This document shows, in pieces, positions 1-64,000 of a stretch of 64,000 bases of DNA (positions are counted from its first letter, which is position 1; every line of letters starts with the position of its first letter). The notes beneath the pieces were generated by a model. It made no database searches and was not told where the DNA came from. It saw only the letters and a program-made list of their open reading frames with translations. The translations under genes and the position numbers were made by a program. This DNA is from Rudanella paleaurantiibacter (lineage in GTDB: Bacteria > Bacteroidota > Bacteroidia > Cytophagales > Spirosomataceae): positions 248,001 to 312,000 of the forward strand of contig NZ_WELI01000002.1 of NCBI RefSeq assembly GCF_009184635.1, written 5' to 3'.

Positions 1-1836
1 GCTCACGGTCAGGCGCACCGTAAAGCCCTGGCTACTGGTACTGGTAAACACCTTAGTGGGGCTGGCGAGCGTTGAGGTGGTACCATCGCCAAAGTCCCAG
101 GCGTAGGTAAGAGGGTCCCCATCGGGGTCGGAAGAGGCATCACCCCGAAAGGCGACCGTCAGCGGAGATGGGCCTGTCAGCGCGGATGCGGTAATGGCGG
201 CCACCGGTGGCTGATTGCCCCCGTAGCTGATTTTCAGAAGCTCACCCGTGTTGATATTGACGTAGTACAGCGCCCCATCGAGCGCGTTATATTCCAGATC
301 AACAATCCCGTTACCTCCGCCGTTGGGCAGAAACTCCCGCACCTGAGTCACGGCCCCGTTGGCGTCGAGCGTGGCCGCCCGAATCCAATTCGCTCCGTAA
401 TCGGCAAAGTAGTAGGTATTCCGCCAGTTTGCGGGGAACGCGGTGCCTGCATAATAAGCACCACCTGTTGAGCAGTTGCCCCGGAAAGGTGTGCCGGGTA
501 CGCCACTCGCTGTGCCTAAAGTAGAGGTCGTCGCTACCGATCCGTTGAACATTGGTGTACGGGCCACATCGGCCCCGTGTTGCCAGTCGAGGGCGGGCCG
601 GGCATGAATGTACCGACGCTGTAAGCCGGGCAGTGCCTGCCCACTACACGGGTTGTTCACCGCCTGAACGGGATTGGTAGGTTGCTTCAGTAAATCAGCA
701 AACGTCAGATACGGTTTATTACAGGTATTCGTAGGGTTGGGTTCGTCTCTATTCTCAAGAGTTTGGGCGGCTGTGGCGTAGCTACTATGCGTTTCGAGCC
801 CTTCGAAAATAGGCCAGCCCGCGTTTTCGCCCCCTTGCCGAATTACGTGCATATCTTCCCACACGTTCCAGCCAACATCGCCCACCAGCAAGGTGCCCGG
901 GTTGCCATCGGCCGGGTTAGTGCTGCCGGTATTGGGCCAAATCGTCATACGGTAGGGGTTCCGCAAGCCCAATGCCCACACGCGCGATTTAGCCGAGCGG
1001 GGGCTGGTTCCATCGTAGAACGGGTTGCTGGGCAAACCATCGCCCGTGTTGGGGTCCATTCGCAAAACTTTACCACAAAACGAGTTCACCATCTGCGACC
1101 GGAAAGCGCCCACATTTTCATTGGCCCGCATGATACCGTCGTTGATCGCCTGCTGGAAATACGTTTCTGGGGCACTGCCTTTGTCGGTACTGCTGTAACT
1201 GGCATTATCGCCCGTGGTGAGGAGTAAAGTGCCATCCCGCCCAAACAGCAGGGTTCCGCCCGCGTGCGACTCATGGGTCAGTGGCACGCCGGTCGATTTG
1301 GTTTCGCCCAGTAACACTTTGCGGCTGCTTACGCTGGCCGCGAGGGTACCGTTGTTAGTAAGCAATTGATAACTGCTCACCCGGCTGATGGTGGCCTGGT
1401 AGTACGTGTCTGTGGTAACACTGTAGTTGGTTGTCCCGAAATTCAGCAAGTGGTGCCGGTCCACTACATAAAACAGATAAATTTTGCCGTTGGTGCCGAA
1501 GTTAGGGTCGAGGCAAACGCTTAACAGGCCAAAATCACGCCAGTTACCCACCTCCTCACTGATGTCGAGCACCGGCGTAGTTTGCTTCACGTACTGACTG
1601 CCGTTCCAGTTCGACACCCAGATTTTACCGCTTTTCTCCCAGACAAACTGTCGTTGCCCGTCGGCGGTAAAAATGACGCCCATCGGGGCTGTATAACCCG
1701 TTTGCGTTTTTGATTGAAGGAAGCCGCTGGGGAGCTGAGCGAGAGCCATCGGGCTCGAAAACAGGCCACCCATCAGAAGGGCGACCACGCAGATGAATAG
1801 CCGGATGGTAGCCAACCGGCAGGAGCAGATAAACAT
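1..1836 (-). CDS. Secreted PQQ-type glucose/sorbosone dehydrogenase-like protein with PKD domain (partial, 3' end outside window)
   Basis: Continuous reading frame of 612 codons from ATG 1836 to the left edge with no stop. Residues 1-34 form a signal peptide ending ALAQ. The body has the look of the soluble glucose/sorbosone dehydrogenase beta-propeller: GFLQSKTQTGY...APMGVIFTADGQ, HESHAGGTLLFGRDGTLL, ALGLRNPYRMTIWPN and a terminal DGALYYVNINTGELLKISYG. From about residue 545 a PKD fold begins (DPDGDPLTYAWDFGDGT). The family oxidises sugars or other alcohols with bound PQQ, outside the cytoplasm; the substrate cannot be read from sequence. Similar Bacteroidota proteins often continue into further PKD units and a C-terminal sorting domain, which would lie outside the window. 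Confidence 0.85.
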   Translation of the reverse strand, partial: MFICSCRLATIRLFICVVALLMGGLFSSPMALAQLPSGFLQSKTQTGYTAPMGVIFTADGQRQFVWEKSGKIWVSNWNGSQYVKQTTPVLDISEEVGNWRDFGLLSVCLDPNFGTNGKIYLFYVVDRHHLLNFGTTNYSVTTDTYYQATISRVSSYQLLTNNGTLAASVSSRKVLLGETKSTGVPLTHESHAGGTLLFGRDGTLLLTTGDNASYSSTDKGSAPETYFQQAINDGIMRANENVGAFRSQMVNSFCGKVLRMDPNTGDGLPSNPFYDGTSPRSAKSRVWALGLRNPYRMTIWPNTGSTNPADGNPGTLLVGDVGWNVWEDMHVIRQGGENAGWPIFEGLETHSSYATAAQTLENRDEPNPTNTCNKPYLTFADLLKQPTNPVQAVNNPCSGQALPGLQRRYIHARPALDWQHGADVARTPMFNGSVATTSTLGTASGVPGTPFRGNCSTGGAYYAGTAFPANWRNTYYFADYGANWIRAATLDANGAVTQVREFLPNGGGNGIVDLEYNALDGALYYVNINTGELLKISYGGNQPPVAAITASALTGPSPLTVAFRGDASSDPDGDPLTYAWDFGDGTTSTLASPTKVFTSTSSQGFTVRLTVS

Positions 1837-2284
1837 TGGGGTGATATCGTATGGGTTACGTTAAAAAGGAGTTACCCAAAACCGAGGCTGGAGGCAAGAG
1901 CAAACATCTTTTGTATTAAGTATGACTACAAGACGATAGGTAAGTAACACTCTTTCAGCGCAATAGAGTATTCAGGTATTATATGCTTAACCTGTATCAG
2001 CGGCTCTGACCTGTAGGTCTGGGAGATGTTGGCAGTATGGTCTCTATCCAGACTTTGTCTGGTGGGGCCGTCAACCAACAGACCATTTGATGTGTACTGA
2101 CCGAATGGGTTGAGCAATCCAGAAATTGGAGAAGAACGGTTTGGCAGAGCCAAAACCGCCAAAACTTACTTTTACATAAGCGCTTGCAGATTGAAACCCT
2201 CACAGGTATCGGAGCGGAGTCGCTTTGCCCGCAACCCGGATCGCCTACCTTTGAAACTCGGCCCCAAAAGTCGTACCTTTGGGT
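1837..2284. other. Intergenic region between divergent genes
   Basis: About 450 bases with no convincing gene. Short reading frames on both strands here (78-132 codons) overlap one another, resemble no family and lack promoter-like sequence. The right end holds the dnaX promoter. Confidence 0.6.
2246..2281 (+). promoter_or_regulatory. Tandem TAnnTTTG boxes upstream of dnaX
   Basis: TACCTTTG occurs twice, at 2246-2253 and 2274-2281. The TTTG of the first lies 20 nt before the second, the spacing expected between the -33 and -7 elements of a Bacteroidota housekeeping promoter. The second box ends 3 nt before the dnaX ATG, so transcription from it would begin at or next to the start codon. Confidence 0.6.
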
Positions 2285-4228
2285 ATGGAAAATTTTGTGG
2301 TCTCGGCCCGGAAATATCGCCCCGCAACGTTCGACACCGTCGTTGGTCAGGAGCATATAACCACCACCCTGCGTAACGCCATTCGTACCAATCATTTAGC
2401 TTCGGCGTTTCTGTTTTGTGGGCCGCGCGGTGTGGGCAAAACCACCTGCGCCCGCATTTTAGCCAAGACAATCAATTGCCAGAACCTCACGGCCGAAACC
2501 GAAGCCTGCGACACCTGTGAGTCGTGCGTGAGTTTCCGGCAGAATACCTCGTTCAACGTTCACGAGCTGGATGCGGCTTCAAACAACTCTGTCGATGATA
2601 TTCGGATGCTCATCGACCAGGTCAGGATTCCGCCCCAGGCCGGTGCCAAATACAAAGTGTACATCATCGACGAAGTGCACATGCTTTCGTCGGCGGCCTT
2701 CAACGCGTTTCTGAAAACCCTCGAAGAGCCACCCAGCTACGCTATTTTTATTCTGGCCACCACCGAGAAGCATAAGATTCTGCCCACGATCCTGTCGCGG
2801 TGCCAGATTTTCGACTTCAACCGGATTCAGCCGGGTCATATTGCCGCCCATTTGGCCAATATTGCCACCCAGGAGGGCATCACCACCGAGGCCGACGCCC
2901 TCGACCTTATCGCACAGAAAGCCGACGGTGGCCTGCGCGATGCCCTGTCGATGTTCGACCTGAACGTGACGTTCTCCACCGACCGAACGCTGCGGTACAA
3001 GGAAGTTCTCGACAACCTGCACATTCTCGATTACGATTATTACTTCCGGCTCACCGACCTGCTGCTGAGTGCCAACCTGCCCCAAAGCCTGTTGACGCTC
3101 GACGAGATTCTGCGCAAGGGGTTCGATGGACACCAGTTTATTCTGGGCCTGACGCGCCACTTCCGCGACCTGCTCGTAAGCCGCGATGCCGCTACCGTGC
3201 AGCTTTTGCAGGTGACCGAAAATGTTCGGACTAAATACCTCGATCAGGCCGCGCGGGCGCCGTTGTCCTTTCTGTTGTCGGCCCTGAGCATTGGCGGGCA
3301 GTGCGACCTCAATTTCAAGCAAGCGAAAGATCAGCGCCTGCATCTGGAGTTGTGCCTGATGAAACTAGCCGCGCTCAGGCATACCCTTAACTGGGAAGCC
3401 ATGCCCGACCTGGCCCCGCCGACCCCGGCTTCGCACCCGACCATCAACGCCAATACAGCCCCGGCCGGTGTAGAAGTATCCACGCCAAGCGTTCCCGTAC
3501 CGGACGTTCCCACGCCGGGAGCCGAAAAAAAAAACGGCAGTCCGTTAGCCCATAATCCGGCACCGGCGAGTACGCCCGTCCTGACGCACCCGATTACAAG
3601 CGAGCCGGTCAATGGTTACCATACGAACGGCAACGGTGCGAGCTATCCAACTCCGAACGGAAATGGTACCCATGGGCAGTCGGCTACAGCAAACCACCCG
3701 GCCGAAACCGCTCCGCTGACGCACGCCAACGGTAAGCCGGTGATGTCGGTGCCCAAAATCCCGGCGGGTAGCAAGCTTCGCAGCACCATCAGCCTGCAAC
3801 CCAAAGCGGCCACCAACACGGACAATGATGCCGATGTAGCCGTTGTCGACAACCGGCCTGACCTGCCTTTTACCGAGGCCGAGCTACAAGCTGCCTGGAA
3901 CCGGTTTAAGGTCTTACGCAACGCCCAAACCGGCATGGTGAGCGAACAGCTCATACTCGGTCGTGACTTTAAGCTCGACGGAACCACTATTCATCTGGCG
4001 CTGGACAACAACCTGATGGCCGGCCTTATGGTCGACCTGAAGCCCGATTTGCTGGGCTACCTGCGCGAGCAACTTCAGAACCGGCAGATTCAGCTGGAGT
4101 ACCGGGTCGAGGCTGTCGAAACCAAGAAGCTTATCTATTCGCCACAGGACAAATTCAACTTCATGGCCGAGAAAAACCCAGCCCTCCACGAGTTACGCAA
4201 GGCGCTGGGTTTGGAAGTTGATTATTGA
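2285..4228 (+). CDS. dnaX: DNA polymerase III subunits gamma and tau
   Basis: Clamp-loader ATPase of the replisome, 647 aa. Residues 1-180 hold the AAA+ signatures: Walker A GPRGVGKTT (46-54), zinc-binding Cys 65, 75, 78 and 81, Walker B DEVH (129-132), and the SRC motif (171-173). A low-complexity linker rich in Pro, Asn, Gly and Thr follows (about 385-520), then a C-terminal tau-like region. ATG 2285 is preferred over TTG 2279 because MENFVVSARKYRP is the normal N-terminus of the family. At 3525-3534, codons 414-417, an unbroken run of ten A bases lies at the core/linker border; a shift to either other frame stops within about eight codons (TAA 3553, TAG 3546). See the finding on gamma/tau slippage. 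Confidence 0.97.
   Translation: MENFVVSARKYRPATFDTVVGQEHITTTLRNAIRTNHLASAFLFCGPRGVGKTTCARILAKTINCQNLTAETEACDTCESCVSFRQNTSFNVHELDAASNNSVDDIRMLIDQVRIPPQAGAKYKVYIIDEVHMLSSAAFNAFLKTLEEPPSYAIFILATTEKHKILPTILSRCQIFDFNRIQPGHIAAHLANIATQEGITTEADALDLIAQKADGGLRDALSMFDLNVTFSTDRTLRYKEVLDNLHILDYDYYFRLTDLLLSANLPQSLLTLDEILRKGFDGHQFILGLTRHFRDLLVSRDAATVQLLQVTENVRTKYLDQAARAPLSFLLSALSIGGQCDLNFKQAKDQRLHLELCLMKLAALRHTLNWEAMPDLAPPTPASHPTINANTAPAGVEVSTPSVPVPDVPTPGAEKKNGSPLAHNPAPASTPVLTHPITSEPVNGYHTNGNGASYPTPNGNGTHGQSATANHPAETAPLTHANGKPVMSVPKIPAGSKLRSTISLQPKAATNTDNDADVAVVDNRPDLPFTEAELQAAWNRFKVLRNAQTGMVSEQLILGRDFKLDGTTIHLALDNNLMAGLMVDLKPDLLGYLREQLQNRQIQLEYRVEAVETKKLIYSPQDKFNFMAEKNPALHELRKALGLEVDY
3521..3538 (+). promoter_or_regulatory. 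A10 slippery tract in dnaX flanked by GCCG/CGGC
   Basis: Ten consecutive A bases (3525-3534) flanked by the inverted pair GCCG (3521-3524) and CGGC (3535-3538). In frame it reads Ala-Glu-Lys-Lys-Asn-Gly. One base gained, or a -1 ribosomal slip, gives seven extra codons (Lys Arg Gln Ser Val Ser Pro) and TAA at 3553-3555. One base lost, or a +1 slip, reaches TAG at 3546-3548. A purine-rich GGGAG (3517-3521) lies just upstream. Confidence 0.6.
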
Positions 4229-4282
4229 GAGCGTTGGTGGTGCTGTTGGCTCGATGGTCAGACAGTGCCCCAAACGAGCCAT

Positions 4283-5422
4283 TTACTTGAACGCTTTGGC
4301 CTCGCGCTGAAGCGATTTGTATTCGCTAATTCCAAGCGCTTTGCTGTAGTACGTCTTTGCCAGCGACGAATTGTTGGCGCGGGCGGCTATGCGCGCCAGC
4401 CCCGCATAGGCCATGGCATGGTACTCTTTGGTGTACGGCATCACAAACGTATGCCGGAGCGCGGCCTGATAATGTGTACCCGCATCCCGGTCGTTTCTGG
4501 CCTCTTTTTCGGCCAGTAATCCCTCAAACAACTGGATAGGCACGTTCAGAAAAGCGCGGGGCATGGCCTTGAGCCGGGGCATCAGCCGGGCCGCTTCGTC
4601 ATACTGCCCGTTGAGCAGCAGACTTTCGGTGTAGCGCATCAGAAACACCGGATTGTCTGGAAAACGCTCCGTGAGTGGTTTCAGCCAGGCACTCGCGCGG
4701 GTCGGCGCACTTTCGTGTTGCAGGTAGATATTGGCCAGATAATAGGCCGTCTCGTGCCGGGTAAACGTAGCCCGCCGGGTGGCAGCTTCCATCTGACGCA
4801 GCCCCAGTGGCATATTTCCACTCTTGAAAAACCACATCATCGGCTTCACAATCGGGTTCTCCATCGGATAACGCTCCACATAATAATTATACAGACCGGT
4901 GGTGAAGTAAAACTCCGGGTTCTTCTCGGTCAGCTCGAAACCCTGCTTCATGTAACTGTAAGCCCGGCGTGCTTCATTAACCGCCTTCATCAACTCATCG
5001 TCGTTATGATACTTCAGGGCCAGATACGAGTGGGCCGTCAGCGCAAAAAACACGCCTTCGGGGTCATCGGCATCTTTGTCCAGCCGTTTTTTAGCCAAGG
5101 TCAATGCCTGCTCACATGCCTGACCATATTGGGCCGTAGCCACTTTGTTGTCTTTCAACGGAATGTGTTGCCAGTAGAGCTGCATAGCCCGCAACATGGG
5201 GCCCGCCGGATGCTGCGGATACCGGCTCCGCAACTGCCGGATATACACGTCGGCTTCGGCAAAATCGCTGTTGTAGATATTGTCGAGGGCTTTCAGGATC
5301 GTCTGATGCAGCACAGTATCGGTCAGTACCTGAGCCTGTACCGGGCGGGCGGGCAGGCTCGATACCACACCCGCCAAAAAGGCAAATAAGAAGAGATACG
5401 TACGGTATTTGGTTCGTGTCAT
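4283..5422 (-). CDS. Secreted tetratricopeptide-like helical repeat protein
   Basis: Predicted export protein of 379 aa. Residues 1-30 form a signal peptide (hydrophobic YLFLFAFLAGVVSSL, then ARPVQAQ). The rest is helical with paired A/G/Y positions typical of TPR-like repeats, for example DNIYNSDFAEADVYIRQL, LLNGQYDEAARLMPRL and AYAGLARIAARANNSSLAKTY. No catalytic motif is visible; the fold normally mediates protein contacts. The frame continues open to 5575, but ATG 5422 gives a clean signal peptide and leaves room for the divergent M16 peptidase promoter. Function unknown. Confidence 0.8.
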   Translation of the reverse strand: MTRTKYRTYLFLFAFLAGVVSSLPARPVQAQVLTDTVLHQTILKALDNIYNSDFAEADVYIRQLRSRYPQHPAGPMLRAMQLYWQHIPLKDNKVATAQYGQACEQALTLAKKRLDKDADDPEGVFFALTAHSYLALKYHNDDELMKAVNEARRAYSYMKQGFELTEKNPEFYFTTGLYNYYVERYPMENPIVKPMMWFFKSGNMPLGLRQMEAATRRATFTRHETAYYLANIYLQHESAPTRASAWLKPLTERFPDNPVFLMRYTESLLLNGQYDEAARLMPRLKAMPRAFLNVPIQLFEGLLAEKEARNDRDAGTHYQAALRHTFVMPYTKEYHAMAYAGLARIAARANNSSLAKTYYSKALGISEYKSLQREAKAFK

Positions 5423-5484
5423 GGATGGCATTCCCGCTAAGGGGTTCAAAAGAGGGTGGGTTAGGTTTGAACGGAGGTGTGCCG

Positions 5485-5492
5485 TATTTTTG
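5485..5492 (+). promoter_or_regulatory. TAnnTTTG promoter box for the M16 peptidase gene
   Basis: TATTTTTG, 29 nt before ATG 5522. A TTTG at 5466-5469 could be the -33 element but the spacing is short (15 nt). Confidence 0.45.
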
Positions 5493-5521
5493 TGTAAACC
5501 GGCCTTCTGCCGATTCTCCGC

Positions 5522-6769
5522 ATGATTCATTACGAACAGTTCACGCTGGACAACGGCCTTCGGGTGTATGTTCACGAAGACGCCAGCACCCCCATTGCCG
5601 CCGTCAATATACTCTATAATGTTGGCTCACGCGACGAAGACCCACAACGCACGGGCTTCGCCCACCTGTTTGAACACCTGATGTTTGGGGGCTCCAAACA
5701 TATTCCGAGCTACGACGAACCGCTGCAACGCGTTGGGGGCGAAAACAACGCCTTCACCAGCCCCGATATTACGAACTATTACATCACTCTGCCCGCGGCC
5801 AACATCGAAACGGCATTCTGGCTCGAATCGGACCGGATGCTCAGCCTGTCGTTTGACCCGCAGGTGTTGGAAGTGCAACAAAAGGTGGTGATTGAAGAGT
5901 TCAACCAACGCTACCTCAACCAACCCTACGGCGATGCCTGGCTGAAGCTCCGCCCGCTGGCTTACCAGCAACACCCCTACCGCTGGGCTACCATCGGTAA
6001 AGACATCAGCCACATTGCCGAAGCTACCCTCGACGATGTAAAAAGCTTCTTTTTTCGCTACTACCTACCCAACAACGCCATTCTGGTGGTGGCTGGCAAC
6101 GTGACCGTAGAGCAGGTAAAGCAACTCTGTGCGAAGTGGTTTGCCCCGATTCCGGCCGGTAAGCCGTACCTCCGCAGCCTGCCCAAAGAGCCCGTCCAAA
6201 CCGAAGCCCGACGTCTGGAGACCTCAGCCGCCGTGCCGCTCAACGCGCTCTACAAAGCCTATCACATGCCCGGCCGCTACGAACCCGGTTTTCAGGCCGC
6301 CGATTTGCTGAGCGATATGCTCGGCCGGAGCAAATCATCGCGGTTGTACCAGACCCTCGTCCGCGATACTCCGCTGTTCAACAACCTGTCGGCCTATATT
6401 ACGGCCTCGCTCGACCCTGGCTTGCTGGTGATTCAGGGCACCCTCAACGAAGGTGTCACGCTCGAAGAAGCCAATGCAGCCGTGGAGGCCGTGGTGAACG
6501 AACTGATCGACCAACCCGTACCCGACGATGAACTGGCAAAAGTGAAAAATCAGGCTGAGTCGACGCTGGCGTTCTCGGAGGTTGAGCTACTCAACCGGGC
6601 CATGAACCTCGCTTTTGCCGCCAACGCGGGCGATGCCGAACTGGTCAATACAGAAGCCGAAAAGATTCAGGCCGTCACGCCCGATACGATTCAGGCGATG
6701 GCCCGGCAGGTGCTCCGCCCCGAAAACTGCTCAACCCTGTTTTACCGGGCGGAAACCACCACCGCTTAA
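5522..6769 (+). CDS. M16 family zinc metallopeptidase, single-unit form
   Basis: 415 aa, the usual length of half-size M16B peptidases (about 420). The inverted zinc motif HLFEH is at residues 48-52, and the third ligand Glu is expected in VVIEEFNQR (about 125-126), at the normal distance. The second half (RYEPGFQAADLLSDMLGRSKSSRLYQ) is the typical inactive lobe. Such peptidases work as dimers on peptides or unfolded segments; processing of exported proteins is one role. No signal peptide is visible, so it is probably cytoplasmic or the export route is not obvious. ATG 5522 follows a promoter box. Confidence 0.92.
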   Translation: MIHYEQFTLDNGLRVYVHEDASTPIAAVNILYNVGSRDEDPQRTGFAHLFEHLMFGGSKHIPSYDEPLQRVGGENNAFTSPDITNYYITLPAANIETAFWLESDRMLSLSFDPQVLEVQQKVVIEEFNQRYLNQPYGDAWLKLRPLAYQQHPYRWATIGKDISHIAEATLDDVKSFFFRYYLPNNAILVVAGNVTVEQVKQLCAKWFAPIPAGKPYLRSLPKEPVQTEARRLETSAAVPLNALYKAYHMPGRYEPGFQAADLLSDMLGRSKSSRLYQTLVRDTPLFNNLSAYITASLDPGLLVIQGTLNEGVTLEEANAAVEAVVNELIDQPVPDDELAKVKNQAESTLAFSEVELLNRAMNLAFAANAGDAELVNTEAEKIQAVTPDTIQAMARQVLRPENCSTLFYRAETTTA

Positions 6770-6807
6770 GCTCGAAACGAGATTCTAACGACTGACCCCT
6801 ATTCACT

Positions 6808-7287
6808 GTGAAAATACGTGTAGGACAAGGCTACGATGTCCATAAACTGGTAGAAGGACACCCGTTCTGGCTGGGTGGCATTCAGATTCCGCATACCCAC
6901 GGTGCGTTTGGGCACTCCGACGCCGATGTCGTGTGCCATGTACTTTGCGACGCTCTGCTGGGAGCCGCTAACATGCGCAACATTGGCTACCATTTTTCGG
7001 ATAAAGACCCGCGCTGGAAAGGCGTCGACAGCAAGGTATTGCTGGCCGAAGTGCTACGCATGGTGCGCGCGGCCGGGTACGAAGTCTCGAACGTAGATGT
7101 GACCGTTGTGTTGCAGGAGCCTAAGCTGAACCCCCACATTCCGGCCATGAAAACCTGTCTCGCCGGGGTAATGAATATCCCCGAAGACGACATTTCGATA
7201 AAAGCCACTACCTCCGAACACCTCGGCTTTGTAGGACGTAAAGAGGGTATCGCGGCCCATTGCGTGGCTTTGATTTATAAACCCTGA
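6808..7287 (+). CDS. ispF: 2-C-methyl-D-erythritol 2,4-cyclodiphosphate synthase
   Basis: Fifth step of the non-mevalonate (MEP) isoprenoid pathway: cyclises CDP-methylerythritol 2-phosphate with release of CMP. 159 aa, full length for the family. Metal-site motif GYDVHKL (Asp 10, His 12) and His in DVVCHVLCDALLGA are present, as are FSDKDPRWKG and the C-terminal TTSEHLGFVGRKEGIAA signature. The start is GTG 6808; no ATG lies upstream in frame and VKIRVGQGYDVH matches the normal N-terminus. The gene stands alone here, with no ispD next to it. Confidence 0.97.
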   Translation: MKIRVGQGYDVHKLVEGHPFWLGGIQIPHTHGAFGHSDADVVCHVLCDALLGAANMRNIGYHFSDKDPRWKGVDSKVLLAEVLRMVRAAGYEVSNVDVTVVLQEPKLNPHIPAMKTCLAGVMNIPEDDISIKATTSEHLGFVGRKEGIAAHCVALIYKP

Positions 7288-7361
7288 ACCACGTATCTTG
7301 CAGTCTGTTACTGTTTCGACAACCCACCCAAACGGGTAACCGTTGGGCTTTCCGCGTTTCT

Positions 7362-8483
7362 ATGAAAATCTCCCGTTCTGTTCTGTTGCTGCTGCTGTCG
7401 GGCACATGTATGGCCCAAAGCCCCAAAACTGCCGATATGCCCCTCGGCTTTGAAGAATACGACCCCGTATCGACCCTGAAAGTGCCGGAGCATAAGCTCA
7501 CGCGGTCCAAGTTTCCGTTTATTGATGTGCACAACCATCAGTTTCAGATGGATAAGGCCGACTTACGCCCTCTGGTGGCCCAAATGGACAGCCTGAACAT
7601 GCAGGTGATGATTAACCTGAGCGGACGCGGCTGGGGCAACGTTGACGAGAGCACCCGGTTTTTCAAAGCTGCGGCCGATAATATTCAGAAAACAGACCCC
7701 AAACGGCTCATTCTGTTTTCAAACATCAATTTTGAGGGCATCGGCGAACCCGGCTGGACCGACCGGGCCGTGAAACTGCTGGCTGAAGACGTGAAAAACG
7801 GGGCCAAGGGGCTAAAAATTTACAAAAGCCTCGGTTTCAGCGTTAAAGACAATACCGGCAAGCGGGTGCAGGTCGATGATTCGCGGCTCGATCCCATCTG
7901 GGCCAAATGCGGTGAACTCGGTATTCCGGTTCTGATTCACACCGCCGACCCGAAGTCGTTCTGGGACCCGATGGACCGCTACAATGAGCGTTGGCTCGAA
8001 CTGAAACTGCACGCGGGCCGCAAGCGCGACGCCAACAATCCCGTGCCTTGGGCCGACCTGCTCAAAGAACAGCACAACGTGTTTCGGAAGCACCCCAAAA
8101 CCACGTTTATCAACGCGCACATGGGCTGGTATCCCAACGACCTGAACAAGCTCGACAGCCTGATGCAGGTATTCCCGAATACGCTGGTCGAAATTGGGGC
8201 TGTTATCGCCGAACTGGGTCGGCAACCAAGAGCCTCGCGCCGATTTTTCGAGAAATACCAGGACCGGATTCTTTTCGGAAAAGATTCGTGGGTACCGAGC
8301 GAATACAGCACCTATTTCCGCGTTCTGGAAACAGAAGACGAGTACTTCCCGTACCACAAAAAGTACCACGCATTCTGGCGCATGTATGGGATAGGTCTGC
8401 CCGACGACATTCTGAAAAAAGTGTATTACAAAAACGCGCTGCGCATCATTCCCGGTATCGACAAGAGTCAGTTTCCGAACTAG
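7362..8483 (+). CDS. Secreted amidohydrolase-2 family metal-dependent hydrolase
   Basis: 373 aa with an N-terminal signal peptide (about 1-19, LLLLLSGTCMAQ). The mature part opens with FPFIDVHNHQFQ, the first metal-binding strand of the TIM-barrel amidohydrolase fold, followed by IPVLIHTADP, INAHMGWYP and a late LFGKDSWVP, which carry the expected His and Asp ligands. The family hydrolyses or decarboxylates small ring or amide substrates; the substrate is not evident. The gene lies 24 nt before the rhodanese-thioredoxin gene on the same strand and is probably co-transcribed with it. Confidence 0.85.
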   Translation: MKISRSVLLLLLSGTCMAQSPKTADMPLGFEEYDPVSTLKVPEHKLTRSKFPFIDVHNHQFQMDKADLRPLVAQMDSLNMQVMINLSGRGWGNVDESTRFFKAAADNIQKTDPKRLILFSNINFEGIGEPGWTDRAVKLLAEDVKNGAKGLKIYKSLGFSVKDNTGKRVQVDDSRLDPIWAKCGELGIPVLIHTADPKSFWDPMDRYNERWLELKLHAGRKRDANNPVPWADLLKEQHNVFRKHPKTTFINAHMGWYPNDLNKLDSLMQVFPNTLVEIGAVIAELGRQPRASRRFFEKYQDRILFGKDSWVPSEYSTYFRVLETEDEYFPYHKKYHAFWRMYGIGLPDDILKKVYYKNALRIIPGIDKSQFPN

Positions 8484-8507
8484 GGATTTGCCAACGCTCA
8501 AAACGAA

Positions 8508-9212
8508 ATGAAACAGACAATCGCTCTTATTCTGCTTCTGGTAGCTACCCTGACTACGCAGGCGCAAACGCTGGCCCCCGACGCCTTTGAGCAGCAGCTA
8601 AAGCAAACACCGGCGGGTCAGCTGGTCGATGTACGTACCCCCGGCGAGTTTGGCGGAGGGCACCTGGTAGGAGCCAAAAACCTCGACTACCGCAATCCGG
8701 CCTTCGCCCAAACGCTCGCCCAGTTAGACAAAGCAAAACCGGTATTTGTGTACTGCCTGTCGGGCGGGCGCTCGTCCGATGCCGCCAAACTCATGCGCGA
8801 GCAGGGCTTTAAGAACGTCTACGAGCTGGAAGGCGGTTACCTGAAATGGACCACCAAGATGAAGCCCGTAGAAGGCGTTGTAGCTGACAGTAAAGCCAAT
8901 AGCATCAGCCAAGAACAACTGACCGCTATTTTGAAAAGCAACGACCTCGTTTTGCTCGACTTCTACGCCCCCTGGTGTGCCCCCTGCGTGAAAATGATGC
9001 CCACCATCGATCAGCTGGAGAAAACCTACGGAGCCCGCCTTCAGGTGGTTAAAGTCAATGCGGATGCCAACAAACATCTGCTACAGGCGTATCAGATCGA
9101 CGAAATTCCGACCCTGCTCCTCATGAAAAAGAGCCAGCCCAAACAGCGGATGATTGGTTTACAAACGGCCGCCGTTCTGAACGAACTAATCGAGCAAAAC
9201 TTGTCGAAATAA
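8508..9212 (+). CDS. Exported rhodanese-thioredoxin fusion protein
   Basis: 234 aa. Signal peptide 1-20 (IALILLLVATLTTQAQ). A rhodanese domain spans about 25-120 with active-site loop CLSGGRS (Cys 83). A thioredoxin domain spans about 130-232 with WCAPC (Cys 157 and Cys 160) and the cis-Pro motif IPT (Pro 201). All catalytic residues of both domains are present. By domain knowledge, rhodanese carries sulfane sulfur as a cysteine persulfide and thioredoxin can reduce it; joining both in one exported chain suggests envelope sulfur or disulfide handling. No partner gene for a specific pathway is adjacent. Confidence 0.9.
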   Translation: MKQTIALILLLVATLTTQAQTLAPDAFEQQLKQTPAGQLVDVRTPGEFGGGHLVGAKNLDYRNPAFAQTLAQLDKAKPVFVYCLSGGRSSDAAKLMREQGFKNVYELEGGYLKWTTKMKPVEGVVADSKANSISQEQLTAILKSNDLVLLDFYAPWCAPCVKMMPTIDQLEKTYGARLQVVKVNADANKHLLQAYQIDEIPTLLLMKKSQPKQRMIGLQTAAVLNELIEQNLSK

Positions 9213-9279
9213 GAGTCATGTCAGTAGACCCAGCGATGACCGCCGGGCGGCCCCGATCTCGTTTTCATCGCTGAAACCG

Positions 9280-9442
9280 CCCAAGCGGACATTACTCTAA
9301 GAGATGACATCTCTGGCAATTGACTTCCCAAAACGGAGACATCTTGCAGAGATGTCATCTCTAAAACACGCCCAAGTAGACATTACTCTGAGCGATGACA
9401 TCTCTGCCCAAAACAGAGACATCTCTGCAAGATGTCATCGCT
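9280..9442. repeat. Alternating 15-bp palindrome cluster, locus 1
   Basis: Palindromes AGAGATGACATCTCT (9300-9314), AGAGATGTCATCTCT (9348-9362), AGCGATGACATCTCT (9391-9405) and a degenerate fourth (9429-9442). The central base alternates A/T and the spacing is about 43-48 nt. The segment starting CCCAAG at 9280 recurs at 9371, a 91-bp tandem period. The same family recurs at 60633-60831. It fills the spacer before the epimerase gene. Confidence 0.85.
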
Positions 9443-9488
9443 ATAGCACGAAACGGAGCCATCATTGGCTCCATTCTTTTTTTACCGC

Positions 9489-10589
9489 ATGAAAATCACT
9501 GCTATATCCGTATACCGCTTTGATATTCCGCTCAAAGCACCCATTGCTATTTCGCTGGGTACGATCGAACATGCGCGCAACATACTGGTGCAAATCGATA
9601 CCGATACCGGGCTCACGGGCTGGGGCGAGGGTTCGCCGTTCTGGATGATTGCGGGCGAAACGCAGGCATCGGGGTTGGCGGCTGCCCCCGATATGGCCCG
9701 GCTGCTGCTCGGCCGCGAGGCTACCGATGTGGGCGGATGCGTGGACACCCTGGCGCGATACCTGCCCAACCACCCCACTACCCGCTCGGCCTTCGATATG
9801 GCCCTGTACGATGTAGCCGCTCAGGGGGCCAACCTGCCCCTGTACGCCTATCTGGGGGGCAGCAAACGCCCGCTCATCACCGACGAAACCATCTACCTCG
9901 ACACGCCCGAGCGCATGGCTGAGATCGCCCGGACAATGCTGGCTAAAGGCCCCGAAGCCATCAAACTGAAACTGGGTACCGATGCTCCAACCGACATTGC
10001 CCGGGTACGGGCCGTGCGGCAGGCTATTGGAGATGCCGTGCCCATTCGGACCGACGCCAATCAGGGGTGGGATGTTCCCACGGCCGTGGCTGTGCTGCGG
10101 GCCATTGGCGACCTGAATGTACAGTATTGCGAACAGCCCCTGCGCCGGGCCGACCTGGCCGGACTGCGGCACTTGCGAAGCCTCTCGCCCGTACCGATCA
10201 TGGCCGACGAAAGCCTTTTCGATGCCGCCGACGCCCTGCGGCTGGCCCGCGAAGAAGCCGTCGATTACTTCAACATCAAGCTCTCCAAAAGCGGAGGTAT
10301 CTGGGAAGCGCTCAAAATCAACGCCGTTGCCGAGGCAGCTTACACCCGGTGCATGATTGGCTGTATGTCAGAGTCGCGGCTGGGGCTCACGGCCAACGCC
10401 CATTTTGCGTCGGCACGACCCAATGTGGCCTTTTGCGACCTCGACGGCTGTTTTGAACATGCCCACGACCCCATTCAGGGTGGCCTTAGCTACCACCCTT
10501 ACCGCATCGAACTCCCCGACGCACCCGGTATCGGAGCCACGGTTGACCCGGCGTTTCTGGCCGACTGCGAAAAGTGGGTTTTTGACTGA
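9489..10589 (+). CDS. Enolase-superfamily enzyme, dipeptide epimerase-like
   Basis: 366 aa, full-length muconate-lactonizing/mandelate-racemase fold. Acid/base lysines of the KxK motif are in IKLKLG (Lys 159, Lys 161); metal ligands are Asp 189 (RTDANQGW), Glu 215 (YCEQPL) and Asp 240 (MADES); a second-face lysine is in NIKLSKSGG (Lys 264 or 267). This pattern fits the L-Ala-D/L-Glu epimerase branch, which inverts a dipeptide stereocentre during murein peptide recycling, but related cycloisomerases and racemases share it. ATG 9489 is chosen because MKITAISVYRF is the family start. No peptidase or murein gene is adjacent to settle the substrate. Confidence 0.88.
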   Translation: MKITAISVYRFDIPLKAPIAISLGTIEHARNILVQIDTDTGLTGWGEGSPFWMIAGETQASGLAAAPDMARLLLGREATDVGGCVDTLARYLPNHPTTRSAFDMALYDVAAQGANLPLYAYLGGSKRPLITDETIYLDTPERMAEIARTMLAKGPEAIKLKLGTDAPTDIARVRAVRQAIGDAVPIRTDANQGWDVPTAVAVLRAIGDLNVQYCEQPLRRADLAGLRHLRSLSPVPIMADESLFDAADALRLAREEAVDYFNIKLSKSGGIWEALKINAVAEAAYTRCMIGCMSESRLGLTANAHFASARPNVAFCDLDGCFEHAHDPIQGGLSYHPYRIELPDAPGIGATVDPAFLADCEKWVFD

Positions 10590-10633
10590 GGGCCGGGCAA
10601 GTTTAGGCTTTAAGGGACAAATCGCACAAAAAC

Positions 10634-10890
10634 ATGAGTCATCTCGAATTTTCGAATTTTTGATGATTTTAAGCCCAAGTTCCTCCCTGGATGCCCCGTC
10701 AGGGGCCTAATATTGGTAGCTAACCGGGAACATAGACCCAATACCAGAGCCCCGAAGGGGCGTAACCCTAAACAAGTTACGCCCCTTCGGGGCTCTGGTA
10801 TTGGCGGGAGACATCTTTTCTACCAATATTCGGCCCCTAACGGGGCGTCGAGTCGAGGCCACTGCTACCCTAAAATTCGGGATGACTCAT
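10634..10890. repeat. Three-layer nested palindrome containing REP-like hairpins
   Basis: Outer arms: ATGAGTCATCTCGAATTTT (10634-10652) against its near-exact complement (10872-10890). Middle arms: hairpin GCCCCGTCAGGGGC plus tail ATATTGGTAG (10693-10719) against the mirrored copy with GCCCCTAACGGGGC (10820-10846). Inner arms: a perfect 29-bp pair (10738-10766 and 10776-10804) with a 9-nt loop, containing GCCCCGAAGGGGC. It fills the spacer between two convergent genes. The tail matches that of the REP-like repeats at 38977-39265. Confidence 0.85.
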
Positions 10891-10933
10891 TTCTGTTCCG
10901 TTCAGGGCCGTACCGTGGGCCGGTCGTTCGGCT

Positions 10934-11422
10934 TTACCGCAACACCGAATCAATCGGTTGTTCGGCGGGCTGCGATTGGGGTTGGGCTGGCTGGGTCGGA
11001 TACTGCTGTGGTTGCTGGTAGCCCGGCATTGCCGAACCATCGCCGTACGGGCGTACCGGAGGCCCGATAAACTCCACCGCCGTGATGTAATATTTGGTAT
11101 CTCCATTCCACGGGAGCCGCAGAATTTTCTCTTCGTAATGCAAGGTTACCCGCTGCCCGGTTTTCACGGCTTCGGTGATTTTGGCACCTACGGCTTCGTC
11201 TTTCACCGAAAAATCGAAGTACTGCGGGGTCAGTGAGCCCGTTTCGCCCGAAAAGCCACCCACATTGAGCACCCCCTCGTAGGTTTTGAATACATAACCC
11301 CGCCGGCTGAATTTCGAAACGGTACCGGCCCGCTCGCCATCACTGTAACTCCAGCCCGTGAGAATGTACAGAATGCCGAAAACGACCAGTATAAACACTA
11401 AAAAATAAAGCAAAGCACGCAT
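10934..11422 (-). CDS. Small membrane-anchored protein of unknown function
   Basis: 162 aa. One N-terminal membrane segment (LLYFLVFILVVFGILYILTG, about 4-23) is followed by a compact soluble part (DGERAGTVSKFSRRGYVFKTYEG ... VTLHYEEKILRLPWNGDTKYYITAVE) and a Pro/Gln-rich tail (about 140-162). Databases have sometimes labelled relatives as dehydrogenases, but no dinucleotide-binding motif is visible and I give no enzymatic function. ATG 11422 is used instead of TTG 11428. A TACCTTTA box lies upstream. Confidence 0.7.
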   Translation of the reverse strand: MRALLYFLVFILVVFGILYILTGWSYSDGERAGTVSKFSRRGYVFKTYEGVLNVGGFSGETGSLTPQYFDFSVKDEAVGAKITEAVKTGQRVTLHYEEKILRLPWNGDTKYYITAVEFIGPPVRPYGDGSAMPGYQQPQQYPTQPAQPQSQPAEQPIDSVLR

Positions 11423-11590
11423 AGACAAATGGTTTAAAGGTATGTGACAGCTTCTTGGCTGTTACCTATCTGGCGTTCTGACGATGTACCAGAGCTCAGG
11501 TAACGTATATGGACAGAGCGCCAAATTCGTTGGCGGCAGCCGGGAGCACAAATGAACAAAATCCAAACGCATTTCCCCATAAATCGTTTG

Positions 11591-11628
11591 AAAAAGTGGT
11601 TTACTGCCCTATGGCTGAGCCACTTTTT
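11591..11628 (-). terminator. Hairpin at the end of the ceramidase-like gene
   Basis: AAAAAGTGG (11591-11599) pairs with CCACTTTTT (11620-11628); the second arm lies inside the last codons of the gene ending at 11609, and on the minus strand the stem runs into a T-tract. Confidence 0.5.
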
Positions 11629-12964
11629 GCACCATTCGGTCGCCAAATTCGGTAAAATAAGCCCCCATTTGTGGGCCAAACCAGTTCATGTCGCGGGTTT
11701 CGTACCGGGTTTCGTGGTAGTATGCGTCGGGCGTCACGTAACCAATGTACCCTCCGTTGAAACTGGTCACCATCAGATTCAGGCCCCGGCCCGCCACGGT
11801 CTTACCCAGTTGCATGGCCAGTTCGCCCGAAAAGTCGGCGGGCATACCCAGTAGCACGGTATTACCGATACGGAGTGCTTTCATTTCGGCCGGATAATCA
11901 CCGTAAAGTTTCAGAAAAAGCCACGGCCGTAACCGCCAGCCATCGGACACGCGCACGTGTGCATCGCGCAGGGTGAGCGGGAGGGTGAGCAAAGCCAGCG
12001 CCGAATCGGGCCGGGCAGGTGCCTGAGTCAGAGCCGTACTGATTTTGGTCGTCAGGCTGTCGGCAATAAAATGAAGCTGGGCATCTTCGGTTTCGCCTTG
12101 CTCGGTAGGCCCCATGCTGCCCACAGCCCCGGCCATGTACATGGCAAAGCCTCCCGTCCGTTTCTCCAGATTATCGACCAGCACGCCCGGCCAATCGCGG
12201 CTGAGCCACTGCGGCACATCGGAGTTAATAATGGTAGAATGAGCCGCAAAGCTCGCCAGCGTGGCCGTTTTACCCGCTGCCTGCCGCAGTTGCAGCACCC
12301 GCACCCGGTCGTCTTCGGGCCCCTCGTTATGCAATCGGTTATAGACCATTTCGGGCGCGGCCGTCTCGGTGTAGGCTACCGAAACCGGTTGCAGGTCGCC
12401 GTTGGCCACCCGAATCGCGTTTAGCACCGAATTGGTTATGAGCGCCACAATACGCTCCTCGTACGAGCCGGCAATGAGCGTCCCGACAAGGCCCGGTGCC
12501 CACCCGCCCAGACTATTGTGCGAGTGAATAGCCCCCATATATACCTGCTCCCACGTAAAGCCCACTTCGGGCAACCGACGTTTGAGGGCCTCGACCACGG
12601 TAGGCGGCACAATGAGCAGATCAAGGGCCACCAGAGCCACCCGAACGCTACCATTATCAACCACGGTAGCGCGGGCATAAATCGAATCGTGAACGGTACT
12701 CCAGTGCTTACCCCGCCGAACGCCATAGCCACCCGTAGGCGTGGTGAAATCGGGCGTCATGTTTACTTTGGCCCAACCCGCCCGCAAGCCCTGTTTGGCT
12801 GGTGTGGGAGTGGGCAAACGCGCCAGACGGTCCATCGTTTGGCGGTAAAAATCGGTTTGGGCGTAGGGCGTATCGTCGACCGGAATCAGATTGGCCGCGA
12901 TAAACAGGGCGAGCAGGCCAACCACGGCCAAAATGACAAACACAAAACGGCGAAGGAGTTTCAT
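11609..12964 (-). CDS. Membrane-anchored neutral/alkaline ceramidase-like hydrolase
   Basis: 451 aa. One N-terminal membrane segment (FVFVILAVVGLLALFIAANL, about 7-27) and an extracytoplasmic domain. Family marks of the neutral ceramidase N-terminal domain: AGWAKVNMTPDFTTPTGGYG, ALVALDLLIVP, MGAIHSHNSLGGWAP (zinc-binding His pair), SFAAHSTII and SRDWPGVLVDNLE. Known members cleave N-acyl sphingosine, and sphingolipids are common in Bacteroidota; many shorter relatives are uncharacterised, so ceramide is only a possible substrate. ATG 12964 is 4 nt from a TACCTTTG box, supporting this start over the upstream alternative at 13009. Confidence 0.85.
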   Translation of the reverse strand: MKLLRRFVFVILAVVGLLALFIAANLIPVDDTPYAQTDFYRQTMDRLARLPTPTPAKQGLRAGWAKVNMTPDFTTPTGGYGVRRGKHWSTVHDSIYARATVVDNGSVRVALVALDLLIVPPTVVEALKRRLPEVGFTWEQVYMGAIHSHNSLGGWAPGLVGTLIAGSYEERIVALITNSVLNAIRVANGDLQPVSVAYTETAAPEMVYNRLHNEGPEDDRVRVLQLRQAAGKTATLASFAAHSTIINSDVPQWLSRDWPGVLVDNLEKRTGGFAMYMAGAVGSMGPTEQGETEDAQLHFIADSLTTKISTALTQAPARPDSALALLTLPLTLRDAHVRVSDGWRLRPWLFLKLYGDYPAEMKALRIGNTVLLGMPADFSGELAMQLGKTVAGRGLNLMVTSFNGGYIGYVTPDAYYHETRYETRDMNWFGPQMGAYFTEFGDRMVQKVAQP

Positions 12965-12968
12965 ACAG

Positions 12969-12976
12969 CAAAGGTA
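12969..12976 (-). promoter_or_regulatory. TAnnTTTG box immediately upstream of the ceramidase-like gene
   Basis: TACCTTTG on the minus strand, separated from ATG 12964 by 4 nt; divergent from the murI box. Confidence 0.5.
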
Positions 12977-13032
12977 ATTTTTGCCACCAAACTCCCACCG
13001 TTTCAACACGACACAGTCGACACTTGCCCACC

Positions 13033-13064
13033 TTGGCGGCTCTGACTGACAAACCGTACCTTTG
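13033..13064 (+). promoter_or_regulatory. murI promoter
   Basis: TTG at 13033-13035, 21 nt, then TACCTTTG at 13057-13064; the box ends 4 nt before ATG 13069, implying a leaderless or nearly leaderless transcript. Confidence 0.6.
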
Positions 13065-13068
13065 CACC

Positions 13069-13902
13069 ATGACGCAACCCATCGGCATTTTTGATTCAGG
13101 GTACGGTGGTCTGACCATCATGCGCGAGATTGTCAACGCCCTGCCGCAGTACGATTACGTGTACTTGGGCGACAATGCCCGCACGCCCTACGGCACCCGC
13201 TCCTTCGAAACGGTGTATCAATACACGCTTCAGTGTGTTCGGCATTTGTTTGAGCAGGGTTGTCAACTGGTGGTACTGGCTTGCAATACAGCCTCGGCCA
13301 AAGCCCTCCGCAATATCCAGCAACTCGACCTGCCTACGCTGGCACCCGGTCCCAACGGCCCTTCACGGCGGGTACTGGGCGTGATTCGTCCCACTACCGA
13401 GGTTATTGGCCGTTACTCCCAAACGGGTCAGGTCGGGATTCTGGCTACGCGCGGTACCGTGCTGTCGGAGTCGTACGTAGTAGAGATTGAGAAGTTTTTT
13501 CCCGGCATGGGCGTCTTCCAGGAAGCCTGCCCTATGTGGGTGCCTTTGGTCGAGAACGACGAGTTCGACAAACCCGGTGCCGACTACTTCGTGAAACAGC
13601 ACATCGATCGGCTGCTGGCGCAATCGCCCAATATCGACACCCTCTTGCTGGCCTGTACGCACTACCCACTGCTGTTGCCCAAGATTAAGCAGTACACGCC
13701 CCCCCACGTAACTATTTTGAGCCAGGGCGAGATTGTCGCGCGGAGTCTGGCCGACTACCTGAAGCGCCACCCCGACCTGGCCACCCGGTGCAGTCAGTCG
13801 GGTGAACGTAGGTTTCTGACTACCGACTCAGCGGCCGATTTTAGCCGGCAGGCTACTATCTTCTGGGGCGATACCGTAACCGCCCGGCAGGTAGTTTTAT
13901 AA
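13069..13902 (+). CDS. murI: Glutamate racemase
   Basis: Cytoplasmic cofactor-independent enzyme interconverting L- and D-glutamate for peptidoglycan. 277 aa. The N-terminus IGIFDSGYGGLTI, both catalytic cysteines in ACNTASA (Cys 72) and LLLACTHYPLL (Cys 196), and GDNARTPYG are all present. ATG 13069 is chosen over the TTG at 13024, which lies in the promoter region. It is divergent from the ceramidase-like gene with closely spaced promoter boxes. Confidence 0.97.
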   Translation: MTQPIGIFDSGYGGLTIMREIVNALPQYDYVYLGDNARTPYGTRSFETVYQYTLQCVRHLFEQGCQLVVLACNTASAKALRNIQQLDLPTLAPGPNGPSRRVLGVIRPTTEVIGRYSQTGQVGILATRGTVLSESYVVEIEKFFPGMGVFQEACPMWVPLVENDEFDKPGADYFVKQHIDRLLAQSPNIDTLLLACTHYPLLLPKIKQYTPPHVTILSQGEIVARSLADYLKRHPDLATRCSQSGERRFLTTDSAADFSRQATIFWGDTVTARQVVL

Positions 13903-13958
13903 CCCCCACCCAACTGGGCAAATCGAGCGTCAACGGTAATCGGTTGCCGCCAAATGGC

Positions 13959-13966
13959 TATCTTTG
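13959..13966 (+). promoter_or_regulatory. TAnnTTTG box upstream of thrA
   Basis: TATCTTTG, located 13 nt before an inverted repeat that fills the predicted thrA leader. No good -33 TTG at the usual spacing. Confidence 0.4.
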
Positions 13967-13979
13967 CAGCCTCTGGCTG

Positions 13980-14077
13980 AATGAATAATGGAAAAATGTA
14001 CAATGAATAATGGGGATTTGGCCCAGTTTCTGTACCAAGGCTTACCATTATTCATTGCGCACTGGTCATTATTCATT
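13980..14077. repeat. Word-type inverted repeat in the thrA leader
   Basis: Left arm words AATGAATAATG (13980-13990) and AATGAATAATGG (14002-14013); right arm CCATTATTCATT (14045-14056) and CATTATTCATT (14067-14077). Each arm holds two copies of the word separated by 10-11 unrelated bases. The right arm ends 7 nt before the thrA ATG. Confidence 0.85.
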
Positions 14078-14084
14078 ACCGTTC

Positions 14085-16556
14085 ATGAATGTCTTAAAGT
14101 TTGGCGGCACGTCCGTAGGCTCCGTTGAGAGCATAAAGCAGGTTATCCAGATCATTGAAGATGCATCGCGCGGTACTGAGTCGACCGAAGGCCGCAACAT
14201 TGCCGTGGTCTTCTCGGCCATGGGGGGCGTCACGAATCAACTGATCGAAATTGGCCGCATGGCCGCCAACGGCAGTCTGGACTACCTCGATCTGGTACGC
14301 CGGATCGAAGACCGGCACTTCAACGTCGTCAAAGCGTTTATTCCGGTCAAGGAACAGAGCAAGGTGTTTGCCAACATCCGGGGCGTCATCAACGAGCTGG
14401 AAGACCTGCTGCGGGGCGTTTCGCTCATCCGGGAGCTGTCGGCCCGTACGCACGACCTCATCACGAGCTTCGGCGAACGTTTATCCACATTGGTTATGTC
14501 GGAGTGCATCCGGTCACGGGGCTTGTCGGCCCGGTTCTGCGATGCCCGCAACCTGATCAAAACCGATGCCCAGTTCGGGCAGGCCGAAGTGAATTACCCT
14601 CTTACCAATCGGCTCATCCGCGACTATTTTGCCAATTCCAACAGCATTGAGCTGATTACGGGCTTCATTGGCTCCACCGAAAAAGGCGAAACCACCACCC
14701 TCGGGCGCGGTGGCTCCGACTACACGGCCAGCATTATCGGGGCCGCACTCGACGCCGACCTGATCGAAATCTGGACCGACGTCGACGGCATGATGACCGC
14801 CGACCCACGCAAGGTATCCAACGCCTTCAACATCCCTACCATCACCTACGCCGAGGCCATGGAGTTGAGCCACTTTGGTGCCAAGGTGATCTATCCGCCC
14901 AGCCTGCAACCTGCGTTTGCGCGCAACATCCCGATTCGGGTGCTGAACACGTTCAACCCGGCGCATCCGGGCACGGTGGTCAGCCGCAATGCCGACCGCC
15001 GTCAGTACACCATCACGGGTATTTCGAGCATCGACGACGTGGCTCTGGTCAACGTGCAGGGTTCCGGCATGATTGGCGTAGCCGGCGTTTCGGCCAAGCT
15101 GTTTGGCGTATTGGCCGAGCACCGCATCAGCGTGATTCTCATTTCGCAGGCCTCATCGGAACATTCCATCTGTTTCGCCATCGACCCGCGCGCAGCCGAC
15201 CGGGTAAAGACGATTCTGGACGAAGAGTTTGCCGCCGACATCGCCAGCGGGCACGTAGACAACATCACCATCGAGCGCGACCTGTCGATTATTGCCACCG
15301 TGGGCGAAGGCATGCGCAAATCGTCGGGTATTGCGGGCAAACTATTTTCGGTACTGGGTAAAAACGGGGTCAATATTGTGGCCGTCGCGCAGGGCTCGTC
15401 GGAGATCAATATCTCCATTGTCATTGCCAAGACGAACATTTCGAAGGCGCTCAACGCCCTGCACAACGTCTTTTTCCAGTCCGAAGCCCGGATTCTGAAC
15501 GTGTTTCTGGTGGGTACGGGTCTTATTGGCCGAACGTTGCTGAGCCAGATTCGGAGTCAGTTCGAGTACCTCCGCAACGAGAAAATGCTCAAGGTGTGCG
15601 TGGTGGGTATTTCGAACACTAAAAAGATGCTGCTCGACCCGAAGGGCATCGACCTCGACGATTGGCGCGAGCGGCAACTGACCGAGGGCGTCACTACTTC
15701 GTTGCCGGCTTTTGTGGAGAAAATAAAGTCATATAACCTCCCCAACTCGGTTTTTATCGACTGTACGTCGGACAAAGACATTGTGCAGTTTTACGACTCC
15801 CTGCTCGACGCCAACGTGTCGGTCGTGACGCCAAATAAAGTAGCCAATTCGGGTTCGTATGCCGAGTACCGCCGGTTGCAGCGCACGGCCCTGAACCGGG
15901 GCGTCAAATTCCTGTACGAAACAAACGTGGGAGCAGGTTTGCCCATTATCAACACGATTCAGGGCCTGATGACCGCCGGCGACCGGTTCATCAAAATCGA
16001 GGCTATCCTGTCGGGTACGCTGTCGTACATTTTCAACACCTTCCAATCGGGGAAAAAGTTTGTGGACGTGGTGCGCGAGGCTAAAGAGAAAGGCTATACC
16101 GAACCCGATCCGCGCGAAGACCTGAGTGGGCAGGATGTAGGCCGTAAGATTCTGATTCTGGCCCGCGAAGCTGGTTTTGCCCTGGAGCCAACCGACGTAA
16201 CCATCACGAACCTGTTGCCCCAACCTTGCCTCGACGCCCCCACCATCGACGCGTTCTTTGAGCAGCTCGACGCCAACAACGCGTATTTTGAGAGCCTGCT
16301 CACCGAGGCCGAGGCCAAGGGCGAAAAGCTGCGGTACGTGGCCACCTTCGAAAACGGTAAGGTAACCATAGAACTACGCTCGGTCGGGGCCGACCATCCG
16401 TTTTATACCCTTTCCGGTGCCGATAACATCATCTCGTTTATCACGGAGCGGTACAAAGACCGGCCGCTGGTGATCAAAGGCCCCGGTGCCGGTGCCGAAG
16501 TGACGGCCTCAGGTGTATTTGCCGATATGGTGAGTATTGGTAGTTATCTGGGGTAG
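14085..16556 (+). CDS. thrA: Bifunctional aspartokinase / homoserine dehydrogenase
   Basis: First and third steps of threonine/methionine synthesis from aspartate in one 823-aa chain. N-terminal kinase: KFGGTSVGS (about 5-13), GFIGSTEKGETTTLGRGGSDYTA and EIWTDVDGMMTADPR. Central ACT regulatory region: GVAGVSAKLFGVLAEHRISVILISQ and KLFSVLGKNGVNIVAVAQGSSEINIS. C-terminal dehydrogenase: FLVGTGLIGRTL (NADP site), VTPNKVANSG, TNVGAGLPIINT and YTEPDPREDLSGQDVGRK. The length equals that of E. coli ThrA. ATG 14085 begins exactly at the family start; the frame is open upstream to 14010, but that part lies in a hairpin repeat. Threonine feedback through the ACT domains is expected. Confidence 0.97.
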   Translation: MNVLKFGGTSVGSVESIKQVIQIIEDASRGTESTEGRNIAVVFSAMGGVTNQLIEIGRMAANGSLDYLDLVRRIEDRHFNVVKAFIPVKEQSKVFANIRGVINELEDLLRGVSLIRELSARTHDLITSFGERLSTLVMSECIRSRGLSARFCDARNLIKTDAQFGQAEVNYPLTNRLIRDYFANSNSIELITGFIGSTEKGETTTLGRGGSDYTASIIGAALDADLIEIWTDVDGMMTADPRKVSNAFNIPTITYAEAMELSHFGAKVIYPPSLQPAFARNIPIRVLNTFNPAHPGTVVSRNADRRQYTITGISSIDDVALVNVQGSGMIGVAGVSAKLFGVLAEHRISVILISQASSEHSICFAIDPRAADRVKTILDEEFAADIASGHVDNITIERDLSIIATVGEGMRKSSGIAGKLFSVLGKNGVNIVAVAQGSSEINISIVIAKTNISKALNALHNVFFQSEARILNVFLVGTGLIGRTLLSQIRSQFEYLRNEKMLKVCVVGISNTKKMLLDPKGIDLDDWRERQLTEGVTTSLPAFVEKIKSYNLPNSVFIDCTSDKDIVQFYDSLLDANVSVVTPNKVANSGSYAEYRRLQRTALNRGVKFLYETNVGAGLPIINTIQGLMTAGDRFIKIEAILSGTLSYIFNTFQSGKKFVDVVREAKEKGYTEPDPREDLSGQDVGRKILILAREAGFALEPTDVTITNLLPQPCLDAPTIDAFFEQLDANNAYFESLLTEAEAKGEKLRYVATFENGKVTIELRSVGADHPFYTLSGADNIISFITERYKDRPLVIKGPGAGAEVTASGVFADMVSIGSYLG

Positions 16557-16607
16557 AAACAATCGGGGTCTTGCCAACTGTTATAGGTAGCAAGACCCCG
16601 ATTGTTT
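16557..16607. terminator. Perfect 18-bp hairpin between thrA and the glycosylase gene
   Basis: AAACAATCGGGGTCTTGC (16557-16574) pairs perfectly with its complement (16590-16607) around a 15-nt loop and is followed by a short T run. It begins directly after the thrA stop and ends 2 nt before the ATG of the next gene. Confidence 0.7.
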
Positions 16608-16609
16608 TT

Positions 16610-17251
16610 ATGTCCCTCACAAAACTGTCCCTCTCGTTTTATCAGGATCATGACACCCTCACGCTGGCGCAGCGGCTGCTGGGCTGCGAACTGGTACATA
16701 CAACCCCTGAAGGCCGTACAGCAGGTATCATCGTTGAAACAGAAGGGTATATCACCGGCGACCCGGCTTGCCACGCTTACCGGCGCGAAACCAAACGCAA
16801 TGCCGCCATGTTTGGCCCGGCAGGTACGTTGTATGTGTACCAGATTTACAACCATTATCACTGCATCAATGTGGTAACTGGCCCGGCGGGCGTGGGTGAG
16901 GCTGTCCTGATCCGCGCCCTCGAACCCACCGACGGTATTGACCTGATGGCGTACCGACGTAACGAAGCCTTCAAAACGGGATTTGCCCGCTACCGCAACA
17001 ATACGATCGACGGCACAACACCCGAAGGGTTCCGTAACCTCTGTAATGGGCCGGGCAAGCTCGTGATCGCCCTCGGTATCAGCCGGCCGGAGCACAACTT
17101 TAGCTCGCTCGTGACGGGGCCGGTGAGCATTACCCCACCCGTACTGGATACCTTCGACATGGTTACGACCACCCGAATTGGCATCACCCACGGTGCCGAT
17201 CTCCCCTACCGGTACTACATCAAGGGCAACCGATTTGTAAGCAAGAAGTAG
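16610..17251 (+). CDS. mpg: DNA-3-methyladenine glycosylase, AAG/MPG type
   Basis: Base-excision repair enzyme removing alkylated purines and hypoxanthine. 213 aa, usual for bacterial members. Recognised by AQRLLGCELVHT, the catalytic segment IVETEGYITGDPACHAY (general-base Glu), RNAAMFGPAGTLYVYQIYNHYHCINVV and the C-terminal GPGKLVIALGIS with TTRIGIT. ATG 16610 is chosen because MSLTKLSLSFY leads straight into the fold; the upstream extension would run through the hairpin. The repair role is well supported; exact lesion range is not visible. Confidence 0.93.
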   Translation: MSLTKLSLSFYQDHDTLTLAQRLLGCELVHTTPEGRTAGIIVETEGYITGDPACHAYRRETKRNAAMFGPAGTLYVYQIYNHYHCINVVTGPAGVGEAVLIRALEPTDGIDLMAYRRNEAFKTGFARYRNNTIDGTTPEGFRNLCNGPGKLVIALGISRPEHNFSSLVTGPVSITPPVLDTFDMVTTTRIGITHGADLPYRYYIKGNRFVSKK

Positions 17252-17255
17252 GATA

Positions 17256-17343
17256 ATGAATAATGCGTAATGAATACTGTATGATGGGCTGACACGTCAA
17301 CCGTCTTCCAGCGTCTATTCATTATTCATTACGCATTATTCAT
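17256..17343. repeat. Word-type inverted repeat between convergent genes
   Basis: A perfect 21-bp inverted pair: left arm 17256-17276 built as ATGAATAATG, CG, TAATGAATA; right arm 17323-17343. The left arm starts 5 nt after the glycosylase stop. More AATGTATAATG-like words continue toward the acetyltransferase stop. Confidence 0.85.
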
Positions 17344-17360
17344 TGTACATTATACATTGT

Positions 17361-17927
17361 TTACTGTTCACCGTTCCAGTCCCACACTACCACAACCCAC
17401 TCTTCGGCAGCGGCTGGCTCATGGAACGAATGCACAGCCCGAAATCCAACTCGCTCATGAGCCCGTAGCGAACGCGTGTTTCGCGCCGATATATCGGTGA
17501 TAAACAACCGAAACCGGTCGCTGTAAACGGCCCGGTGTTTCTGGTACATACGGTCGAACAGACCCTGCCCCCGGTAGTCTTTATCAACACAAACCTGACC
17601 AACCAGATAGTAAGGGTACGTACTCAGCATTCGTCCCTCGTAAGGCACCGCATCGAGCAACGCAAACAGACTTTCCAACTCCGGCACGAAGGCCCGCGCA
17701 CCGGGCATGGCCGTAATGGCATACCCTACCACCCGGTCACCATCTTTAGCAATGACGCTGGGGCCTAACTCATGCATTTGCTGCATCTGGCCGAGGGTAT
17801 ATTGAAGCGTGACAAAGCCCTGTTGCTGCTGTATTTCGAGTGGCAGGTTACGCGATAAATTCTCGGCCTGCAAGGCTAAAATACCCGCCAGATCGGCCTC
17901 CGTGCGAGCAGTGTCTATTTGTACCAT
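17361..17927 (-). CDS. GNAT-family N-acetyltransferase
   Basis: 188 aa. The acetyl-CoA-binding motif A is in VGQVCVDKDYRGQGLFDRMYQ (Q/RxxGxG/A pattern: RGQGLF), followed by the motif-B-like LFITDISARNTRSLRAHERVGF, which is typical of the fold. Substrate unknown; GNAT proteins acetylate amines of small molecules or proteins. ATG 17927 (MVQIDTARTEADL) is preferred over the open extension to 18023, which runs through AT-rich upstream DNA. Confidence 0.88.
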   Translation of the reverse strand: MVQIDTARTEADLAGILALQAENLSRNLPLEIQQQQGFVTLQYTLGQMQQMHELGPSVIAKDGDRVVGYAITAMPGARAFVPELESLFALLDAVPYEGRMLSTYPYYLVGQVCVDKDYRGQGLFDRMYQKHRAVYSDRFRLFITDISARNTRSLRAHERVGFRAVHSFHEPAAAEEWVVVVWDWNGEQ

Positions 17928-18098
17928 TTTATTACTTTTTAATCTATACGTATACGTATCAAAACAGGCCAATAACCGTCCTAAACAGGCCAAAAACGGG
18001 CTTTTCAGGTAGGGTTGACCCACTGCAAATATCTTCGGAAATCATTTGGTAAACCGAATAAAAAAACGTAATTTTATAAGCTTAATCAAATACAACAA

Positions 18099-19184
18099 AT
18101 GGCTAAAACAGACATGGCGCAAGCCACAGCCAGTGCGACAGAGAACAAGCTGAAAGCACTGCAAACAACCATCGAGAAGCTTGACAAAGCCTTTGGCAAA
18201 GGAACGGTAATGCGGCTGAGCGAAAGCAAGGTTGTGGATGTTCCGGTTATCTCGACAGGTTCGCTGGGTCTTGATCTGGCGCTCGGAATTGGCGGTATGC
18301 CGCGCGGGCGTGTCGTTGAAATTTACGGCCCTGAATCATCGGGTAAAACCACGCTGACGATGCACTGCATCGCTGAGGCTCAGAAAAACGGTGGCCTTGC
18401 TGCCTTTATTGATGCCGAACACGCTTTCGACCGCGTGTACGCCGAGAAGCTGGGTATCGACACTAAAAACCTCCTGATTGCTCAGCCCGACAATGGCGAG
18501 CAAGCTCTCGAAATTGCCGAGCACCTCATCAGTTCGGGTGCTATTGATATTCTCGTGATCGACTCGGTTGCGGCCCTCGTTCCCAAGGCTGAAATTGAAG
18601 GCGAAATGGGCGAGAGCAAGATGGGTCTTCAGGCCCGTTTGATGTCACAAGCCCTGCGGAAACTGACGGGCGTGATCAACAAAACGGGATGCTGCTGCAT
18701 CTTTATCAACCAGCTGCGCGAAAAAATCGGGGTGATGTTTGGTAACCCAGAAACCACAACCGGTGGTAACGCCCTTAAATTCTACGCATCGGTTCGTCTG
18801 GATATCCGCCGGATTGGTCAGATCAAAGAAGGTGCCGACAATGTAGTGGGCAACCGGGCGAAGGTGAAGGTGGTGAAAAACAAACTCGCTGCGCCCTTCA
18901 AAGTAGTTGAGTTCGACATTATGTACGGACAGGGTATCTCGAAGGTTGGCGAAGTTCTCGACCTGGCTGTAGAGATGGAAATCGTGAAGAAATCCGGCTC
19001 GTGGTTCTCGTACGATGGCAACCGCCTGGCACAAGGCCGCGACGCCGTGAAGGAACTTCTGCTCGATAACCCTGAACTGATGGGTGAAATCGAAGCGAAG
19101 ATTCGGGCTAAAATCAACGAAGACGAAAACGCCCTTCTCGATCCGATTGGTGGCGCTGAAGACGACGGCGAGGGCGACGAGTAA
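18099..19184 (+). CDS. recA: Recombinase A
   Basis: Homologous recombination and SOS co-protease. 361 aa. Walker [10 protein letters not shown] (77-85), [10 protein letters not shown], Walker [13 protein letters not shown]-binding loop [22 protein letters not shown] and [22 protein letters not shown] are all intact. The acidic C-terminal tail ([11 protein letters not shown]) is normal. The start ATG follows an AT-rich leader. I do not see a recognisable LexA box upstream. A strong hairpin terminator follows. Confidence 0.99.
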
Positions 19185-19199
19185 GCCGAACGCCTATCA

Positions 19200-19243
19200 T
19201 AACCAAAAAGGCCGGAAACGAACGTTTCCGGCCTTTTTGGTTA
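19200..19243 (+). terminator. recA terminator
   Basis: Nearly perfect 21-bp stem with arms of the type AACCAAAAAGGCCGGAAACG, AA at the tip, and CCTTTTTGGTT at the 3' side. Confidence 0.85.
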
Positions 19244-19259
19244 TCCGAGTTAGCCTCCA

Positions 19260-19835
19260 TTAGCGATACGTACCGCCCGCCCCTCGTAGTTTCGTTACAA
19301 ACTCCCCCTGCTCAATTCGAATGCTATCGGGCGAGTGACCCGACAGTCGGCTGTCAACCACCAGAGAAAGCCTAAAACGGCCCTTTATTTCACCCTTGAG
19401 TGAATCGTACGAGACGATAGTAAGCCCGTTTCCCCAACGCCCCGGTTTATACGTGCTGCTGAAGCCAACCGACATTTTGGCGGTAAGTGTTGAGCCAACC
19501 GTATCGGTCGCACAGAACAAGTTGGCGTAGTCTGTTTTGAACCGACTGAGCGTACAGGCCCGTTTGGGGATGTTAGCGAGCGTAAACGTCAGCAACTCGT
19601 CGCCCTGGTCATTGAACTCAGTAATAAACACATCGAAAGCATGGTCGTTGCAGGGGGTTCGGCTGGTGGCCCAAATGCGCGGATTTTGCAGGGCCCGCCC
19701 ATTACGCATTCCCGATACATTCCCCCAATACTGCGCCGAATACGCCGATGGTGGCCTGGGCTTTACCTGTTTGACCAGACAGCCAGATAAAATAAAAAGG
19801 CAAACAAAAGGCAGGGCGCGCACAGAGAATTGCAT
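19260..19835 (-). CDS. Lipoprotein of unknown function
   Basis: 191 aa with a lipoprotein signal: FSVRALPFVCLFILSGC, lipobox LSGC with Cys about residue 18. The mature part contains paired cysteines (RTPCNDHAF, KRACTLSRF, NLFCATD) and a beta-rich C-terminal half (GEIKGRFRLSLVVDSRLSGH). ATG 19835 gives the signal; the frame is open to 19889 without a better start. I recognise no family. Its stop is close to, and convergent with, recA. Confidence 0.75.
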   Translation of the reverse strand: MQFSVRALPFVCLFILSGCLVKQVKPRPPSAYSAQYWGNVSGMRNGRALQNPRIWATSRTPCNDHAFDVFITEFNDQGDELLTFTLANIPKRACTLSRFKTDYANLFCATDTVGSTLTAKMSVGFSSTYKPGRWGNGLTIVSYDSLKGEIKGRFRLSLVVDSRLSGHSPDSIRIEQGEFVTKLRGAGGTYR

Positions 19836-19945
19836 GAATAATGGGTTGGCGATACGCGTATTGAGACGGCCAATCTGCCCCTGAAGCACATTTTTTTCGA
19901 TAAACGGTAGCTATAGCGTGTTCAAGCCCTGCAGTCTGGGCAAAT

Positions 19946-19984
19946 CAGAAAGCCGAAAAAATTTTAAACTTTTTCGGCTTTCTG
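19946..19984. terminator. Perfect 15-bp hairpin upstream of the lipoprotein gene
   Basis: CAGAAAGCCGAAAAA (19946-19960) and TTTTTCGGCTTTCTG (19970-19984) around a 9-nt AT loop. Symmetric A/T tracts would allow termination in either direction, although its position is on the 5' side of the minus-strand lipoprotein gene. Confidence 0.5.
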
Positions 19985-20199
19985 CAATCCATCCCCTCAC
20001 ATACCCCGTATATACCTTCAAGCCTCATTGAAACCGGTTATAAAAAACGCCCAGATCGGCGGTACGAATGTTGGGTTATTTGCTCCCTCTGCAAATCAGT
20101 TTCGGTACGTTCTCTGTGAAATATTCAGACTTTATATGACATACAATTTACCTGGCAACAGGCCGAATCAGGGGTGATACAGGCTTGTTGTTAACCAGC

Positions 20200-20231
20200 A
20201 AAAAACCCCGGCACTTTAGCCGGGGTTTTTT
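20200..20231 (-). terminator. gltA terminator
   Basis: AAAAAACCCCGGC (20200-20212), a 6-nt loop, and GCCGGGGTTTTTT (20219-20231): bidirectional type, 22 nt beyond the gltA stop on the minus strand. Confidence 0.85.
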
Positions 20232-20253
20232 CTTATTACTAAAAAGCGACTTC

Positions 20254-21540
20254 TTACCGCTCGGTGATGGGTACAAACGACCGCAGGGGCGAGCCGGTGT
20301 ACACCTGACGCGGCCGACCAATTGGGTCTTTAGTCTCCCGCATCTCTTTCCACTGAGCAATCCAGCCCGGCAAACGACCGATAGCGAACATAACCGTAAA
20401 CATATTGGTCGGGATGCCCAACGCGCGGTAGATGATACCCGAATAAAAGTCAACGTTCGGGTACAGTTTACGCTGAATGAAGTATTCGTCGTTCAGAGCG
20501 GCTTCTTCCAGACCTTTGGCAATCTCAAGAACCGGATCGTTTACGCCCAGTTTGTTCAGCACGTCGTCGGCCGCTTTTTTGATGATCTTAGCCCGTGGGT
20601 CAAAGTTTTTGTACACCCGGTGACCGAAACCGAACAGACGGAAGCCCGTTTGCTTGGCATTCTTCGCCATCTCGATATACTTGGCTACGTCACCACCATC
20701 GTTGCGGATGTCTTCGAGCATTTCGATTACTTCCTGGTTGGCACCACCGTGCAACGGCCCCCATAAGGCATTGATACCCGCCGAAATAGACGAGTACAGG
20801 TTTGCCCGCGACGAACCAACCAGACGAACCGTTGAGGTTGAGCAGTTCTGCTCGTGGTCGGCGTGCAGAATCAGCAGAACGTTCAGCGCTTCAGCGACTA
20901 CCGGGTCAACGGTGTATTCTTCAACTGGCAGCGCAAACATCATGTGCAGGAAGTTTGAGCAGTAGTCGAGCGAATTTTTAGGGTAGTTGACCGGGTGCCC
21001 CTGCGACTTTTTGTACGACCAGGTAGCAATGGTTGGCAGTTTGGCCAGCAAACGAACAATGTGCAGATCGGTCTGATCGGGCAGCTTGTCGTTGTACGAA
21101 TCGGGGTAGAAAGCACTCATAGCACTCACCAGCGACGACAGCACGCCCATAGGGTGCGCGTTGACCGGGAAGCCTTCAAAAATCTTGCGCATATCTTCGT
21201 TCACCATCGTGTGGCGACGAATCGACGCTTCAAACTTCGTTAACTGGTCCTGGGTTGGGAGTTCACCGTAGATGAGCAGGTAAGCCACTTCGAGAAAACT
21301 TGCCTTCTCCGCTAATTCTTCGATGGCATAGCCCCGGTACCGGAGAATTCCTTCTTCTCCGTCCAGGAACGTGATCCCACTTTGCGTGGCTCCTGTATTT
21401 TTATACCCTTTATCTAACGTGATGAAACCCGTTTGGTCACGGAGGTTAGAGATGTCGATTGCTTTTTCGTGCTCGCTTCCCTCCAAAGTGGGAAACTGAT
21501 ACGATTGGCCATCAACGTGTAATTCAGCGACGTTTGCCAT
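20254..21540 (-). CDS. gltA: Citrate synthase
   Basis: Condenses oxaloacetate and acetyl-CoA at the entry of the TCA cycle. 428 aa, hexameric type II length. Signature regions: GYAIEELAEKASFLEVAYLL, LLILHADHEQNCSTSTVRLVGSS (catalytic His), ALWGPLHGGANQEVIEML (second His), FRLFGFGHRVYKNFDPRA (third His) and NVDFYSGIIYRALGIP (catalytic Asp). N-terminal MANVAELHVDGQSYQFPTLEGSE is the usual beta-sheet start. Monocistronic on the minus strand with its own terminator. Confidence 0.98.
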   Translation of the reverse strand: MANVAELHVDGQSYQFPTLEGSEHEKAIDISNLRDQTGFITLDKGYKNTGATQSGITFLDGEEGILRYRGYAIEELAEKASFLEVAYLLIYGELPTQDQLTKFEASIRRHTMVNEDMRKIFEGFPVNAHPMGVLSSLVSAMSAFYPDSYNDKLPDQTDLHIVRLLAKLPTIATWSYKKSQGHPVNYPKNSLDYCSNFLHMMFALPVEEYTVDPVVAEALNVLLILHADHEQNCSTSTVRLVGSSRANLYSSISAGINALWGPLHGGANQEVIEMLEDIRNDGGDVAKYIEMAKNAKQTGFRLFGFGHRVYKNFDPRAKIIKKAADDVLNKLGVNDPVLEIAKGLEEAALNDEYFIQRKLYPNVDFYSGIIYRALGIPTNMFTVMFAIGRLPGWIAQWKEMRETKDPIGRPRQVYTGSPLRSFVPITER

Positions 21541-21742
21541 AAAATTCAGTTCGGTAAGCTATTCAGGTTTAACGGATTAATGCACTGATCAATGCGAGAG
21601 CAGACCTCTGTAGGTCATCCCACAGCTCGACCGGCGAAATTAAGGCAAAAACAAACCCGAAGGCTTTTTGTATCCGTAAAATCTCCGTTTTAGGTCTACT
21701 CTATTCTGAAGAAACACAAAAACCGGAGGCTAAGTTTACGGC

Positions 21743-22993
21743 TTATGGCGTAGTTACGAGCTTACCACCCTTCATTACCAGCTTTACCCGCCGAACGGCC
21801 CCCATTTCCTGCACGGGGTTACCAGTCACCGCCACCAGATCGGCCAGCAACCCGGCTTTCACACGGCCCCGGTCGGTAAGGCCAAACACATCCGCATTGA
21901 CCGACGTAGCCGAACGGAGTACCGCAAGGGGTGCCATGCCGTAATCGACCATCATCTCCAGCTCGCGGGCGTTATCGCCATGGGCAAACACCCCCACATC
22001 GCCCCCAAAGCAAATGGTAACGCCGACATCGAGCGCCTGCCGAAACGTGGTGCGTTTGTTACGAATTCGCTCCGGCTCAGGCTCCTGCCCTTTTCGCCAG
22101 CCCCGGTACTGACTCACGGCATCGCCAGCGGCCAGGGTGGGGCATAGCGCCACTCCGCGTTCTTTCATTAAGGCAAAAATTTCGGGTGTACCGGCATCGC
22201 CATGTTCCAGCGTGCGGCAACCAGCCAGAATAGCCCGGCGCATGCCTTCGGCCGTACCGGCGTGTGCCACCACCGCCCGGCCACTGCTCGCGGCTACTTC
22301 GACCATCAGCTTCAGCTCGTCGAGAGTGAACGTAGGGCGGGCGTCGGCCATCAGGCCCCAGCGGTAGTCGGCATAGACTTTCACCACGTCGGCCCCTTTG
22401 CCAATCTGCCGCCGAACAGCCTGTATCAACTGATCGTGTCCGTTGGCCTCTTCGGCCCCCTGCGGCACCTCAATATCGGGGCTGAAACTTTTGGGACCGT
22501 AACTGCCCGTGGCAATCAGTGCCCGCGTGGCTACCACCATGCGCGGCCCCGGAATAATACCTTTATCGATGGCCTGTTTGAGCCCCACATCGTCGTAATC
22601 GGCCCCCTCGGTACCCAGATCCCGAACCGTCGTGAAGCCAGCCAACAGGGTTTTGCGGGCGTGTACGGTGGCCCGGGCAACGCGTTCGCTGCGGGCTTCG
22701 CGCAGTACCTGATCGTCCCAGGGCGTTTCGTTGTACGGGTGCAGCAACAGATGCGAGTGTCCTTCAATCAGACCGGGCATGAGCGTCGTGCCACGCAGAT
22801 CGATCAGTTGGGCACCCTCGGCCCGGATTTCGGCCGCAGGGCCTACGGCTTCAATCCGGTCATTGCTGACCCGTACGGCCCAACCCTCGCGCATTACTTC
22901 CCCATCAAATACCCGATCGGGCCGAAGTACGACCGACTGTGCCTTCGCTACCCCAATCAGCAGCGACAACGCCAGTATCAAATAGGATTTCAA
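21743..22993 (-). CDS. Secreted imidazolonepropionase-like amidohydrolase
   Basis: 416 aa. Signal peptide 1-19 (SYLILALSLLIGVAKAQ). Typical composite amidohydrolase: small N-terminal beta domain, then LMPGLIEGHSHLLL (HxH metal pair), DVVKVYADY (lysine position), AVVAHAGTAEGMRRAI (His), LEHGDAGTPE (His), CFGGDVGVFAHG (Asp) and a closing beta segment GLLADLVAVTGNP. The class cleaves cyclic amides, dipeptides or related bonds; the substrate is unknown. The start is TTG 22993, whose last two bases are part of the TGA stop of the upstream membrane-protein gene (TTGA overlap), indicating coupled translation. Confidence 0.86.
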   Translation of the reverse strand: MKSYLILALSLLIGVAKAQSVVLRPDRVFDGEVMREGWAVRVSNDRIEAVGPAAEIRAEGAQLIDLRGTTLMPGLIEGHSHLLLHPYNETPWDDQVLREARSERVARATVHARKTLLAGFTTVRDLGTEGADYDDVGLKQAIDKGIIPGPRMVVATRALIATGSYGPKSFSPDIEVPQGAEEANGHDQLIQAVRRQIGKGADVVKVYADYRWGLMADARPTFTLDELKLMVEVAASSGRAVVAHAGTAEGMRRAILAGCRTLEHGDAGTPEIFALMKERGVALCPTLAAGDAVSQYRGWRKGQEPEPERIRNKRTTFRQALDVGVTICFGGDVGVFAHGDNARELEMMVDYGMAPLAVLRSATSVNADVFGLTDRGRVKAGLLADLVAVTGNPVQEMGAVRRVKLVMKGGKLVTTP

Positions 22994-23403
22994 CGGATTC
23001 CGCGGTTTTGGGTGAGGGCGTCGTAAAACGTTTTCCCAAATACAAGCACGACCAGCCCCGGCAGCAACATGGCACCGGCCTTGAAGCCCGCACCTGTCAG
23101 CTTATACACACCGGTGGTAAACTGCCCCACGCTCTGCACCAGCCAGATCAGCCCGGCAATGGTCAGCATGGCCAGAATAATGATGGCGATGGGTCGCTTG
23201 AAAAACCGACGGGCTGCTCCGCCCAGCAACAGGGCAACGGCCGTCACACCGGCTACCGTACCCAACGCCCGTGGAAACGTGCTGATGTAATCGTATTCAA
23301 ACAAAAACACGCCTACCCGGCCAATGAGGTTGGGGTTGGCCAGGAGCCAGGCATCCAGCACGACCAGCACCAGAAGCAGCACGTAAAAAAAGGGATTGCG
23401 CAT
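22990..23403 (-). CDS. Four-helix membrane protein of unknown function
   Basis: 137 aa with four hydrophobic stretches: FFYVLLLVLVVLDAWLL, LGTVAGVTAVALLLGG, IAIIILAMLTIAGLIWLV and AGAMLLPGLVVLVFG. No family recognised. It lies between mreD and the amidohydrolase on the same strand and overlaps the latter by 4 nt, so it is likely the fourth gene of the mre operon. ATG 23403 is used; a TTG at 23415 is possible. Confidence 0.75.
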   Translation of the reverse strand: MRNPFFYVLLLVLVVLDAWLLANPNLIGRVGVFLFEYDYISTFPRALGTVAGVTAVALLLGGAARRFFKRPIAIIILAMLTIAGLIWLVQSVGQFTTGVYKLTGAGFKAGAMLLPGLVVLVFGKTFYDALTQNRGIR

Positions 23404-23444
23404 GGAGTTTAGCAACGTCGGACACCACCCGACCGTTGAGGGTT

Positions 23445-23951
23445 TTAGTTTCGGGTAAAGAACTGAATCAACACAATACTAACCGACGTGAGTACGGCGC
23501 TGGCTGCCGTACGGATAAGCGTCGGGATGATGAGCGTCAGGCTACTGGCTTCGATGAAAAACAAAGCCGCGTGATGAATGAAGGCCATAGTGAGCACATA
23601 CCGGAAAAACGTGCCCGTGCCTAACTCTCCCAAACTGAGGCCCAATCGAAACTCCTGCCCCGGCTGATCAATCTGCACCCGCGTCACCAACGGCCGAAAA
23701 TAGGCCATCAACACAGTGGCAGCCGCGTGCATACCGAGCGTATTGTAAAACGTGTCGATGATGATACCGGTACCAAACGCAATGAGCAGACAAGCGGTCA
23801 TGCTCAGCTCGTAGGGCAACAGCACAATGGCGGCAATGTAGACAAAACAAAACGCATAGTCGAACAGAACGAGGTTGCGCACAATCAGAATCTGTAGCAC
23901 TACGTACAGCACAAACAGAAACGTATAATTCAGGATCTCGCGAATGGTCAT
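23445..23951 (-). CDS. mreD: Rod shape-determining protein MreD
   Basis: 168-aa inner-membrane component of the elongasome. Hydrophobic throughout with about five segments: YTFLFVLYVVLQILIVRNLVLF, CFVYIAAIVLLPYE, ACLLIAFGTGIIIDTFYNTLGMHAAATVLMAYFRP, YVLTMAFIHHAALFFIE and a C-terminal ILTSVSIVLIQFF-like helix. Identification rests on this profile plus its place directly after mreC. ATG 23951 (MTIREILNY). Confidence 0.93.
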   Translation of the reverse strand: MTIREILNYTFLFVLYVVLQILIVRNLVLFDYAFCFVYIAAIVLLPYELSMTACLLIAFGTGIIIDTFYNTLGMHAAATVLMAYFRPLVTRVQIDQPGQEFRLGLSLGELGTGTFFRYVLTMAFIHHAALFFIEASSLTLIIPTLIRTAASAVLTSVSIVLIQFFTRN

Positions 23952-23964
23952 TTCAGTGGGCAAT

Positions 23965-24021
23965 TAACAACGAACAGTGAACAGCAAATGATACTTAATA
24001 TCCGTTCGTTGTTCGTTGTTA
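23965..24021. repeat. Word-type inverted repeat between mreD and mreC
   Basis: TAACAACGAAC (23965-23975) pairs with GTTCGTTGTTA (24011-24021). The arms continue as GAAC/GTTC words (GTGAAC left, GTTCGTTGTTCG right). It fills most of the 71-nt gap. Confidence 0.7.
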
Positions 24022-24022
24022 C

Positions 24023-24859
24023 TTATTTCTCATTTTCAACTTGCTTTTCCAGCTGCTCCTGCTCGTTTTGAAGCCGGTTTTCTACGACATACACAAACGA
24101 CAGGTTGCTGAAGTTGGTGGCCAGATCAAGCGTAATATCGTGGAAGGTCTGGTTGGGCTGAACGCCCACGCCCCGCACCCGCCCAACCAGAATACCCGGC
24201 GGGAATGTGGAGTTAAACTCCGACGATACAACCGAGTCGCCTTTGTTGACGGGCTTGTACCGCGAAATATCCAGCAGTTTCATGCGGTGTGGGTCTACCC
24301 CATCCCATTTGGCTGACCCAATTTCGTCGGCCTTCACGAGCTTCGACGAAACCAGAAACTCAGAGTGCAGAATTGATGTCACCACCGAAAAATGGCGGTT
24401 ACAGAGTTTCACCTTCCCTACAACACCAGTCGGCGAAATAACACCCATACCCGGCCGGATTCCATCGTCGGTGCCTTTGTCGATGGTAATGTAGTTGTTG
24501 GCAAACTGCGTGGTGTTGTTGATCACCTTAGCCACCGTGTAGGTAAACCGATTGGCAAAGATCGAATCGGCCTTGTAAGCAGCCGGGGCAGCCGGGGCCC
24601 CTTGTTGCAGGCGCGTCAGCTGGGCGTGCAACTGTTCGTTTTCGAGGGCAAGGTCGGCGTTTACGCGGTGCAGTTCGGTGTACTCACGGGCCGCGTTGGA
24701 CCACGCCAACATGCGGGCGGCATACGCGTTGGAGGTGTTGAAAAAGCTCGCACTCCAGTAATTATTCGTGTTGATGATGAAGTAGAAGCACAAGACTTCG
24801 AGCAACACAAACAAGATGAAATTTCGGCTACGGAGAATAAAATATCCTAACTGCTCCAT
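24023..24859 (-). CDS. mreC: Rod shape-determining protein MreC
   Basis: 278 aa. One N-terminal membrane anchor (NFILFVLLEVLCFYFII, about 13-29), a coiled coil (EYTELHRVNADLALENEQLHAQLTRL, about 60-87), then the two-barrel periplasmic domain (NNYITIDKGTDDGIRPGMGVISPTGVVGKV). It bridges MreB inside the cell to the cell-wall synthesis enzymes outside. The acidic, Gln-rich tail (LQNEQEQLEKQVENEK) is unlike that of E. coli MreC. Confidence 0.95.
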   Translation of the reverse strand: MEQLGYFILRSRNFILFVLLEVLCFYFIINTNNYWSASFFNTSNAYAARMLAWSNAAREYTELHRVNADLALENEQLHAQLTRLQQGAPAAPAAYKADSIFANRFTYTVAKVINNTTQFANNYITIDKGTDDGIRPGMGVISPTGVVGKVKLCNRHFSVVTSILHSEFLVSSKLVKADEIGSAKWDGVDPHRMKLLDISRYKPVNKGDSVVSSEFNSTFPPGILVGRVRGVGVQPNQTFHDITLDLATNFSNLSFVYVVENRLQNEQEQLEKQVENEK

Positions 24860-24905
24860 ATGGTTCGGGCGGGTAGTCGGTCCGGTTTGGCTTTGCTATG
24901 TATGC

Positions 24906-24941
24906 AAAAATAGGTTTGAGCCGTTGCCCAAACCTATTTTT
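24906..24941. terminator. Hairpin between mreB and mreC
   Basis: AAAAATAGGTTTG (24906-24918) and CAAACCTATTTTT (24929-24941) with a 10-nt loop. Symmetric A/T tails; it may reduce read-through from mreB into mreC. Confidence 0.7.
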
Positions 24942-24950
24942 CTAATGATG

Positions 24951-25007
24951 AGTGATGAACGATGAGTAATCATGCGTCAGCAAATTCATCACTCATCGTT
25001 CATCACT
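24951..25007. repeat. Word-type inverted repeat after mreB
   Basis: A perfect 17-bp pair: AGTGATGAACGATGAGT (24951-24967) and its complement (24991-25007). The right arm includes two bases of the mreB stop codon. The words here are GATGA and GAAC, unlike the AATGAATAATG loci. Confidence 0.85.
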
Positions 25008-26031
25008 AAGAAATCAGTACCGACTTGTAGAGGTCGAGGTTTTTGATCACCTCGCCTGTTCCTTTCACCACGGCCTTGAGCGGGTCGTCGGCTACATGGA
25101 TCGGCAGTTTGGTTTTGGCCGCCAAACGCTTGTCGAGGCCATGCAGCAAGGCTCCGCCACCCGTCAGGTGAATACCGTTGGTGTAAATATCGGCCGACAG
25201 CTCCGGGGGCGACACCTCCAGGGCTTTCATCACCGCTTCTTCAATCTTCGAGATAGACTTGTCGAGCGCGTAGGCAATTTCGCTATAGGTAACCTTAATT
25301 TCTTTCGGGATACCCGTCATCAGGTCACGACCCCGGATTTCGTAATCCGACGGTGGGTTGTCGAGTTCGGGCAGTGCCGACCCCACTTCCATCTTGATTT
25401 GCTCGGCCGACCGCTCACCGATGAGCAGGTTGTGCTCCCGGCGCATATAATCGACAATATCACGGGTAAACACGTCGCCCGCAATTCGGATCGACTGTTC
25501 GCAGACGATACCCGAGAGGGCAATCACGGCGATTTCGGTGGTTCCCCCGCCGATATCCACAATCATGGTACCGTTGGGCTGCGTAATATCGATACCGATA
25601 CCAATAGCGGCCGCAATGGGCTCATGCACCATGTACACCTCTTTTGCACCGGCGTGTTCGGCGGAGTCCTTCACGGCCCGCTTCTCTACCTCTGTAATAC
25701 CCGAGGGAATGCAGATAACCATCCGGTGTGAGGGCGAAAAGAGCTTGCTCCCGGTGTCGATCATCTTGATCAATCCCCGAATCATCAATTCGGCGGCTGT
25801 AAAGTCGGCAATTACACCATCTTTCAGCGGCCGGATGGTCTTGATGTTTTCGTTGGTCTTTTCGTGCATCTGCATGGCCTTATGACCAATTGCAAGCACT
25901 TTACCACTGGCCTTATCCATTGCGATAATTGAAGGCTCATCCACCACAATCCGATCCTTGTGAATAATCAAGGTATTCGCCGTGCCCAGGTCAATCGCAA
26001 TGTCGCTGGTTAGAAAATTAAAAAGTCCCAT
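25006..26031 (-). CDS. mreB: Rod shape-determining actin homologue MreB
   Basis: 341 aa. Actin-fold phosphate loops IAIDLGTANTLI (phosphate 1), MIVDIGGGTTEIAVIALSG (phosphate 2) and LTGGGALLHGLDKRL (adenosine) are intact, plus MVHEPIAAAIGIGIDI. It forms membrane-bound filaments directing lateral wall synthesis. First gene of mreB-mreC-mreD on the minus strand, followed by a hairpin before mreC. A TACTTTTG box lies 54 nt upstream of the ATG. Confidence 0.98.
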   Translation of the reverse strand: MGLFNFLTSDIAIDLGTANTLIIHKDRIVVDEPSIIAMDKASGKVLAIGHKAMQMHEKTNENIKTIRPLKDGVIADFTAAELMIRGLIKMIDTGSKLFSPSHRMVICIPSGITEVEKRAVKDSAEHAGAKEVYMVHEPIAAAIGIGIDITQPNGTMIVDIGGGTTEIAVIALSGIVCEQSIRIAGDVFTRDIVDYMRREHNLLIGERSAEQIKMEVGSALPELDNPPSDYEIRGRDLMTGIPKEIKVTYSEIAYALDKSISKIEEAVMKALEVSPPELSADIYTNGIHLTGGGALLHGLDKRLAAKTKLPIHVADDPLKAVVKGTGEVIKNLDLYKSVLIS

Positions 26032-26084
26032 TTCAGGCGTTTTACAAAGGCGCTTTAAGTACGTTCGGTTTTCGTAAGAAAGTG

Positions 26085-26092
26085 CAAAAGTA
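26085..26092 (-). promoter_or_regulatory. mreB promoter box
   Basis: TACTTTTG on the minus strand, 53 nt before the mreB start; no clear -33 TTG at the usual distance. Confidence 0.45.
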
Positions 26093-26294
26093 TAGATAAT
26101 TCCAGAGAATTCCCGAAGCTTAGTCCAGTCAATTAATGGTTTTTAAATGAAAGCGGTAAATGGCGTTGTATGAGCCCGGTAAGTAGTCCCGGCAAGTAAT
26201 TTAAATTAAGTATTAAACCGGTCTGCACAATATTTCGTCAACGGGCAGTTGCCAAAAACAGAGAGGGATGTCCAATTCTGGCGGGCAACAAAAA

Positions 26295-26327
26295 ACTCCC
26301 GGCTGTGCCCTGTGCACAGCCGGGAGT
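26295..26327 (-). terminator. Terminator after the toxin-antitoxin pair
   Basis: ACTCCCGGCTGTGC (26295-26308), 5-nt loop, and the exact complement (26314-26327). Read on the minus strand it ends in a T run (26291-26295), so it insulates mreB from the toxin gene. Confidence 0.85.
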
Positions 26328-26361
26328 CGGTTCTTGATATAATCCTTAAAAACGGATTTTA

Positions 26362-26667
26362 TTAAGCAAACACTCTGACATCAATCAGAATTACGACATT
26401 CTCTTCCTCAATGTATTTATATACTATTAGGAGAGCCGGAATGTCACTTACTGGTAGCTCCTCTGTACGCCAAATACAATAACCATTTGCGTAATCCTGA
26501 AAGGCCTTAGGGTTGCGCTGAAGTGCCCAATCAATTGCATCGTCGAGTTCTCCAACACGACTGTATTCTTTCTCTAGTCGGCGAATCTTTTCAGTGAAAA
26601 CATTCTCTCTAATTATTTGACATAAGTTCAAATTTAGAGATACTATCTTCTGCCCATCGGATATCAT
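26362..26667 (-). CDS. Putative toxin partner of a Panacea antitoxin
   Basis: 101 aa. Helical, charged N-terminal half (NVFTEKIRRLEKEYSRVGELDDAIDWALQRNP), then a beta-rich end (YCIWRTEELPVSDIPALLIVYKYIEEENVVILIDVRVFA). The layout helix, 'W/L-rNP..F', then a run of strands ending in Ile/Leu-Ile resembles RelE/ParE-size ribonuclease toxins, but I see no catalytic signature and do not assign an activity. The start ATG 26667 overlaps the antitoxin end by 59 nt; a TTG about 36 nt further in is possible. Toxin identity is inferred mainly from the partner. Confidence 0.6.
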   Translation of the reverse strand: MISDGQKIVSLNLNLCQIIRENVFTEKIRRLEKEYSRVGELDDAIDWALQRNPKAFQDYANGYCIWRTEELPVSDIPALLIVYKYIEEENVVILIDVRVFA

Positions 26668-27175
26668 CTTCTGATATGGGTTTTGAAGTTAATAAACATG
26701 TGAAGAACGGTAGCTCTTCGTTGATGCGCGCAAATTTCCAAGCAATCAATTGATGTGTCATATTACTGATGTCTGCTGCACTTTTAGTACAAAAACTGTT
26801 GATCACTTTGTTTATAAGGACCAGCTCATCACTATCAAATTGACTCAACACAGGTTGACGCATAGGAATATGTCGTGTTTGAGTTTTACCAAATCTTTCA
26901 GTAACTCCCTCCGTGATATCCCCAGATCTTACTAAAGCATTCATAAGACAAAGAAACTGTGTAGGTTTAGGTGCTGGCCCAGAAGCCAGCTTAACATAGG
27001 TGAAGTTAGTCACCGGTTTACCAGTTCTCAGGTATGATTCACAGTCAATAAAGTAAAGTACTTTATTGAGAACTGTTGCTCCGTAAGTTGGCCTACTATG
27101 CAGCTTACTAGCTACATAGATCAGTAGCTCTTTTGTCTTGTGATCGACTAAAGACGGATTCTCGAAGAACGACAT
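26609..27175 (-). CDS. Panacea/SocA-domain (DUF4065-type) antitoxin
   Basis: 188 aa. The segment ATVLNKVLYFIDCESYLRTGKPVTNFTYVKLASGPAPKP (about 33-69) carries the Panacea hallmarks: K-LYF-D, G-P-T---Y, and the GPAP turn. By family knowledge this domain neutralises many unrelated toxins encoded beside it. It is the first gene of a two-gene unit; the toxin frame begins inside its 3' end. Both genes are clearly richer in A and T than neighbours (codons such as TTA, ATA, AAT are common), which suggests acquisition by transfer. Confidence 0.82.
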   Translation of the reverse strand: MSFFENPSLVDHKTKELLIYVASKLHSRPTYGATVLNKVLYFIDCESYLRTGKPVTNFTYVKLASGPAPKPTQFLCLMNALVRSGDITEGVTERFGKTQTRHIPMRQPVLSQFDSDELVLINKVINSFCTKSAADISNMTHQLIAWKFARINEELPFFTCLLTSKPISEDDIRWAEDSISKFELMSNN

Positions 27176-27435
27176 GACTCCAGGGTATTATATTTTTTGT
27201 CAAATTTTACGCATATCTCCTTACAAACAAAACTTTTAAGTAGCTTTTCGTAACCAACTCAAAATCAGCACTTGACAAAAAAAATGTTACCCTGTTCAGT
27301 ACTAGACAACAAGAACATTGGAGCTATGGTCAATTAAGCCATAAGACAAAAAATGGTTCGCCTGCTCATCAATGCACCGTTGTATAAATAACTAATACTG
27401 AGATTAGCCCAAACCTTTTGCACTATTTCAGTTTA

Positions 27436-29907
27436 TTAGCTCCCGCACATTTCGCAGCCTTCGGGGTCGTCGAGCGAGCACTGCATAGCTGCATAGGCCA
27501 TATCCGTGTCCGACACCACCGGCACCGGTTGAGCCGCAGCCTGTACTTTGGCGTAGCCAACGTAGTCGAGCGGCTTCTCAACGGGGGCGGTTTCGGCCAT
27601 AGCAGGCTCAATCTGCACCTCGGCCTGCGGCTGTACCACCGTGAACTTCACGGCATCGGTAGCGGCCTTGGTACGGAGGTAATACATACCTGTTTTCAGA
27701 CCGGCTTTCCAGGCGTAGAAGTGCATCGACGTCAGTTTACCGAAGTTGGGGTCCTGAATGTGAATATTCAGCGACTGCGACTGACAGATGTACGCGCCCC
27801 GGTCGGCAGCCATATCGATGATATGCTTCTGCTTGATCTCCCAAACCGTTTTGTACAGGTCTTTGATGTTCTGCGGAATGCCCGGAATCTGCTGAATTGA
27901 GCCGTTGGCCAACACGAGGTTGTTCTTCATGGTCTCGTTCCAGAGGCCCAGCTTCACAAGGTCGCGGAGCAGGTGCTTGTTGACCACGATAAACTCGCCC
28001 GACAATACGCGCCGGGTGTAGATGTTGCTCGTGTAGGGTTCGAAGCACTCGTTGTTACCCAGAATCTGACTGGTTGAAGCAGTCGGCATCGGAGCCAGCA
28101 GGAGCGAGTTACGCACGCCATGCTCTACAACGTCTTTCCGCAGCGATTCCCAATCCCAACGGCCCGACTTAGGCGATGTGCCCCACATATCGAACTGGAA
28201 CTGACCTTCCGAAATGGGTGAGCCTTTCCAGGTTTCGTAGGGGCCGTCTACTTTCGCCAGCTCCATCGAAGCCATCATCGACCCGAAGTAGATGGTTTCA
28301 AAAATATCTTCGTTCAGTCGGCGGGCTTCATCCGACTCAAACGGCATCCGCAACATAATGAACGCATCGGCCAGTCCCTGCACACCCAACCCGATGGGGC
28401 GGTGCCGCATGTTCGACCGGCGGGCCTCCTCTACGGGGTAGTAGTTGAGGTCGATAATCTTGTTGAGGTTGCGGGTTACTACCTTCGTTACCTCATACAG
28501 TTTCTGGTGATCGAAGCGCAGGATACCATCTTCGCCCCGGTTGATGAACTTCGGCAGGGCTATCGAGGCCAGGTTACACACCGCCACTTCGTCGGGCGAG
28601 GTGTACTCCATAATCTCGGTACACAGGTTCGACGACTTAATCGTACCGAGGTTTTTCTGGTTCGATTTCCGGTTGGCCGAATCCTTAAACAGCATATAGG
28701 GCGTGCCGGTCTCGGTCTGCGATTGCAGAATCTCGAACCACAGGTCCTGCGCCTTAATGGTTTTACGGGCCCGGCCTTCGCGCTCGTACCGGGTGTACAG
28801 TTCTTCAAACTCCTCGCCGTAGCAGTCGCTCAGGCCGGGGCACTCGTGCGGGCAAAACAGCGACCAAACGTCGTCGTCTTCTACCCGCTTCATAAACAGA
28901 TCGGGCGTCCAGAGGGCGTAGAACAAGTCGCGGGCGCGGACTTCTTCTTTCCCGTTGTTTTTCTTCAGTTGCAGAAAATCGAAGATGTCGGCATGCCAGG
29001 GCTCCAGATACACGGCAAACGAACCTTTGCGCTTACCGCCCCCCTGATCCACGTAACGGGCCGTGTCGTTGAACACGCGCAACATGGGCACAATCCCGTT
29101 GGAGGTTCCGTTAGTGCCTTTGATATAGGTACCCGTAGCCCGGACGTTGTGAATGCTTAGACCAATGCCCCCAGCCGACTGCGAGATTTTGGCGGTCTGC
29201 TTCAGGGTGTCGTAAATGCCCTCGATGCTGTCGTCTTTCATCGTCAGCAGGAAGCAACTCGACATTTGCGGCTTGGGCGTACCCGCGTTGAACAGAGTCG
29301 GGGTAGCGTGGGTAAACCACTTTTCCGACAGCAGGTTGTAGGTCTCAACGGCCGCTTCAATATCGTCCATATGAATACCGACGGCTACGCGCATGAGCAT
29401 ATGCTGCGGGCGCTCAGCGATGCGACCATCCAGTTTGAGCAGGTACGATTTTTCGAGCGTCTTGTAGCCGAAATAATCATAGCCATAGTCCCGGTCGTAG
29501 ATGATGGTCGAGTCGAGAAAAGCCGCGTGTTTCCGCACCACGTCATACACCTCTTTCGAGATCAGAGCCGCGTTTTCGCCGGTCTTCGGATCTACATATT
29601 GGTAGAGTTTTTTGATGGTACCCGAAAACGACTTATTGGTTTCCTTGTGCAGGTTCGAAATGGCGATCCGGGCGGCAAGGATGGCGTAATCGGGGTGCCG
29701 GGTGGTCATCGAAGCCGCCGTTTCGGCAGCGAGGTTGTCGAGTTCGGTGGTTTTTACGCCATCGTACAATCCATTGACAACTTTCATGGCGACTTCGACC
29801 GGCTGTACGTACGCGGCATCGAGGCCGTAGCACAGCTTTTCAATGCGGGCGGTGATCTTGTCGAACTTCACCGACTCTCGTCGGCCATCGCGTTTAATTA
29901 CAAACAT
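27436..29907 (-). CDS. nrdA: Ribonucleoside-diphosphate reductase class I, alpha subunit
   Basis: Reduces ribonucleotides to deoxyribonucleotides. 823 aa. N-terminal ATP-cone ([23 protein letters not shown], about 2-90), then [19 protein letters not shown] (redox Cys), [18 protein letters not shown], the NLCTEI radical-site motif (Asn, Cys, Glu), [19 protein letters not shown], and the C-terminal GCEMCGS pair that passes electrons from thioredoxin or glutaredoxin. The tail before it (about 765-810) is a flexible Ala/Pro/Val linker. nrdB is not next to it, which is less usual. The ATP-cone implies dATP inhibition. Two perfect 20-bp repeats lie upstream. Confidence 0.98.
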
Positions 29908-29938
29908 GAGCGTGGTATTTTGTTCGGTTTATATCAAC

Positions 29939-29978
29939 TTTAATGGTAAAAGCACTTATTTAATGGTAAAAGCACTTA
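29939..29978 (-). promoter_or_regulatory. Tandem 20-bp direct repeat upstream of nrdA
   Basis: TTTAATGGTAAAAGCACTTA occurs twice without a gap (29939-29958 and 29959-29978), starting 32 nt before the nrdA ATG. A 20-bp period is about two helical turns, as in paired operator sites. It does not resemble the NrdR box consensus that I know. Confidence 0.6.
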
Positions 29979-30319
29979 AGACTGCTTTTCCAAAATTGAA
30001 TTCGTGTTAACGGAATGTTAAAGGTACGCAAAAGCAGAGTGGCAGCTTGGGCCAGACAAGAAGTCCTTTGAAAAGTCAAAGTCTTCTTTGCCCACGAACA
30101 AAAGGGTAAGCTCTAACTATTAGTCAGTTACAAAACCCTATCGTGTATTTGGCCTAAAAAAGATACCAGTGCTATGAGATCGAGAGGAAGGTGGTGCCGA
30201 GCGAAGAGGCTGCGAGGTCGTTCGGTAGTGGAAAAATAGTGAACAAACCCTAAAAAAGCCAATCGTAACTTGCTCATGTTTAGCGTATGGCTATGTTTTA
30301 GAATTATACTTTCAAAAGC

Positions 30320-30350
30320 TTGGCGATCAAGCCAAAACTCTCTAATTTTG
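30320..30350 (+). promoter_or_regulatory. rpmE promoter
   Basis: TTG at 30320-30322, 20 nt, then TAATTTTG at 30343-30350: the best match in the window to the Bacteroidota -33/-7 promoter. It predicts a leader of about 45-50 nt. Confidence 0.75.
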
Positions 30351-30354
30351 CACT

Positions 30355-30382
30355 CCTTTTCGGTCGGAAACCGAGAAGCAGC
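30355..30382 (+). promoter_or_regulatory. Small stem-loop in the rpmE leader
   Basis: CTTTTCGGT pairs with ACCGAGAAG (one G-T pair) around CGGAA, within the predicted 5' leader. Ribosomal-protein leaders often fold to bind their own product, but nothing more specific can be claimed here. Confidence 0.3.
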
Positions 30383-30403
30383 ACGAAAAACTGGCATAAC
30401 AGC

Positions 30404-30646
30404 ATGAAAAAGGGCATTCACCCAGAATACCGCGATGTGGTATTCCACGACCTGTCGAGCGATTACAAATTTATTACCCGCTCAACGGTTCAAACCAAAG
30501 ACAGCATCGAGTTCGAAGGCGCGACTTACCCGCTCGTGAAAATCGAAGTTAGCTCGCAGTCGCACCCATTCTACACCGGCAAGAACGTACTGCTCGACAC
30601 GACCGGCCGCGTGGACAAGTTCCGCAAGCGTTACGGTACGAAGTAA
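30404..30646 (+). CDS. rpmE: Ribosomal protein L31, type B
   Basis: 80-aa large-subunit protein. [31 protein letters not shown] and [28 protein letters not shown] are characteristic. It lacks the zinc-binding cysteines of type A L31, so it is the zinc-independent form. ATG 30404 is chosen; the frame is open upstream but that part covers the promoter and leader. A strong terminator follows, so it is monocistronic. Confidence 0.97.
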
Positions 30647-30665
30647 GTATTACGCTTTCCGATAC

Positions 30666-30706
30666 AACCGGCCCCCAAACACATCTGATGTATTTGGGGG
30701 CCGGTT
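30666..30706 (+). terminator. rpmE terminator
   Basis: AACCGGCCCCCAAA (30666-30679) and its complement (30693-30706) with a 13-nt loop, followed by TGTTTT. Confidence 0.85.
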
Positions 30707-30967
30707 TGTTTTACAACCAGCCTGTCGAAAGCTCACTTCTCTCGATAAAGCCCTTCAATACCGTATCCAAATAATTCAATAAATACCCGAACTTATCCCT
30801 ACTTACCTACGAAAAATAGTATTTAGGCCCTGCCGTAGCCGCATCGCAAAATCTTAGCCTTACTTTTGCGTTAAAGTTTTGGGCATGTAATGACCCATGT
30901 CGGGTGTACACAGATCAGGTCAATCAGTCTACGTACATCGGGCGTTCGTCATTATACACTAATAGAC
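30707..30967. other. Intergenic region upstream of the Ig-like gene
   Basis: AT-richer spacer with a TACTTTTG box at 30861-30868, about 100 nt before the chosen ATG. No other feature seen. Confidence 0.5.
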
Positions 30968-32560
30968 ATGATTCTATCCGCTGGACGTTTCTTCTTTCTT
31001 TCGATTAGTTTATTACTGGCAATCCGGGCTGTTGGGCAAGACGGCAAGCCCCTGCAACTGGTGCTGCCCACGTCGGGCAACTGGAACGAGGTGGCTGAAG
31101 GCAGCACCCTGCGGTTTACGCTGAAAGCCACCGGTGGCAAAAGCGACAGCCTGTACTATTCGCTCGCGCAGGGTCGGCTGGATGGCATGCAGTTTGACTC
31201 AACGGGGCGCTTCGCGTGGAAACCCGATTTCGACCTGGCCGACCGGATTCAGACCACCCGCACCGTACCGCTGTTGTTTGAGGTTCGCAACCGGGCGGGT
31301 GAGTCGGCTACGCAAACCGTCGAACTGAAAGTACAGCATGTGAACCGGCCGCCGGTAATTAACGAACTCCGCCCGTTCTATGTGCGCTACCGTACGCAGA
31401 ACGTGTACAAGCTCGACAGCGAGCAGGTACGCGACGAAGACGGCGACCCACTCGTGTTTATCCCGATTGCCGATCAGATGCCCGAAGGAGCCAAGCTGAC
31501 GGCACAGGGCGAATGGAGCTGGACCCTCTCGCAGAATCAGTTTAACCGCCTGAAAGAAAAACCGCTGTACATTGAATTCTGGGTGGAAGACCAGCCCGCC
31601 AAAAGCCGCACTAAGGGCCGGCTAAAAGTGGAACCTACCCTCATGGATTTGCCGCCCGATATTCAGGTAGTACCGGGCGAAGCCCGCTACCGGCTCCGCG
31701 AAAACGCGTCGGTCAACCTCAAGTTTTACCTGTCAGACCCCAACGGCGACGAAGACATTGCCACGTTCGATTTTCTGAGCGACAACCAGTCGATCCCGAA
31801 AAGTGCGCTGGTACGGAATACGCCCAATCAGTACGAGTTTATCTGGAAACCCGGCTACGATTTTGTGAAAGACCCGTATGATACGCTGCAAACCACCCTG
31901 ACGTTTTACGTGCTCGACAAGGCGCAGAACCGCGACGAGCGCCGAATTACGTTTACCGTAGTCAATGCCATCAATGAGGAAGCCAAAGACCGGTACCTGT
32001 ACGCCCAATACCGGCAACAGATGGTAACGGCCTGGAACCTGATTGAGCAGATGGCCGAGAAGGAGGAAGAACTAAAGCACAGCTACCGCAAGGCCAAAAA
32101 AGGCAAGCGTAATCGCTCGGTTGCCAATGCCTCGCTGGGTGCCGTAACCGGTGTGACCCCGGCCATTACGGGCGCCAGTACAAGCCCCAACGCCCAGAAA
32201 AACGGACGTTTAGTGTCGGCCGTGGGTGGTACGGCCGTACTTACCATGGGTACGCTCGAAGCAACCGAAGTGGTGGGTAAGTCGATGAAAGACTTGCTCG
32301 ACCGGTACAACTACGTACTGGGCAAGAAAAGCGAGATTCAGAACAAGGGCGATGTATTTGCGCGGGAGTTTGCGCTCAAATCGTCGCGTCGGACGAATGA
32401 GTTTGTCAAGCGTCTCGACGATTTCCGGGCGTCGATGAACATCAGCGGGCTGGTTGCGCTCGAACTTGACGCGGGCTGGCAGAACAAAAAAGAAGCCACC
32501 GACCGGGCCATAAAGCGGGTATTCAAGGATTTTGCTCCGCTCGAAGGCGAAGAACAGTAA
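30968..32560 (+). CDS. Secreted multi-Ig-like protein with helical C-terminal domain, unknown function
   Basis: 530 aa. Signal peptide about 1-24 (FFFLSISLLLAIRAVGQ). Three cadherin/Ig-like segments follow (about 27-130, 131-225, 226-335), each with the motif pair LxFxLxA..G and F.W.P..D (FAWKPDFDLAD, WSWTLSQNQF, FIWKPGYDF). Phrases PPVINELRP and DEDGDPL/DPNGDED are typical calcium-binding linkers. From about 337 the protein turns helical and basic (EEELKHSYRKAKKGKRNR), then has a Gly/Ala/Thr-rich hydrophobic stretch (about 380-440) and a coiled end. Probably surface-associated. The longer frame from 30890 lacks a signal peptide. Confidence 0.75.
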   Translation: MILSAGRFFFLSISLLLAIRAVGQDGKPLQLVLPTSGNWNEVAEGSTLRFTLKATGGKSDSLYYSLAQGRLDGMQFDSTGRFAWKPDFDLADRIQTTRTVPLLFEVRNRAGESATQTVELKVQHVNRPPVINELRPFYVRYRTQNVYKLDSEQVRDEDGDPLVFIPIADQMPEGAKLTAQGEWSWTLSQNQFNRLKEKPLYIEFWVEDQPAKSRTKGRLKVEPTLMDLPPDIQVVPGEARYRLRENASVNLKFYLSDPNGDEDIATFDFLSDNQSIPKSALVRNTPNQYEFIWKPGYDFVKDPYDTLQTTLTFYVLDKAQNRDERRITFTVVNAINEEAKDRYLYAQYRQQMVTAWNLIEQMAEKEEELKHSYRKAKKGKRNRSVANASLGAVTGVTPAITGASTSPNAQKNGRLVSAVGGTAVLTMGTLEATEVVGKSMKDLLDRYNYVLGKKSEIQNKGDVFAREFALKSSRRTNEFVKRLDDFRASMNISGLVALELDAGWQNKKEATDRAIKRVFKDFAPLEGEEQ

Positions 32561-32589
32561 ACCAATGGCCTTGCCCAACCGCACTACCC

Positions 32590-32910
32590 TTATTGGGTGA
32601 GTTGCCGGTCGAGCAAGGCCATCGTTATTTCGTTGGGCGGCCCTTCCTGCCGCCATCGTTCGGTGCCCTGTTGCACCAGCACCAGTGTCGGAAACTGCCG
32701 AATATCAAAGCTCTGCACCACCTCGGGGTGATTGGCCTGTTCTACTTTCAGCACCCGCAGCGCCCCGGCCGACCGTTGTTTGATGGCTTCGGCCCAATCG
32801 GTCAGGTGCGAACGCTGCCAGTCGGTGCGGTCGGGCGGCATAAAAATCAACAACACGGTCGATTTGGCCGGCACCCGTATGGGTTGTATCTCGCTATTAC
32901 CGGGATGCAT
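32590..32910 (-). CDS. Small thioredoxin-fold protein without the CXXC motif
   Basis: 106 aa. VLLIFMPPDRTDWQRSHLTDWAEAI occupies the place where thioredoxins carry WCGPC; here no cysteine is present at all. The second half VLKVEQANHPEVVQSFDIRQFPTLVLVQQGTERWRQEG is typical thioredoxin fold, with cis-Pro in FPTL. It therefore cannot do dithiol chemistry and may be a binding or scaffold protein. Convergent with the Ig-like gene (30-nt gap). Start assumed ATG 32910. Confidence 0.7.
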   Translation of the reverse strand: MHPGNSEIQPIRVPAKSTVLLIFMPPDRTDWQRSHLTDWAEAIKQRSAGALRVLKVEQANHPEVVQSFDIRQFPTLVLVQQGTERWRQEGPPNEITMALLDRQLTQ

Positions 32911-33042
32911 GAATGGTTCCGTCTGACGCCACCGCGTTTTGCGCAGCGCATAATATCCTCAGTACGAAATTACTCACCGGCTTTTGAGCAAACCCTGATC
33001 TTTATCAGGCCCGAAACTGATTTTTGTTACCCTGTAGCTCGG

Positions 33043-33804
33043 TTAGCCAGCGGTCATGCCGCCATCCATCTGAAGGGCCTGCCCGGTACAGAAAGCGTTT
33101 TCGTCGGCGCAGAGCCACAAAATAGCCTGAGCAATATCGGTCGGCTCCCCAAACCGCCCCATCGGAATTACCCGGCGCATCCGGTCTTCCATGCCCGGCG
33201 CTATATCAATCAGCGACTGCACCATGGCCGAATGCGTGTAGACTGGGCAAATAGCGTTGACCCGAATTTTCTGGCGAGCATACTCCAGCGCGGCCGTCTT
33301 CGTGAGCCCAACAACGGCATGTTTGGAGGCACTGTAAGGCGCGCCCATGGGCATACCACGCACCCCGGCAATACTGGCCACGTTGACAATCCGGCCTCCT
33401 TCGGGCTGGGTGAGCATCTGCCGAATCTGAGCCTGCATGCCGTAAAACACACTGCCCACGTTGACGGCCATCATCTGATCGAAGTCGGCGGGGGTTTGGT
33501 CAAGTAATTTGGCAAAGCGCCCACCAATACCGGCGTTGTTGATCCCAATATCCAGCCGCCCGTAGCGGGCCACGGTTTGGTCGACAAGGGCTTGCACCTG
33601 CTCAGGCTGGGCCACGTCGCACCGGATATAAACGACCTCGCCCCCGGCCTGGGTAATCTGCTCGACGGTATCGCGGCCTCCTTCGTCATTAATGTCGGAT
33701 ACCACGACACGGGCACCCGCCTGCGCAAAGGCCAAGGCCGTGGCCCGGCCAATACCCGATCCGGCCCCGGTTACGAGCGCTATTTGATTCGTAAAAGAAG
33801 TCAT
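33043..33804 (-). CDS. Short-chain dehydrogenase/reductase
   Basis: 253 aa, classical SDR. NAD(P) site TGAGSGIGRA (12-21), NNAG (about 88-91), catalytic Ser in IVNVASIAGV, and YSASK (Tyr, Lys). Asp in VVVSDIND after the second strand suggests NAD preference. Substrate unknown; the C-terminal GQALQMDGGMTAG is standard. Single gene on the minus strand. Confidence 0.93.
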   Translation of the reverse strand: MTSFTNQIALVTGAGSGIGRATALAFAQAGARVVVSDINDEGGRDTVEQITQAGGEVVYIRCDVAQPEQVQALVDQTVARYGRLDIGINNAGIGGRFAKLLDQTPADFDQMMAVNVGSVFYGMQAQIRQMLTQPEGGRIVNVASIAGVRGMPMGAPYSASKHAVVGLTKTAALEYARQKIRVNAICPVYTHSAMVQSLIDIAPGMEDRMRRVIPMGRFGEPTDIAQAILWLCADENAFCTGQALQMDGGMTAG

Positions 33805-33883
33805 TGGAGCTTAGTTTGTTTAAGCGCAAAGATGTCAAAAGATGGGTTAAATCCGTGTTGCCATTCCCCCGCTTCGGCAATCT

Positions 33884-34783
33884 TCACCCCAGATTACGCA
33901 ACACCCGCTCAATACCGCTCAGATAACCCGACCCAAACAGGTTCAGGTGTACCAGCAGCGGGTAGAGGTTGTAAATCGGGACACGCTCGTCGAATCCGTC
34001 GCAGAGTGGAAAAGCCTCGTGGTAGGCTTCATAAAACCGGCTCTCGAACCCGCCAAATAAGCGGGTGAAAGCCAGTTCGGCCTCGCGGAAACCGTAATAC
34101 ACCGCCGGGTCGATGAGAGCGGGCGAACCGGCCTCCGTAACCAGCACATTGCCCGACCAAAAATCGCCGTGCAACAGGGCCGGCCGCTCATTGGGCAACA
34201 GGTCAGGGAGCCGGTCACGTAGCCGCAATAGCTTATCGTATAGCGTCTTATCTAGTAATCCCCGGTACAAGGCCATACCAGCCTGCGGGAGTAATCGCTG
34301 GTCGAAAAAGAACTCGAATCCGTTGACGGTAGGTGTATTGGCCTGTGGCAGACTACCAATGTAGTTATCGAACGACAACCCAAAACGGGCCTGGGTGTGG
34401 CTGTGCATCAGCGCCAGCGAGTGGCCGAGTTCATCCCAATAGGGCGTGTCGGGCGGCCCCGTATCGAGGTATTCGAGAATCAGGTACGCTTTGCCCTGTT
34501 GCTCCCCGTAGCCCACTACGGCCGGGATGCGGAAGGTTTCGGTATGTCGGAGGATTTCGAGACCGCGAGCTTCGGCTTCGAACAGATCGTGCCGGCCATC
34601 GACGTGTTGACTCAGCTCGTTCCACTTCACAAAGAAAACCCCTTCGGACGTAAAGACCTGCGCGGCCGTGTTAATGTCGCCCCCCGACAGAAACTGCGTT
34701 TCGATGACCTGTACCTCCTGCCCAAGCGCCAGAAATAGAATAGTTTCGAAAAAGGCGAATTGCTCATCTCCCCAAAAGGTCAT
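33884..34783 (-). CDS. Fructosamine/ketosamine-3-kinase family protein
   Basis: 299 aa. Phosphotransferase fold: VFFVKWNEL (ATP lysine), FEAEARGLEIL (Glu), catalytic loop LLHGDFWSGNVL (His-Gly-Asp) and metal Asp in ALIDPAVYYGFREAELAF, exactly the fructosamine-kinase pattern. The family phosphorylates sugar adducts on protein amines so they fall off, repairing glycation. ATG 34783 (MTFWGDEQ) is chosen over the longer frame. The gene is divergent from anmK. Confidence 0.92.
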   Translation of the reverse strand: MTFWGDEQFAFFETILFLALGQEVQVIETQFLSGGDINTAAQVFTSEGVFFVKWNELSQHVDGRHDLFEAEARGLEILRHTETFRIPAVVGYGEQQGKAYLILEYLDTGPPDTPYWDELGHSLALMHSHTQARFGLSFDNYIGSLPQANTPTVNGFEFFFDQRLLPQAGMALYRGLLDKTLYDKLLRLRDRLPDLLPNERPALLHGDFWSGNVLVTEAGSPALIDPAVYYGFREAELAFTRLFGGFESRFYEAYHEAFPLCDGFDERVPIYNLYPLLVHLNLFGSGYLSGIERVLRNLG

Positions 34784-34894
34784 GCCGATGTGGTTTGGAG
34801 TTTCAGACCGGGCTTCACGGGGCCAACACCTTACCGGAATCAGCACCACTCCGGGGCAATGCCGAAATAGCCCGCCTGAAACGGTTTAGTATCG

Positions 34895-34902
34895 TATTTT
34901 TG
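34895..34902 (+). promoter_or_regulatory. TAnnTTTG box immediately upstream of anmK
   Basis: TATTTTTG, 5 nt before the ATG; no clear -33 TTG. Confidence 0.4.
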
Positions 34903-34907
34903 CGCTG

Positions 34908-36122
34908 ATGAACCAGCAGATTCAGCAATTATACCAAATTGCCCAGAAACCCGAGCGTCGGATTGTCGGTCTGATGTCGGGCACCTCGCTCGACGGGCTC
35001 GATGTGGCCCTGTGTCGGATTGCGGGGAGCGGTCCCGATACGCAGGTGGTGATTGAGCATTTTACCACCATTCCGTATACCGACGACCTGAAAGCACGGA
35101 TTCGGGCGGTATTCGCTAAAAGACAAATCGATTTCGAGCATCTTTGTTTGTTAAATCCATACCTCGGGCGGCTGCATGGTCAACTGGTGCGCGACTGCCT
35201 GCGTAGCTGGGGGGTGCCCCCGACTGAGGTCGATTTGGTCGCCAGTCATGGGCAAACGGTGTTTCACGCCCCCAAAACCCAGCATGGCCACCCCGATTAC
35301 CCCAACGCAACGTTACAGATTGGCGATGGCGACCACGTAGCCGCCGAAACGGGTATTATCACCCTGAGCGATTTCCGGCAAAAGCACGTAGCGCACGGGG
35401 GCGAGGGGGCTCCGCTGGCCGTTTATGGCGACTATTTTGTCTTCTCTCAGCCAGGCGAAAACCGGCTGTTGCTCAACATGGGCGGCATTGCCAATTTTAC
35501 GTACCTCCCGGCCGATGCCGACCCCAACGTGGTATTTACGACCGATACCGGCCCCGGCAACACCTTACTGGATGCCTACGCCCGGCAGTTTCTGAACCAG
35601 CCGTACGATGCCGATGGTCAGTTGGCCACCCAGGGGCAAATAAATCAGGCGTTGTTGAATGCGCTGAAACAAAATCCGTTTTTTGCGGCCCCATTCCCCA
35701 AAACCACAGGCCCCGAGGTATTCAACAAAGCCTACGTGGAAGCCGCCCAAACGGGCAGTGGCACGCAAGACCTGCCCCCGGCCGACCTGATGGCTACGCT
35801 CACCCGGTTCAGTACCGAAACCATTGCAGAGGCTATCAGTCGTGTACTGCAACCGGGTCAGGCTTACGCCGTATACATGAGCGGGGGCGGTATGCACAAC
35901 CCGGTACTGACGGCCCACCTGCGCCAACTTCTGCCCCAATCCTGTACATTTGGGCAGACAGACGCACTCGGTATTGCGGGCGATGCCAAAGAGGCTATGT
36001 TATTTGCCGTACTGGCCAACGAAGCCGTGGCCGGTGGCCATACCCACTTCGGTAACCGCACAGGCAACCTGCGCTCCGGTATTCCGGGCGTGACAATGGG
36101 AAAAGTGTCGTTTCCAACTTAA
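34908..36122 (+). CDS. anmK: Anhydro-N-acetylmuramic acid kinase
   Basis: Cell-wall recycling: cleaves and phosphorylates 1,6-anhydro-MurNAc to MurNAc-6-phosphate. 404 aa. VGLMSGTSLDGLDVALCRI (ATP loop), VASHGQTVFH (catalytic Asp/His region), GEGAPLAVYGDYFVF, LNMGGIANFTYLP and TDTGPGNTLLDA are diagnostic. N-terminal extension of about 18 residues before VGLMSGTS is modest. No murQ or ampG next to it. Confidence 0.96.
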   Translation: MNQQIQQLYQIAQKPERRIVGLMSGTSLDGLDVALCRIAGSGPDTQVVIEHFTTIPYTDDLKARIRAVFAKRQIDFEHLCLLNPYLGRLHGQLVRDCLRSWGVPPTEVDLVASHGQTVFHAPKTQHGHPDYPNATLQIGDGDHVAAETGIITLSDFRQKHVAHGGEGAPLAVYGDYFVFSQPGENRLLLNMGGIANFTYLPADADPNVVFTTDTGPGNTLLDAYARQFLNQPYDADGQLATQGQINQALLNALKQNPFFAAPFPKTTGPEVFNKAYVEAAQTGSGTQDLPPADLMATLTRFSTETIAEAISRVLQPGQAYAVYMSGGGMHNPVLTAHLRQLLPQSCTFGQTDALGIAGDAKEAMLFAVLANEAVAGGHTHFGNRTGNLRSGIPGVTMGKVSFPT

Positions 36123-36231
36123 AAAGTTTTCAGTTTAGTGTTTTCAGTTTAGAGTTAGCTGACGCAAGAACAGCTGTCACAGCCAGCAACCCTGAACTGA
36201 AAACCGAAAACCGAAAACTCTAAACTGAAAA
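36122..36231. repeat. Word-type inverted repeat between anmK and lhgO
   Basis: TTTTCAGTTTAGAGTT (36141-36156) pairs with its complement (36216-36231); a further left copy GTTTTCAGTTTAG (36127-36139) and right copies AACTGAAAACCGAAAACC extend the arms. The right arm ends 2 nt before the GTG start of lhgO. Words differ from all other loci. Confidence 0.85.
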
Positions 36232-36233
36232 AG

Positions 36234-37430
36234 GTGCAAGACGTACTCATTATCGGTGGCGGCATTGTGGGCTTAGCCACCGCTCTCCGAATTAAACAAC
36301 AGCGGCCCCACCTGAGCGTGACGGTGCTGGAAAAAGAAAACCGGGTAGCTGCCCACCAAACGGGGCACAACTCAGGCGTGATTCACTCGGGCCTGTACTA
36401 TAAACCCGGTAGCCTGAAAGCCACCAACTGTATTCGGGGCTACGATATGTTGCTTCAGTTTTGCCGCGAAGAGGGGGTTCCGTTTGACCTCTGTGGCAAA
36501 ATTGTGGTGGCTACCAAACCCGAAGAACTCCCTCAGCTCGAAACGCTGTACCAACGCGGTTTGCAAAACGGCCTGACGCAGATTTCGAAAATATCGCCCG
36601 CCGAGATGCGCGAAATTGAGCCGCATGTCAACGGCGTGGCCGGTATTCGGGTGCCCTACACAGGTATTATCGACTACACGGCCGTGTGCGAAAAATACGC
36701 CGAAAAACTCCGGGCTCTGGGGGGCGAAATCCGGCTGGATGAGCGCGTAGAGCAAATTACTCCCGGCACCTCACTCACGGTGGTGGTCACGAACCGGGCC
36801 ACCTACGAAGCCAAACTCGTGGTCAATTGCGCGGGCCTGTACTCCGACAAAGTGGCGCAGATGACCCAACGCGCTCCTATTGATTTGCGGATTGTGCCGT
36901 TTCGGGGCGAGTATTTCAAGTTGAAACCGCACCGGCAGCACCTGGTAAAACACCTGATTTACCCCGTACCCGACCCTAACTTCCCGTTTCTGGGTGTCCA
37001 CTTCACACGCATGATTGGCGGGGGCGTTGAGGCTGGCCCCAACGCGGTGCTGGCGTTCCGGCGCGAAGGCTACCACAAAACCGATGTGAACCTGACCGAG
37101 TTATTCGAAACGCTCAGTTGGCCAGGGTTCCAGAAAGTAGCGGCCAAATACTGGCAAACGGGCCTGGGCGAAATGTACCGTTCGTTCTCAAAATCGGCCT
37201 TTACCAAAGCTTTGCAGGAACTGATTCCGGAAATTCGGGAGGAAGACCTCGAAGATGGGGGCGCGGGCGTACGTGCACAGGCCTGCGACCGCACCGGGGG
37301 CCTGCTCGACGACTTTGCCATTCTGGAAACCGACCGGGCCATCAATGTCTGCAATGCACCTTCGCCGGCAGCCACCTCGTCGCTCTCTATCGGACAAACG
37401 GTATCGGAAAAGGTGCTGGCACGGTTTTGA
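36234..37430 (+). CDS. lhgO: L-2-hydroxyglutarate oxidase
   Basis: 398-aa FAD enzyme oxidising L-2-hydroxyglutarate to 2-oxoglutarate, probably membrane-associated with electrons to quinone. FAD site VLIIGGGIVGLATAL (4-18), HQTGHNSGVIHSGLYYKPGSLKA, VNCAGLYSD and RAQACDRTGGLLDDF are family marks. Start GTG 36234 follows directly after an inverted repeat; no ATG lies upstream in frame. Confidence 0.93.
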   Translation: MQDVLIIGGGIVGLATALRIKQQRPHLSVTVLEKENRVAAHQTGHNSGVIHSGLYYKPGSLKATNCIRGYDMLLQFCREEGVPFDLCGKIVVATKPEELPQLETLYQRGLQNGLTQISKISPAEMREIEPHVNGVAGIRVPYTGIIDYTAVCEKYAEKLRALGGEIRLDERVEQITPGTSLTVVVTNRATYEAKLVVNCAGLYSDKVAQMTQRAPIDLRIVPFRGEYFKLKPHRQHLVKHLIYPVPDPNFPFLGVHFTRMIGGGVEAGPNAVLAFRREGYHKTDVNLTELFETLSWPGFQKVAAKYWQTGLGEMYRSFSKSAFTKALQELIPEIREEDLEDGGAGVRAQACDRTGGLLDDFAILETDRAINVCNAPSPAATSSLSIGQTVSEKVLARF

Positions 37431-37470
37431 GGAAAAATAGCTATCTTTAGTTTTAGAGCCAGACAACGCT

Positions 37471-38037
37471 ATGATACTGACCGAATCACCAGTTAAGCCC
37501 TTGCCTACCCACCTCAAAACGGTGGCTGAGTTTGAGCAGTGGGAGCGCGAATATGGCCACGATGGTAGCTATGAGTTTGTTCGCGGGCGGATTATTGAAA
37601 AAAAAGATGTGAAGCAGAATGAGTTCTTTTTGATTCGCTTTCTGACACGCCTTTTTGCGAAAACAGCCGCTTATGAACGGGGTGATGAGTTGACACCAGA
37701 GATGGATTCATACGTTGACAGTGTCCGCAAAAGACGCCCAGACCTTGCTTACTTTACGCTGGAACAGATTGAAGATACCCGAACGGGCAATCGGCAGAAG
37801 ACCCGATTTGCTATTGAAATTCTTTCGGATTCAGAATCGTACCAGGATGTTCTTGAAAAGGTGCAGGACTATTTCGATGCCGGTGCCGAATTGGTGTGGT
37901 ACGTTATTCCCGAACACAAAAAGATTACCGTCTATACTTCACCCGATTTTTCACAGGCCTACAAAGGCAGCGAGCTAATTTCGGCCGCCCCTGTTTTGCC
38001 TGATTTTCAATTTCGGGTCGATGAATTATTTGCATGA
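37471..38037 (+). CDS. Uma2 family (DUF820) putative restriction-fold nuclease
   Basis: 188 aa. The PD-(D/E)XK-like core is visible: RRPDLAYF (Asp), FAIEILSDSESYQDVLEKVQDYFDAGAELVWYVIPEHKKITVY (Glu-Ile-Leu-Ser, then the helix and strand with VW.V.P). The family is common in cyanobacteria and some Bacteroidota; its biological role is not established. Overlaps the NUDIX gene by 4 nt (ATGA), so the two are co-translated. A TATCTTTA box is 24 nt upstream. A run of eight A bases occurs at 37597-37605 region. Confidence 0.88.
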   Translation: MILTESPVKPLPTHLKTVAEFEQWEREYGHDGSYEFVRGRIIEKKDVKQNEFFLIRFLTRLFAKTAAYERGDELTPEMDSYVDSVRKRRPDLAYFTLEQIEDTRTGNRQKTRFAIEILSDSESYQDVLEKVQDYFDAGAELVWYVIPEHKKITVYTSPDFSQAYKGSELISAAPVLPDFQFRVDELFA

Positions 38038-38486
38038 AAGTACGACCATCGGCCCTGATTTGGCGCCACCGTGACACACAGCCCGAAGTTTTATTGATGC
38101 ACTACCGCTACGGCGAGGTCGATGTGCTGGCCTTACCCGGCGGCAACCCCGACCGGGGCGAAACCCTGCCGCAAACCGTAGCCCGCGAAGTACAGGAGGA
38201 ACTGGGTCTGACCGTAAGCGTCGGCGAGATGGTTATGGCGGGCGAAATGTTGCTCATGGAACGTGCCGACGATGTGCTCCACATTGTATTTGCTACCCGC
38301 GACGTGCAGGGCGAACCCCTGCTAAACCCCGCCGAAACGTCGGCGCTGGCTATCCGTTGGGTGGCTGTTTCGGACTTGCACACCCTGAACCTATATCCTA
38401 ATGTGGGCGAAGCGGTTCAACGCTGGTTCGCGTCGGGGGGTGATTTAGGGTACATTGGACGCATTGAACAGCGGTATTTTGGGTAA
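38034..38486 (+). CDS. NUDIX hydrolase
   Basis: 150 aa. The Nudix box is complete: GG-N-PDRGE-TLPQTVA-REVQEELGL (about 38-61, GX5EX7REUXEEXGU). The family hydrolyses nucleoside diphosphate derivatives; the substrate is unknown. Translationally coupled to the Uma2 gene. Confidence 0.92.
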   Translation: MKVRPSALIWRHRDTQPEVLLMHYRYGEVDVLALPGGNPDRGETLPQTVAREVQEELGLTVSVGEMVMAGEMLLMERADDVLHIVFATRDVQGEPLLNPAETSALAIRWVAVSDLHTLNLYPNVGEAVQRWFASGGDLGYIGRIEQRYFG

Positions 38487-38496
38487 TATTTTGTCT

Positions 38497-38956
38497 TCAG
38501 ACCAAAGATTTGAAGATGTACGGCTCCTCATAATCTATTCCAAACGCGTCCAGAAAACGACGATATTCTTCCAGAAAGGTACGTTTACGGTGATGCTCTT
38601 CCTGATTTTCAATATATCGAATCACGTCAGGTACTTGACTTTTACCATAAGAAAAGGCTCCGTATCCCTCTTGCCAGCTAAAGTGGGAGGTTGTTAGGTT
38701 GTTGTCGTTAATCCATTTTGAGGAGTCTTGTTTTAGGTGTTTCATGAGGTCTGATAGAGATTGCGTGGGCCGCATACCAATCAGTACATGAACATGGTCG
38801 GGCATCCCATTGATGGACAATAGTTTGTGGTCGTAGTGGCGGATAATACCCGTCATGTATTTGTATAGGTCATCTTTCCATTCAGGGGCGATTTGGGCTT
38901 GTCGGTATTTGCGCAAAGAAGAGCTGCAAATGGATTTGGGTGTAGGTGTTGGGCAT
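38497..38956 (-). pseudogene. REP-associated Y1 (IS200-like) transposase, frameshifted near the N-terminus
   Basis: The frame ending at 38497 gives a 139-aa body with the HUH motif GMPDHVHVLI, WQEGYGAFSYGKSQVPDVIRYIENQEEHHRKRTF (Tyr of the single-strand transferase), and LSDLMKHLKQDSSKWIND. Its first ATG is missing. In another frame, ATG 38956 starts MPNTYTQIHLQLFFA, the standard N-terminus of this family, which joins KYRQAQIAPEWKDDLYKY if about two bases are added at 38912-38915. So the gene is probably broken by a small deletion. REP-associated enzymes bind and cut hairpin repeats such as those directly upstream. Confidence 0.82.
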
Positions 38957-38976
38957 GGAAAAACGGTTTGCGTTGA

Positions 38977-39265
38977 TTACCAATATTGTGTCCCTACGGG
39001 ACGTATCGAGGTTACGGGTGTTTCGAGTGCTACCGATGTTGTGTCCCTACGGGACGTTAACGAACCAAATCGCGTCCCGTAGGGACACAACATTGGTAGA
39101 GAAGCGGATGCCTTCCCCCACCCCCTCCCGTCCCGTAGGGACACAATATCGGTAGAGAAGCGGATACCTTCTCCCACCCCCTCCCGTCCCGTAGGGACAC
39201 AACATTGGTAGCCAACAACGGCCAATTTTAGCGTCTAACGTCCCGTAGGGACATAACATTGGTAA
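38977..39265. repeat. Cluster of six REP-like palindromes
   Basis: Each 27-28-bp unit has the palindrome GTCCCGTAGGGAC, then ACAAYATYG and GTAG. Copies: minus orientation 38977-39004 and 39030-39056; plus orientation 39073-39099, 39129-39155, 39185-39211 and 39239-39265. Copies 3-5 repeat with a 56-bp period that includes a nearly identical 29-nt spacer. The first copy ends about 20 nt from the transposase ATG; the last lies inside the 3' end of the symporter gene. Confidence 0.92.
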
Positions 39266-40640
39266 CCAAACTCCCTACCAGCATGGCGGTTATACTGGCC
39301 AGCAAGCCCCAGATCATGGGCGGCAGGGTCTGGGTGTCGAGCAGGAGGCAAACCACCCAAACCAGCAGCCCACCCGCCATACTCGCCAGGCAGCCCATGA
39401 GGGTGGCCCGACGCCAGTAAATACCCGCCAACAAGGGTACAAACAACGACACCAGACTGAATGCCGACGACTCGCCGACCAGGTCGAAAATACTGACGTC
39501 GCGGGCAAGGCTCATCCAGACGCAGCTGGCCGTAATTACAACCACGGCCAGCCGGATAGTCAACAGCAGGGACTTGTCGCTCAGGTCGGGTTTCAAAAAC
39601 TTCACTACGTTTTCGCCAAAAACGGCCGCCGGGGCCAGAATTGCTCCGCTGGATACGCTCAAAATGGCCGAGGTAACAGCTCCAAAGAACAGAATCTGAA
39701 GCGCCAGATTACCGTGCTGCAACACCATGTTCGGAATCAGCAACTGCCGGTCCTGATCGGTAGCCATCGGTAAGTCGGGGTGCAGAAACTGCGCGGCCAG
39801 TCCAATAAACAGCGGAATCATGGCCACCGTGAGGTACAAACCCGACGCAATAAACGACGAGCGTACCGCCACCGACTCCGACTTGGCCGACATCACGCGC
39901 TGAAACACATCCTGCTGCGGCATCGAGCCCAGCCCGATGGTTATCCAGGCTGCTACGTATTCAACCACGCCGTGAAACGACCATTCGGGAGCAAAGCGCC
40001 AGAATTGGGGTTTACCAGCTGTCCGTTGCTGAATGGCTTCCCAGCCCCCCAACTCCTGCCAGAGTGGTACGGCTACAATCACCAGCGCCACCACAATCAC
40101 GGCATTGTGCAGAAAATCAGTCACCGAGATCGACCACATACCGCCCAGCAGTGTGTATACCATCACGATAGCCGCGCTGATGATAACACCATAGGCCTGA
40201 TCGATACCCGTAACTACTTTCAGGACGATTCCGATCGCAATAAACTGCGCGGCTATCCAGCTGAAGTACGACGGAATAACCAACAGAGCCGACAGTAACT
40301 CAGCCGACCGGCCAAACCGAATGCGGAAGTAATCCGAAAACGTGGTCAGATTGAGCCGATACAACGGTCGGGCCACCAGCAATCCCACCAGAAACAGGCA
40401 AAGCGCGGCCCCAAAGGGCTCTTCGATAACGGCCGGTATTCCGCCCTCCACAAACTTGGCCGGAGCACCCATAATGGTTTCGGAACCAAACCAGGTAGCA
40501 AACGTGACGGAGGCCGCCAACGCCAGCGGCAACCGCCGGCCGGCCAGCACAAAATCTTGCGCCGAATGGACGCGCCGGGCCGCCCAGGCCCCTACGGCAA
40601 TGTTGAGAAGGAGGTAGAGGGAAATGAAAAAGAGGAGCAT
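39228..40640 (-). CDS. Sodium:solute symporter family transporter
   Basis: 470 aa with about 13 hydrophobic segments from LLFFISLYLLLNIAVGAW to LASITAMLVGSLVT. Family marks: AQDFVLAGRRLPLALAASVTFATWFGSETIMGAPAKFVEGG, DFLHNAVIVVALVIVAVPL and GLGSMPQQDVFQRVMSAKSE. It moves a solute with Na+; the solute is not evident. ATG 40640 begins the first membrane helix; the frame is open to 40763. The last ten residues (NVMSLRDVRR) and the stop codon are encoded by a REP-like repeat, so the native C-terminus was probably replaced. Confidence 0.92.
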   Translation of the reverse strand: MLLFFISLYLLLNIAVGAWAARRVHSAQDFVLAGRRLPLALAASVTFATWFGSETIMGAPAKFVEGGIPAVIEEPFGAALCLFLVGLLVARPLYRLNLTTFSDYFRIRFGRSAELLSALLVIPSYFSWIAAQFIAIGIVLKVVTGIDQAYGVIISAAIVMVYTLLGGMWSISVTDFLHNAVIVVALVIVAVPLWQELGGWEAIQQRTAGKPQFWRFAPEWSFHGVVEYVAAWITIGLGSMPQQDVFQRVMSAKSESVAVRSSFIASGLYLTVAMIPLFIGLAAQFLHPDLPMATDQDRQLLIPNMVLQHGNLALQILFFGAVTSAILSVSSGAILAPAAVFGENVVKFLKPDLSDKSLLLTIRLAVVVITASCVWMSLARDVSIFDLVGESSAFSLVSLFVPLLAGIYWRRATLMGCLASMAGGLLVWVVCLLLDTQTLPPMIWGLLASITAMLVGSLVTNVMSLRDVRR

Positions 40641-40791
40641 AGCGGGACGAATATAGACGGCTTTTATTATTCTTCCACTGACGCTGACCGCATTAATAAG
40701 TAATGATAAATGGTAGAATAAGTAGGCTTTCTGACTGGTTGGGCTTATTTTTACCGAAACCAAACTTGTACAATCAATCTACATCCTCTTT

Positions 40792-40980
40792 ATGAATGCT
40801 AATGTTCGCACGAATCTGGCCTATGTAGTAGCTGCTCTGGCCGGTTTGGCCCTCCTCACTTACTGTTTCTTTTCGCAGGCCAAAAGTCAACACATTGACT
40901 CACTCACCACCGCAGTAGGTGGGGGCATGATGGCACTGGTGATTCATTACCGTAACAACCGCAAGCAACGGCAGTCCTGA
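40792..40980 (+). CDS. Small two-segment membrane protein, unknown function
   Basis: 62 aa. YVVAALAGLALLTYCFFSQAK (about 11-31) is one clear membrane span; LTTAVGGGMMALVIHYRNNRKQ forms a second weak one with a basic end. ATG start, own strong terminator downstream, divergent from the symporter. No family recognised. The codon pattern and terminator support a real gene. Confidence 0.55.
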   Translation: MNANVRTNLAYVVAALAGLALLTYCFFSQAKSQHIDSLTTAVGGGMMALVIHYRNNRKQRQS

Positions 40981-41001
40981 CGGGATGCCTTTTATCAAAA
41001 T

Positions 41002-41062
41002 AGCACTACCCCGATTGAAGTCCAGCCGTATAAAATGGCAGCTATTCAATCGGGGTAGTGCT
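41002..41062. terminator. Perfect 18-bp hairpin between convergent genes
   Basis: AGCACTACCCCGATTGAA (41002-41019) pairs with its complement (41045-41062) around a 25-nt loop; flanking AAAA and TTTT continue the pairing. Serves both the small membrane protein gene and nadB. It shares ACCCCGATTG with the thrA hairpin. Confidence 0.75.
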
Positions 41063-41082
41063 GTTTTGTGTATGCCCGAAGA

Positions 41083-42660
41083 CTACAAGTCAATATTGTA
41101 ATGTAGCCCCGTGTTTTCGCGCCGGGCCATTGCCATTTTGATCACCAGATAGCTTACCTCAATCATGTTCCGAAGCTCACAAATCGGCACCGATACTTTC
41201 GATTGCCGGTAGAGCTCTTCGTGTTCGAGGTAGATCAGTTCCAATCGGTCCATAGCCCGTTTCAAACGACGATTTGAGCGCACAATCCCTACATAGTTGG
41301 ACATGATCGACTCCAGCTCGCGCTTCATTTCGGTGACAAGTACGAGTTCTTCGGGGTGTGTGGTGCCCGCATCGTTCCAGTCGGGAATGGTATCGGGGAT
41401 CTCGGCCTGTTCCAGGTGTGCTACCGTGTCCAGATACGCCCGGTGGCCAAACACCACCGCTTCGAGCAGGGAGTTACTGGCCAATCGGTTGGCTCCGTGC
41501 AGGCCCGTACACGAGCACTCGCCCACCGCGTACAGAAACTGAATATTGGTACGCCCGTGCTCGTCTACCCGAACTCCTCCGCAGAGATAATGCTGAGCAG
41601 GTACTACCGGGATAAAGTCTTTCCGAATGTCGATACCCAGTTTGTCGCGGCAATAGGCCGTGATATTGGGAAAGTGCTCCACAAACTTGTCGTAATCGCA
41701 GTGGGTCACGTCGAGATACATGTGTTGTGCACCGGCCTTCTTCATCTCGGAGTCGATAGCACGGGCCACAATATCGCGCGGAGCCAACGACAGGCGCGGG
41801 TCATAATGCTCCATGAAGGTCTCGCCTTTCAGGTTCCGCAACACACCCCCGAATCCGCGCACCGCTTCCGAAATGAGGAAGTTGGGTTTCTTGCCCGGTT
41901 CGTACAGGGCCGTGGGGTGGAACTGAATAAACTCCATGTCTTTGGCAATCGCTTTGGCGCGGTAGGCCATCGCAATGCCATCACCGGTGGCAATGGTGGG
42001 GTTAGTGGTATTCTGGTAAATATTGCCAATACCGCCCGTTGCCAGGAGTGTGGTGCGGGCCAGAAACTTCTCCACCCCGCCTGTCTGCGTGTTCAGCACA
42101 TACGCCCCGAAGCACCGATTGTCGGTGTCGTACCGATGCACCGTTTCGCCCAGGGAGTGGCGGGTAATGAGTTCGACGGCGTAGTAATGCGTGAAAATCT
42201 CAATCGACTTCATCGACTGCGCTTTTTCGAGCAGGGCCCGCTCAATTTCCGCGCCGGTAATGTCTTTGAAATGCAGGATTCGGTGGTCGGAGTGGCCGCC
42301 TTCGCGGGCGAGGTCGTAATCGCCGTCGGCTTCCTTGTCGAAGCGGGTACCGTATTCGATTAACTCCTGAATGCGTCCGGGGGCTTCACGAACCACGATT
42401 TCCACAATCTTGCGGTCGCTCAGGAAGTCACCCGCAATCATGGTATCCTCGATGTGCTTCTCGAACGAATCGTCTTCATCCCACACGGCCGCAATACCAC
42501 CTTGGGCATATTTGGTATTGGTTTCGTCGGCCTGCACCTTGGTGATGACCGCGATCCGAACGGGGGTATTTACCTGTTCGAAATGGATAGCGAGTTTGGT
42601 GGCGTAACTCAGCCCGGCAATGCCTGAGCCGATTACGAGGAAATCATATTGATGGGGCAT
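41083..42660 (-). CDS. nadB: L-aspartate oxidase
   Basis: First step of de novo NAD synthesis: oxidises L-aspartate to iminoaspartate. 525 aa. FAD site DFLVIGSGIAGLSYA (about 6-20), AQGGIAAVWDEDDSFEKHIEDTM, REGGHSDHRILHFKD (active-site region), TLLATGGIGNIYQNTTNP, and PVVPAQHYLCGGVRVDEHGRT. The C-terminal helical bundle has the usual NRRLKRAMDRL. Last gene of nadC-nadA-nadB, 5 nt after nadA. Confidence 0.97.
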   Translation of the reverse strand: MPHQYDFLVIGSGIAGLSYATKLAIHFEQVNTPVRIAVITKVQADETNTKYAQGGIAAVWDEDDSFEKHIEDTMIAGDFLSDRKIVEIVVREAPGRIQELIEYGTRFDKEADGDYDLAREGGHSDHRILHFKDITGAEIERALLEKAQSMKSIEIFTHYYAVELITRHSLGETVHRYDTDNRCFGAYVLNTQTGGVEKFLARTTLLATGGIGNIYQNTTNPTIATGDGIAMAYRAKAIAKDMEFIQFHPTALYEPGKKPNFLISEAVRGFGGVLRNLKGETFMEHYDPRLSLAPRDIVARAIDSEMKKAGAQHMYLDVTHCDYDKFVEHFPNITAYCRDKLGIDIRKDFIPVVPAQHYLCGGVRVDEHGRTNIQFLYAVGECSCTGLHGANRLASNSLLEAVVFGHRAYLDTVAHLEQAEIPDTIPDWNDAGTTHPEELVLVTEMKRELESIMSNYVGIVRSNRRLKRAMDRLELIYLEHEELYRQSKVSVPICELRNMIEVSYLVIKMAMARRENTGLHYNIDL

Positions 42661-42665
42661 TTTGG

Positions 42666-43661
42666 CTACAAGTTCTTACTCAACTCCAGCATCCGCAATA
42701 CCGAAGCCTCTGCTTTCACGCGCACGTCCTCGGGCACAATAATCTCCGGCTGCTCGTACAACATGCAGTTATACAGCTTTTCGAGGGTGTTCATCTTCAT
42801 GTACGGACACTCCGAACACGCACAAGTGTTGTTGGCCGATGCCGGCGCCGGAATAATGTTTTTGTGGGGAGCCGCCTGCCGCATCTTGTGCAGGATACCC
42901 GCTTCTGTACCCACAATAAACGTTTGTTCGGGGCTATCGACCACGTATTTAAGCAGGGCCGTGGTGGAGCCAATATAGTCGGCGTGCATCAGGATATGCT
43001 CCTGACACTCAGGGTGAGCTACAAACTTGGCATCGGGGTGTTCGGCACGGAGCTTCTGGAGCTTTTCGAGCGAGATGTCGATGTGGACAATGCAGGCACC
43101 GTCCCAAAGCACCATGTCGCGACCGGTTTTCTTGGAGATATACCGGCCCAGATTGGCGTCCGGTGCAAAGATAATTTTTTGATCCTGGGGCAGGCTTTCG
43201 ACAATCTTCAGCGCGTTGGACGAGGTCACGATGATGTCGGACAGCGCCTTGATTTCGGCCGAGCAGTTGATGTACGACAGCACAATGTGATCAGGGTACT
43301 GCGCTTTAAAGGCCGCGAACTTATCGGCCGGAGCCGAATCGGCAAGCGAACAACCCGCGTTCAGGTCGGGAATCACCACTTTCTTATGGGGCGAGAGCAC
43401 CTTAGCGGTTTCGCCCATGAAGTGCACCCCGCAGAACACAATCATGTCGGCGGGCGTAGCAGCCGCCTGCTGACTCAGGCCCAGGCTGTCGCCGATATAG
43501 TCGGCCAAATCCTGAATACTGCCATCCACGTAGTAGTGCGCCAGAATCACCGCGTTCTTCTCTTTTTTGAGTCGCTTGATTTCGGCTACCAGATCTATAT
43601 TATCGGCAACGGGTTTGTTTACGTAACCTACGCGTTGAACTTCTTCGAGTAATGCTTCCAC
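42666..43661 (-). CDS. nadA: Quinolinate synthase
   Basis: Condenses iminoaspartate with dihydroxyacetone phosphate to quinolinate. 331 aa. [52 protein letters not shown] and HPECQ, and the cluster [20 protein letters not shown] are present; three of these cysteines hold the oxygen-sensitive 4Fe-4S cluster. Middle gene of the nad operon, product handed directly to NadC. Confidence 0.97.
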
Positions 43662-43781
43662 TTTAGTCTACAGTTTGTGGTGTATGATTTTAGGCTAACG
43701 GCTCAGTTGGTATAACATAAACGAGCGCAAAATCGTCTATAAAGTAACCCGAAACTATGAATCCGAAACCATAAACAGTCT

Positions 43782-44630
43782 TTAATACGCTTTCAGACTC
43801 AGGTCCAGGCTCCGCACATGGTGGGTCAAAGCCCCCGACGAGATAAAGTTAACGCCTGTTTCGGCATAGGCCCGCAGGTTTGCTTCCGTAATACCGCCCG
43901 AGGCTTCGGTGGTGATCCGGTTGTCGATCAGACGAACCAGATCGCGGATTTCGTCAGGCTTGAAGTTATCCAACAGCAATACATCCACCCGAACCTCGCC
44001 CGACTCGGTTAGCTTCAGCACTTCCTCCACTTCGGCGCGCGTGCGCATTTCCACTTCAATTTCTAACTGACGGCCAGTTCGTTTGAGGTACTGGTTGGCC
44101 TGCGTAATGGCCTGCGTGACCCCCCCCGCATAGTCGATATGATTATCCTTAATCAGAATCATGTCGTACAGCCCGAACCGGTGATTTACCCCACCGCCGA
44201 TCTTCACGGCCATTTTCTCGCATATACGGAAGTTGGGCGTGGTTTTGCGGGTGTCGAGCAGTTGAGCACGGGTACCCTCGATCAGGTTCACCATCCGGCG
44301 CGTTTGGGTGGCAATACCACTCATACGCTGCATACAGTTCAGCACCAACCGCTCGGCAGTAAGGATGTTGCGGGCGTTGCCCGAGACGGTCAGCACAATG
44401 TCGCCGGGTTTCATCGAAACGCCATCCTCCATCAATACTTCTACCTCGAAGTTGGGGTCAACTTCGTCAAAAATGGCTAAAGCCACCTCAACCCCCGCCA
44501 GAATACCCGTGTCTTTTACCAGCAATCGGGCGCGTCGCTGGGCATTGGCAGGAATAGTCGCCAGCGAGGTATGGTCACCGTCGCCAACGTCTTCGGCCAG
44601 GGCCGTTTTGATGAATTCGTGTAAAGTCAT
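43782..44630 (-). CDS. nadC: Quinolinate phosphoribosyltransferase (decarboxylating)
   Basis: Converts quinolinate and PRPP to nicotinate mononucleotide. 282 aa. EDVGDGDHTSLATIP, LNCMQRMSGIATQTRRMV, LLDTRKTTPNFRICEKMAVKIGGGVNHRFGLYDMILIKDNHI (the diagnostic block) and EASGGITEANLRAYAETGVNFISSGALTH. ATG 44630 (MTLHEFIK) is preferred over the longer frame. First gene of the minus-strand nad operon, 120 nt before nadA; divergent from the Gfo/Idh gene. Confidence 0.97.
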   Translation of the reverse strand: MTLHEFIKTALAEDVGDGDHTSLATIPANAQRRARLLVKDTGILAGVEVALAIFDEVDPNFEVEVLMEDGVSMKPGDIVLTVSGNARNILTAERLVLNCMQRMSGIATQTRRMVNLIEGTRAQLLDTRKTTPNFRICEKMAVKIGGGVNHRFGLYDMILIKDNHIDYAGGVTQAITQANQYLKRTGRQLEIEVEMRTRAEVEEVLKLTESGEVRVDVLLLDNFKPDEIRDLVRLIDNRITTEASGGITEANLRAYAETGVNFISSGALTHHVRSLDLSLKAY

Positions 44631-44730
44631 AACAAACGTCAAAAGACACCCATCGGGCATCTGAGGGGCAAATTAGAGTAGATAAATCAAAAAACGGTAG
44701 GAGTGACGCAATATCGTACTTTGTTGCGGT

Positions 44731-45789
44731 ATGAACATCGCAATCATCGGGCCTGCCAAAGTGGCCCATCTTCACGCCAAAGCCGCCCAGTCGGTTGGTA
44801 ATCTGGTGGCCGTTTATGGCCGTAATCAGGAACGCGCGCAGGCATTCGCCAATAAGTATGGCATTGCGGCTTATACCGACATTGCCGAGATGGTGACCCG
44901 CGAAAAGGTCGACGTTTGTATCGTTTGTACCCCTCACCCAGCCCACCGGGAGGTCGCCATTCCCGCGCTCGAAGCGGGGGCGCACGTACTGGTCGAAAAG
45001 CCATTGGCAGCGTCGGTGGAGGACTGCGACGCCATGATTGAGGCTGCCCAAAAGGCGAACCGGTTTCTGGGAACGGTAAGCCAACGCCGGTTCTACGCAT
45101 CGAGCACCCGCGTGAAGCAGGCCATTCTGGACGGTAAAATTGGGAATCCGGCGCTGGGTGTCGCGCAACTGCTGGGCTGGCGGGGAGAAGCTTACTATGC
45201 CAGCGACCCCTGGCGCGGCAAGTGGGCTACCGAAGGCGGTGGCGTGTTGGTGAATCAGGCGCCCCACCAGCTCGATTTACTGCTCTGGTACATGGGCGAG
45301 CCCGAATCGGTATTTGGAGCGTGGGCTAATGTCAATCACCCGTACATCGAAGTAGAAGATACGGCTCTGGCCATTGTTCGCTTCAAAAATGGCGGTCTGG
45401 GCAATATTATGCTGAGTAATTCGCAGAAGCCGGGCCTGTACGGCAAAGTGCATGTTCACGGCACCAGTGGGGCATCGGTAGGTGTACAAACTGATGGCGG
45501 CTCTATGTTCGTAGCTGGCCAGTCGACCATTCAGGAGCCACCTGCCAACGACCTTTGGACGGTTCCGGGCGAGGAACACCTGCTGGCTGAGTGGGTCAAG
45601 GCCGATGCCGACCATTTCCACTCGGTCGATAACATGGTCTTTTTCTTTGCGGAGCAGCTCCGCGAATTCTGTGAATCTGTCGCTCAGAACCGCACGCCAG
45701 CCGTAACGGGCGAAGATGGCCGCCGGGTAGTGCAACTGTTCCAGGCCATTTATGAGTCGCAGCGAACAGGCGGGGTGGTAAAGTTATAG
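44731..45789 (+). CDS. Gfo/Idh/MocA family oxidoreductase
   Basis: 352 aa. N-terminal nucleotide fold with IAIIGPAKVAHLHAKAA, a variant of the usual GxGxxG loop, VCIVCTPHPAHREVAIPALEAGAHVLVEKPLA (the EKP catalytic lysine) and a C-terminal half with TEGGGVLVNQAPHQLDLLLWYMGEP (His). Members oxidise or reduce sugars and polyols with NAD(P); the substrate is unknown. A TACTTTG sequence is just upstream of the ATG. Confidence 0.9.
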   Translation: MNIAIIGPAKVAHLHAKAAQSVGNLVAVYGRNQERAQAFANKYGIAAYTDIAEMVTREKVDVCIVCTPHPAHREVAIPALEAGAHVLVEKPLAASVEDCDAMIEAAQKANRFLGTVSQRRFYASSTRVKQAILDGKIGNPALGVAQLLGWRGEAYYASDPWRGKWATEGGGVLVNQAPHQLDLLLWYMGEPESVFGAWANVNHPYIEVEDTALAIVRFKNGGLGNIMLSNSQKPGLYGKVHVHGTSGASVGVQTDGGSMFVAGQSTIQEPPANDLWTVPGEEHLLAEWVKADADHFHSVDNMVFFFAEQLREFCESVAQNRTPAVTGEDGRRVVQLFQAIYESQRTGGVVKL

Positions 45790-45797
45790 CTTCGAAA

Positions 45798-45925
45798 CCT
45801 TGCCAGTGGGGTGCTAACCCCCTGACAGTGGTTGAGAAAATACCTTACTTTCAATGCTTTGAAAAGGGGGAGCGTTAACCACTGCCAGGGGGCTAGCACC
45901 CCACTGGCAGGGTTAACGCTCCCCT
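45798..45925. repeat. Compound inverted repeat reaching into the endonuclease V stop codon
   Basis: A 39-bp imperfect inverted pair: 45798-45836 (begins CCTTGCCAGTGGGGTGCTAA) and 45874-45912. The right half is itself palindromic about 45893, from AAGGGGGAGCGTTAACC (45864) to GGTTAACGCTCCCCTT (45925), and contains the last codons and stop of the endonuclease gene. It fills the convergent gap. Confidence 0.8.
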
Positions 45926-46590
45926 TTACGCAACGCATTAACCAGATTGTGCGCCCGGCGAGTAGGCTCAGGAATGCGATAACCACCATTGCAGGCGAGA
46001 GTCAGCTCAATAGCAGCGGGCAGATCGATCCGGTGGCCGGGCGATACGTACACCGGATTGACCCGATTTTTGGTACGCAGCGCAGCGCCGACCACCTCGC
46101 CGTGATGCCGCATGGGCGACCAGTTACCCCGTTCGGGAGCGGGTTCGTCGTACTTACCCACCAGCACTGACTTACCGCACCCAAACGAAGGCCGGTCGAT
46201 AAACAGGCCGATATGGGCCGCGATACCGATCCGACGCGGGTGCGCCATGCCATGCCCGTCGAACATGACCGCGTCGGGGGCCGTTTGCAACTTCTCCCAG
46301 GCTTCGAGCAGGGCCGGAGCCTCCCGAAACGACAACAAACCCGGCACGTACGGAAACGTAGCCCGACTGATAACACCAACCTCTTCAACCACCGACAAAT
46401 CGGCCAGATTCAGGACCACAATCCCGGCATACACCGTCTCCTCAAACTTATTGAACGAAATGTCACACCCCGCAATCGTCTGGACAGGCTGCGTCAGCGG
46501 CTCAATCCGAATCTGTTGGCGCATTTGTTGTTGCAGCGCAACGGCTTCGGCGGGGGTTACGTCCCAAGGGTGCAAGGGTGTGTAATTCAT
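45913..46590 (-). CDS. nfi: Endonuclease V
   Basis: Repair enzyme nicking DNA beside deaminated purines (inosine). 225 aa. Metal and catalytic residues: Asp 43 in IAGCDISF, the wedge PYVPGLLSFRE (80-90, with Glu 90), and Asp 111 in FDGHGMAHPRRIGIAAHIGL. The C-terminus ends in a repeat element (KGER then stop). Overlaps the upstream membrane-protein gene by 4 nt, indicating one operon. Confidence 0.95.
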   Translation of the reverse strand: MNYTPLHPWDVTPAEAVALQQQMRQQIRIEPLTQPVQTIAGCDISFNKFEETVYAGIVVLNLADLSVVEEVGVISRATFPYVPGLLSFREAPALLEAWEKLQTAPDAVMFDGHGMAHPRRIGIAAHIGLFIDRPSFGCGKSVLVGKYDEPAPERGNWSPMRHHGEVVGAALRTKNRVNPVYVSPGHRIDLPAAIELTLACNGGYRIPEPTRRAHNLVNALRKGER

Positions 46591-47096
46591 ACGTCAGGCG
46601 TTTCGGTCGGAACGTCGGTTGGCTCACCGGTTTCATCGGAGGAAGCAACGGACCGCTCAGCTAACCGAGTGTAAACGGCGGCCGTTACCAGCCCACCCAG
46701 CAAATACCAGCCCACGGTCATCGCCTGCGTAGCCGTAGTTCGGTTGGTGGGGGCTTCACCCAAACCCCAAGGTCCGGGCAACACCACGGCACCCAAACCA
46801 GCTAGCAAACCGAGTGCTGCCCCCACCGGGTACGCGTGTTCGGGCCGTGCCGTGCCAATGAGGCTGTAATACGCCGTGTTGGACAGCAGATCGGCCACCA
46901 TCGTCGGGCCGTACAGGTCTTCTTCGTCGGCGGGAGGGGTTTTCCCAACAGCCCGCATGATTTTTTGCAACGAGCGTTCGCCCAAAATATCGGCACGCGG
47001 GGCTTCGGGCACCACCCGCCGTACGGTCTCGTGCCACAGGTTGAGGGCAGCCGCTCCGGCCAACCCACTAACCACTGATTTGAGGAAGATATGCAT
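46587..47096 (-). CDS. Membrane protein of unknown function
   Basis: 169 aa. Hydrophobic stretches: N-terminal FLKSVVSGLAGAAALNL, AYPVGAALGLLAGLGAVVLPG and AMTVGWYLLGGLVTAAVYTRL; acidic hydrophilic tail (SSDETGEPTDVPTETPDV). No family recognised. Upstream partner of endonuclease V with a 4-nt overlap. Confidence 0.75.
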   Translation of the reverse strand: MHIFLKSVVSGLAGAAALNLWHETVRRVVPEAPRADILGERSLQKIMRAVGKTPPADEEDLYGPTMVADLLSNTAYYSLIGTARPEHAYPVGAALGLLAGLGAVVLPGPWGLGEAPTNRTTATQAMTVGWYLLGGLVTAAVYTRLAERSVASSDETGEPTDVPTETPDV

Positions 47097-47279
47097 ACAA
47101 ATAGGGTTTGTCTGACGGCGCAGGCCAGTAATCCAACCTAACCACAGCGCACAACAGCCTAACCCCGAGCCGGGGTTTACGGCTTTAAAATCTGCTTTTA
47201 TGGGTCAACTCAAACAGGCAATGGGTAAAATCTACCCGAATCGCTCTATTGTAGGTTGTACATTACTTACGCACACACA

Positions 47280-48218
47280 ATGTCTCTCCCATCCGTTTCG
47301 CGTCGTCAGGCATTAGCTACATTTGGAGCGAGTGCCGGAGCCACCCTCCTACCCGCCCTCAGCACGCCCGCCGAGGCCGCCAAACCAGCCGCTTCGTTTA
47401 CCCCCTGCCTGAATATGAGCACCATTATGGGCCATAAACTGGGGTTTGCCAAAGAACTTGAAGTAGCCTCGAAAGCCGGGTTTCGGTCGGTAGAAATCTG
47501 GATGAACTCGTTGCAGGCCTTTCTGGATCAGGGTGGCACCTTGGCCGAAGCCCGCCAACGGCTCAACGACCTCGGCCTGAAAGCCGAAAATGCCATCGGG
47601 TTTGCTACCTGGATCGTCGACGACAACGCCCAACGGGCCAAAGCCCTCGATCAGCTCAAGCGCGAGATGGATCAGTTGGCTGCCGTGGGGTGTACCCGCA
47701 CAGCCGCCCCCCCGATGGGCGCTACCACGCAGCCCGGCCTCGACCTGAAAAAAGCCGCCGAACGATTCCGCACGATTCTCGAACTCGGCGACCAAACAGG
47801 CGTGCACCCGCAGCTTGAGCTCTGGGGCTTTTCGAAAAACCTCAACCGTCTGAGCGACGTGCTATACGTAGCCGCCGAAGCGGGCCACCCCTCGGCACGG
47901 GTTCTGCTCGATGTGTACCACCTGTACAAAGGCGGCTCGGCCATTGAAAGTCTGGCGCTGGTAGGTAAACCGGCCGTTGAGATTTTCCATATCAACGACT
48001 ACCCCAACATTGCCCGCGAGACCATCGTTGATGCCGACCGGGTGTACCCCGGCGACGGCATTGCGCCCATCAAACCGATTTTGTCGGCTATCCGCAACCC
48101 CGACCGGCCCATTGTGCTTTCGTTCGAGGTGTTCAACAAAGGCTACTACGCGCAAGACCCTCTCGTGGTGGCTAAAACTGCCCTCCAGAAAATGAACGCC
48201 ATTCTGAAGAGCCTTTGA
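47280..48218 (+). CDS. Exported xylose-isomerase-like TIM-barrel protein
   Basis: 312 aa. N-terminal twin-arginine signal (SVSRRQALATFGASAGATLL, about 5-24). The barrel shows the sugar phosphate isomerase/epimerase pattern: FRSVEIWMN, LELWGFSKN (Glu), VLLDVYHLYKGG (Asp, His), IFHINDYP (His, Asp) and LSFEVFNKG (Glu), a plausible metal site. Tat signal suggests folding before export. Lies 49 nt before an MFS transporter on the same strand; a joint role in sugar or polyol use is likely. Confidence 0.88.
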   Translation: MSLPSVSRRQALATFGASAGATLLPALSTPAEAAKPAASFTPCLNMSTIMGHKLGFAKELEVASKAGFRSVEIWMNSLQAFLDQGGTLAEARQRLNDLGLKAENAIGFATWIVDDNAQRAKALDQLKREMDQLAAVGCTRTAAPPMGATTQPGLDLKKAAERFRTILELGDQTGVHPQLELWGFSKNLNRLSDVLYVAAEAGHPSARVLLDVYHLYKGGSAIESLALVGKPAVEIFHINDYPNIARETIVDADRVYPGDGIAPIKPILSAIRNPDRPIVLSFEVFNKGYYAQDPLVVAKTALQKMNAILKSL

Positions 48219-48267
48219 GCCACCCGGAAACCGTTGCGTTTTGTATTATTACGTCAAAGAAACCAGT

Positions 48268-49533
48268 ATGTCTATTCCTACAACGCAAGCTCCTCCCCGT
48301 TCTAACACGGCCTCGTTATTTAGCCTGCCCGTTATTGTAGCCGCCCTTGGCTACTTTGTCGACATTTACGACCTGCTGCTGTTTGGCATTGTGCGGGTAC
48401 CCAGTTTGAAAGAAATGGGTCTCAACGCCGAGCAGATCTCGACCGTAGGCACCACCATTCTGAACTGGCAAATGGGTGGCCTGCTACTGGGTGGAATCCT
48501 CTGGGGAGTTCTGGGCGACAAGCGCGGCCGACTGTCGGTTCTGTTTGGGAGCATCATCACCTATTCGCTGGCCAACATTGCGTGTGGCTTTGTCGATCAG
48601 GTCACGTTCATGGACCCGATCACCTACTACGCCCTCATGCGGTTTGTGGCGGGTATTGGTCTGGCGGGTGAACTGGGCGCAGGTATCACCCTTGTGAGCG
48701 AGGTACTGCCCAAAGAATTACGGGCCATTGGTACCTCGCTGGTGGCGGGCGTCGGGCTGTTTGGGGCGGTGGTGGCCTATTTCACCGTGCAGTGGTTTAG
48801 CTGGCAAATGGCCTTTTTTGTGGGGGGCGGCATGGGTATTGGCCTGCTGCTGCTGCGCGTAGGGGTTGTAGAATCGGGGATGTTTAAAAACGTAACCGAG
48901 CAGGAAGATGTGAAACGGGGCGATTTTCTCTCCTTTTTCACTAACACCGACCGCCTGACCCGCTACCTCAAGTGTATCGGCATTGGCCTGCCCACCTGGT
49001 TTGTCATCGGGATTCTGGCTACGCTATCCAACGAGTTTGGGATAGCACTCGGCCTCGACGAAGAAATCAAGCCGGGCCTGGCCATTATGTGGTGCTATGT
49101 GGGTCTGGCTACGGGCGACCTCATCAGTGGAGTGCTGAGCCAGTATCTGGAATCACGTAAAAAAGCCGTGGCCTTGCTTATGGGCTTTACGCTGCTCATT
49201 ACGGGCATTTACCTGTATGGAGGGGTTAAATCGGGCACCACGTTCTACACCCTTTGCGGGCTCATGGGCTTCGGTATTGGGTACTGGGCCATGTTTGTTA
49301 CTATCGGGGCCGAGCAGTTTGGCACCAACCTCCGGGCTACGGCAGCCACTACGGTACCCAACATGGTGCGCGGGCTCGTGATTCCGATGACCACCTCGTA
49401 CCAACTTCTCAAACCGAGCGTCGATGTGATTCAGGCCGGGGCCATTGTAGGTCTGGTGGCCTTCGCCATCGGATTCTACTCCATCCTGACCGTCCCCGAA
49501 ACCCACGGTAAAGACCTGGACTATTTAGAATAA
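48268..49533 (+). CDS. MFS transporter, paralogue 1
   Basis: 421 aa, 12-helix major facilitator. LGYFVDIYDLLLFGIVRVPSLKEMGL (helix 1 with acidic residues), the loop 2-3 motif GDKRGRLSVLFGS, FVAGIGLAGELGAGITLVSE (helix 4), and the later SRKKAVALLMGF and EQFGTNLRATAAT. Very similar to the products at 59377 and 61888. The Asp in helix 1 suggests proton coupling; substrate unknown but context is carbohydrate-like. Confidence 0.93.
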   Translation: MSIPTTQAPPRSNTASLFSLPVIVAALGYFVDIYDLLLFGIVRVPSLKEMGLNAEQISTVGTTILNWQMGGLLLGGILWGVLGDKRGRLSVLFGSIITYSLANIACGFVDQVTFMDPITYYALMRFVAGIGLAGELGAGITLVSEVLPKELRAIGTSLVAGVGLFGAVVAYFTVQWFSWQMAFFVGGGMGIGLLLLRVGVVESGMFKNVTEQEDVKRGDFLSFFTNTDRLTRYLKCIGIGLPTWFVIGILATLSNEFGIALGLDEEIKPGLAIMWCYVGLATGDLISGVLSQYLESRKKAVALLMGFTLLITGIYLYGGVKSGTTFYTLCGLMGFGIGYWAMFVTIGAEQFGTNLRATAATTVPNMVRGLVIPMTTSYQLLKPSVDVIQAGAIVGLVAFAIGFYSILTVPETHGKDLDYLE

Positions 49534-49612
49534 AGGGAAAAAGGAGAAGGGAGAAAGGAAAAGCTGATGCCCAACCCTTTTCTCCCTTCTCCTTTCCTCC
49601 CCTTTTTCCCTT
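49533..49612. repeat. Word-type inverted repeat spanning a whole convergent gap
   Basis: Outer arms AAGGGAAAAAGG (49533-49544) and CCTTTTTCCCTT (49601-49612); inner arms AGGAGAAGGGAGAAA (49542-49556) and its complement (49579-49593). The left arm begins in the MFS stop codon and the right arm ends in the stop codon of the FAD gene. Words are purely purine/pyrimidine. Confidence 0.85.
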
Positions 49613-51281
49613 ACAACTCCAGCTTCTGCCCGTCTTTCAACAGCACAGCGCGGAGTTTTTCGTACGGAAGCCGCTGGGGCGAAACCTTGTTGTCGATAGC
49701 CAGAACGGCGGCTGTTGCGGCCGATTGGCCCAGAATCATGAATACGGGCTCCATTCGAATGGAGCCGTAGGCGATGTGCGAAGCCGACACACAAACAGGC
49801 ACCAGCAGATTGTTACACTCGTTTTCTTTCGGCAGAATAGAGCCATACGCAATCGAGTATGGCTTATCAGGATGCACGCCAATGTCGCCCTCATTCTGCA
49901 CAAAGCCGTCGGGGCGGCCTTCCGCGGCTTTTACGTATCGTTGCGCGTTGTGCGAATCGAGCGCGTACGAGCCCATACCCACGGGGTTAGGCACGCTCGT
50001 TTTGCCGAGGGCGTCGGCCTCTTTCATTACAAACACGCCAATCATCCGGCGGGCTTCGCGAATATAAAGCTGATGCGGCCAACCGCCGTTATCGGTAAAC
50101 TCATCTTTGGGTAAGCCCCACTGCTGCATTTTTTCGTGCACATCGGCCGGTACGCGCGGGTCATTTTGCAGAAAATACATCAGCCCTTTCTGGTACAATT
50201 CGTGGTCTTTGATAATCTCCCGACGGCGTTCGTAGCTGGCTTCGGGGTAATCGTAGTTTTTGCCGATGTAGTCGGTGCTGAACGGGCCGTGATTGTTTGT
50301 ATCGGTTTTCCGGTTCGGAATGGGGTCGTATTTCTGGAACGTCTCAGTCCACCCATTGGCATACACCCGCGCCAAGAGTTCGTACCGGTTGGGGTCGTAG
50401 CCAGCGGGTTTGGCAAACGGAATACGGTTGTCGGGGTGGTTGCTCAGACACATTCGGAAGCAATACGCCTGAATCTTGTTATCGCCCGACCCTTTGGGGG
50501 CAATCGGTTCGGCCGATACCTCGGGCAACAAGCCACTTTTGGGGTCGCCCGGCACCACGTAGGGACTTACATTCGTTTTGAAATGATGCCCGTGGTGGAA
50601 TACCCCCGGCTGTACCCCGTTGAACTGCTCGCCGTACACGCTGTTGGCTTCGCGGCCCACGTGGTATTTTACGCCAGCGGCCGCCATCAGGTCGCCCTCA
50701 TACGTGGCGTCAATAAACATTTTGCCTTCGTACACGGTGCCGCCCAGCGTTCGGAACGACTGAATGGCCGTGCCTTTTTTCTGAACCCCTTTCGGGCCCC
50801 GGTCGAGCCATTCGTCGCGGTAAACCGTGATGTTGTTTTCGCGCACAAAGTCTTCAAACACGTTCTCAGCCGCGTGGGGCTCAAAAATCCACATGGTGCG
50901 GGCGGCCCCGTCGATAGCGGGTGTTCCCTGCCCTTTGTTACCGTATTCGCTGCGTTTCTGCCATTTCCAGGCTTCGTCGGTCTGATAATGGTTGTACAGA
51001 CGCCCGTAAAACTGGCGCGACAGTCCACCAATCACCGATTTGTCACCCGTATCGGTAAAGCCCAGGCCACCCGACGACAAGCCGCCCAGGTGTTTATCGG
51101 GCGAAACAACAATGACCGATTTGCCCATTTTTCGGACCTGCACAGCCGCCGTGATTGCGGCCGACGTGCCTCCGTACACAATGACATCGGCACGCCGGAC
51201 AGCGGCCGGTTTGGCCCCGGTTAGCAAGGCCATCCCTACAAGTAAAAAGGCGAAGGTGGCGGATAGAACTCGAATGCTCAT
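49611..51281 (-). CDS. Exported FAD-dependent oxidoreductase
   Basis: 556 aa. Signal peptide about 1-23 (LSATFAFLLVGMALLTGAKPA). FAD site ADVIVYGGTSAAITAAVQVRKMGKSVIVVSPDKHLGGLSSGG (about 31-72), then ARTMWIFEPHAAENVFEDFV, FIDATYEGDLMAAAGV, and the closing GSIRMEPVFMILGQSAATAAVLAI. This is the FAD_oxidored family (PF12831-like), frequent beside SusC/SusD genes; members are sometimes called xanthan lyases without evidence. Reaction unknown. Just downstream of SusD on the same strand. Confidence 0.9.
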   Translation of the reverse strand: MSIRVLSATFAFLLVGMALLTGAKPAAVRRADVIVYGGTSAAITAAVQVRKMGKSVIVVSPDKHLGGLSSGGLGFTDTGDKSVIGGLSRQFYGRLYNHYQTDEAWKWQKRSEYGNKGQGTPAIDGAARTMWIFEPHAAENVFEDFVRENNITVYRDEWLDRGPKGVQKKGTAIQSFRTLGGTVYEGKMFIDATYEGDLMAAAGVKYHVGREANSVYGEQFNGVQPGVFHHGHHFKTNVSPYVVPGDPKSGLLPEVSAEPIAPKGSGDNKIQAYCFRMCLSNHPDNRIPFAKPAGYDPNRYELLARVYANGWTETFQKYDPIPNRKTDTNNHGPFSTDYIGKNYDYPEASYERRREIIKDHELYQKGLMYFLQNDPRVPADVHEKMQQWGLPKDEFTDNGGWPHQLYIREARRMIGVFVMKEADALGKTSVPNPVGMGSYALDSHNAQRYVKAAEGRPDGFVQNEGDIGVHPDKPYSIAYGSILPKENECNNLLVPVCVSASHIAYGSIRMEPVFMILGQSAATAAVLAIDNKVSPQRLPYEKLRAVLLKDGQKLEL

Positions 51282-51425
51282 GAAGGTTCTGGTTTACTGT
51301 GAATCGCGGATTGCTCCATTCGTTTTTTACTAAAAGCAAACAGGGCTCCAGGTTTAGGGTATTGGGCGGCCGGTTCTTCATTTATAGTTTCGTCAGGCAA
51401 CGAATCAACCGGTAACCAAGTAAGT

Positions 51426-51579
51426 GAATGAACGATGTAGAATGGAGAATGTACAATGAATAATGTAAAATGAATGATGAACGATGTAGAATGAACAATT
51501 GGCTTATTCGCTAACAATCAGCCGATCCACTATACATTATTCATTATTCATTCCACATTATTCATTACACAGTTCATTC
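51426..51579. repeat. Word-type inverted repeat between the SusD and FAD genes
   Basis: Inner pair AATGAATAATGTA (51455-51467) and TACATTATTCATT (51533-51545); outer GAATGAAC (51426-51433) and GTTCATTC (51572-51579). Left arm also carries two copies of GAACGATGTAGAATG. Imperfect but long. Confidence 0.8.
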
Positions 51580-51604
51580 GGCTTACGTACGAACCATAAA
51601 CCAC

Positions 51605-53038
51605 TCAATACCCTTCGTTCTGCGTTAGCTGGGGATTGGCGTCGCGCTCGGTCTGCGGAATCGGGAACAGGTAATGCCGCTCCTCCACTTTGATCGTTGG
51701 GTTTTGCGCCCGCATGGCTGAAATAAGCCGTTTGGTGCGGGCCAAATCGTACCAGCGGTGCCCCTCAAACGCCAGCTCCAGCCGACGTTCCAACAGCAGG
51801 CTATCACGGAACTGAGCCTGACTCAGATTGGGCGTCAGGTTCGGGATGCCCGCCCGGTTGCGTACGCGATTGATGGCAGCATAAGCCTCGGCATCGTTCG
51901 GGGCCTGTTCGTTGCGCGATTCGGCATACATCAACAGCAAATCAGCATAGCGCAGAATCGGGAAGTTGTTGCCGCCTTCGCCATTGGCCGTGGCCGTAGG
52001 GTCGAGGTACTTGGCCACGTATCCCGGAAACAGGACACTCGCGGGGGCTGCGGGCGTGCTGGTGGCTGAGTACAGCCGGATGGTCACGTTGCGCCGACGG
52101 TCGTCGGAGCGGTAGGCTCGGTACAGGTTTTCGGTGGCGGGGTCGTCGCCGAAACCAGCTACGCCATTCACCCGGTCGAAGTTGGGCCGCATGTAACCCT
52201 GCATCCAGCTCCCTTCGCCAAACCCACCGCCAATAGCCTGAATCTCAAACATCGACTCTTTGCCGTTTTCATTGGCAATCGAGAACACGTCGGCAAAGTT
52301 GGCCCACAAGTCGTAGCCCGCGCCCAGGTCCATCACCTCTTTGGCCTTAGCCGACGCTTTGGCCCACTCCTGCCGGGTCAGATACACCTTAGCCAGAAAC
52401 GCCTTGGCGGCTCCTTTGGTAGCCCGGCCCCGGTCGCCGGCGGTGTAGCTCACAGGCAGAACCGCTTCGGCATCGGTAAAGTCCTGAACGATTTGTTTGT
52501 AGACTTCCTCGGCCGGTGCCCGCGCCACATTCAGGTTGTTGAGCGAGGTGGTTTCCTGCAACTGCAAGGGTACGCCCCCAAACAGCCGCACGAGCGTGAA
52601 GTAGTAAAACGCCCGCATAAACTTAGCCTCGGCTACGTACCGGTTTTTCAGGTCGTCGGGCATTGGGATAGTGGGTACCCGGCTAATCACGGTGTTCGCC
52701 CGGTTGATACCCCGGTACGTGGTTGACCAGATGGACTGGAACGTGGACGTGGCGGGTGTAAAGGTGTACTTGTCCAGGTCGTTTTTGGCCTGATTGGCGG
52801 TTGAGCGACCGCCCCCCCACTCGGCATCGTCGGTGGCCTGGTCCTGCAAAATCCACATGACCTGATTGTACATATCGGCCGAATTGAGCGGGTCATACAC
52901 GGCACTGACGGCCGCGCGGGCATCGTCGGCATTTTTGTAAAAATTCTCCGGGGTAAAGCTCGACTCCGGGGTTTGCTCAAGTACCTCGCAGCCCATCAGG
53001 CTACTCAGCACAAACAGAATGGCTATACTCTTTTTCAT
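51605..53038 (-). CDS. SusD/RagB family nutrient-binding outer membrane lipoprotein
   Basis: 477 aa. Lipoprotein signal IAILFVLSSLMGC (lipobox MGC, Cys about 17). Helical TPR-like SusD core: FYKNADDARAAVSAVYDPL, YRGINRANTVISRVP, EAKFMRAFYYFTLVRLFGGVPL (signature), PILRYADLLLMYAESRNEQA and RRLELAFEGHRWYDLARTKRL with ERHYLFPIPQTERDANPQLTQN. It captures a ligand, usually an oligosaccharide, and passes it to the SusC porin upstream (37-nt gap). Confidence 0.96.
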   Translation of the reverse strand: MKKSIAILFVLSSLMGCEVLEQTPESSFTPENFYKNADDARAAVSAVYDPLNSADMYNQVMWILQDQATDDAEWGGGRSTANQAKNDLDKYTFTPATSTFQSIWSTTYRGINRANTVISRVPTIPMPDDLKNRYVAEAKFMRAFYYFTLVRLFGGVPLQLQETTSLNNLNVARAPAEEVYKQIVQDFTDAEAVLPVSYTAGDRGRATKGAAKAFLAKVYLTRQEWAKASAKAKEVMDLGAGYDLWANFADVFSIANENGKESMFEIQAIGGGFGEGSWMQGYMRPNFDRVNGVAGFGDDPATENLYRAYRSDDRRRNVTIRLYSATSTPAAPASVLFPGYVAKYLDPTATANGEGGNNFPILRYADLLLMYAESRNEQAPNDAEAYAAINRVRNRAGIPNLTPNLSQAQFRDSLLLERRLELAFEGHRWYDLARTKRLISAMRAQNPTIKVEERHYLFPIPQTERDANPQLTQNEGY

Positions 53039-53074
53039 GTCGATCAGCGAAGACAGAAGGATGAATGTCGTTGG

Positions 53075-56000
53075 TTAAAAGCCCACGTTCAGGCCGAACA
53101 GGATGGTTTTGGCGGCTGGGTAACTCCCGTAATCGAAGCCCTGACTACGGCTATCCTGCCCGAATCGGTTTACCTCCGGGTCGTAACCAGAGTAGCGTGT
53201 CCAGGTAGCATAATTCTGGGCAGACACGTAGGCGCGCAGCCCCTGAATCCGAAGTTTAGTCAGCACCGCCGACGGGAAGTTGTAGGCCAGTTGCACGTTT
53301 TTGAGCCGCAGGTAGGAGCCATCTTCAATCTGCCGGGTCGAAATCCGGTTGGCCGGGCGCGTAGTCGACGCCCGCGGAATATCGGTGTTCGTGTTGGTGG
53401 GCGTCCAGCGGTTCAGCATATCCCGGTTCTGGTTGTTGGTTCCGTTGAGGTATTCCAGCTCGAAGCGGTTGGCGTTCAGGATCTGATTGCCGTACACGCC
53501 CTGCATAAACACCGTCAGCTCGAAGCCTTTGTAGCTGAACGTGTTATTGAGGCCACCCAGCAGTTTGGGTTGCGCCCGGCCAATGATGGTTCGGTCGAGG
53601 TCATCAATGCGCTTGTCGCCGTTCAGGTCAGCGTATTTCCGGTCACCGGGTCGGCGGGCCTGCGGATCGGCCAGGGCAGCCAGTTCGTCGGTGCTCTGGT
53701 AAAGGCCATCTGTGATATAGCCGAAAAACGACCCCAGCGGCTCACCCACCCGAATAATGCCCGAATTGACGTTCTGGGCAATGTTTGCCACCTGACCGGC
53801 AAAAAGTTGCGGAGCCCCGCCAATATCGAGTACCCGGTTACGGTTGGCCGCCAGGTTCAGGTCGGTATTCCATTTGAACGCCTTGTCGATATTGCGCGAC
53901 GACAGACTGAACTCAACGCCCCGGTTTTCGACCCGGCCGAGGTTTTTGATGGCGCTCGTGTAGCCCGACGTACTCGGTATGGTCACGTTCAGGAGCAGAT
54001 TTTTGGTTCGTTTCAGGTACACATCGGCCGTAAACGTAATCCGGTTATTGAGCAGCCCCACGTCGATACCAAGGTCGGCCTGTGTGGTCGATTCCCACGA
54101 CAAATCGGGGTTGGCAATCTGCGACGGCCCGATCCCCGTAGCCACTACGCCCCCCAGCACATAGTTCTGCGTGCTCAGAAGTGAGTACGCCGGAAAGTTG
54201 CCGATACCATCCTGATTACCGGTTGTACCATACGTGGCCCGCAGTTTCAGGTCGGTGAGCACGGGTACATTTTTGAGGAAGTTTTCTTCCGACACCCGCC
54301 ACGCTACAGCCGCTGAGGGAAAGTAACCGTACCGCTTGTTGGCCCCGAAGCGCGACGAGCCATCGGCCCGGAACGAGGCCGTAAGCAGGTATTTGTCGCG
54401 GTAGCCGTAGTTGATACGCGCCAGGTACGATTGCAGCCCCCAGGCCCCAATACCCGACGAAGGCACGAGCGGCACCGAGCCCGAACCGAGGTTGCCTGAG
54501 TTGAGGTTGTCATTGACAAAGTTGCGCGCAGCCGCCGAGCTGTTTTCGGTGCGGTTGGCCTGTTGGGTGTAGCCTACCAGCGCATTTACGTTGTGTACCG
54601 ACCGAAACGTACGGGTGTACGTGAGCAGGTTTTCGTTCAGCCAGGTCACCGACTGCCCGTTGAAAATAGAAGCAGCTCCCCCCTGCGCCAGACCGCTCGA
54701 TACGCTTCGGGGCAGGTACGAGTCCTGTTTTTGCAGAATGGCATCTACGCCCAGCAATACGCGCAGATTCAACCCCTCAATAATCTGGTAATCACCAAAT
54801 ACGTTGCCAAACGTGCGGTACGCCGTGTTGCGGTTTTTACTTTCGCGGGCCAGGGCGGCCGGGTTGTCGGCCGTGAAGGTCAGGGCCGGATTAGTCACCA
54901 GATACGACCCGTCGGGGTTGAAAACCGGCAGAATAGGCGGGAATTGCAGGGCCGCAATAGTAACCAGACCGGCACTGCCAAGGTCGCCATCTGTCCGCGA
55001 CTGATTGGTTACGGTCCGGTTGACGGTGAGGCTGTTGCCCACTTTGATTTTGTCGGTCAGTTTCCGGTCGAGGTTCAGGCGGAGCGAGTACCGGTCGAAG
55101 TCGGAGTTGGTCACGATACCATCCTGCTTGAAATACCCGCCCGACAGCACGTACTGGGTTTTCTCGTCGCCCCCGCTCATCGACAGCTGGTAGTTCTGGA
55201 TGGGTGCCGACCGGAAGATTTCGCGTTGCCAGTCGGTGCCCTGCCCAAACGCATCAACCTGAGCCGGGGTGTACACCGGGGCGCGGCCTTCGTTGGTGTT
55301 GGCATCGTTGACAAACTGAGCGTACTCGCGGGCGTTGAGCACGGGGTAAAATTTACGTACCTCCTGTACGCCGTAATAACTCTCAAAATTGACCACTGAG
55401 CGGCCCGCCTTACCCCGTTTGGTGGTAATAATAACCACGCCATTGGCCCCCCGCGAGCCGTAAATAGCCGTCGATGAGGCATCTTTGAGCACCGTCATGG
55501 TTTCAATATCGCTCGGGTTGAGGGTACTGAGCACGTTGAAGCTGGAACCACTGCCGGCCCCGTCGTTTTTAAACGGCACCCCGTCAATCACGTACAAAGG
55601 CTCATTATCGCCCTGAATCGAGTTACCACCCCGAATCCGAATGGTGGTGGTACCACCCGGCGAACCTGAGTTTTGGGTGATCTGCACCCCGGCGGCCCGG
55701 CCCTGCAGGGCCTGATCGAGCGAGGTAACCGCTACCTTTTTGATTTCCTCCACGGGCACGGTCACTACGGCCCCGGTCAGGTCGCTTTTTCGCACCTGCC
55801 CGTAGCCCACTACCACCACCTCGTTGAGCGATTTTTCGTCGGCTTTCAGGCTTACGTTGACCACCGACCGGCCTCCGGTAGCCACCTCCTGCGACCCATA
55901 CCCCACAAACGAAAACACCAGCACCGCCGAGCGGTCGGGTACATTCAGGCGGTATTTGCCTTCGGCGTTGGTGGTGGTGCCGCGTGTAGTGCCTTTCAAC

Positions 56001-56482
56001 ACCACGCTTACGCCCGGTAGCCCTTGCCCGCTCTCGTCCGATACGGTACCCGTGATGGTTTCTTCAAGGGCTTCAGCGGGAGCCAGCTCCGATGTTTTCC
56101 GTGGTCCCGCTTCGTCGTTTCCCGAGGGAGCGGTTCGGGTTAGGGCCACCTGATTACCCGTTACCACGTAGCTCACGCGCATGGGCCGGAGCAGGCGTTC
56201 GAGCACGGTGCCCAGCCGTTCGTCGCTGGCAACGAGGGTCACGCGCTGATCGGTGCGTACCACCTCGCGGCTGTACACAAACTTGATGCGTGCCGTTTGT
56301 TCAATCGAGTTCAGCACCTGGCGCACGGTGCTGTTTTCCTGATGAATTGAGATGCGCTGTTCGAGCAGTTCCTGGGCCCGGGCGGCCAGCACCGAATTCA
56401 TCAGCAAGGCTGTGAGCAGCAAGTGCAGAAACGAAACCTTCATACAAAAACGCAGGGTTTCCGGGGATAAAAATAGACGCAT
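53075..56482 (-). CDS. SusC/RagA family TonB-dependent transporter with STN domain
   Basis: 1135 aa from ATG 56482. Signal peptide, then an STN domain (about 40-95: ISIHQENSTVRQVLNSIEQTARIKFVYSREVV), a carboxypeptidase-regulatory-like beta domain (ITGTVSDESGQGLPGVSVVLKGTTRGT...), the plug (LQGRAAGVQITQNSGSPGGTTTIRIRGGNS ... LYVIDGVPF) and a 22-strand barrel ending in ILFGLNVGF. An STN domain marks transporters that signal to a FecR anti-sigma factor, matching the FecR and ECF genes directly upstream. ATG 56443 is an alternative start. Confidence 0.96.
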   Translation of the reverse strand: MRLFLSPETLRFCMKVSFLHLLLTALLMNSVLAARAQELLEQRISIHQENSTVRQVLNSIEQTARIKFVYSREVVRTDQRVTLVASDERLGTVLERLLRPMRVSYVVTGNQVALTRTAPSGNDEAGPRKTSELAPAEALEETITGTVSDESGQGLPGVSVVLKGTTRGTTTNAEGKYRLNVPDRSAVLVFSFVGYGSQEVATGGRSVVNVSLKADEKSLNEVVVVGYGQVRKSDLTGAVVTVPVEEIKKVAVTSLDQALQGRAAGVQITQNSGSPGGTTTIRIRGGNSIQGDNEPLYVIDGVPFKNDGAGSGSSFNVLSTLNPSDIETMTVLKDASSTAIYGSRGANGVVIITTKRGKAGRSVVNFESYYGVQEVRKFYPVLNAREYAQFVNDANTNEGRAPVYTPAQVDAFGQGTDWQREIFRSAPIQNYQLSMSGGDEKTQYVLSGGYFKQDGIVTNSDFDRYSLRLNLDRKLTDKIKVGNSLTVNRTVTNQSRTDGDLGSAGLVTIAALQFPPILPVFNPDGSYLVTNPALTFTADNPAALARESKNRNTAYRTFGNVFGDYQIIEGLNLRVLLGVDAILQKQDSYLPRSVSSGLAQGGAASIFNGQSVTWLNENLLTYTRTFRSVHNVNALVGYTQQANRTENSSAAARNFVNDNLNSGNLGSGSVPLVPSSGIGAWGLQSYLARINYGYRDKYLLTASFRADGSSRFGANKRYGYFPSAAVAWRVSEENFLKNVPVLTDLKLRATYGTTGNQDGIGNFPAYSLLSTQNYVLGGVVATGIGPSQIANPDLSWESTTQADLGIDVGLLNNRITFTADVYLKRTKNLLLNVTIPSTSGYTSAIKNLGRVENRGVEFSLSSRNIDKAFKWNTDLNLAANRNRVLDIGGAPQLFAGQVANIAQNVNSGIIRVGEPLGSFFGYITDGLYQSTDELAALADPQARRPGDRKYADLNGDKRIDDLDRTIIGRAQPKLLGGLNNTFSYKGFELTVFMQGVYGNQILNANRFELEYLNGTNNQNRDMLNRWTPTNTNTDIPRASTTRPANRISTRQIEDGSYLRLKNVQLAYNFPSAVLTKLRIQGLRAYVSAQNYATWTRYSGYDPEVNRFGQDSRSQGFDYGSYPAAKTILFGLNVGF

Positions 56483-56509
56483 TGGGTTGGTGAAAAGAAG
56501 TGAAGACAT

Positions 56510-57628
56510 TTACAAACAGCCCCGACCGCTGATAACAATCTGCGTATCGACAATCTGGTACGTAGCCCCAATAGAGGCACAGATAAGCCCGAGCTGATCG
56601 TGCAGGGACACGCCCGCCAGCGAGGCCGTAAGCGTACAGGGGCGCAACAGGGCGGCATCGTACTGAATGGTGACGCCGTAATTTTTCTGGAGCCGCTCAA
56701 ACACCACCGACACGGGCGTATCCTGAAAGTCGAAGGTTTCAGGGGGTACATCGGGTCGAATCAGGCTTGGCTTCGGAACAAGTTCTTTCTGGTAGCTAAT
56801 CCGTTCGGGGTCGTACACCACCTGCTGATTAGCCGTCAGAATCACACCGGGCAGCTGCCGACTCTGCTGTCGGCGCGCACTCGTGAGGTCGCGCTGATCG
56901 TAAACCGATACTTTGCCGCTCAGCACACTCACCGTAACCCGGGCCCCGTTGGTCGGCGCGTGTACCCGAAACCGGGTGCCCAGCACGCGCGTCACCAGCG
57001 ACCCGTTGCGCACCAGAAACGGCCGAGCGGGGTCGTACACAACGGCAAACGTAGCGTCGCCGGTGAGCCACACCTCGCGGTGCGTTTGGCTAAACGCTTT
57101 CTGGTACCGGGCCTGACTGTTGGGTTGCAGCACCACCCGGCTTCCATCGGGCAGGGTAAGCGATACAGGCTGCGAGGTGCCGTTGGTTTGGCTTACCCAA
57201 CCCGCCTGCCCTTTACCGAGCGATGTAGTAGCAATAGGATCGTTTTCCAGAATATGTAAGGCCCGCTGCCACTGCCACCCACTCCAGATACCCAGCCCTA
57301 CCAGCAGTACCGAAGCGACCAACAGAACCGGATACCGCAGCACCCGCCGGTACAGCGGGTGCCCCAGCCCGGTAGCCTCGGCCCGGTCGGTCAGACGCAT
57401 AATCTGGCCCACCTCGCGCTGCACCTGTGCATCAGACAGGGGGCGCGGCCGCCGGTACAGGGTTTCGGCAATGTCTTTGGCAAGCAGCAACTCCGACCGG
57501 CGGTGTGGGTGCTGCTCCATAAACGAGAGCCAGAACTGCCGGGCCTCGGGCTCATCGGATTTGATCCAGGCCAAAAACAGGTCGTCTGTCAGGAAATCAT
57601 GGACCGAATAGGTTTCGTAGGGCTTCAT
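56510..57628 (-). CDS. FecR family anti-sigma factor
   Basis: 372 aa. Cytoplasmic N-terminal part (1-95), one membrane span (VLLVASVLLVGLGIWSG, about 101-117), periplasmic FecR domain (LPDGSRVVLQPNSQARYQKAF ... REVWLTGDATFAV ... VLGTRFRVHA, about 145-255) and a C-terminal DUF4974-type segment (FDFQDTPVSVVFERLQKNYGVTIQYD). It senses the SusC STN domain and releases the sigma factor. Overlaps the sigma gene by 4 nt (ATGA), so translation is coupled. Confidence 0.95.
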   Translation of the reverse strand: MKPYETYSVHDFLTDDLFLAWIKSDEPEARQFWLSFMEQHPHRRSELLLAKDIAETLYRRPRPLSDAQVQREVGQIMRLTDRAEATGLGHPLYRRVLRYPVLLVASVLLVGLGIWSGWQWQRALHILENDPIATTSLGKGQAGWVSQTNGTSQPVSLTLPDGSRVVLQPNSQARYQKAFSQTHREVWLTGDATFAVVYDPARPFLVRNGSLVTRVLGTRFRVHAPTNGARVTVSVLSGKVSVYDQRDLTSARRQQSRQLPGVILTANQQVVYDPERISYQKELVPKPSLIRPDVPPETFDFQDTPVSVVFERLQKNYGVTIQYDAALLRPCTLTASLAGVSLHDQLGLICASIGATYQIVDTQIVISGRGCL

Positions 57629-58266
57629 GATTGGCGCGAAAAGAGGGCGTTTATACACAGTCCGATCAGAGGTAGCAACGAGGGCCACTCCTCGCGCAGG
57701 CGGGTAAGGCCCCGGTGCAGCAGGTTGGCTACCGACTGTTTGTTGACGTTGAGAACATCGGCGATCTGATCGTTGGTGAGCTCGCCGTAAAATTTAAGGT
57801 GAATGGCTTCGCGTTGCCGGGCCGACAACCGGCTCAGCAGGGCGTTCAGCCGGGAGGTTTGGTACGAAGCCAGTTCGGTCTGAATCAGTTGCTGCTCGGC
57901 CGTGGGGTGATCGTCGTCCAGCTCCAGAAACGGCAGCTCATCGTCGGTCAACTGGGCTCCGCCCCGCTTCAACTCCCGGAATATTTTCCGCCGAAGCGAC
58001 TTGTACAGGTACGGCCGTATGTATTCAGTATCGACCACCTTACGCCGGTACACCCACAGGTCGACGAACAGATCCTGAAGGCAGTCTTTGAGCAGGTCAG
58101 TATCCTGCGTAAAGCGGTACCCGTAGAAGTAGAGGTCCCGGTAAAAAAAGCCGGTAAGCTGTTCGAAAGCCTCACGGCTCCCGGCCCGAAACTGCTGCCA
58201 GAGCCAGACTTCGGTTGCATGCAAAGCATACTGATTCTGGGAATTTCGGGCTTCCGGCGGAATCAT
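57625..58266 (-). CDS. ECF-type RNA polymerase sigma factor
   Basis: 213 aa. Region 2: FEQLTGFFYRDLYFYGYRFTQDTDLLKDCLQDLFVDLW (the DCLQDLFVDLW core). Region 4: ALLSRLSARQREAIHLKFYGELTNDQIADVLNVNKQSVANLLHRGLTRLR (helix-turn-helix). Acts on the SusC/SusD operon by family analogy. ATG 58266 gives a normal N-terminus; the frame is open to 58371. Confidence 0.95.
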   Translation of the reverse strand: MIPPEARNSQNQYALHATEVWLWQQFRAGSREAFEQLTGFFYRDLYFYGYRFTQDTDLLKDCLQDLFVDLWVYRRKVVDTEYIRPYLYKSLRRKIFRELKRGGAQLTDDELPFLELDDDHPTAEQQLIQTELASYQTSRLNALLSRLSARQREAIHLKFYGELTNDQIADVLNVNKQSVANLLHRGLTRLREEWPSLLPLIGLCINALFSRQS

Positions 58267-58448
58267 ACACAGCGTAGTTAAACAGGGAAAAAATAGGGGG
58301 CGGAGAGCGCGACCCCGACCATCTGACTGCCAATAGAGCGAATAGTGCAAACTATACTCAGGCCAGTACAATTTTTATCCAGAAATCTTTTTTCTGAACC
58401 TATTGCCTTGTTTTTCGGGCCGACCACCTTGTTATCGACCCCAAAACC

Positions 58449-58456
58449 TATCTTTG
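58449..58456 (+). promoter_or_regulatory. TAnnTTTG box of the phosphatase-like lipoprotein gene
   Basis: TATCTTTG, 20 nt before ATG 58477; a TTG at 58429-58431 lies 17 nt upstream, slightly short spacing. Confidence 0.5.
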
Positions 58457-58476
58457 ACCACTCTTCCTATTCTCGT

Positions 58477-59271
58477 ATGCGCTTCCTTTTCGTTTTGTTT
58501 TTAAGCGTACTGGTGGGGGCCTGCACCCGGTCGGGGGCGCCCACGGCAGAAGCCAACCGGCTTCGGGTACTCTGCTACAATATCCACCACGCCAACCCAC
58601 CCAGCCGGGCGGGAGTTATCGACATAGCGGCCATTGCGGCCGTTATCAACGCTCAAAAACCCGACGTGGTGATGGTGCAGGAGGTGGATGTACGTACCGG
58701 CCGGTCGGGCAAAGCCCTCGATCAGGCGGCCGAGCTGGGCCGTCAAACGGGACTGAACGCGTACTTTTTCAAAGGAATTGACTACGATGGTGGTGAGTAC
58801 GGCATTGCCATTCTGTCGAAATACCCACTGACCAACCAGCGCCGGATTCCGCTCCCGCTCGACTCGGCTACCCGGGGTGAGCCACGGGTACTGGGGCTGG
58901 CCACCGTGACCTTGCCCGGCAAACGTACCGTGACGCTGGCCAACACCCACCTCGACGCCCAACGCGCCCCTACCAACCGGCAGTTGCAGGCGGCCCGCAT
59001 TGTCGAGGTACTACGGCAGGAAAAACACCCGGTCATTCTGGCGGGCGATTTCAACGATTCGCCCGATAGCCAAACCCTGCAACTACTTAAGCGGGTGGTA
59101 GAGCCAAGCTGCCAGTCGTGCCCGCCCACCATTCCGGTTGAGAACCCAAATCGGGCTATCGACTTCGTGACGTTTACGCCCAAAGACCGGTTTCGGGTAA
59201 TCGAGCACCGGGTCATTCCCGAACGCGTAGCCTCCGATCACCTGCCGGTGCTGGTCGAGCTGGCGTATTAG
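58477..59271 (+). CDS. Endonuclease/exonuclease/phosphatase family lipoprotein
   Basis: 264 aa. Lipobox VGAC (signal FLFVLFLSVLVGAC, Cys about 16). Catalytic fold: LRVLCYNIHHAN (Asn), VVMVQEVD (Glu), GIAILSKYPL, LANTHLDA (His), ILAGDFND (Asp, Asn) and ASDHLPVLVEL (Asp-His). All key residues are present. Such exported proteins cleave phosphodiesters (nucleic acid, phospholipid or inositol phosphate); the substrate is unclear. ATG 58477 is set by the signal peptide and promoter box. Confidence 0.92.
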   Translation: MRFLFVLFLSVLVGACTRSGAPTAEANRLRVLCYNIHHANPPSRAGVIDIAAIAAVINAQKPDVVMVQEVDVRTGRSGKALDQAAELGRQTGLNAYFFKGIDYDGGEYGIAILSKYPLTNQRRIPLPLDSATRGEPRVLGLATVTLPGKRTVTLANTHLDAQRAPTNRQLQAARIVEVLRQEKHPVILAGDFNDSPDSQTLQLLKRVVEPSCQSCPPTIPVENPNRAIDFVTFTPKDRFRVIEHRVIPERVASDHLPVLVELAY

Positions 59272-59376
59272 CCGCCCCAACGCCCGGCAGCAACCCGGCC
59301 CTTGCGTGAAGTTCGCCGGGATCTTCGTATCATTAATCCCTAAATATCCGGCGCATTGGCGTCGGCTTACCCCCTT

Positions 59377-60627
59377 ATGCTCACCGCTACTCGTCCTAAA
59401 CCCTCGCTACGTCCGTTATTGGCCCTGCCGGTCATCGTATCGGCCCTCGGCTTTTTTGTCGATGTGTACGACATGCTCATCTTCAACATTGTGCGTGTGC
59501 CCAGTCTCGAATCTATGGGCCTCACCAAAGAGCAGATCAAGCTCGACGGCACGTTTATTCTGAACTGCCAGCAGGCCGGGCTGTTGCTCGGCGGCATTTT
59601 GTGGGGGGTACTCGGCGACCGGCGCGGGCGTATGTCGGTGCTGTTTGGCAGTATTCTGACCTACTCGCTCGCCAACGTAGCCTGCGGGTTTGTGCAAACC
59701 GTAGACCAGTATGCCCTGCTGCGGTTCATTGCGGGCGTTGGGCTTTCGGGCGAAATTGGGGCCGCTATGGTGCTCGTAAGCGAAATTCTGCCCAAAGAAA
59801 TCCGGTCGTATGGCTCGTCGCTGGTGGCGGGTATAGGCTATTTGGGGGCGGGCGTCGCCTACATGACTCAGGCCCTTTTCGACTGGCGCACGGCCTTTTT
59901 TGTGGGTGGAGGCATGGGCTTACTGCTGCTGTTACTGCGCGTGAGTGTGCTGGAATCAGGGCTGTATGTGACTATGAAAACGGAGAACCAACACGTAAGC
60001 CGGGGTAATTTTCTCCACCTGTTTCGCAGTTGGGCCAGTACCCGCAAATACCTCCGCTGTGTAGCCATTGGTTTGCCAACCTGGTTCATTGTGGGGATTC
60101 TGGCCACGTTTGCCAACGAATTTGGCGAAGCCTTAGGCATTGCCGAGCCCGTAAAACCGGGTCAGTGCGTGATGATGATTTACCTCGGTCTGGCTGCGGG
60201 CGACCTACTTTCGGGGCCGTTTAGCCACTGGTTACAGTCGCGCCGAAAAGCGGTGATTTATCTGCTCATTAGCAGTATGTTTTTGAGCGGAGTGTACCTG
60301 TTTACGGGCATTCAGTCGGCCCAAACGCTGTACGGCATCTGTCTGTTGCTTGGGTTCTGCACGGGCTACATTGCCATGTACCTCACCATGGTGGCCGAAC
60401 AGTACGGCACCAACCTGCGGGCTACGGCCACCACCTCGGCCCCAAGTATTGTGCGGGGCTTACTGATTCCAATGTCGATTCTGTATCAGGGTGTCCAACG
60501 CGAGTTTTCGGTGAGCGCGCTGGTATCAGCCGGTTTGGTAGGGGCGCTGGTGTACGCCCTGGCGTTCTGGTCACTGGCCTATACCGAAGAGACCTTCGCC
60601 AAAGACCTCGATTTTGTGGAGGAGTAG
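59377..60627 (+). CDS. MFS transporter, paralogue 2
   Basis: 416 aa. Same architecture as the products at 48268 and 61888: LGFFVDVYDMLIFNIVRVPSLESMGL, GDRRGRMSVLFGSILTYSLANVACGFV, FIAGVGLSGEIGAAMVLVSEILPKE and EQYGTNLRATATTSAP. Follows the phosphatase-like lipoprotein gene by about 105 nt on the same strand, so a joint function (release then uptake) is possible. ATG 59377 chosen. Confidence 0.93.
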   Translation: MLTATRPKPSLRPLLALPVIVSALGFFVDVYDMLIFNIVRVPSLESMGLTKEQIKLDGTFILNCQQAGLLLGGILWGVLGDRRGRMSVLFGSILTYSLANVACGFVQTVDQYALLRFIAGVGLSGEIGAAMVLVSEILPKEIRSYGSSLVAGIGYLGAGVAYMTQALFDWRTAFFVGGGMGLLLLLLRVSVLESGLYVTMKTENQHVSRGNFLHLFRSWASTRKYLRCVAIGLPTWFIVGILATFANEFGEALGIAEPVKPGQCVMMIYLGLAAGDLLSGPFSHWLQSRRKAVIYLLISSMFLSGVYLFTGIQSAQTLYGICLLLGFCTGYIAMYLTMVAEQYGTNLRATATTSAPSIVRGLLIPMSILYQGVQREFSVSALVSAGLVGALVYALAFWSLAYTEETFAKDLDFVEE

Positions 60628-60632
60628 GGTGT

Positions 60633-60831
60633 AGAGATGTCATCTCTGGGAGAACAGGCCGCCTGGGCGAATTTTAGAGATGACATCTCTGCAAAGGTCC
60701 TCTGTTTTGGGAAGTCAATTTGCAGAGATGTCATCTCTGGGGTTGGGTGCTCCGCTTGGGTAAGCTTTAGAGATGACATCTCTGGAAAGAGCCTCTGCTT
60801 TGGGAAATCAATTGCCAGAGATGTCATCTCT
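60633..60831. repeat. Alternating 15-bp palindrome cluster, locus 2
   Basis: Five copies: AGAGATGTCATCTCT at 60633, 60724 and 60817 and AGAGATGACATCTCT at 60676 and 60769. Spacing 43, 48, 45 and 48 nt; the composite unit repeats every 91-93 bp. Between them runs a shared segment with GGGAAATCAATTGCC. Same family as 9280-9442. Confidence 0.92.
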
Positions 60832-60868
60832 GGGAGAGTAAGCCGCCCGGCGGACATCTCTGAAAAAC

Positions 60869-61636
60869 TCAAATCTGCGAATACGCCACCGGCTCCAGAA
60901 ACACCCGAATAATGTTCGAGACGGTGTTGGCGTACTGGGGATCTTGCGAAACACGCTTCCAGTCGGCGTTAGCGCTAAACTGCTTCCAGTTAGCGTCGCG
61001 CTCGGCCATATCTTTGAACACCAGCATGTACGTAAGCGCAGGCATATGCTCGCCCGCTACGATTTCGCCAAAAAACACCGGGTTCAGCTTAACATTGTAA
61101 AAAATGGGCAACTCATCCACGTTGAACATCTTCACCTTCCGCCGAACGGCATCTTCCGAATAGCCCTCGTAAGTACGGAGTTCGAAAATACGGTCGCTTT
61201 TGCCGGGTACAATCATCTGCGGCAAGGCATCGAACGCACTCAGAATCGAACTGGAGTACCGCACCACCGGAAACTTGTCGGGTGCCATAGTCTGGTACTC
61301 GTTGCTGGCCTGCTGGTAGGCCGTGTCGGCCGCGAGTTTAGCCCCCGACGCCCCGAAGGCTTCGGCCGACGCGTGCGGAATCAGTACGTACACTTTGGGC
61401 GGCTCGGTTTTACCCATCTCCCGAAACACCCCTACCGTTTTGACGCCCTGCCGGTTCAGGGCCGGTATCAGGGCCTCACGGAGGTACTTATCAAAAACAG
61501 ATACGGCCCCGCCACCCCGCAGTTGGTAGGTCCGAAATTCGTACATTTCTTTCTGGGCCGCCGGTTTGGCGGCCTGAGCCTCCGACAGGGCCGGCACTGC
61601 CAGCAGCGACGAGGCCACAAATTGTCTGCGTTTCAT
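60869..61636 (-). CDS. Exported NIPSNAP family protein
   Basis: 255 aa. Tat-like signal (MKRRQFVASSLLAVPALSEAQA). Two NIPSNAP (ferredoxin-like) repeats: YEFRTYQLRGGGAVSVFDKYLREALIPALNRQGVKTVGVF and IFELRTYEGYSEDAVRRKVKMFN. The domain is a dimeric alpha-beta barrel; no enzyme activity is firmly known. It lies between paralogous transporters 2 and 3, its stop touching the palindrome cluster. ATG 61636 chosen. Confidence 0.9.
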   Translation of the reverse strand: MKRRQFVASSLLAVPALSEAQAAKPAAQKEMYEFRTYQLRGGGAVSVFDKYLREALIPALNRQGVKTVGVFREMGKTEPPKVYVLIPHASAEAFGASGAKLAADTAYQQASNEYQTMAPDKFPVVRYSSSILSAFDALPQMIVPGKSDRIFELRTYEGYSEDAVRRKVKMFNVDELPIFYNVKLNPVFFGEIVAGEHMPALTYMLVFKDMAERDANWKQFSANADWKRVSQDPQYANTVSNIIRVFLEPVAYSQI

Positions 61637-61887
61637 TAATTTCAATTCGGTTATATGCCTAAAGGGAGGCTTAATCCCTCTTTTTACTCAGCTCAGTTGG
61701 GTATTTTGAATCCATCTACCGGCTTTCGTCTTTCGGCGGCTTTGCCCGGTGGCAGGCCCCGGTTCTCAGCTCTTTACTGACACAACGGTTAAGATTGAGA
61801 ATCGCGAGCCTGTGGCCCAATTTCACAAATTATTCACAACGGGTATTGCACAAAAAGCCGTAAGATTGACTTTCCAATTCCGACCCT

Positions 61888-63132
61888 ATGCATTCCTCTA
61901 CGCTCAATGCTCCCGCTACCTCGCTCCGGCCGCTATTTACCCTACCCGTTTGGGTGGCAGCCCTGGGCTATTTTGTCGACGTATACGACCTGCTGCTGTT
62001 CAATATTGTGCGGGTACCCAGCCTGAAAGACCTCGGCCTCGATGAGCGGGGCGTGTCGCTCATGGGGGGCAGTATCTACAATTATCAACAGGCGGGCTTG
62101 CTCATCGGGGGCATTTTGTGGGGCATTCTGGGCGACAAACGCGGCCGGTTGTCGGTACTGTTCGGTAGTATTCTGACGTACTCACTCGCCAATATTGCCT
62201 GCGGCTTTGTCGAAGACCCAGGCACCTACGCCTGGTTGCGGTTTGTGGCCGGACTGGGCCTGGCCGGTGAGCTGGGCGCGGGCATCACGCTCGTGAGCGA
62301 GATTCTGCCCAAAGAGCTGCGGGGCTACGGCTCGTCGATTGTGGCAAGTGTGGGACTCATGGGGGCCGTAGTCGCTTTTCTGACCGTGCAGTTGTTCGAC
62401 TGGCGCACCACCTATTTCATCGGGGGCGGGCTGGGTTTAGGCTTGCTACTACTGCGGGTGAGCGTGCTCGAATCGGGCATGTACAAACGAATGGTGGAGG
62501 GCGCCACCCGCCGACGGGGCAGCTTCAGCGCGTTTTTTACCGACCGTAATCGGTTTACCCGTTACATGCTGTGCATGGGCATTTCCTTACCAACCTACTT
62601 TGTGATTGGGCTGCTGGCTACGTTTGGCAATGAGTTTGGTAAAGCACTGGGTATTACCGACGAAATTGCCCCCGGCCGGTGTGTCATGTACACCTACATC
62701 GGTATGGTTGTTGGTGATTTATTCAGCGGGTTTCTAAGTCAATGGCTCCGGTCGCGCAAGAAAGCCGTGGGTCTTATGATGGCCCTAACCCTGCTGTTCT
62801 GCCTCGTTTACCTCTACGGTGGCCTTCAGACCGCACAGACCTTCTACCTGGTTTGCCTGGGCATGGGCTTCGGTATTGGCTACATCGCCATGTTTCTGAC
62901 CATCACGGCCGAGAGTTTCGGCACCAACCTACGGGCGACGGCCACCACCTCGGTTGCCAACAATGTGCGGGCCACTACCCTCTTGAGCATTCCGGCGTTT
63001 CAGATGCTTAAACCGCAAATCGGGGTAATCGGAGCCGGGGCCGTAGTGGGTGCCGTGGGTTTTATACTGGCTTTCTGGGCGTTGTCGGCGCTGGAAGAAA
63101 CCTTCGGCAAAAACCTCGACTATACTGAATAG
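61888..63132 (+). CDS. MFS transporter, paralogue 3
   Basis: 414 aa. LGYFVDVYDLLLFNIVRVPSLKDLGL, GDKRGRLSVLFGSILTYSLANIACGFV, FVAGLGLAGELGAGITLVSEILPKE and ESFGTNLRATATTSVANNVRA. Close paralogue of the products at 48268 and 59377. The acidic-residue pattern in helix 1 (FVDVYD) is conserved in all three. Substrate unknown. Confidence 0.93.
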   Translation: MHSSTLNAPATSLRPLFTLPVWVAALGYFVDVYDLLLFNIVRVPSLKDLGLDERGVSLMGGSIYNYQQAGLLIGGILWGILGDKRGRLSVLFGSILTYSLANIACGFVEDPGTYAWLRFVAGLGLAGELGAGITLVSEILPKELRGYGSSIVASVGLMGAVVAFLTVQLFDWRTTYFIGGGLGLGLLLLRVSVLESGMYKRMVEGATRRRGSFSAFFTDRNRFTRYMLCMGISLPTYFVIGLLATFGNEFGKALGITDEIAPGRCVMYTYIGMVVGDLFSGFLSQWLRSRKKAVGLMMALTLLFCLVYLYGGLQTAQTFYLVCLGMGFGIGYIAMFLTITAESFGTNLRATATTSVANNVRATTLLSIPAFQMLKPQIGVIGAGAVVGAVGFILAFWALSALEETFGKNLDYTE

Positions 63133-63149
63133 CCAATGGCTGGATGGTT

Positions 63150-63255
63150 GAATGGATAATGAAAAATGCATAATGGATAATGAGGTTTTTTGTTGATTCT
63201 CAACGCATTCATTATTCATCTACACTGTACATTATTCATTTTTCATTATCCATTC
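63150..63255. repeat. Word-type inverted repeat before the pentapeptide gene
   Basis: GAATGGATAATGAAAAATG (63150-63168) pairs perfectly with its 19-bp complement (63237-63255). Additional ATAATGGATAATG and ATTATTCAT words extend both arms. It fills most of the gap after transporter 3. Confidence 0.88.
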
Positions 63256-63300
63256 TACAATACACATTATCCATTTCAGTCTAACTCAGGATGCACCAGC

Positions 63301-63876
63301 ATGAGCCACGAGATATTCGACACCTGCACCTTTACCAACGAAGACTTCAGCGGCCGCGCACTCGGCCCGGCAGAGTACATTGAATGCACATTTCGGGGCT
63401 GTCAGTTCGTCGAGACGGACCTCCGGCAGGTCGAGTTTGTCGATTGTACGTTTGTGGGCTGTACCTGGTCAGCGGTGAAGCTGAAAGAAGCGGCCCTGAA
63501 ACCGGTTCGGTTTGAGCAATGCGCCCTTATGGGTGTGCATTTCAGCGAAGCGGGCGACTTTCTGTTTGAGGTGGCCTTTGTGAAATGCACCCTCGACTAC
63601 TCCATTTTCTGGGGCAAAAAATTAAAGAAAACCGTTTTTACGGGCTGCTCGCTCAAGAACGTCGACTTTGAAGGAACAGACCTGAGCCTTGCTGTTTTTG
63701 ACGATTGCGACCTGACCAACGCCCATTTTGAACGAACCAACCTCACCAAGGCCGACCTACGCACAGCCCGGCATTACACCATCGACCCGGAAAATAACAC
63801 CCTGACCAAAGCGCAATTTAACCTGGTGGGCGTACCGGGACTGTTGCGAAAATACGGGATCGTAATTCAGGCCTGA
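63301..63876 (+). CDS. Pentapeptide-repeat protein
   Basis: 191 aa. A regular five-residue period with central Leu/Phe and small residues: YIECTFRGCQFVETDLRQVEFVDCTFVGC ... FTGCSLKNVDFEGTDLSLAVFDDCDLTNAHFERTNLTKADL, interrupted once (FLFEVAFVKCTLDYSIFW). This gives a right-handed beta-helix. Size and layout resemble Qnr/McbG-type gyrase-protecting proteins, but many pentapeptide proteins have other or unknown roles. ATG 63301 chosen; upstream frame runs through the inverted repeat. Confidence 0.92.
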   Translation: MSHEIFDTCTFTNEDFSGRALGPAEYIECTFRGCQFVETDLRQVEFVDCTFVGCTWSAVKLKEAALKPVRFEQCALMGVHFSEAGDFLFEVAFVKCTLDYSIFWGKKLKKTVFTGCSLKNVDFEGTDLSLAVFDDCDLTNAHFERTNLTKADLRTARHYTIDPENNTLTKAQFNLVGVPGLLRKYGIVIQA

Positions 63877-64000
63877 GCGCCTGAGCTAGTCCACTGTATA
63901 AAAATAGGGGTAGATACTATATAAATTAGCCTATTTATTCAGAACAAGTTCATATTTTGGAGCGTTTAAGTCTCCCCATGCCCTATGTCGACCGCCAACT
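63877..64000. other. Right-edge intergenic sequence
   Basis: AT-rich. An ATG at 63978 could start the next plus-strand gene (only seven codons visible); a TATTTTG sequence precedes it. Too short to judge. Confidence 0.3.

Follow-up and report, generated by a model that had tools for sequence, protein, structure and literature searches.

A frameshifted Y1 transposase gene and its short-hairpin family in Rudanella paleaurantiibacter: a probable decayed REPtron-like module

Analysis of a 64,000-nt stretch of the Rudanella paleaurantiibacter genome (hereafter, the window) revealed a frameshifted HUH (Y1) transposase gene with six short palindromes next to it. We consider it likely that this locus derives by decay from a REPtron-like module, i.e., a HUH transposase of TnpA-Y1 subclass 1.2 accompanied by its own family of short hairpins.

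The palindrome GTCCCGTAGGGAC was found six times within window positions 38990-39252, four times on the (+) strand and twice on the (−) strand. Thus, the pattern count, together with Pfam, bears out the preliminary description of a transposase with six palindromes, two running one way and four the other. Read on its own strand, each unit comprises the GTCCCGTAGGGAC hairpin, an 8-nt spacer, and a pentameric tag, which is GGTAG in four units (sharing the 3′ end [CT]AA[CT]AT[CT]GGTAG) and GGTAA in the two outermost ones. Specifically, unit 1 (38977-39002, hairpin at 38990-39002, GGTAA) and unit 2 (39030-39055, hairpin at 39043-39055, GGTAG) lie on the (−) strand, while unit 3 (39074-39099, hairpin at 39074-39086), unit 4 (39130-39155), and unit 5 (39186-39211), all tagged GGTAG, and unit 6 (39240-39265, GGTAA) lie on the (+) strand. 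The unit nearest to the transposase start codon (ATG at 38956) has its tag ~20 nt and its hairpin ~33 nt away. At the other end, unit 6 overlaps the end of a symporter open reading frame (ORF) and provides its last residues, i.e., a new C-terminus. Across the 6.7-Mb genome, these six are the only exact copies of GTCCCGTAGGGAC, and the reversed control pattern gave none; allowing up to two mismatches still returned the six in the window, compared with a mean of 1.4 and a maximum of 4 in shuffled sequences. The preliminary description had named a lack of further copies in the genome as grounds for rejecting its reading, and literally the exact palindrome has no copy elsewhere; that test was too strict because relatives carry dispersed copies (see below).

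The gene and its palindromes occupy a genome-specific segment (38485-39262) bordered by a NUDIX gene on one side and a sodium:solute symporter gene on the other. In a sister species of the same genus (G002), the gap between these two genes is 34 bp, versus 778 bp in the window, and the sequences on either side (window 38034-38484 and 39263-39700) are ~90% identical. Since G002 has no insert at this site, the transposase gene and repeats represent an insertion of ~778 bp. Its boundaries are approximate, as the 34-bp spacer of G002 is not recognizable in the window; the two sequences have in common only TAACCA, which in the window follows the last unit on its right side. A Uma2-family gene (putative endonuclease) is located two genes from the insertion, at 37471-38037.

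The transposase gene spans 38497-38956 on the (−) strand, as judged by Pfam and by comparison with intact relatives. Its open frame is limited to 38497-38916(−), where a TTG start at 38916 yields a 139-aa protein that scores 95.9 bits against Pfam Y1_Tnp (cut-off 23). Base-by-base comparison with two intact relatives (L039 and L040, the latter from Spirosoma fluviale) places the true start at ATG 38956 and reveals the loss of two bases at ~38911, after codon 15. The lost N-terminus holds the first strand of the predicted HUH fold (residues 8-16), and because the frameshift removes this strand, the window copy is probably inactive, barring a sequencing error behind the frameshift. The host genome contains two divergent transposase genes of the subclass 1.2 type. 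The other one (L002 1383-1968, contig C26) has CAACCCCnnnGGGGTTG and a further hairpin on either side, and its palindromes form a family distinct from GTCCCGTAGGGAC in a mirror arrangement.

To which branch of the Y1 enzymes does this protein belong? Alignment of the window protein with 43 relatives (alignment A1, 153 positions) showed DH(V/I)H, WQ, and Y---Q--HH to be common to all, with D54, H55, H57, and Y115 invariant among the 44 sequences and kept in the window copy, whose tyrosine motif reads Y-ENQEEHH. The protein scored 69.6 bits against NCBIfam NF033573 (IS200/IS605; cut-off 55) and 31.7 bits against REP_Tyr_transpos, below its cut-off of 80. Sequence and fold searches reached the ISDra2 and IS608 TnpA proteins and also the E. 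coli REP transposase; the predicted structure (pLDDT 93) found its best solved matches in IS608/ISDra2 TnpA, with E. coli TnpA-REP (4er8, rmsd 2.9) also among the matches. The model is a single chain, and the lower rmsd to TnpA-REP may reflect this because the active site of IS608 TnpA is assembled across a dimer (PMC5934647). TnpA-Y1 subclass 1.2 has been defined by DH[IV]H, WQ, and Y---Q--HH in proteins of ~150 aa and described as a branch next to the IS200 transposases that occurs in Bacteroidetes and Cyanobacteria at low copy number and without REP sequences, while class 2 RAYTs carry Y---NP (PMC6006769). By its motifs and length, the window protein fits subclass 1.2; the HUH motif and the single catalytic tyrosine are features it has in common with class 2 RAYTs. 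A plasmid search aimed at cyanobacterial members of the subclass yielded for the most part other IS200 transposases. Class 2 RAYT identity was rejected on the grounds of Y---Q--HH rather than Y---NP, the REP_Tyr_transpos score below cut-off, and a tag lying 3′ of the hairpin. The name RAYT, used in the preliminary description, therefore holds for the REPtron-like association of gene and palindromes but fails for the protein family (by profile and signature) and for the polarity of the tag.

We next considered the flanks of 80 transposase loci, a non-random sample comprising the closest relatives across Bacteroidota, in which GC-rich hairpins with GGTAG on their 3′ side were scanned for. Such units are associated with the genes: within 1 kb of them, there were 141 units in 151 kb, in comparison with 15 in 208 kb beyond 1.5 kb, 4.5 in shuffled flanks, and 29 for the opposite polarity. 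At least one unit was present at 53 of the 80 loci and none at the remaining 27; at loci lacking GGTAG, hairpins were often tagged TGTAG, AATAG, CGAGTAG, or TATAG instead. The geometry is fixed: of 317 hairpins oriented by their loop, 129 have TAG exactly at +10 downstream of the 5-bp stem, and any other single position accounts for at most 17; no TAG peak was found upstream of the stem among these 317 hairpins. In a phylum-wide search sample of 29 loci, which possibly shares species with the 80-locus set, TAG was located at +10 in 33 of 76 hairpins. Hairpins within 80 nt before the start codon, mostly with the loop GTA, were found at 32 of 77 loci, and hairpins within 80 nt after the stop codon, often with the loop TAC (i.e., inverted), at 47 of 77, with background stretches giving 6% in both cases. 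The consensus unit has a perfect 5-bp GC-rich stem, a 3-4-nt loop of the type GTA/GTTA, an 8-nt spacer (nnnATATn), and a pentamer ending in TAG, and tandem arrays contain up to eight units, with 22-30 nt from TAG to the next stem. The recurrence of this arrangement at most of the 80 loci supports the view that transposase and palindromes belong together.

Two variations on this layout were observed. A second form of the unit (in L042, L043, G078, G067, and G029) has 8 extra bases, GCGCAGCG, between the hairpin and GTCGGTAG, so that the spacing shows a further peak at about 16-18 nt. At another locus (L162; G101 C48:38674-39503), five unit copies beside the transposase gene repeat with an exact period of 201 bp, which suggests that a larger block was amplified in tandem.

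Stem and tag vary in concert and are private to individual enzymes. GTCGC and GCCGC stems go with TGTAG, the xxCCC-type stems of L066, L099, and G002b with AATAG, and most other stems with GGTAG. Transposase copies number from 1 to 8 per genome and are divergent rather than identical; the three paralogues of G002 have three hairpin families that differ in both stem and tag, and the two paralogues of the window's genome likewise have different hairpin families. A guide-like sequence 5′ of the hairpin that covaries with the tag was looked for among the relatives' units, and none was found.

Units also occur away from the gene. The unit pattern yielded 61 matches in 11 of 121 genomes of the family (one match for the reversed control); units are dispersed in G027, G101, and G078, and none is dispersed in the window's genome. 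In G027, G084, and G101, dispersed elements of 120-190 bp consist of two inverted halves without a transposase gene, a plan that resembles REPINs. When ten G027 dimer copies were aligned by their outer stems, conservation extended exactly 8 nt past the stem and then fell to background; the inner units carry a fixed GGTAG at stem + 8 nt, and the outer ends lack it. Four of the G027 dimers (the L151, L153, L156, and L157 sites) have no counterpart in the equivalent intergenic regions of congeners, a comparison at the level of presence or absence since the intergenic DNA is too diverged for base-level empty sites.

The window hosts another repeat with the same unit layout, a dispersed 261-bp element at 10630-10890 that has AAACATGAGTCATCCCGAATTTT as its inverted ends and a long hairpin at its center. 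It holds two inward-facing units with GCCCC stems (10693-10719 and 10820-10846), each a hairpin followed by 8 nt and GGTAG; the preliminary description had pointed out the shared tail. The element is present in ~19 copies in the window's genome and ~10 in G002, where many tags have decayed, and in none of the two other genomes of the genus, i.e., in 2 of 4. Because G002 lacks the element at 8 of 10 sites tested, it has moved since the two species split; no target-site duplication was evident in the copies and sites compared. Copies differ in the orientation of the central hairpin's loop (CTTGTTTAGG or, inverted, CCTAAACAAG), as though this segment could flip. The suggestion of a single enzyme lineage acting on both palindrome families found no support, as G002 has the 261-bp element and no match to the GTCCCGTAGGGAC..GGTAG unit; its own three transposases are accompanied by other stems and, where readable, other tags.

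We infer that the subclass 1.2 enzyme is the mover of the units, and its mode of binding and site of cleavage are proposed here by homology and from the layout of the units. By analogy with TnpA-REP and IS608 TnpA, an intact enzyme would bind the hairpin as single-stranded DNA, reading both stem and loop, and would cut one strand via a tyrosine link. Cutting and rejoining would most likely take place at the border between spacer and pentamer, a position suggested by the invariable length of the spacer (8 nt), the unchanging TAG, and the points at which the G027 dimers end. These reactions would copy or move units beside the gene and, on occasion, to other places in the form of inverted dimers. 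The pentamer could be the enzyme's tag, the cleavage site, or the pre-insertion target; two observations argue against it being simply an element end, namely that TAACCA is common to the window and the empty site of G002 and that GGTAG is lacking on the outsides of the G027 dimers.

Three other explanations were weighed against the REPtron-like module. The locus could be a decayed IS200-type insertion sequence whose hairpins are the usual left and right ends, increased in number through insertion in tandem, as the above-cut-off IS200/IS605 score, the IS608 and ISDra2 proteins as best matches in fold and sequence, the insertion with its empty site in G002, and the resemblance of hairpin, short spacer, and short conserved site to an IS200 end would all be consistent with. 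However, the few copies per genome (1 to 8) diverge from one another instead of being identical, the hairpins flanking the gene are mutually inverted (GTA upstream, TAC downstream), whereas both hairpins of IS608 form on one strand (PMC5934647), and units disperse without the gene; subclass 1.2 has been set apart from IS200 on such grounds (PMC6006769). We therefore regard this explanation as unlikely.

Rather less probable still is that the hairpins are non-autonomous elements of another transposase, e.g., the mover of the 261-bp element, with the Y1 gene as a passenger. Although that element is mobile, its inverted ends are longer, and its units have the GGTAG layout too, it is restricted to 2 of 4 genomes of the genus, and among the neighbors of the units across Bacteroidota, only the Y1 gene is constant. 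As for transcription terminators or RNA elements that came to lie near the gene by chance, the position of many hairpins directly after a stop codon or before a start codon, where RNA structures could act, is the point in favor; tandem arrays of up to eight units, the fixed 8-nt spacer with its TAG pentamer, the lack of a consistent T run, the variation of the stem between paralogues, and the confinement of the unit excess to ~1 kb around the gene make this explanation barely credible.

The REPtron-like module favored here can be placed among known systems. With RAYT/TnpA-REP REPtrons, it shares a HUH Y1 enzyme at single-copy scale flanked by short hairpins with GTAG-like tags (Nunvar 2010, PMC2817692; Di Nocera 2013, PMC3733652; Corneloup 2021, PMC8266576), as well as inverted pairs, a private palindrome family for each enzyme, and, in a relative, REPIN-like dispersed dimers. 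In contrast to those systems, the protein belongs to the Y-Q-HH rather than the Y-NP branch, the tag follows the hairpin on its 3′ side after an 8-nt spacer, whereas in canonical REPs the 5′ foot of the hairpin bears GTAG (GT[AG]G), and copy numbers are low. The motifs, the length of ~150 aa, the occurrence in Bacteroidota, and the low, divergent copy number agree with subclass 1.2 (Quentin 2018, PMC6006769), which was published as lacking REPs, whereas hairpin units flank most of the members examined here. Compared with IS200/IS605 elements (IS608 and ISDra2), the fold, the catalytic motifs, hairpins as likely recognition elements, and a short site at fixed distance are alike; unlike in IS608 and ISDra2, where they lie on the same strand, the flanking hairpins are inverted, units multiply without the gene, and no guide pairing was found.

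Tentatively, and with somewhat less than even confidence, we propose that, with subclass 1.2, a REP-type system arose from IS200-like transposases a second time and independently; its enzymes would have been domesticated throughout Bacteroidota, each with private hairpins and a 3′ tag, in convergence with the class 2 RAYT/REP system of Proteobacteria. The palindrome itself had no match in the open-licence literature, to which the combination of subclass 1.2 enzymes with private hairpin families also appears to be new. The hairpin association corrects the published account of subclass 1.2 as lacking REP sequences (PMC6006769) and touches on the open question of how REP elements originate and move. 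A second enzyme branch with hairpins of opposite polarity would, if true, offer a comparative set of numerous naturally occurring stem/tag pairs, three of them within a single genome, with which to ask what part of a hairpin the enzyme reads and at which point it cuts, and units of this kind would explain many small repeats in Bacteroidota genomes.
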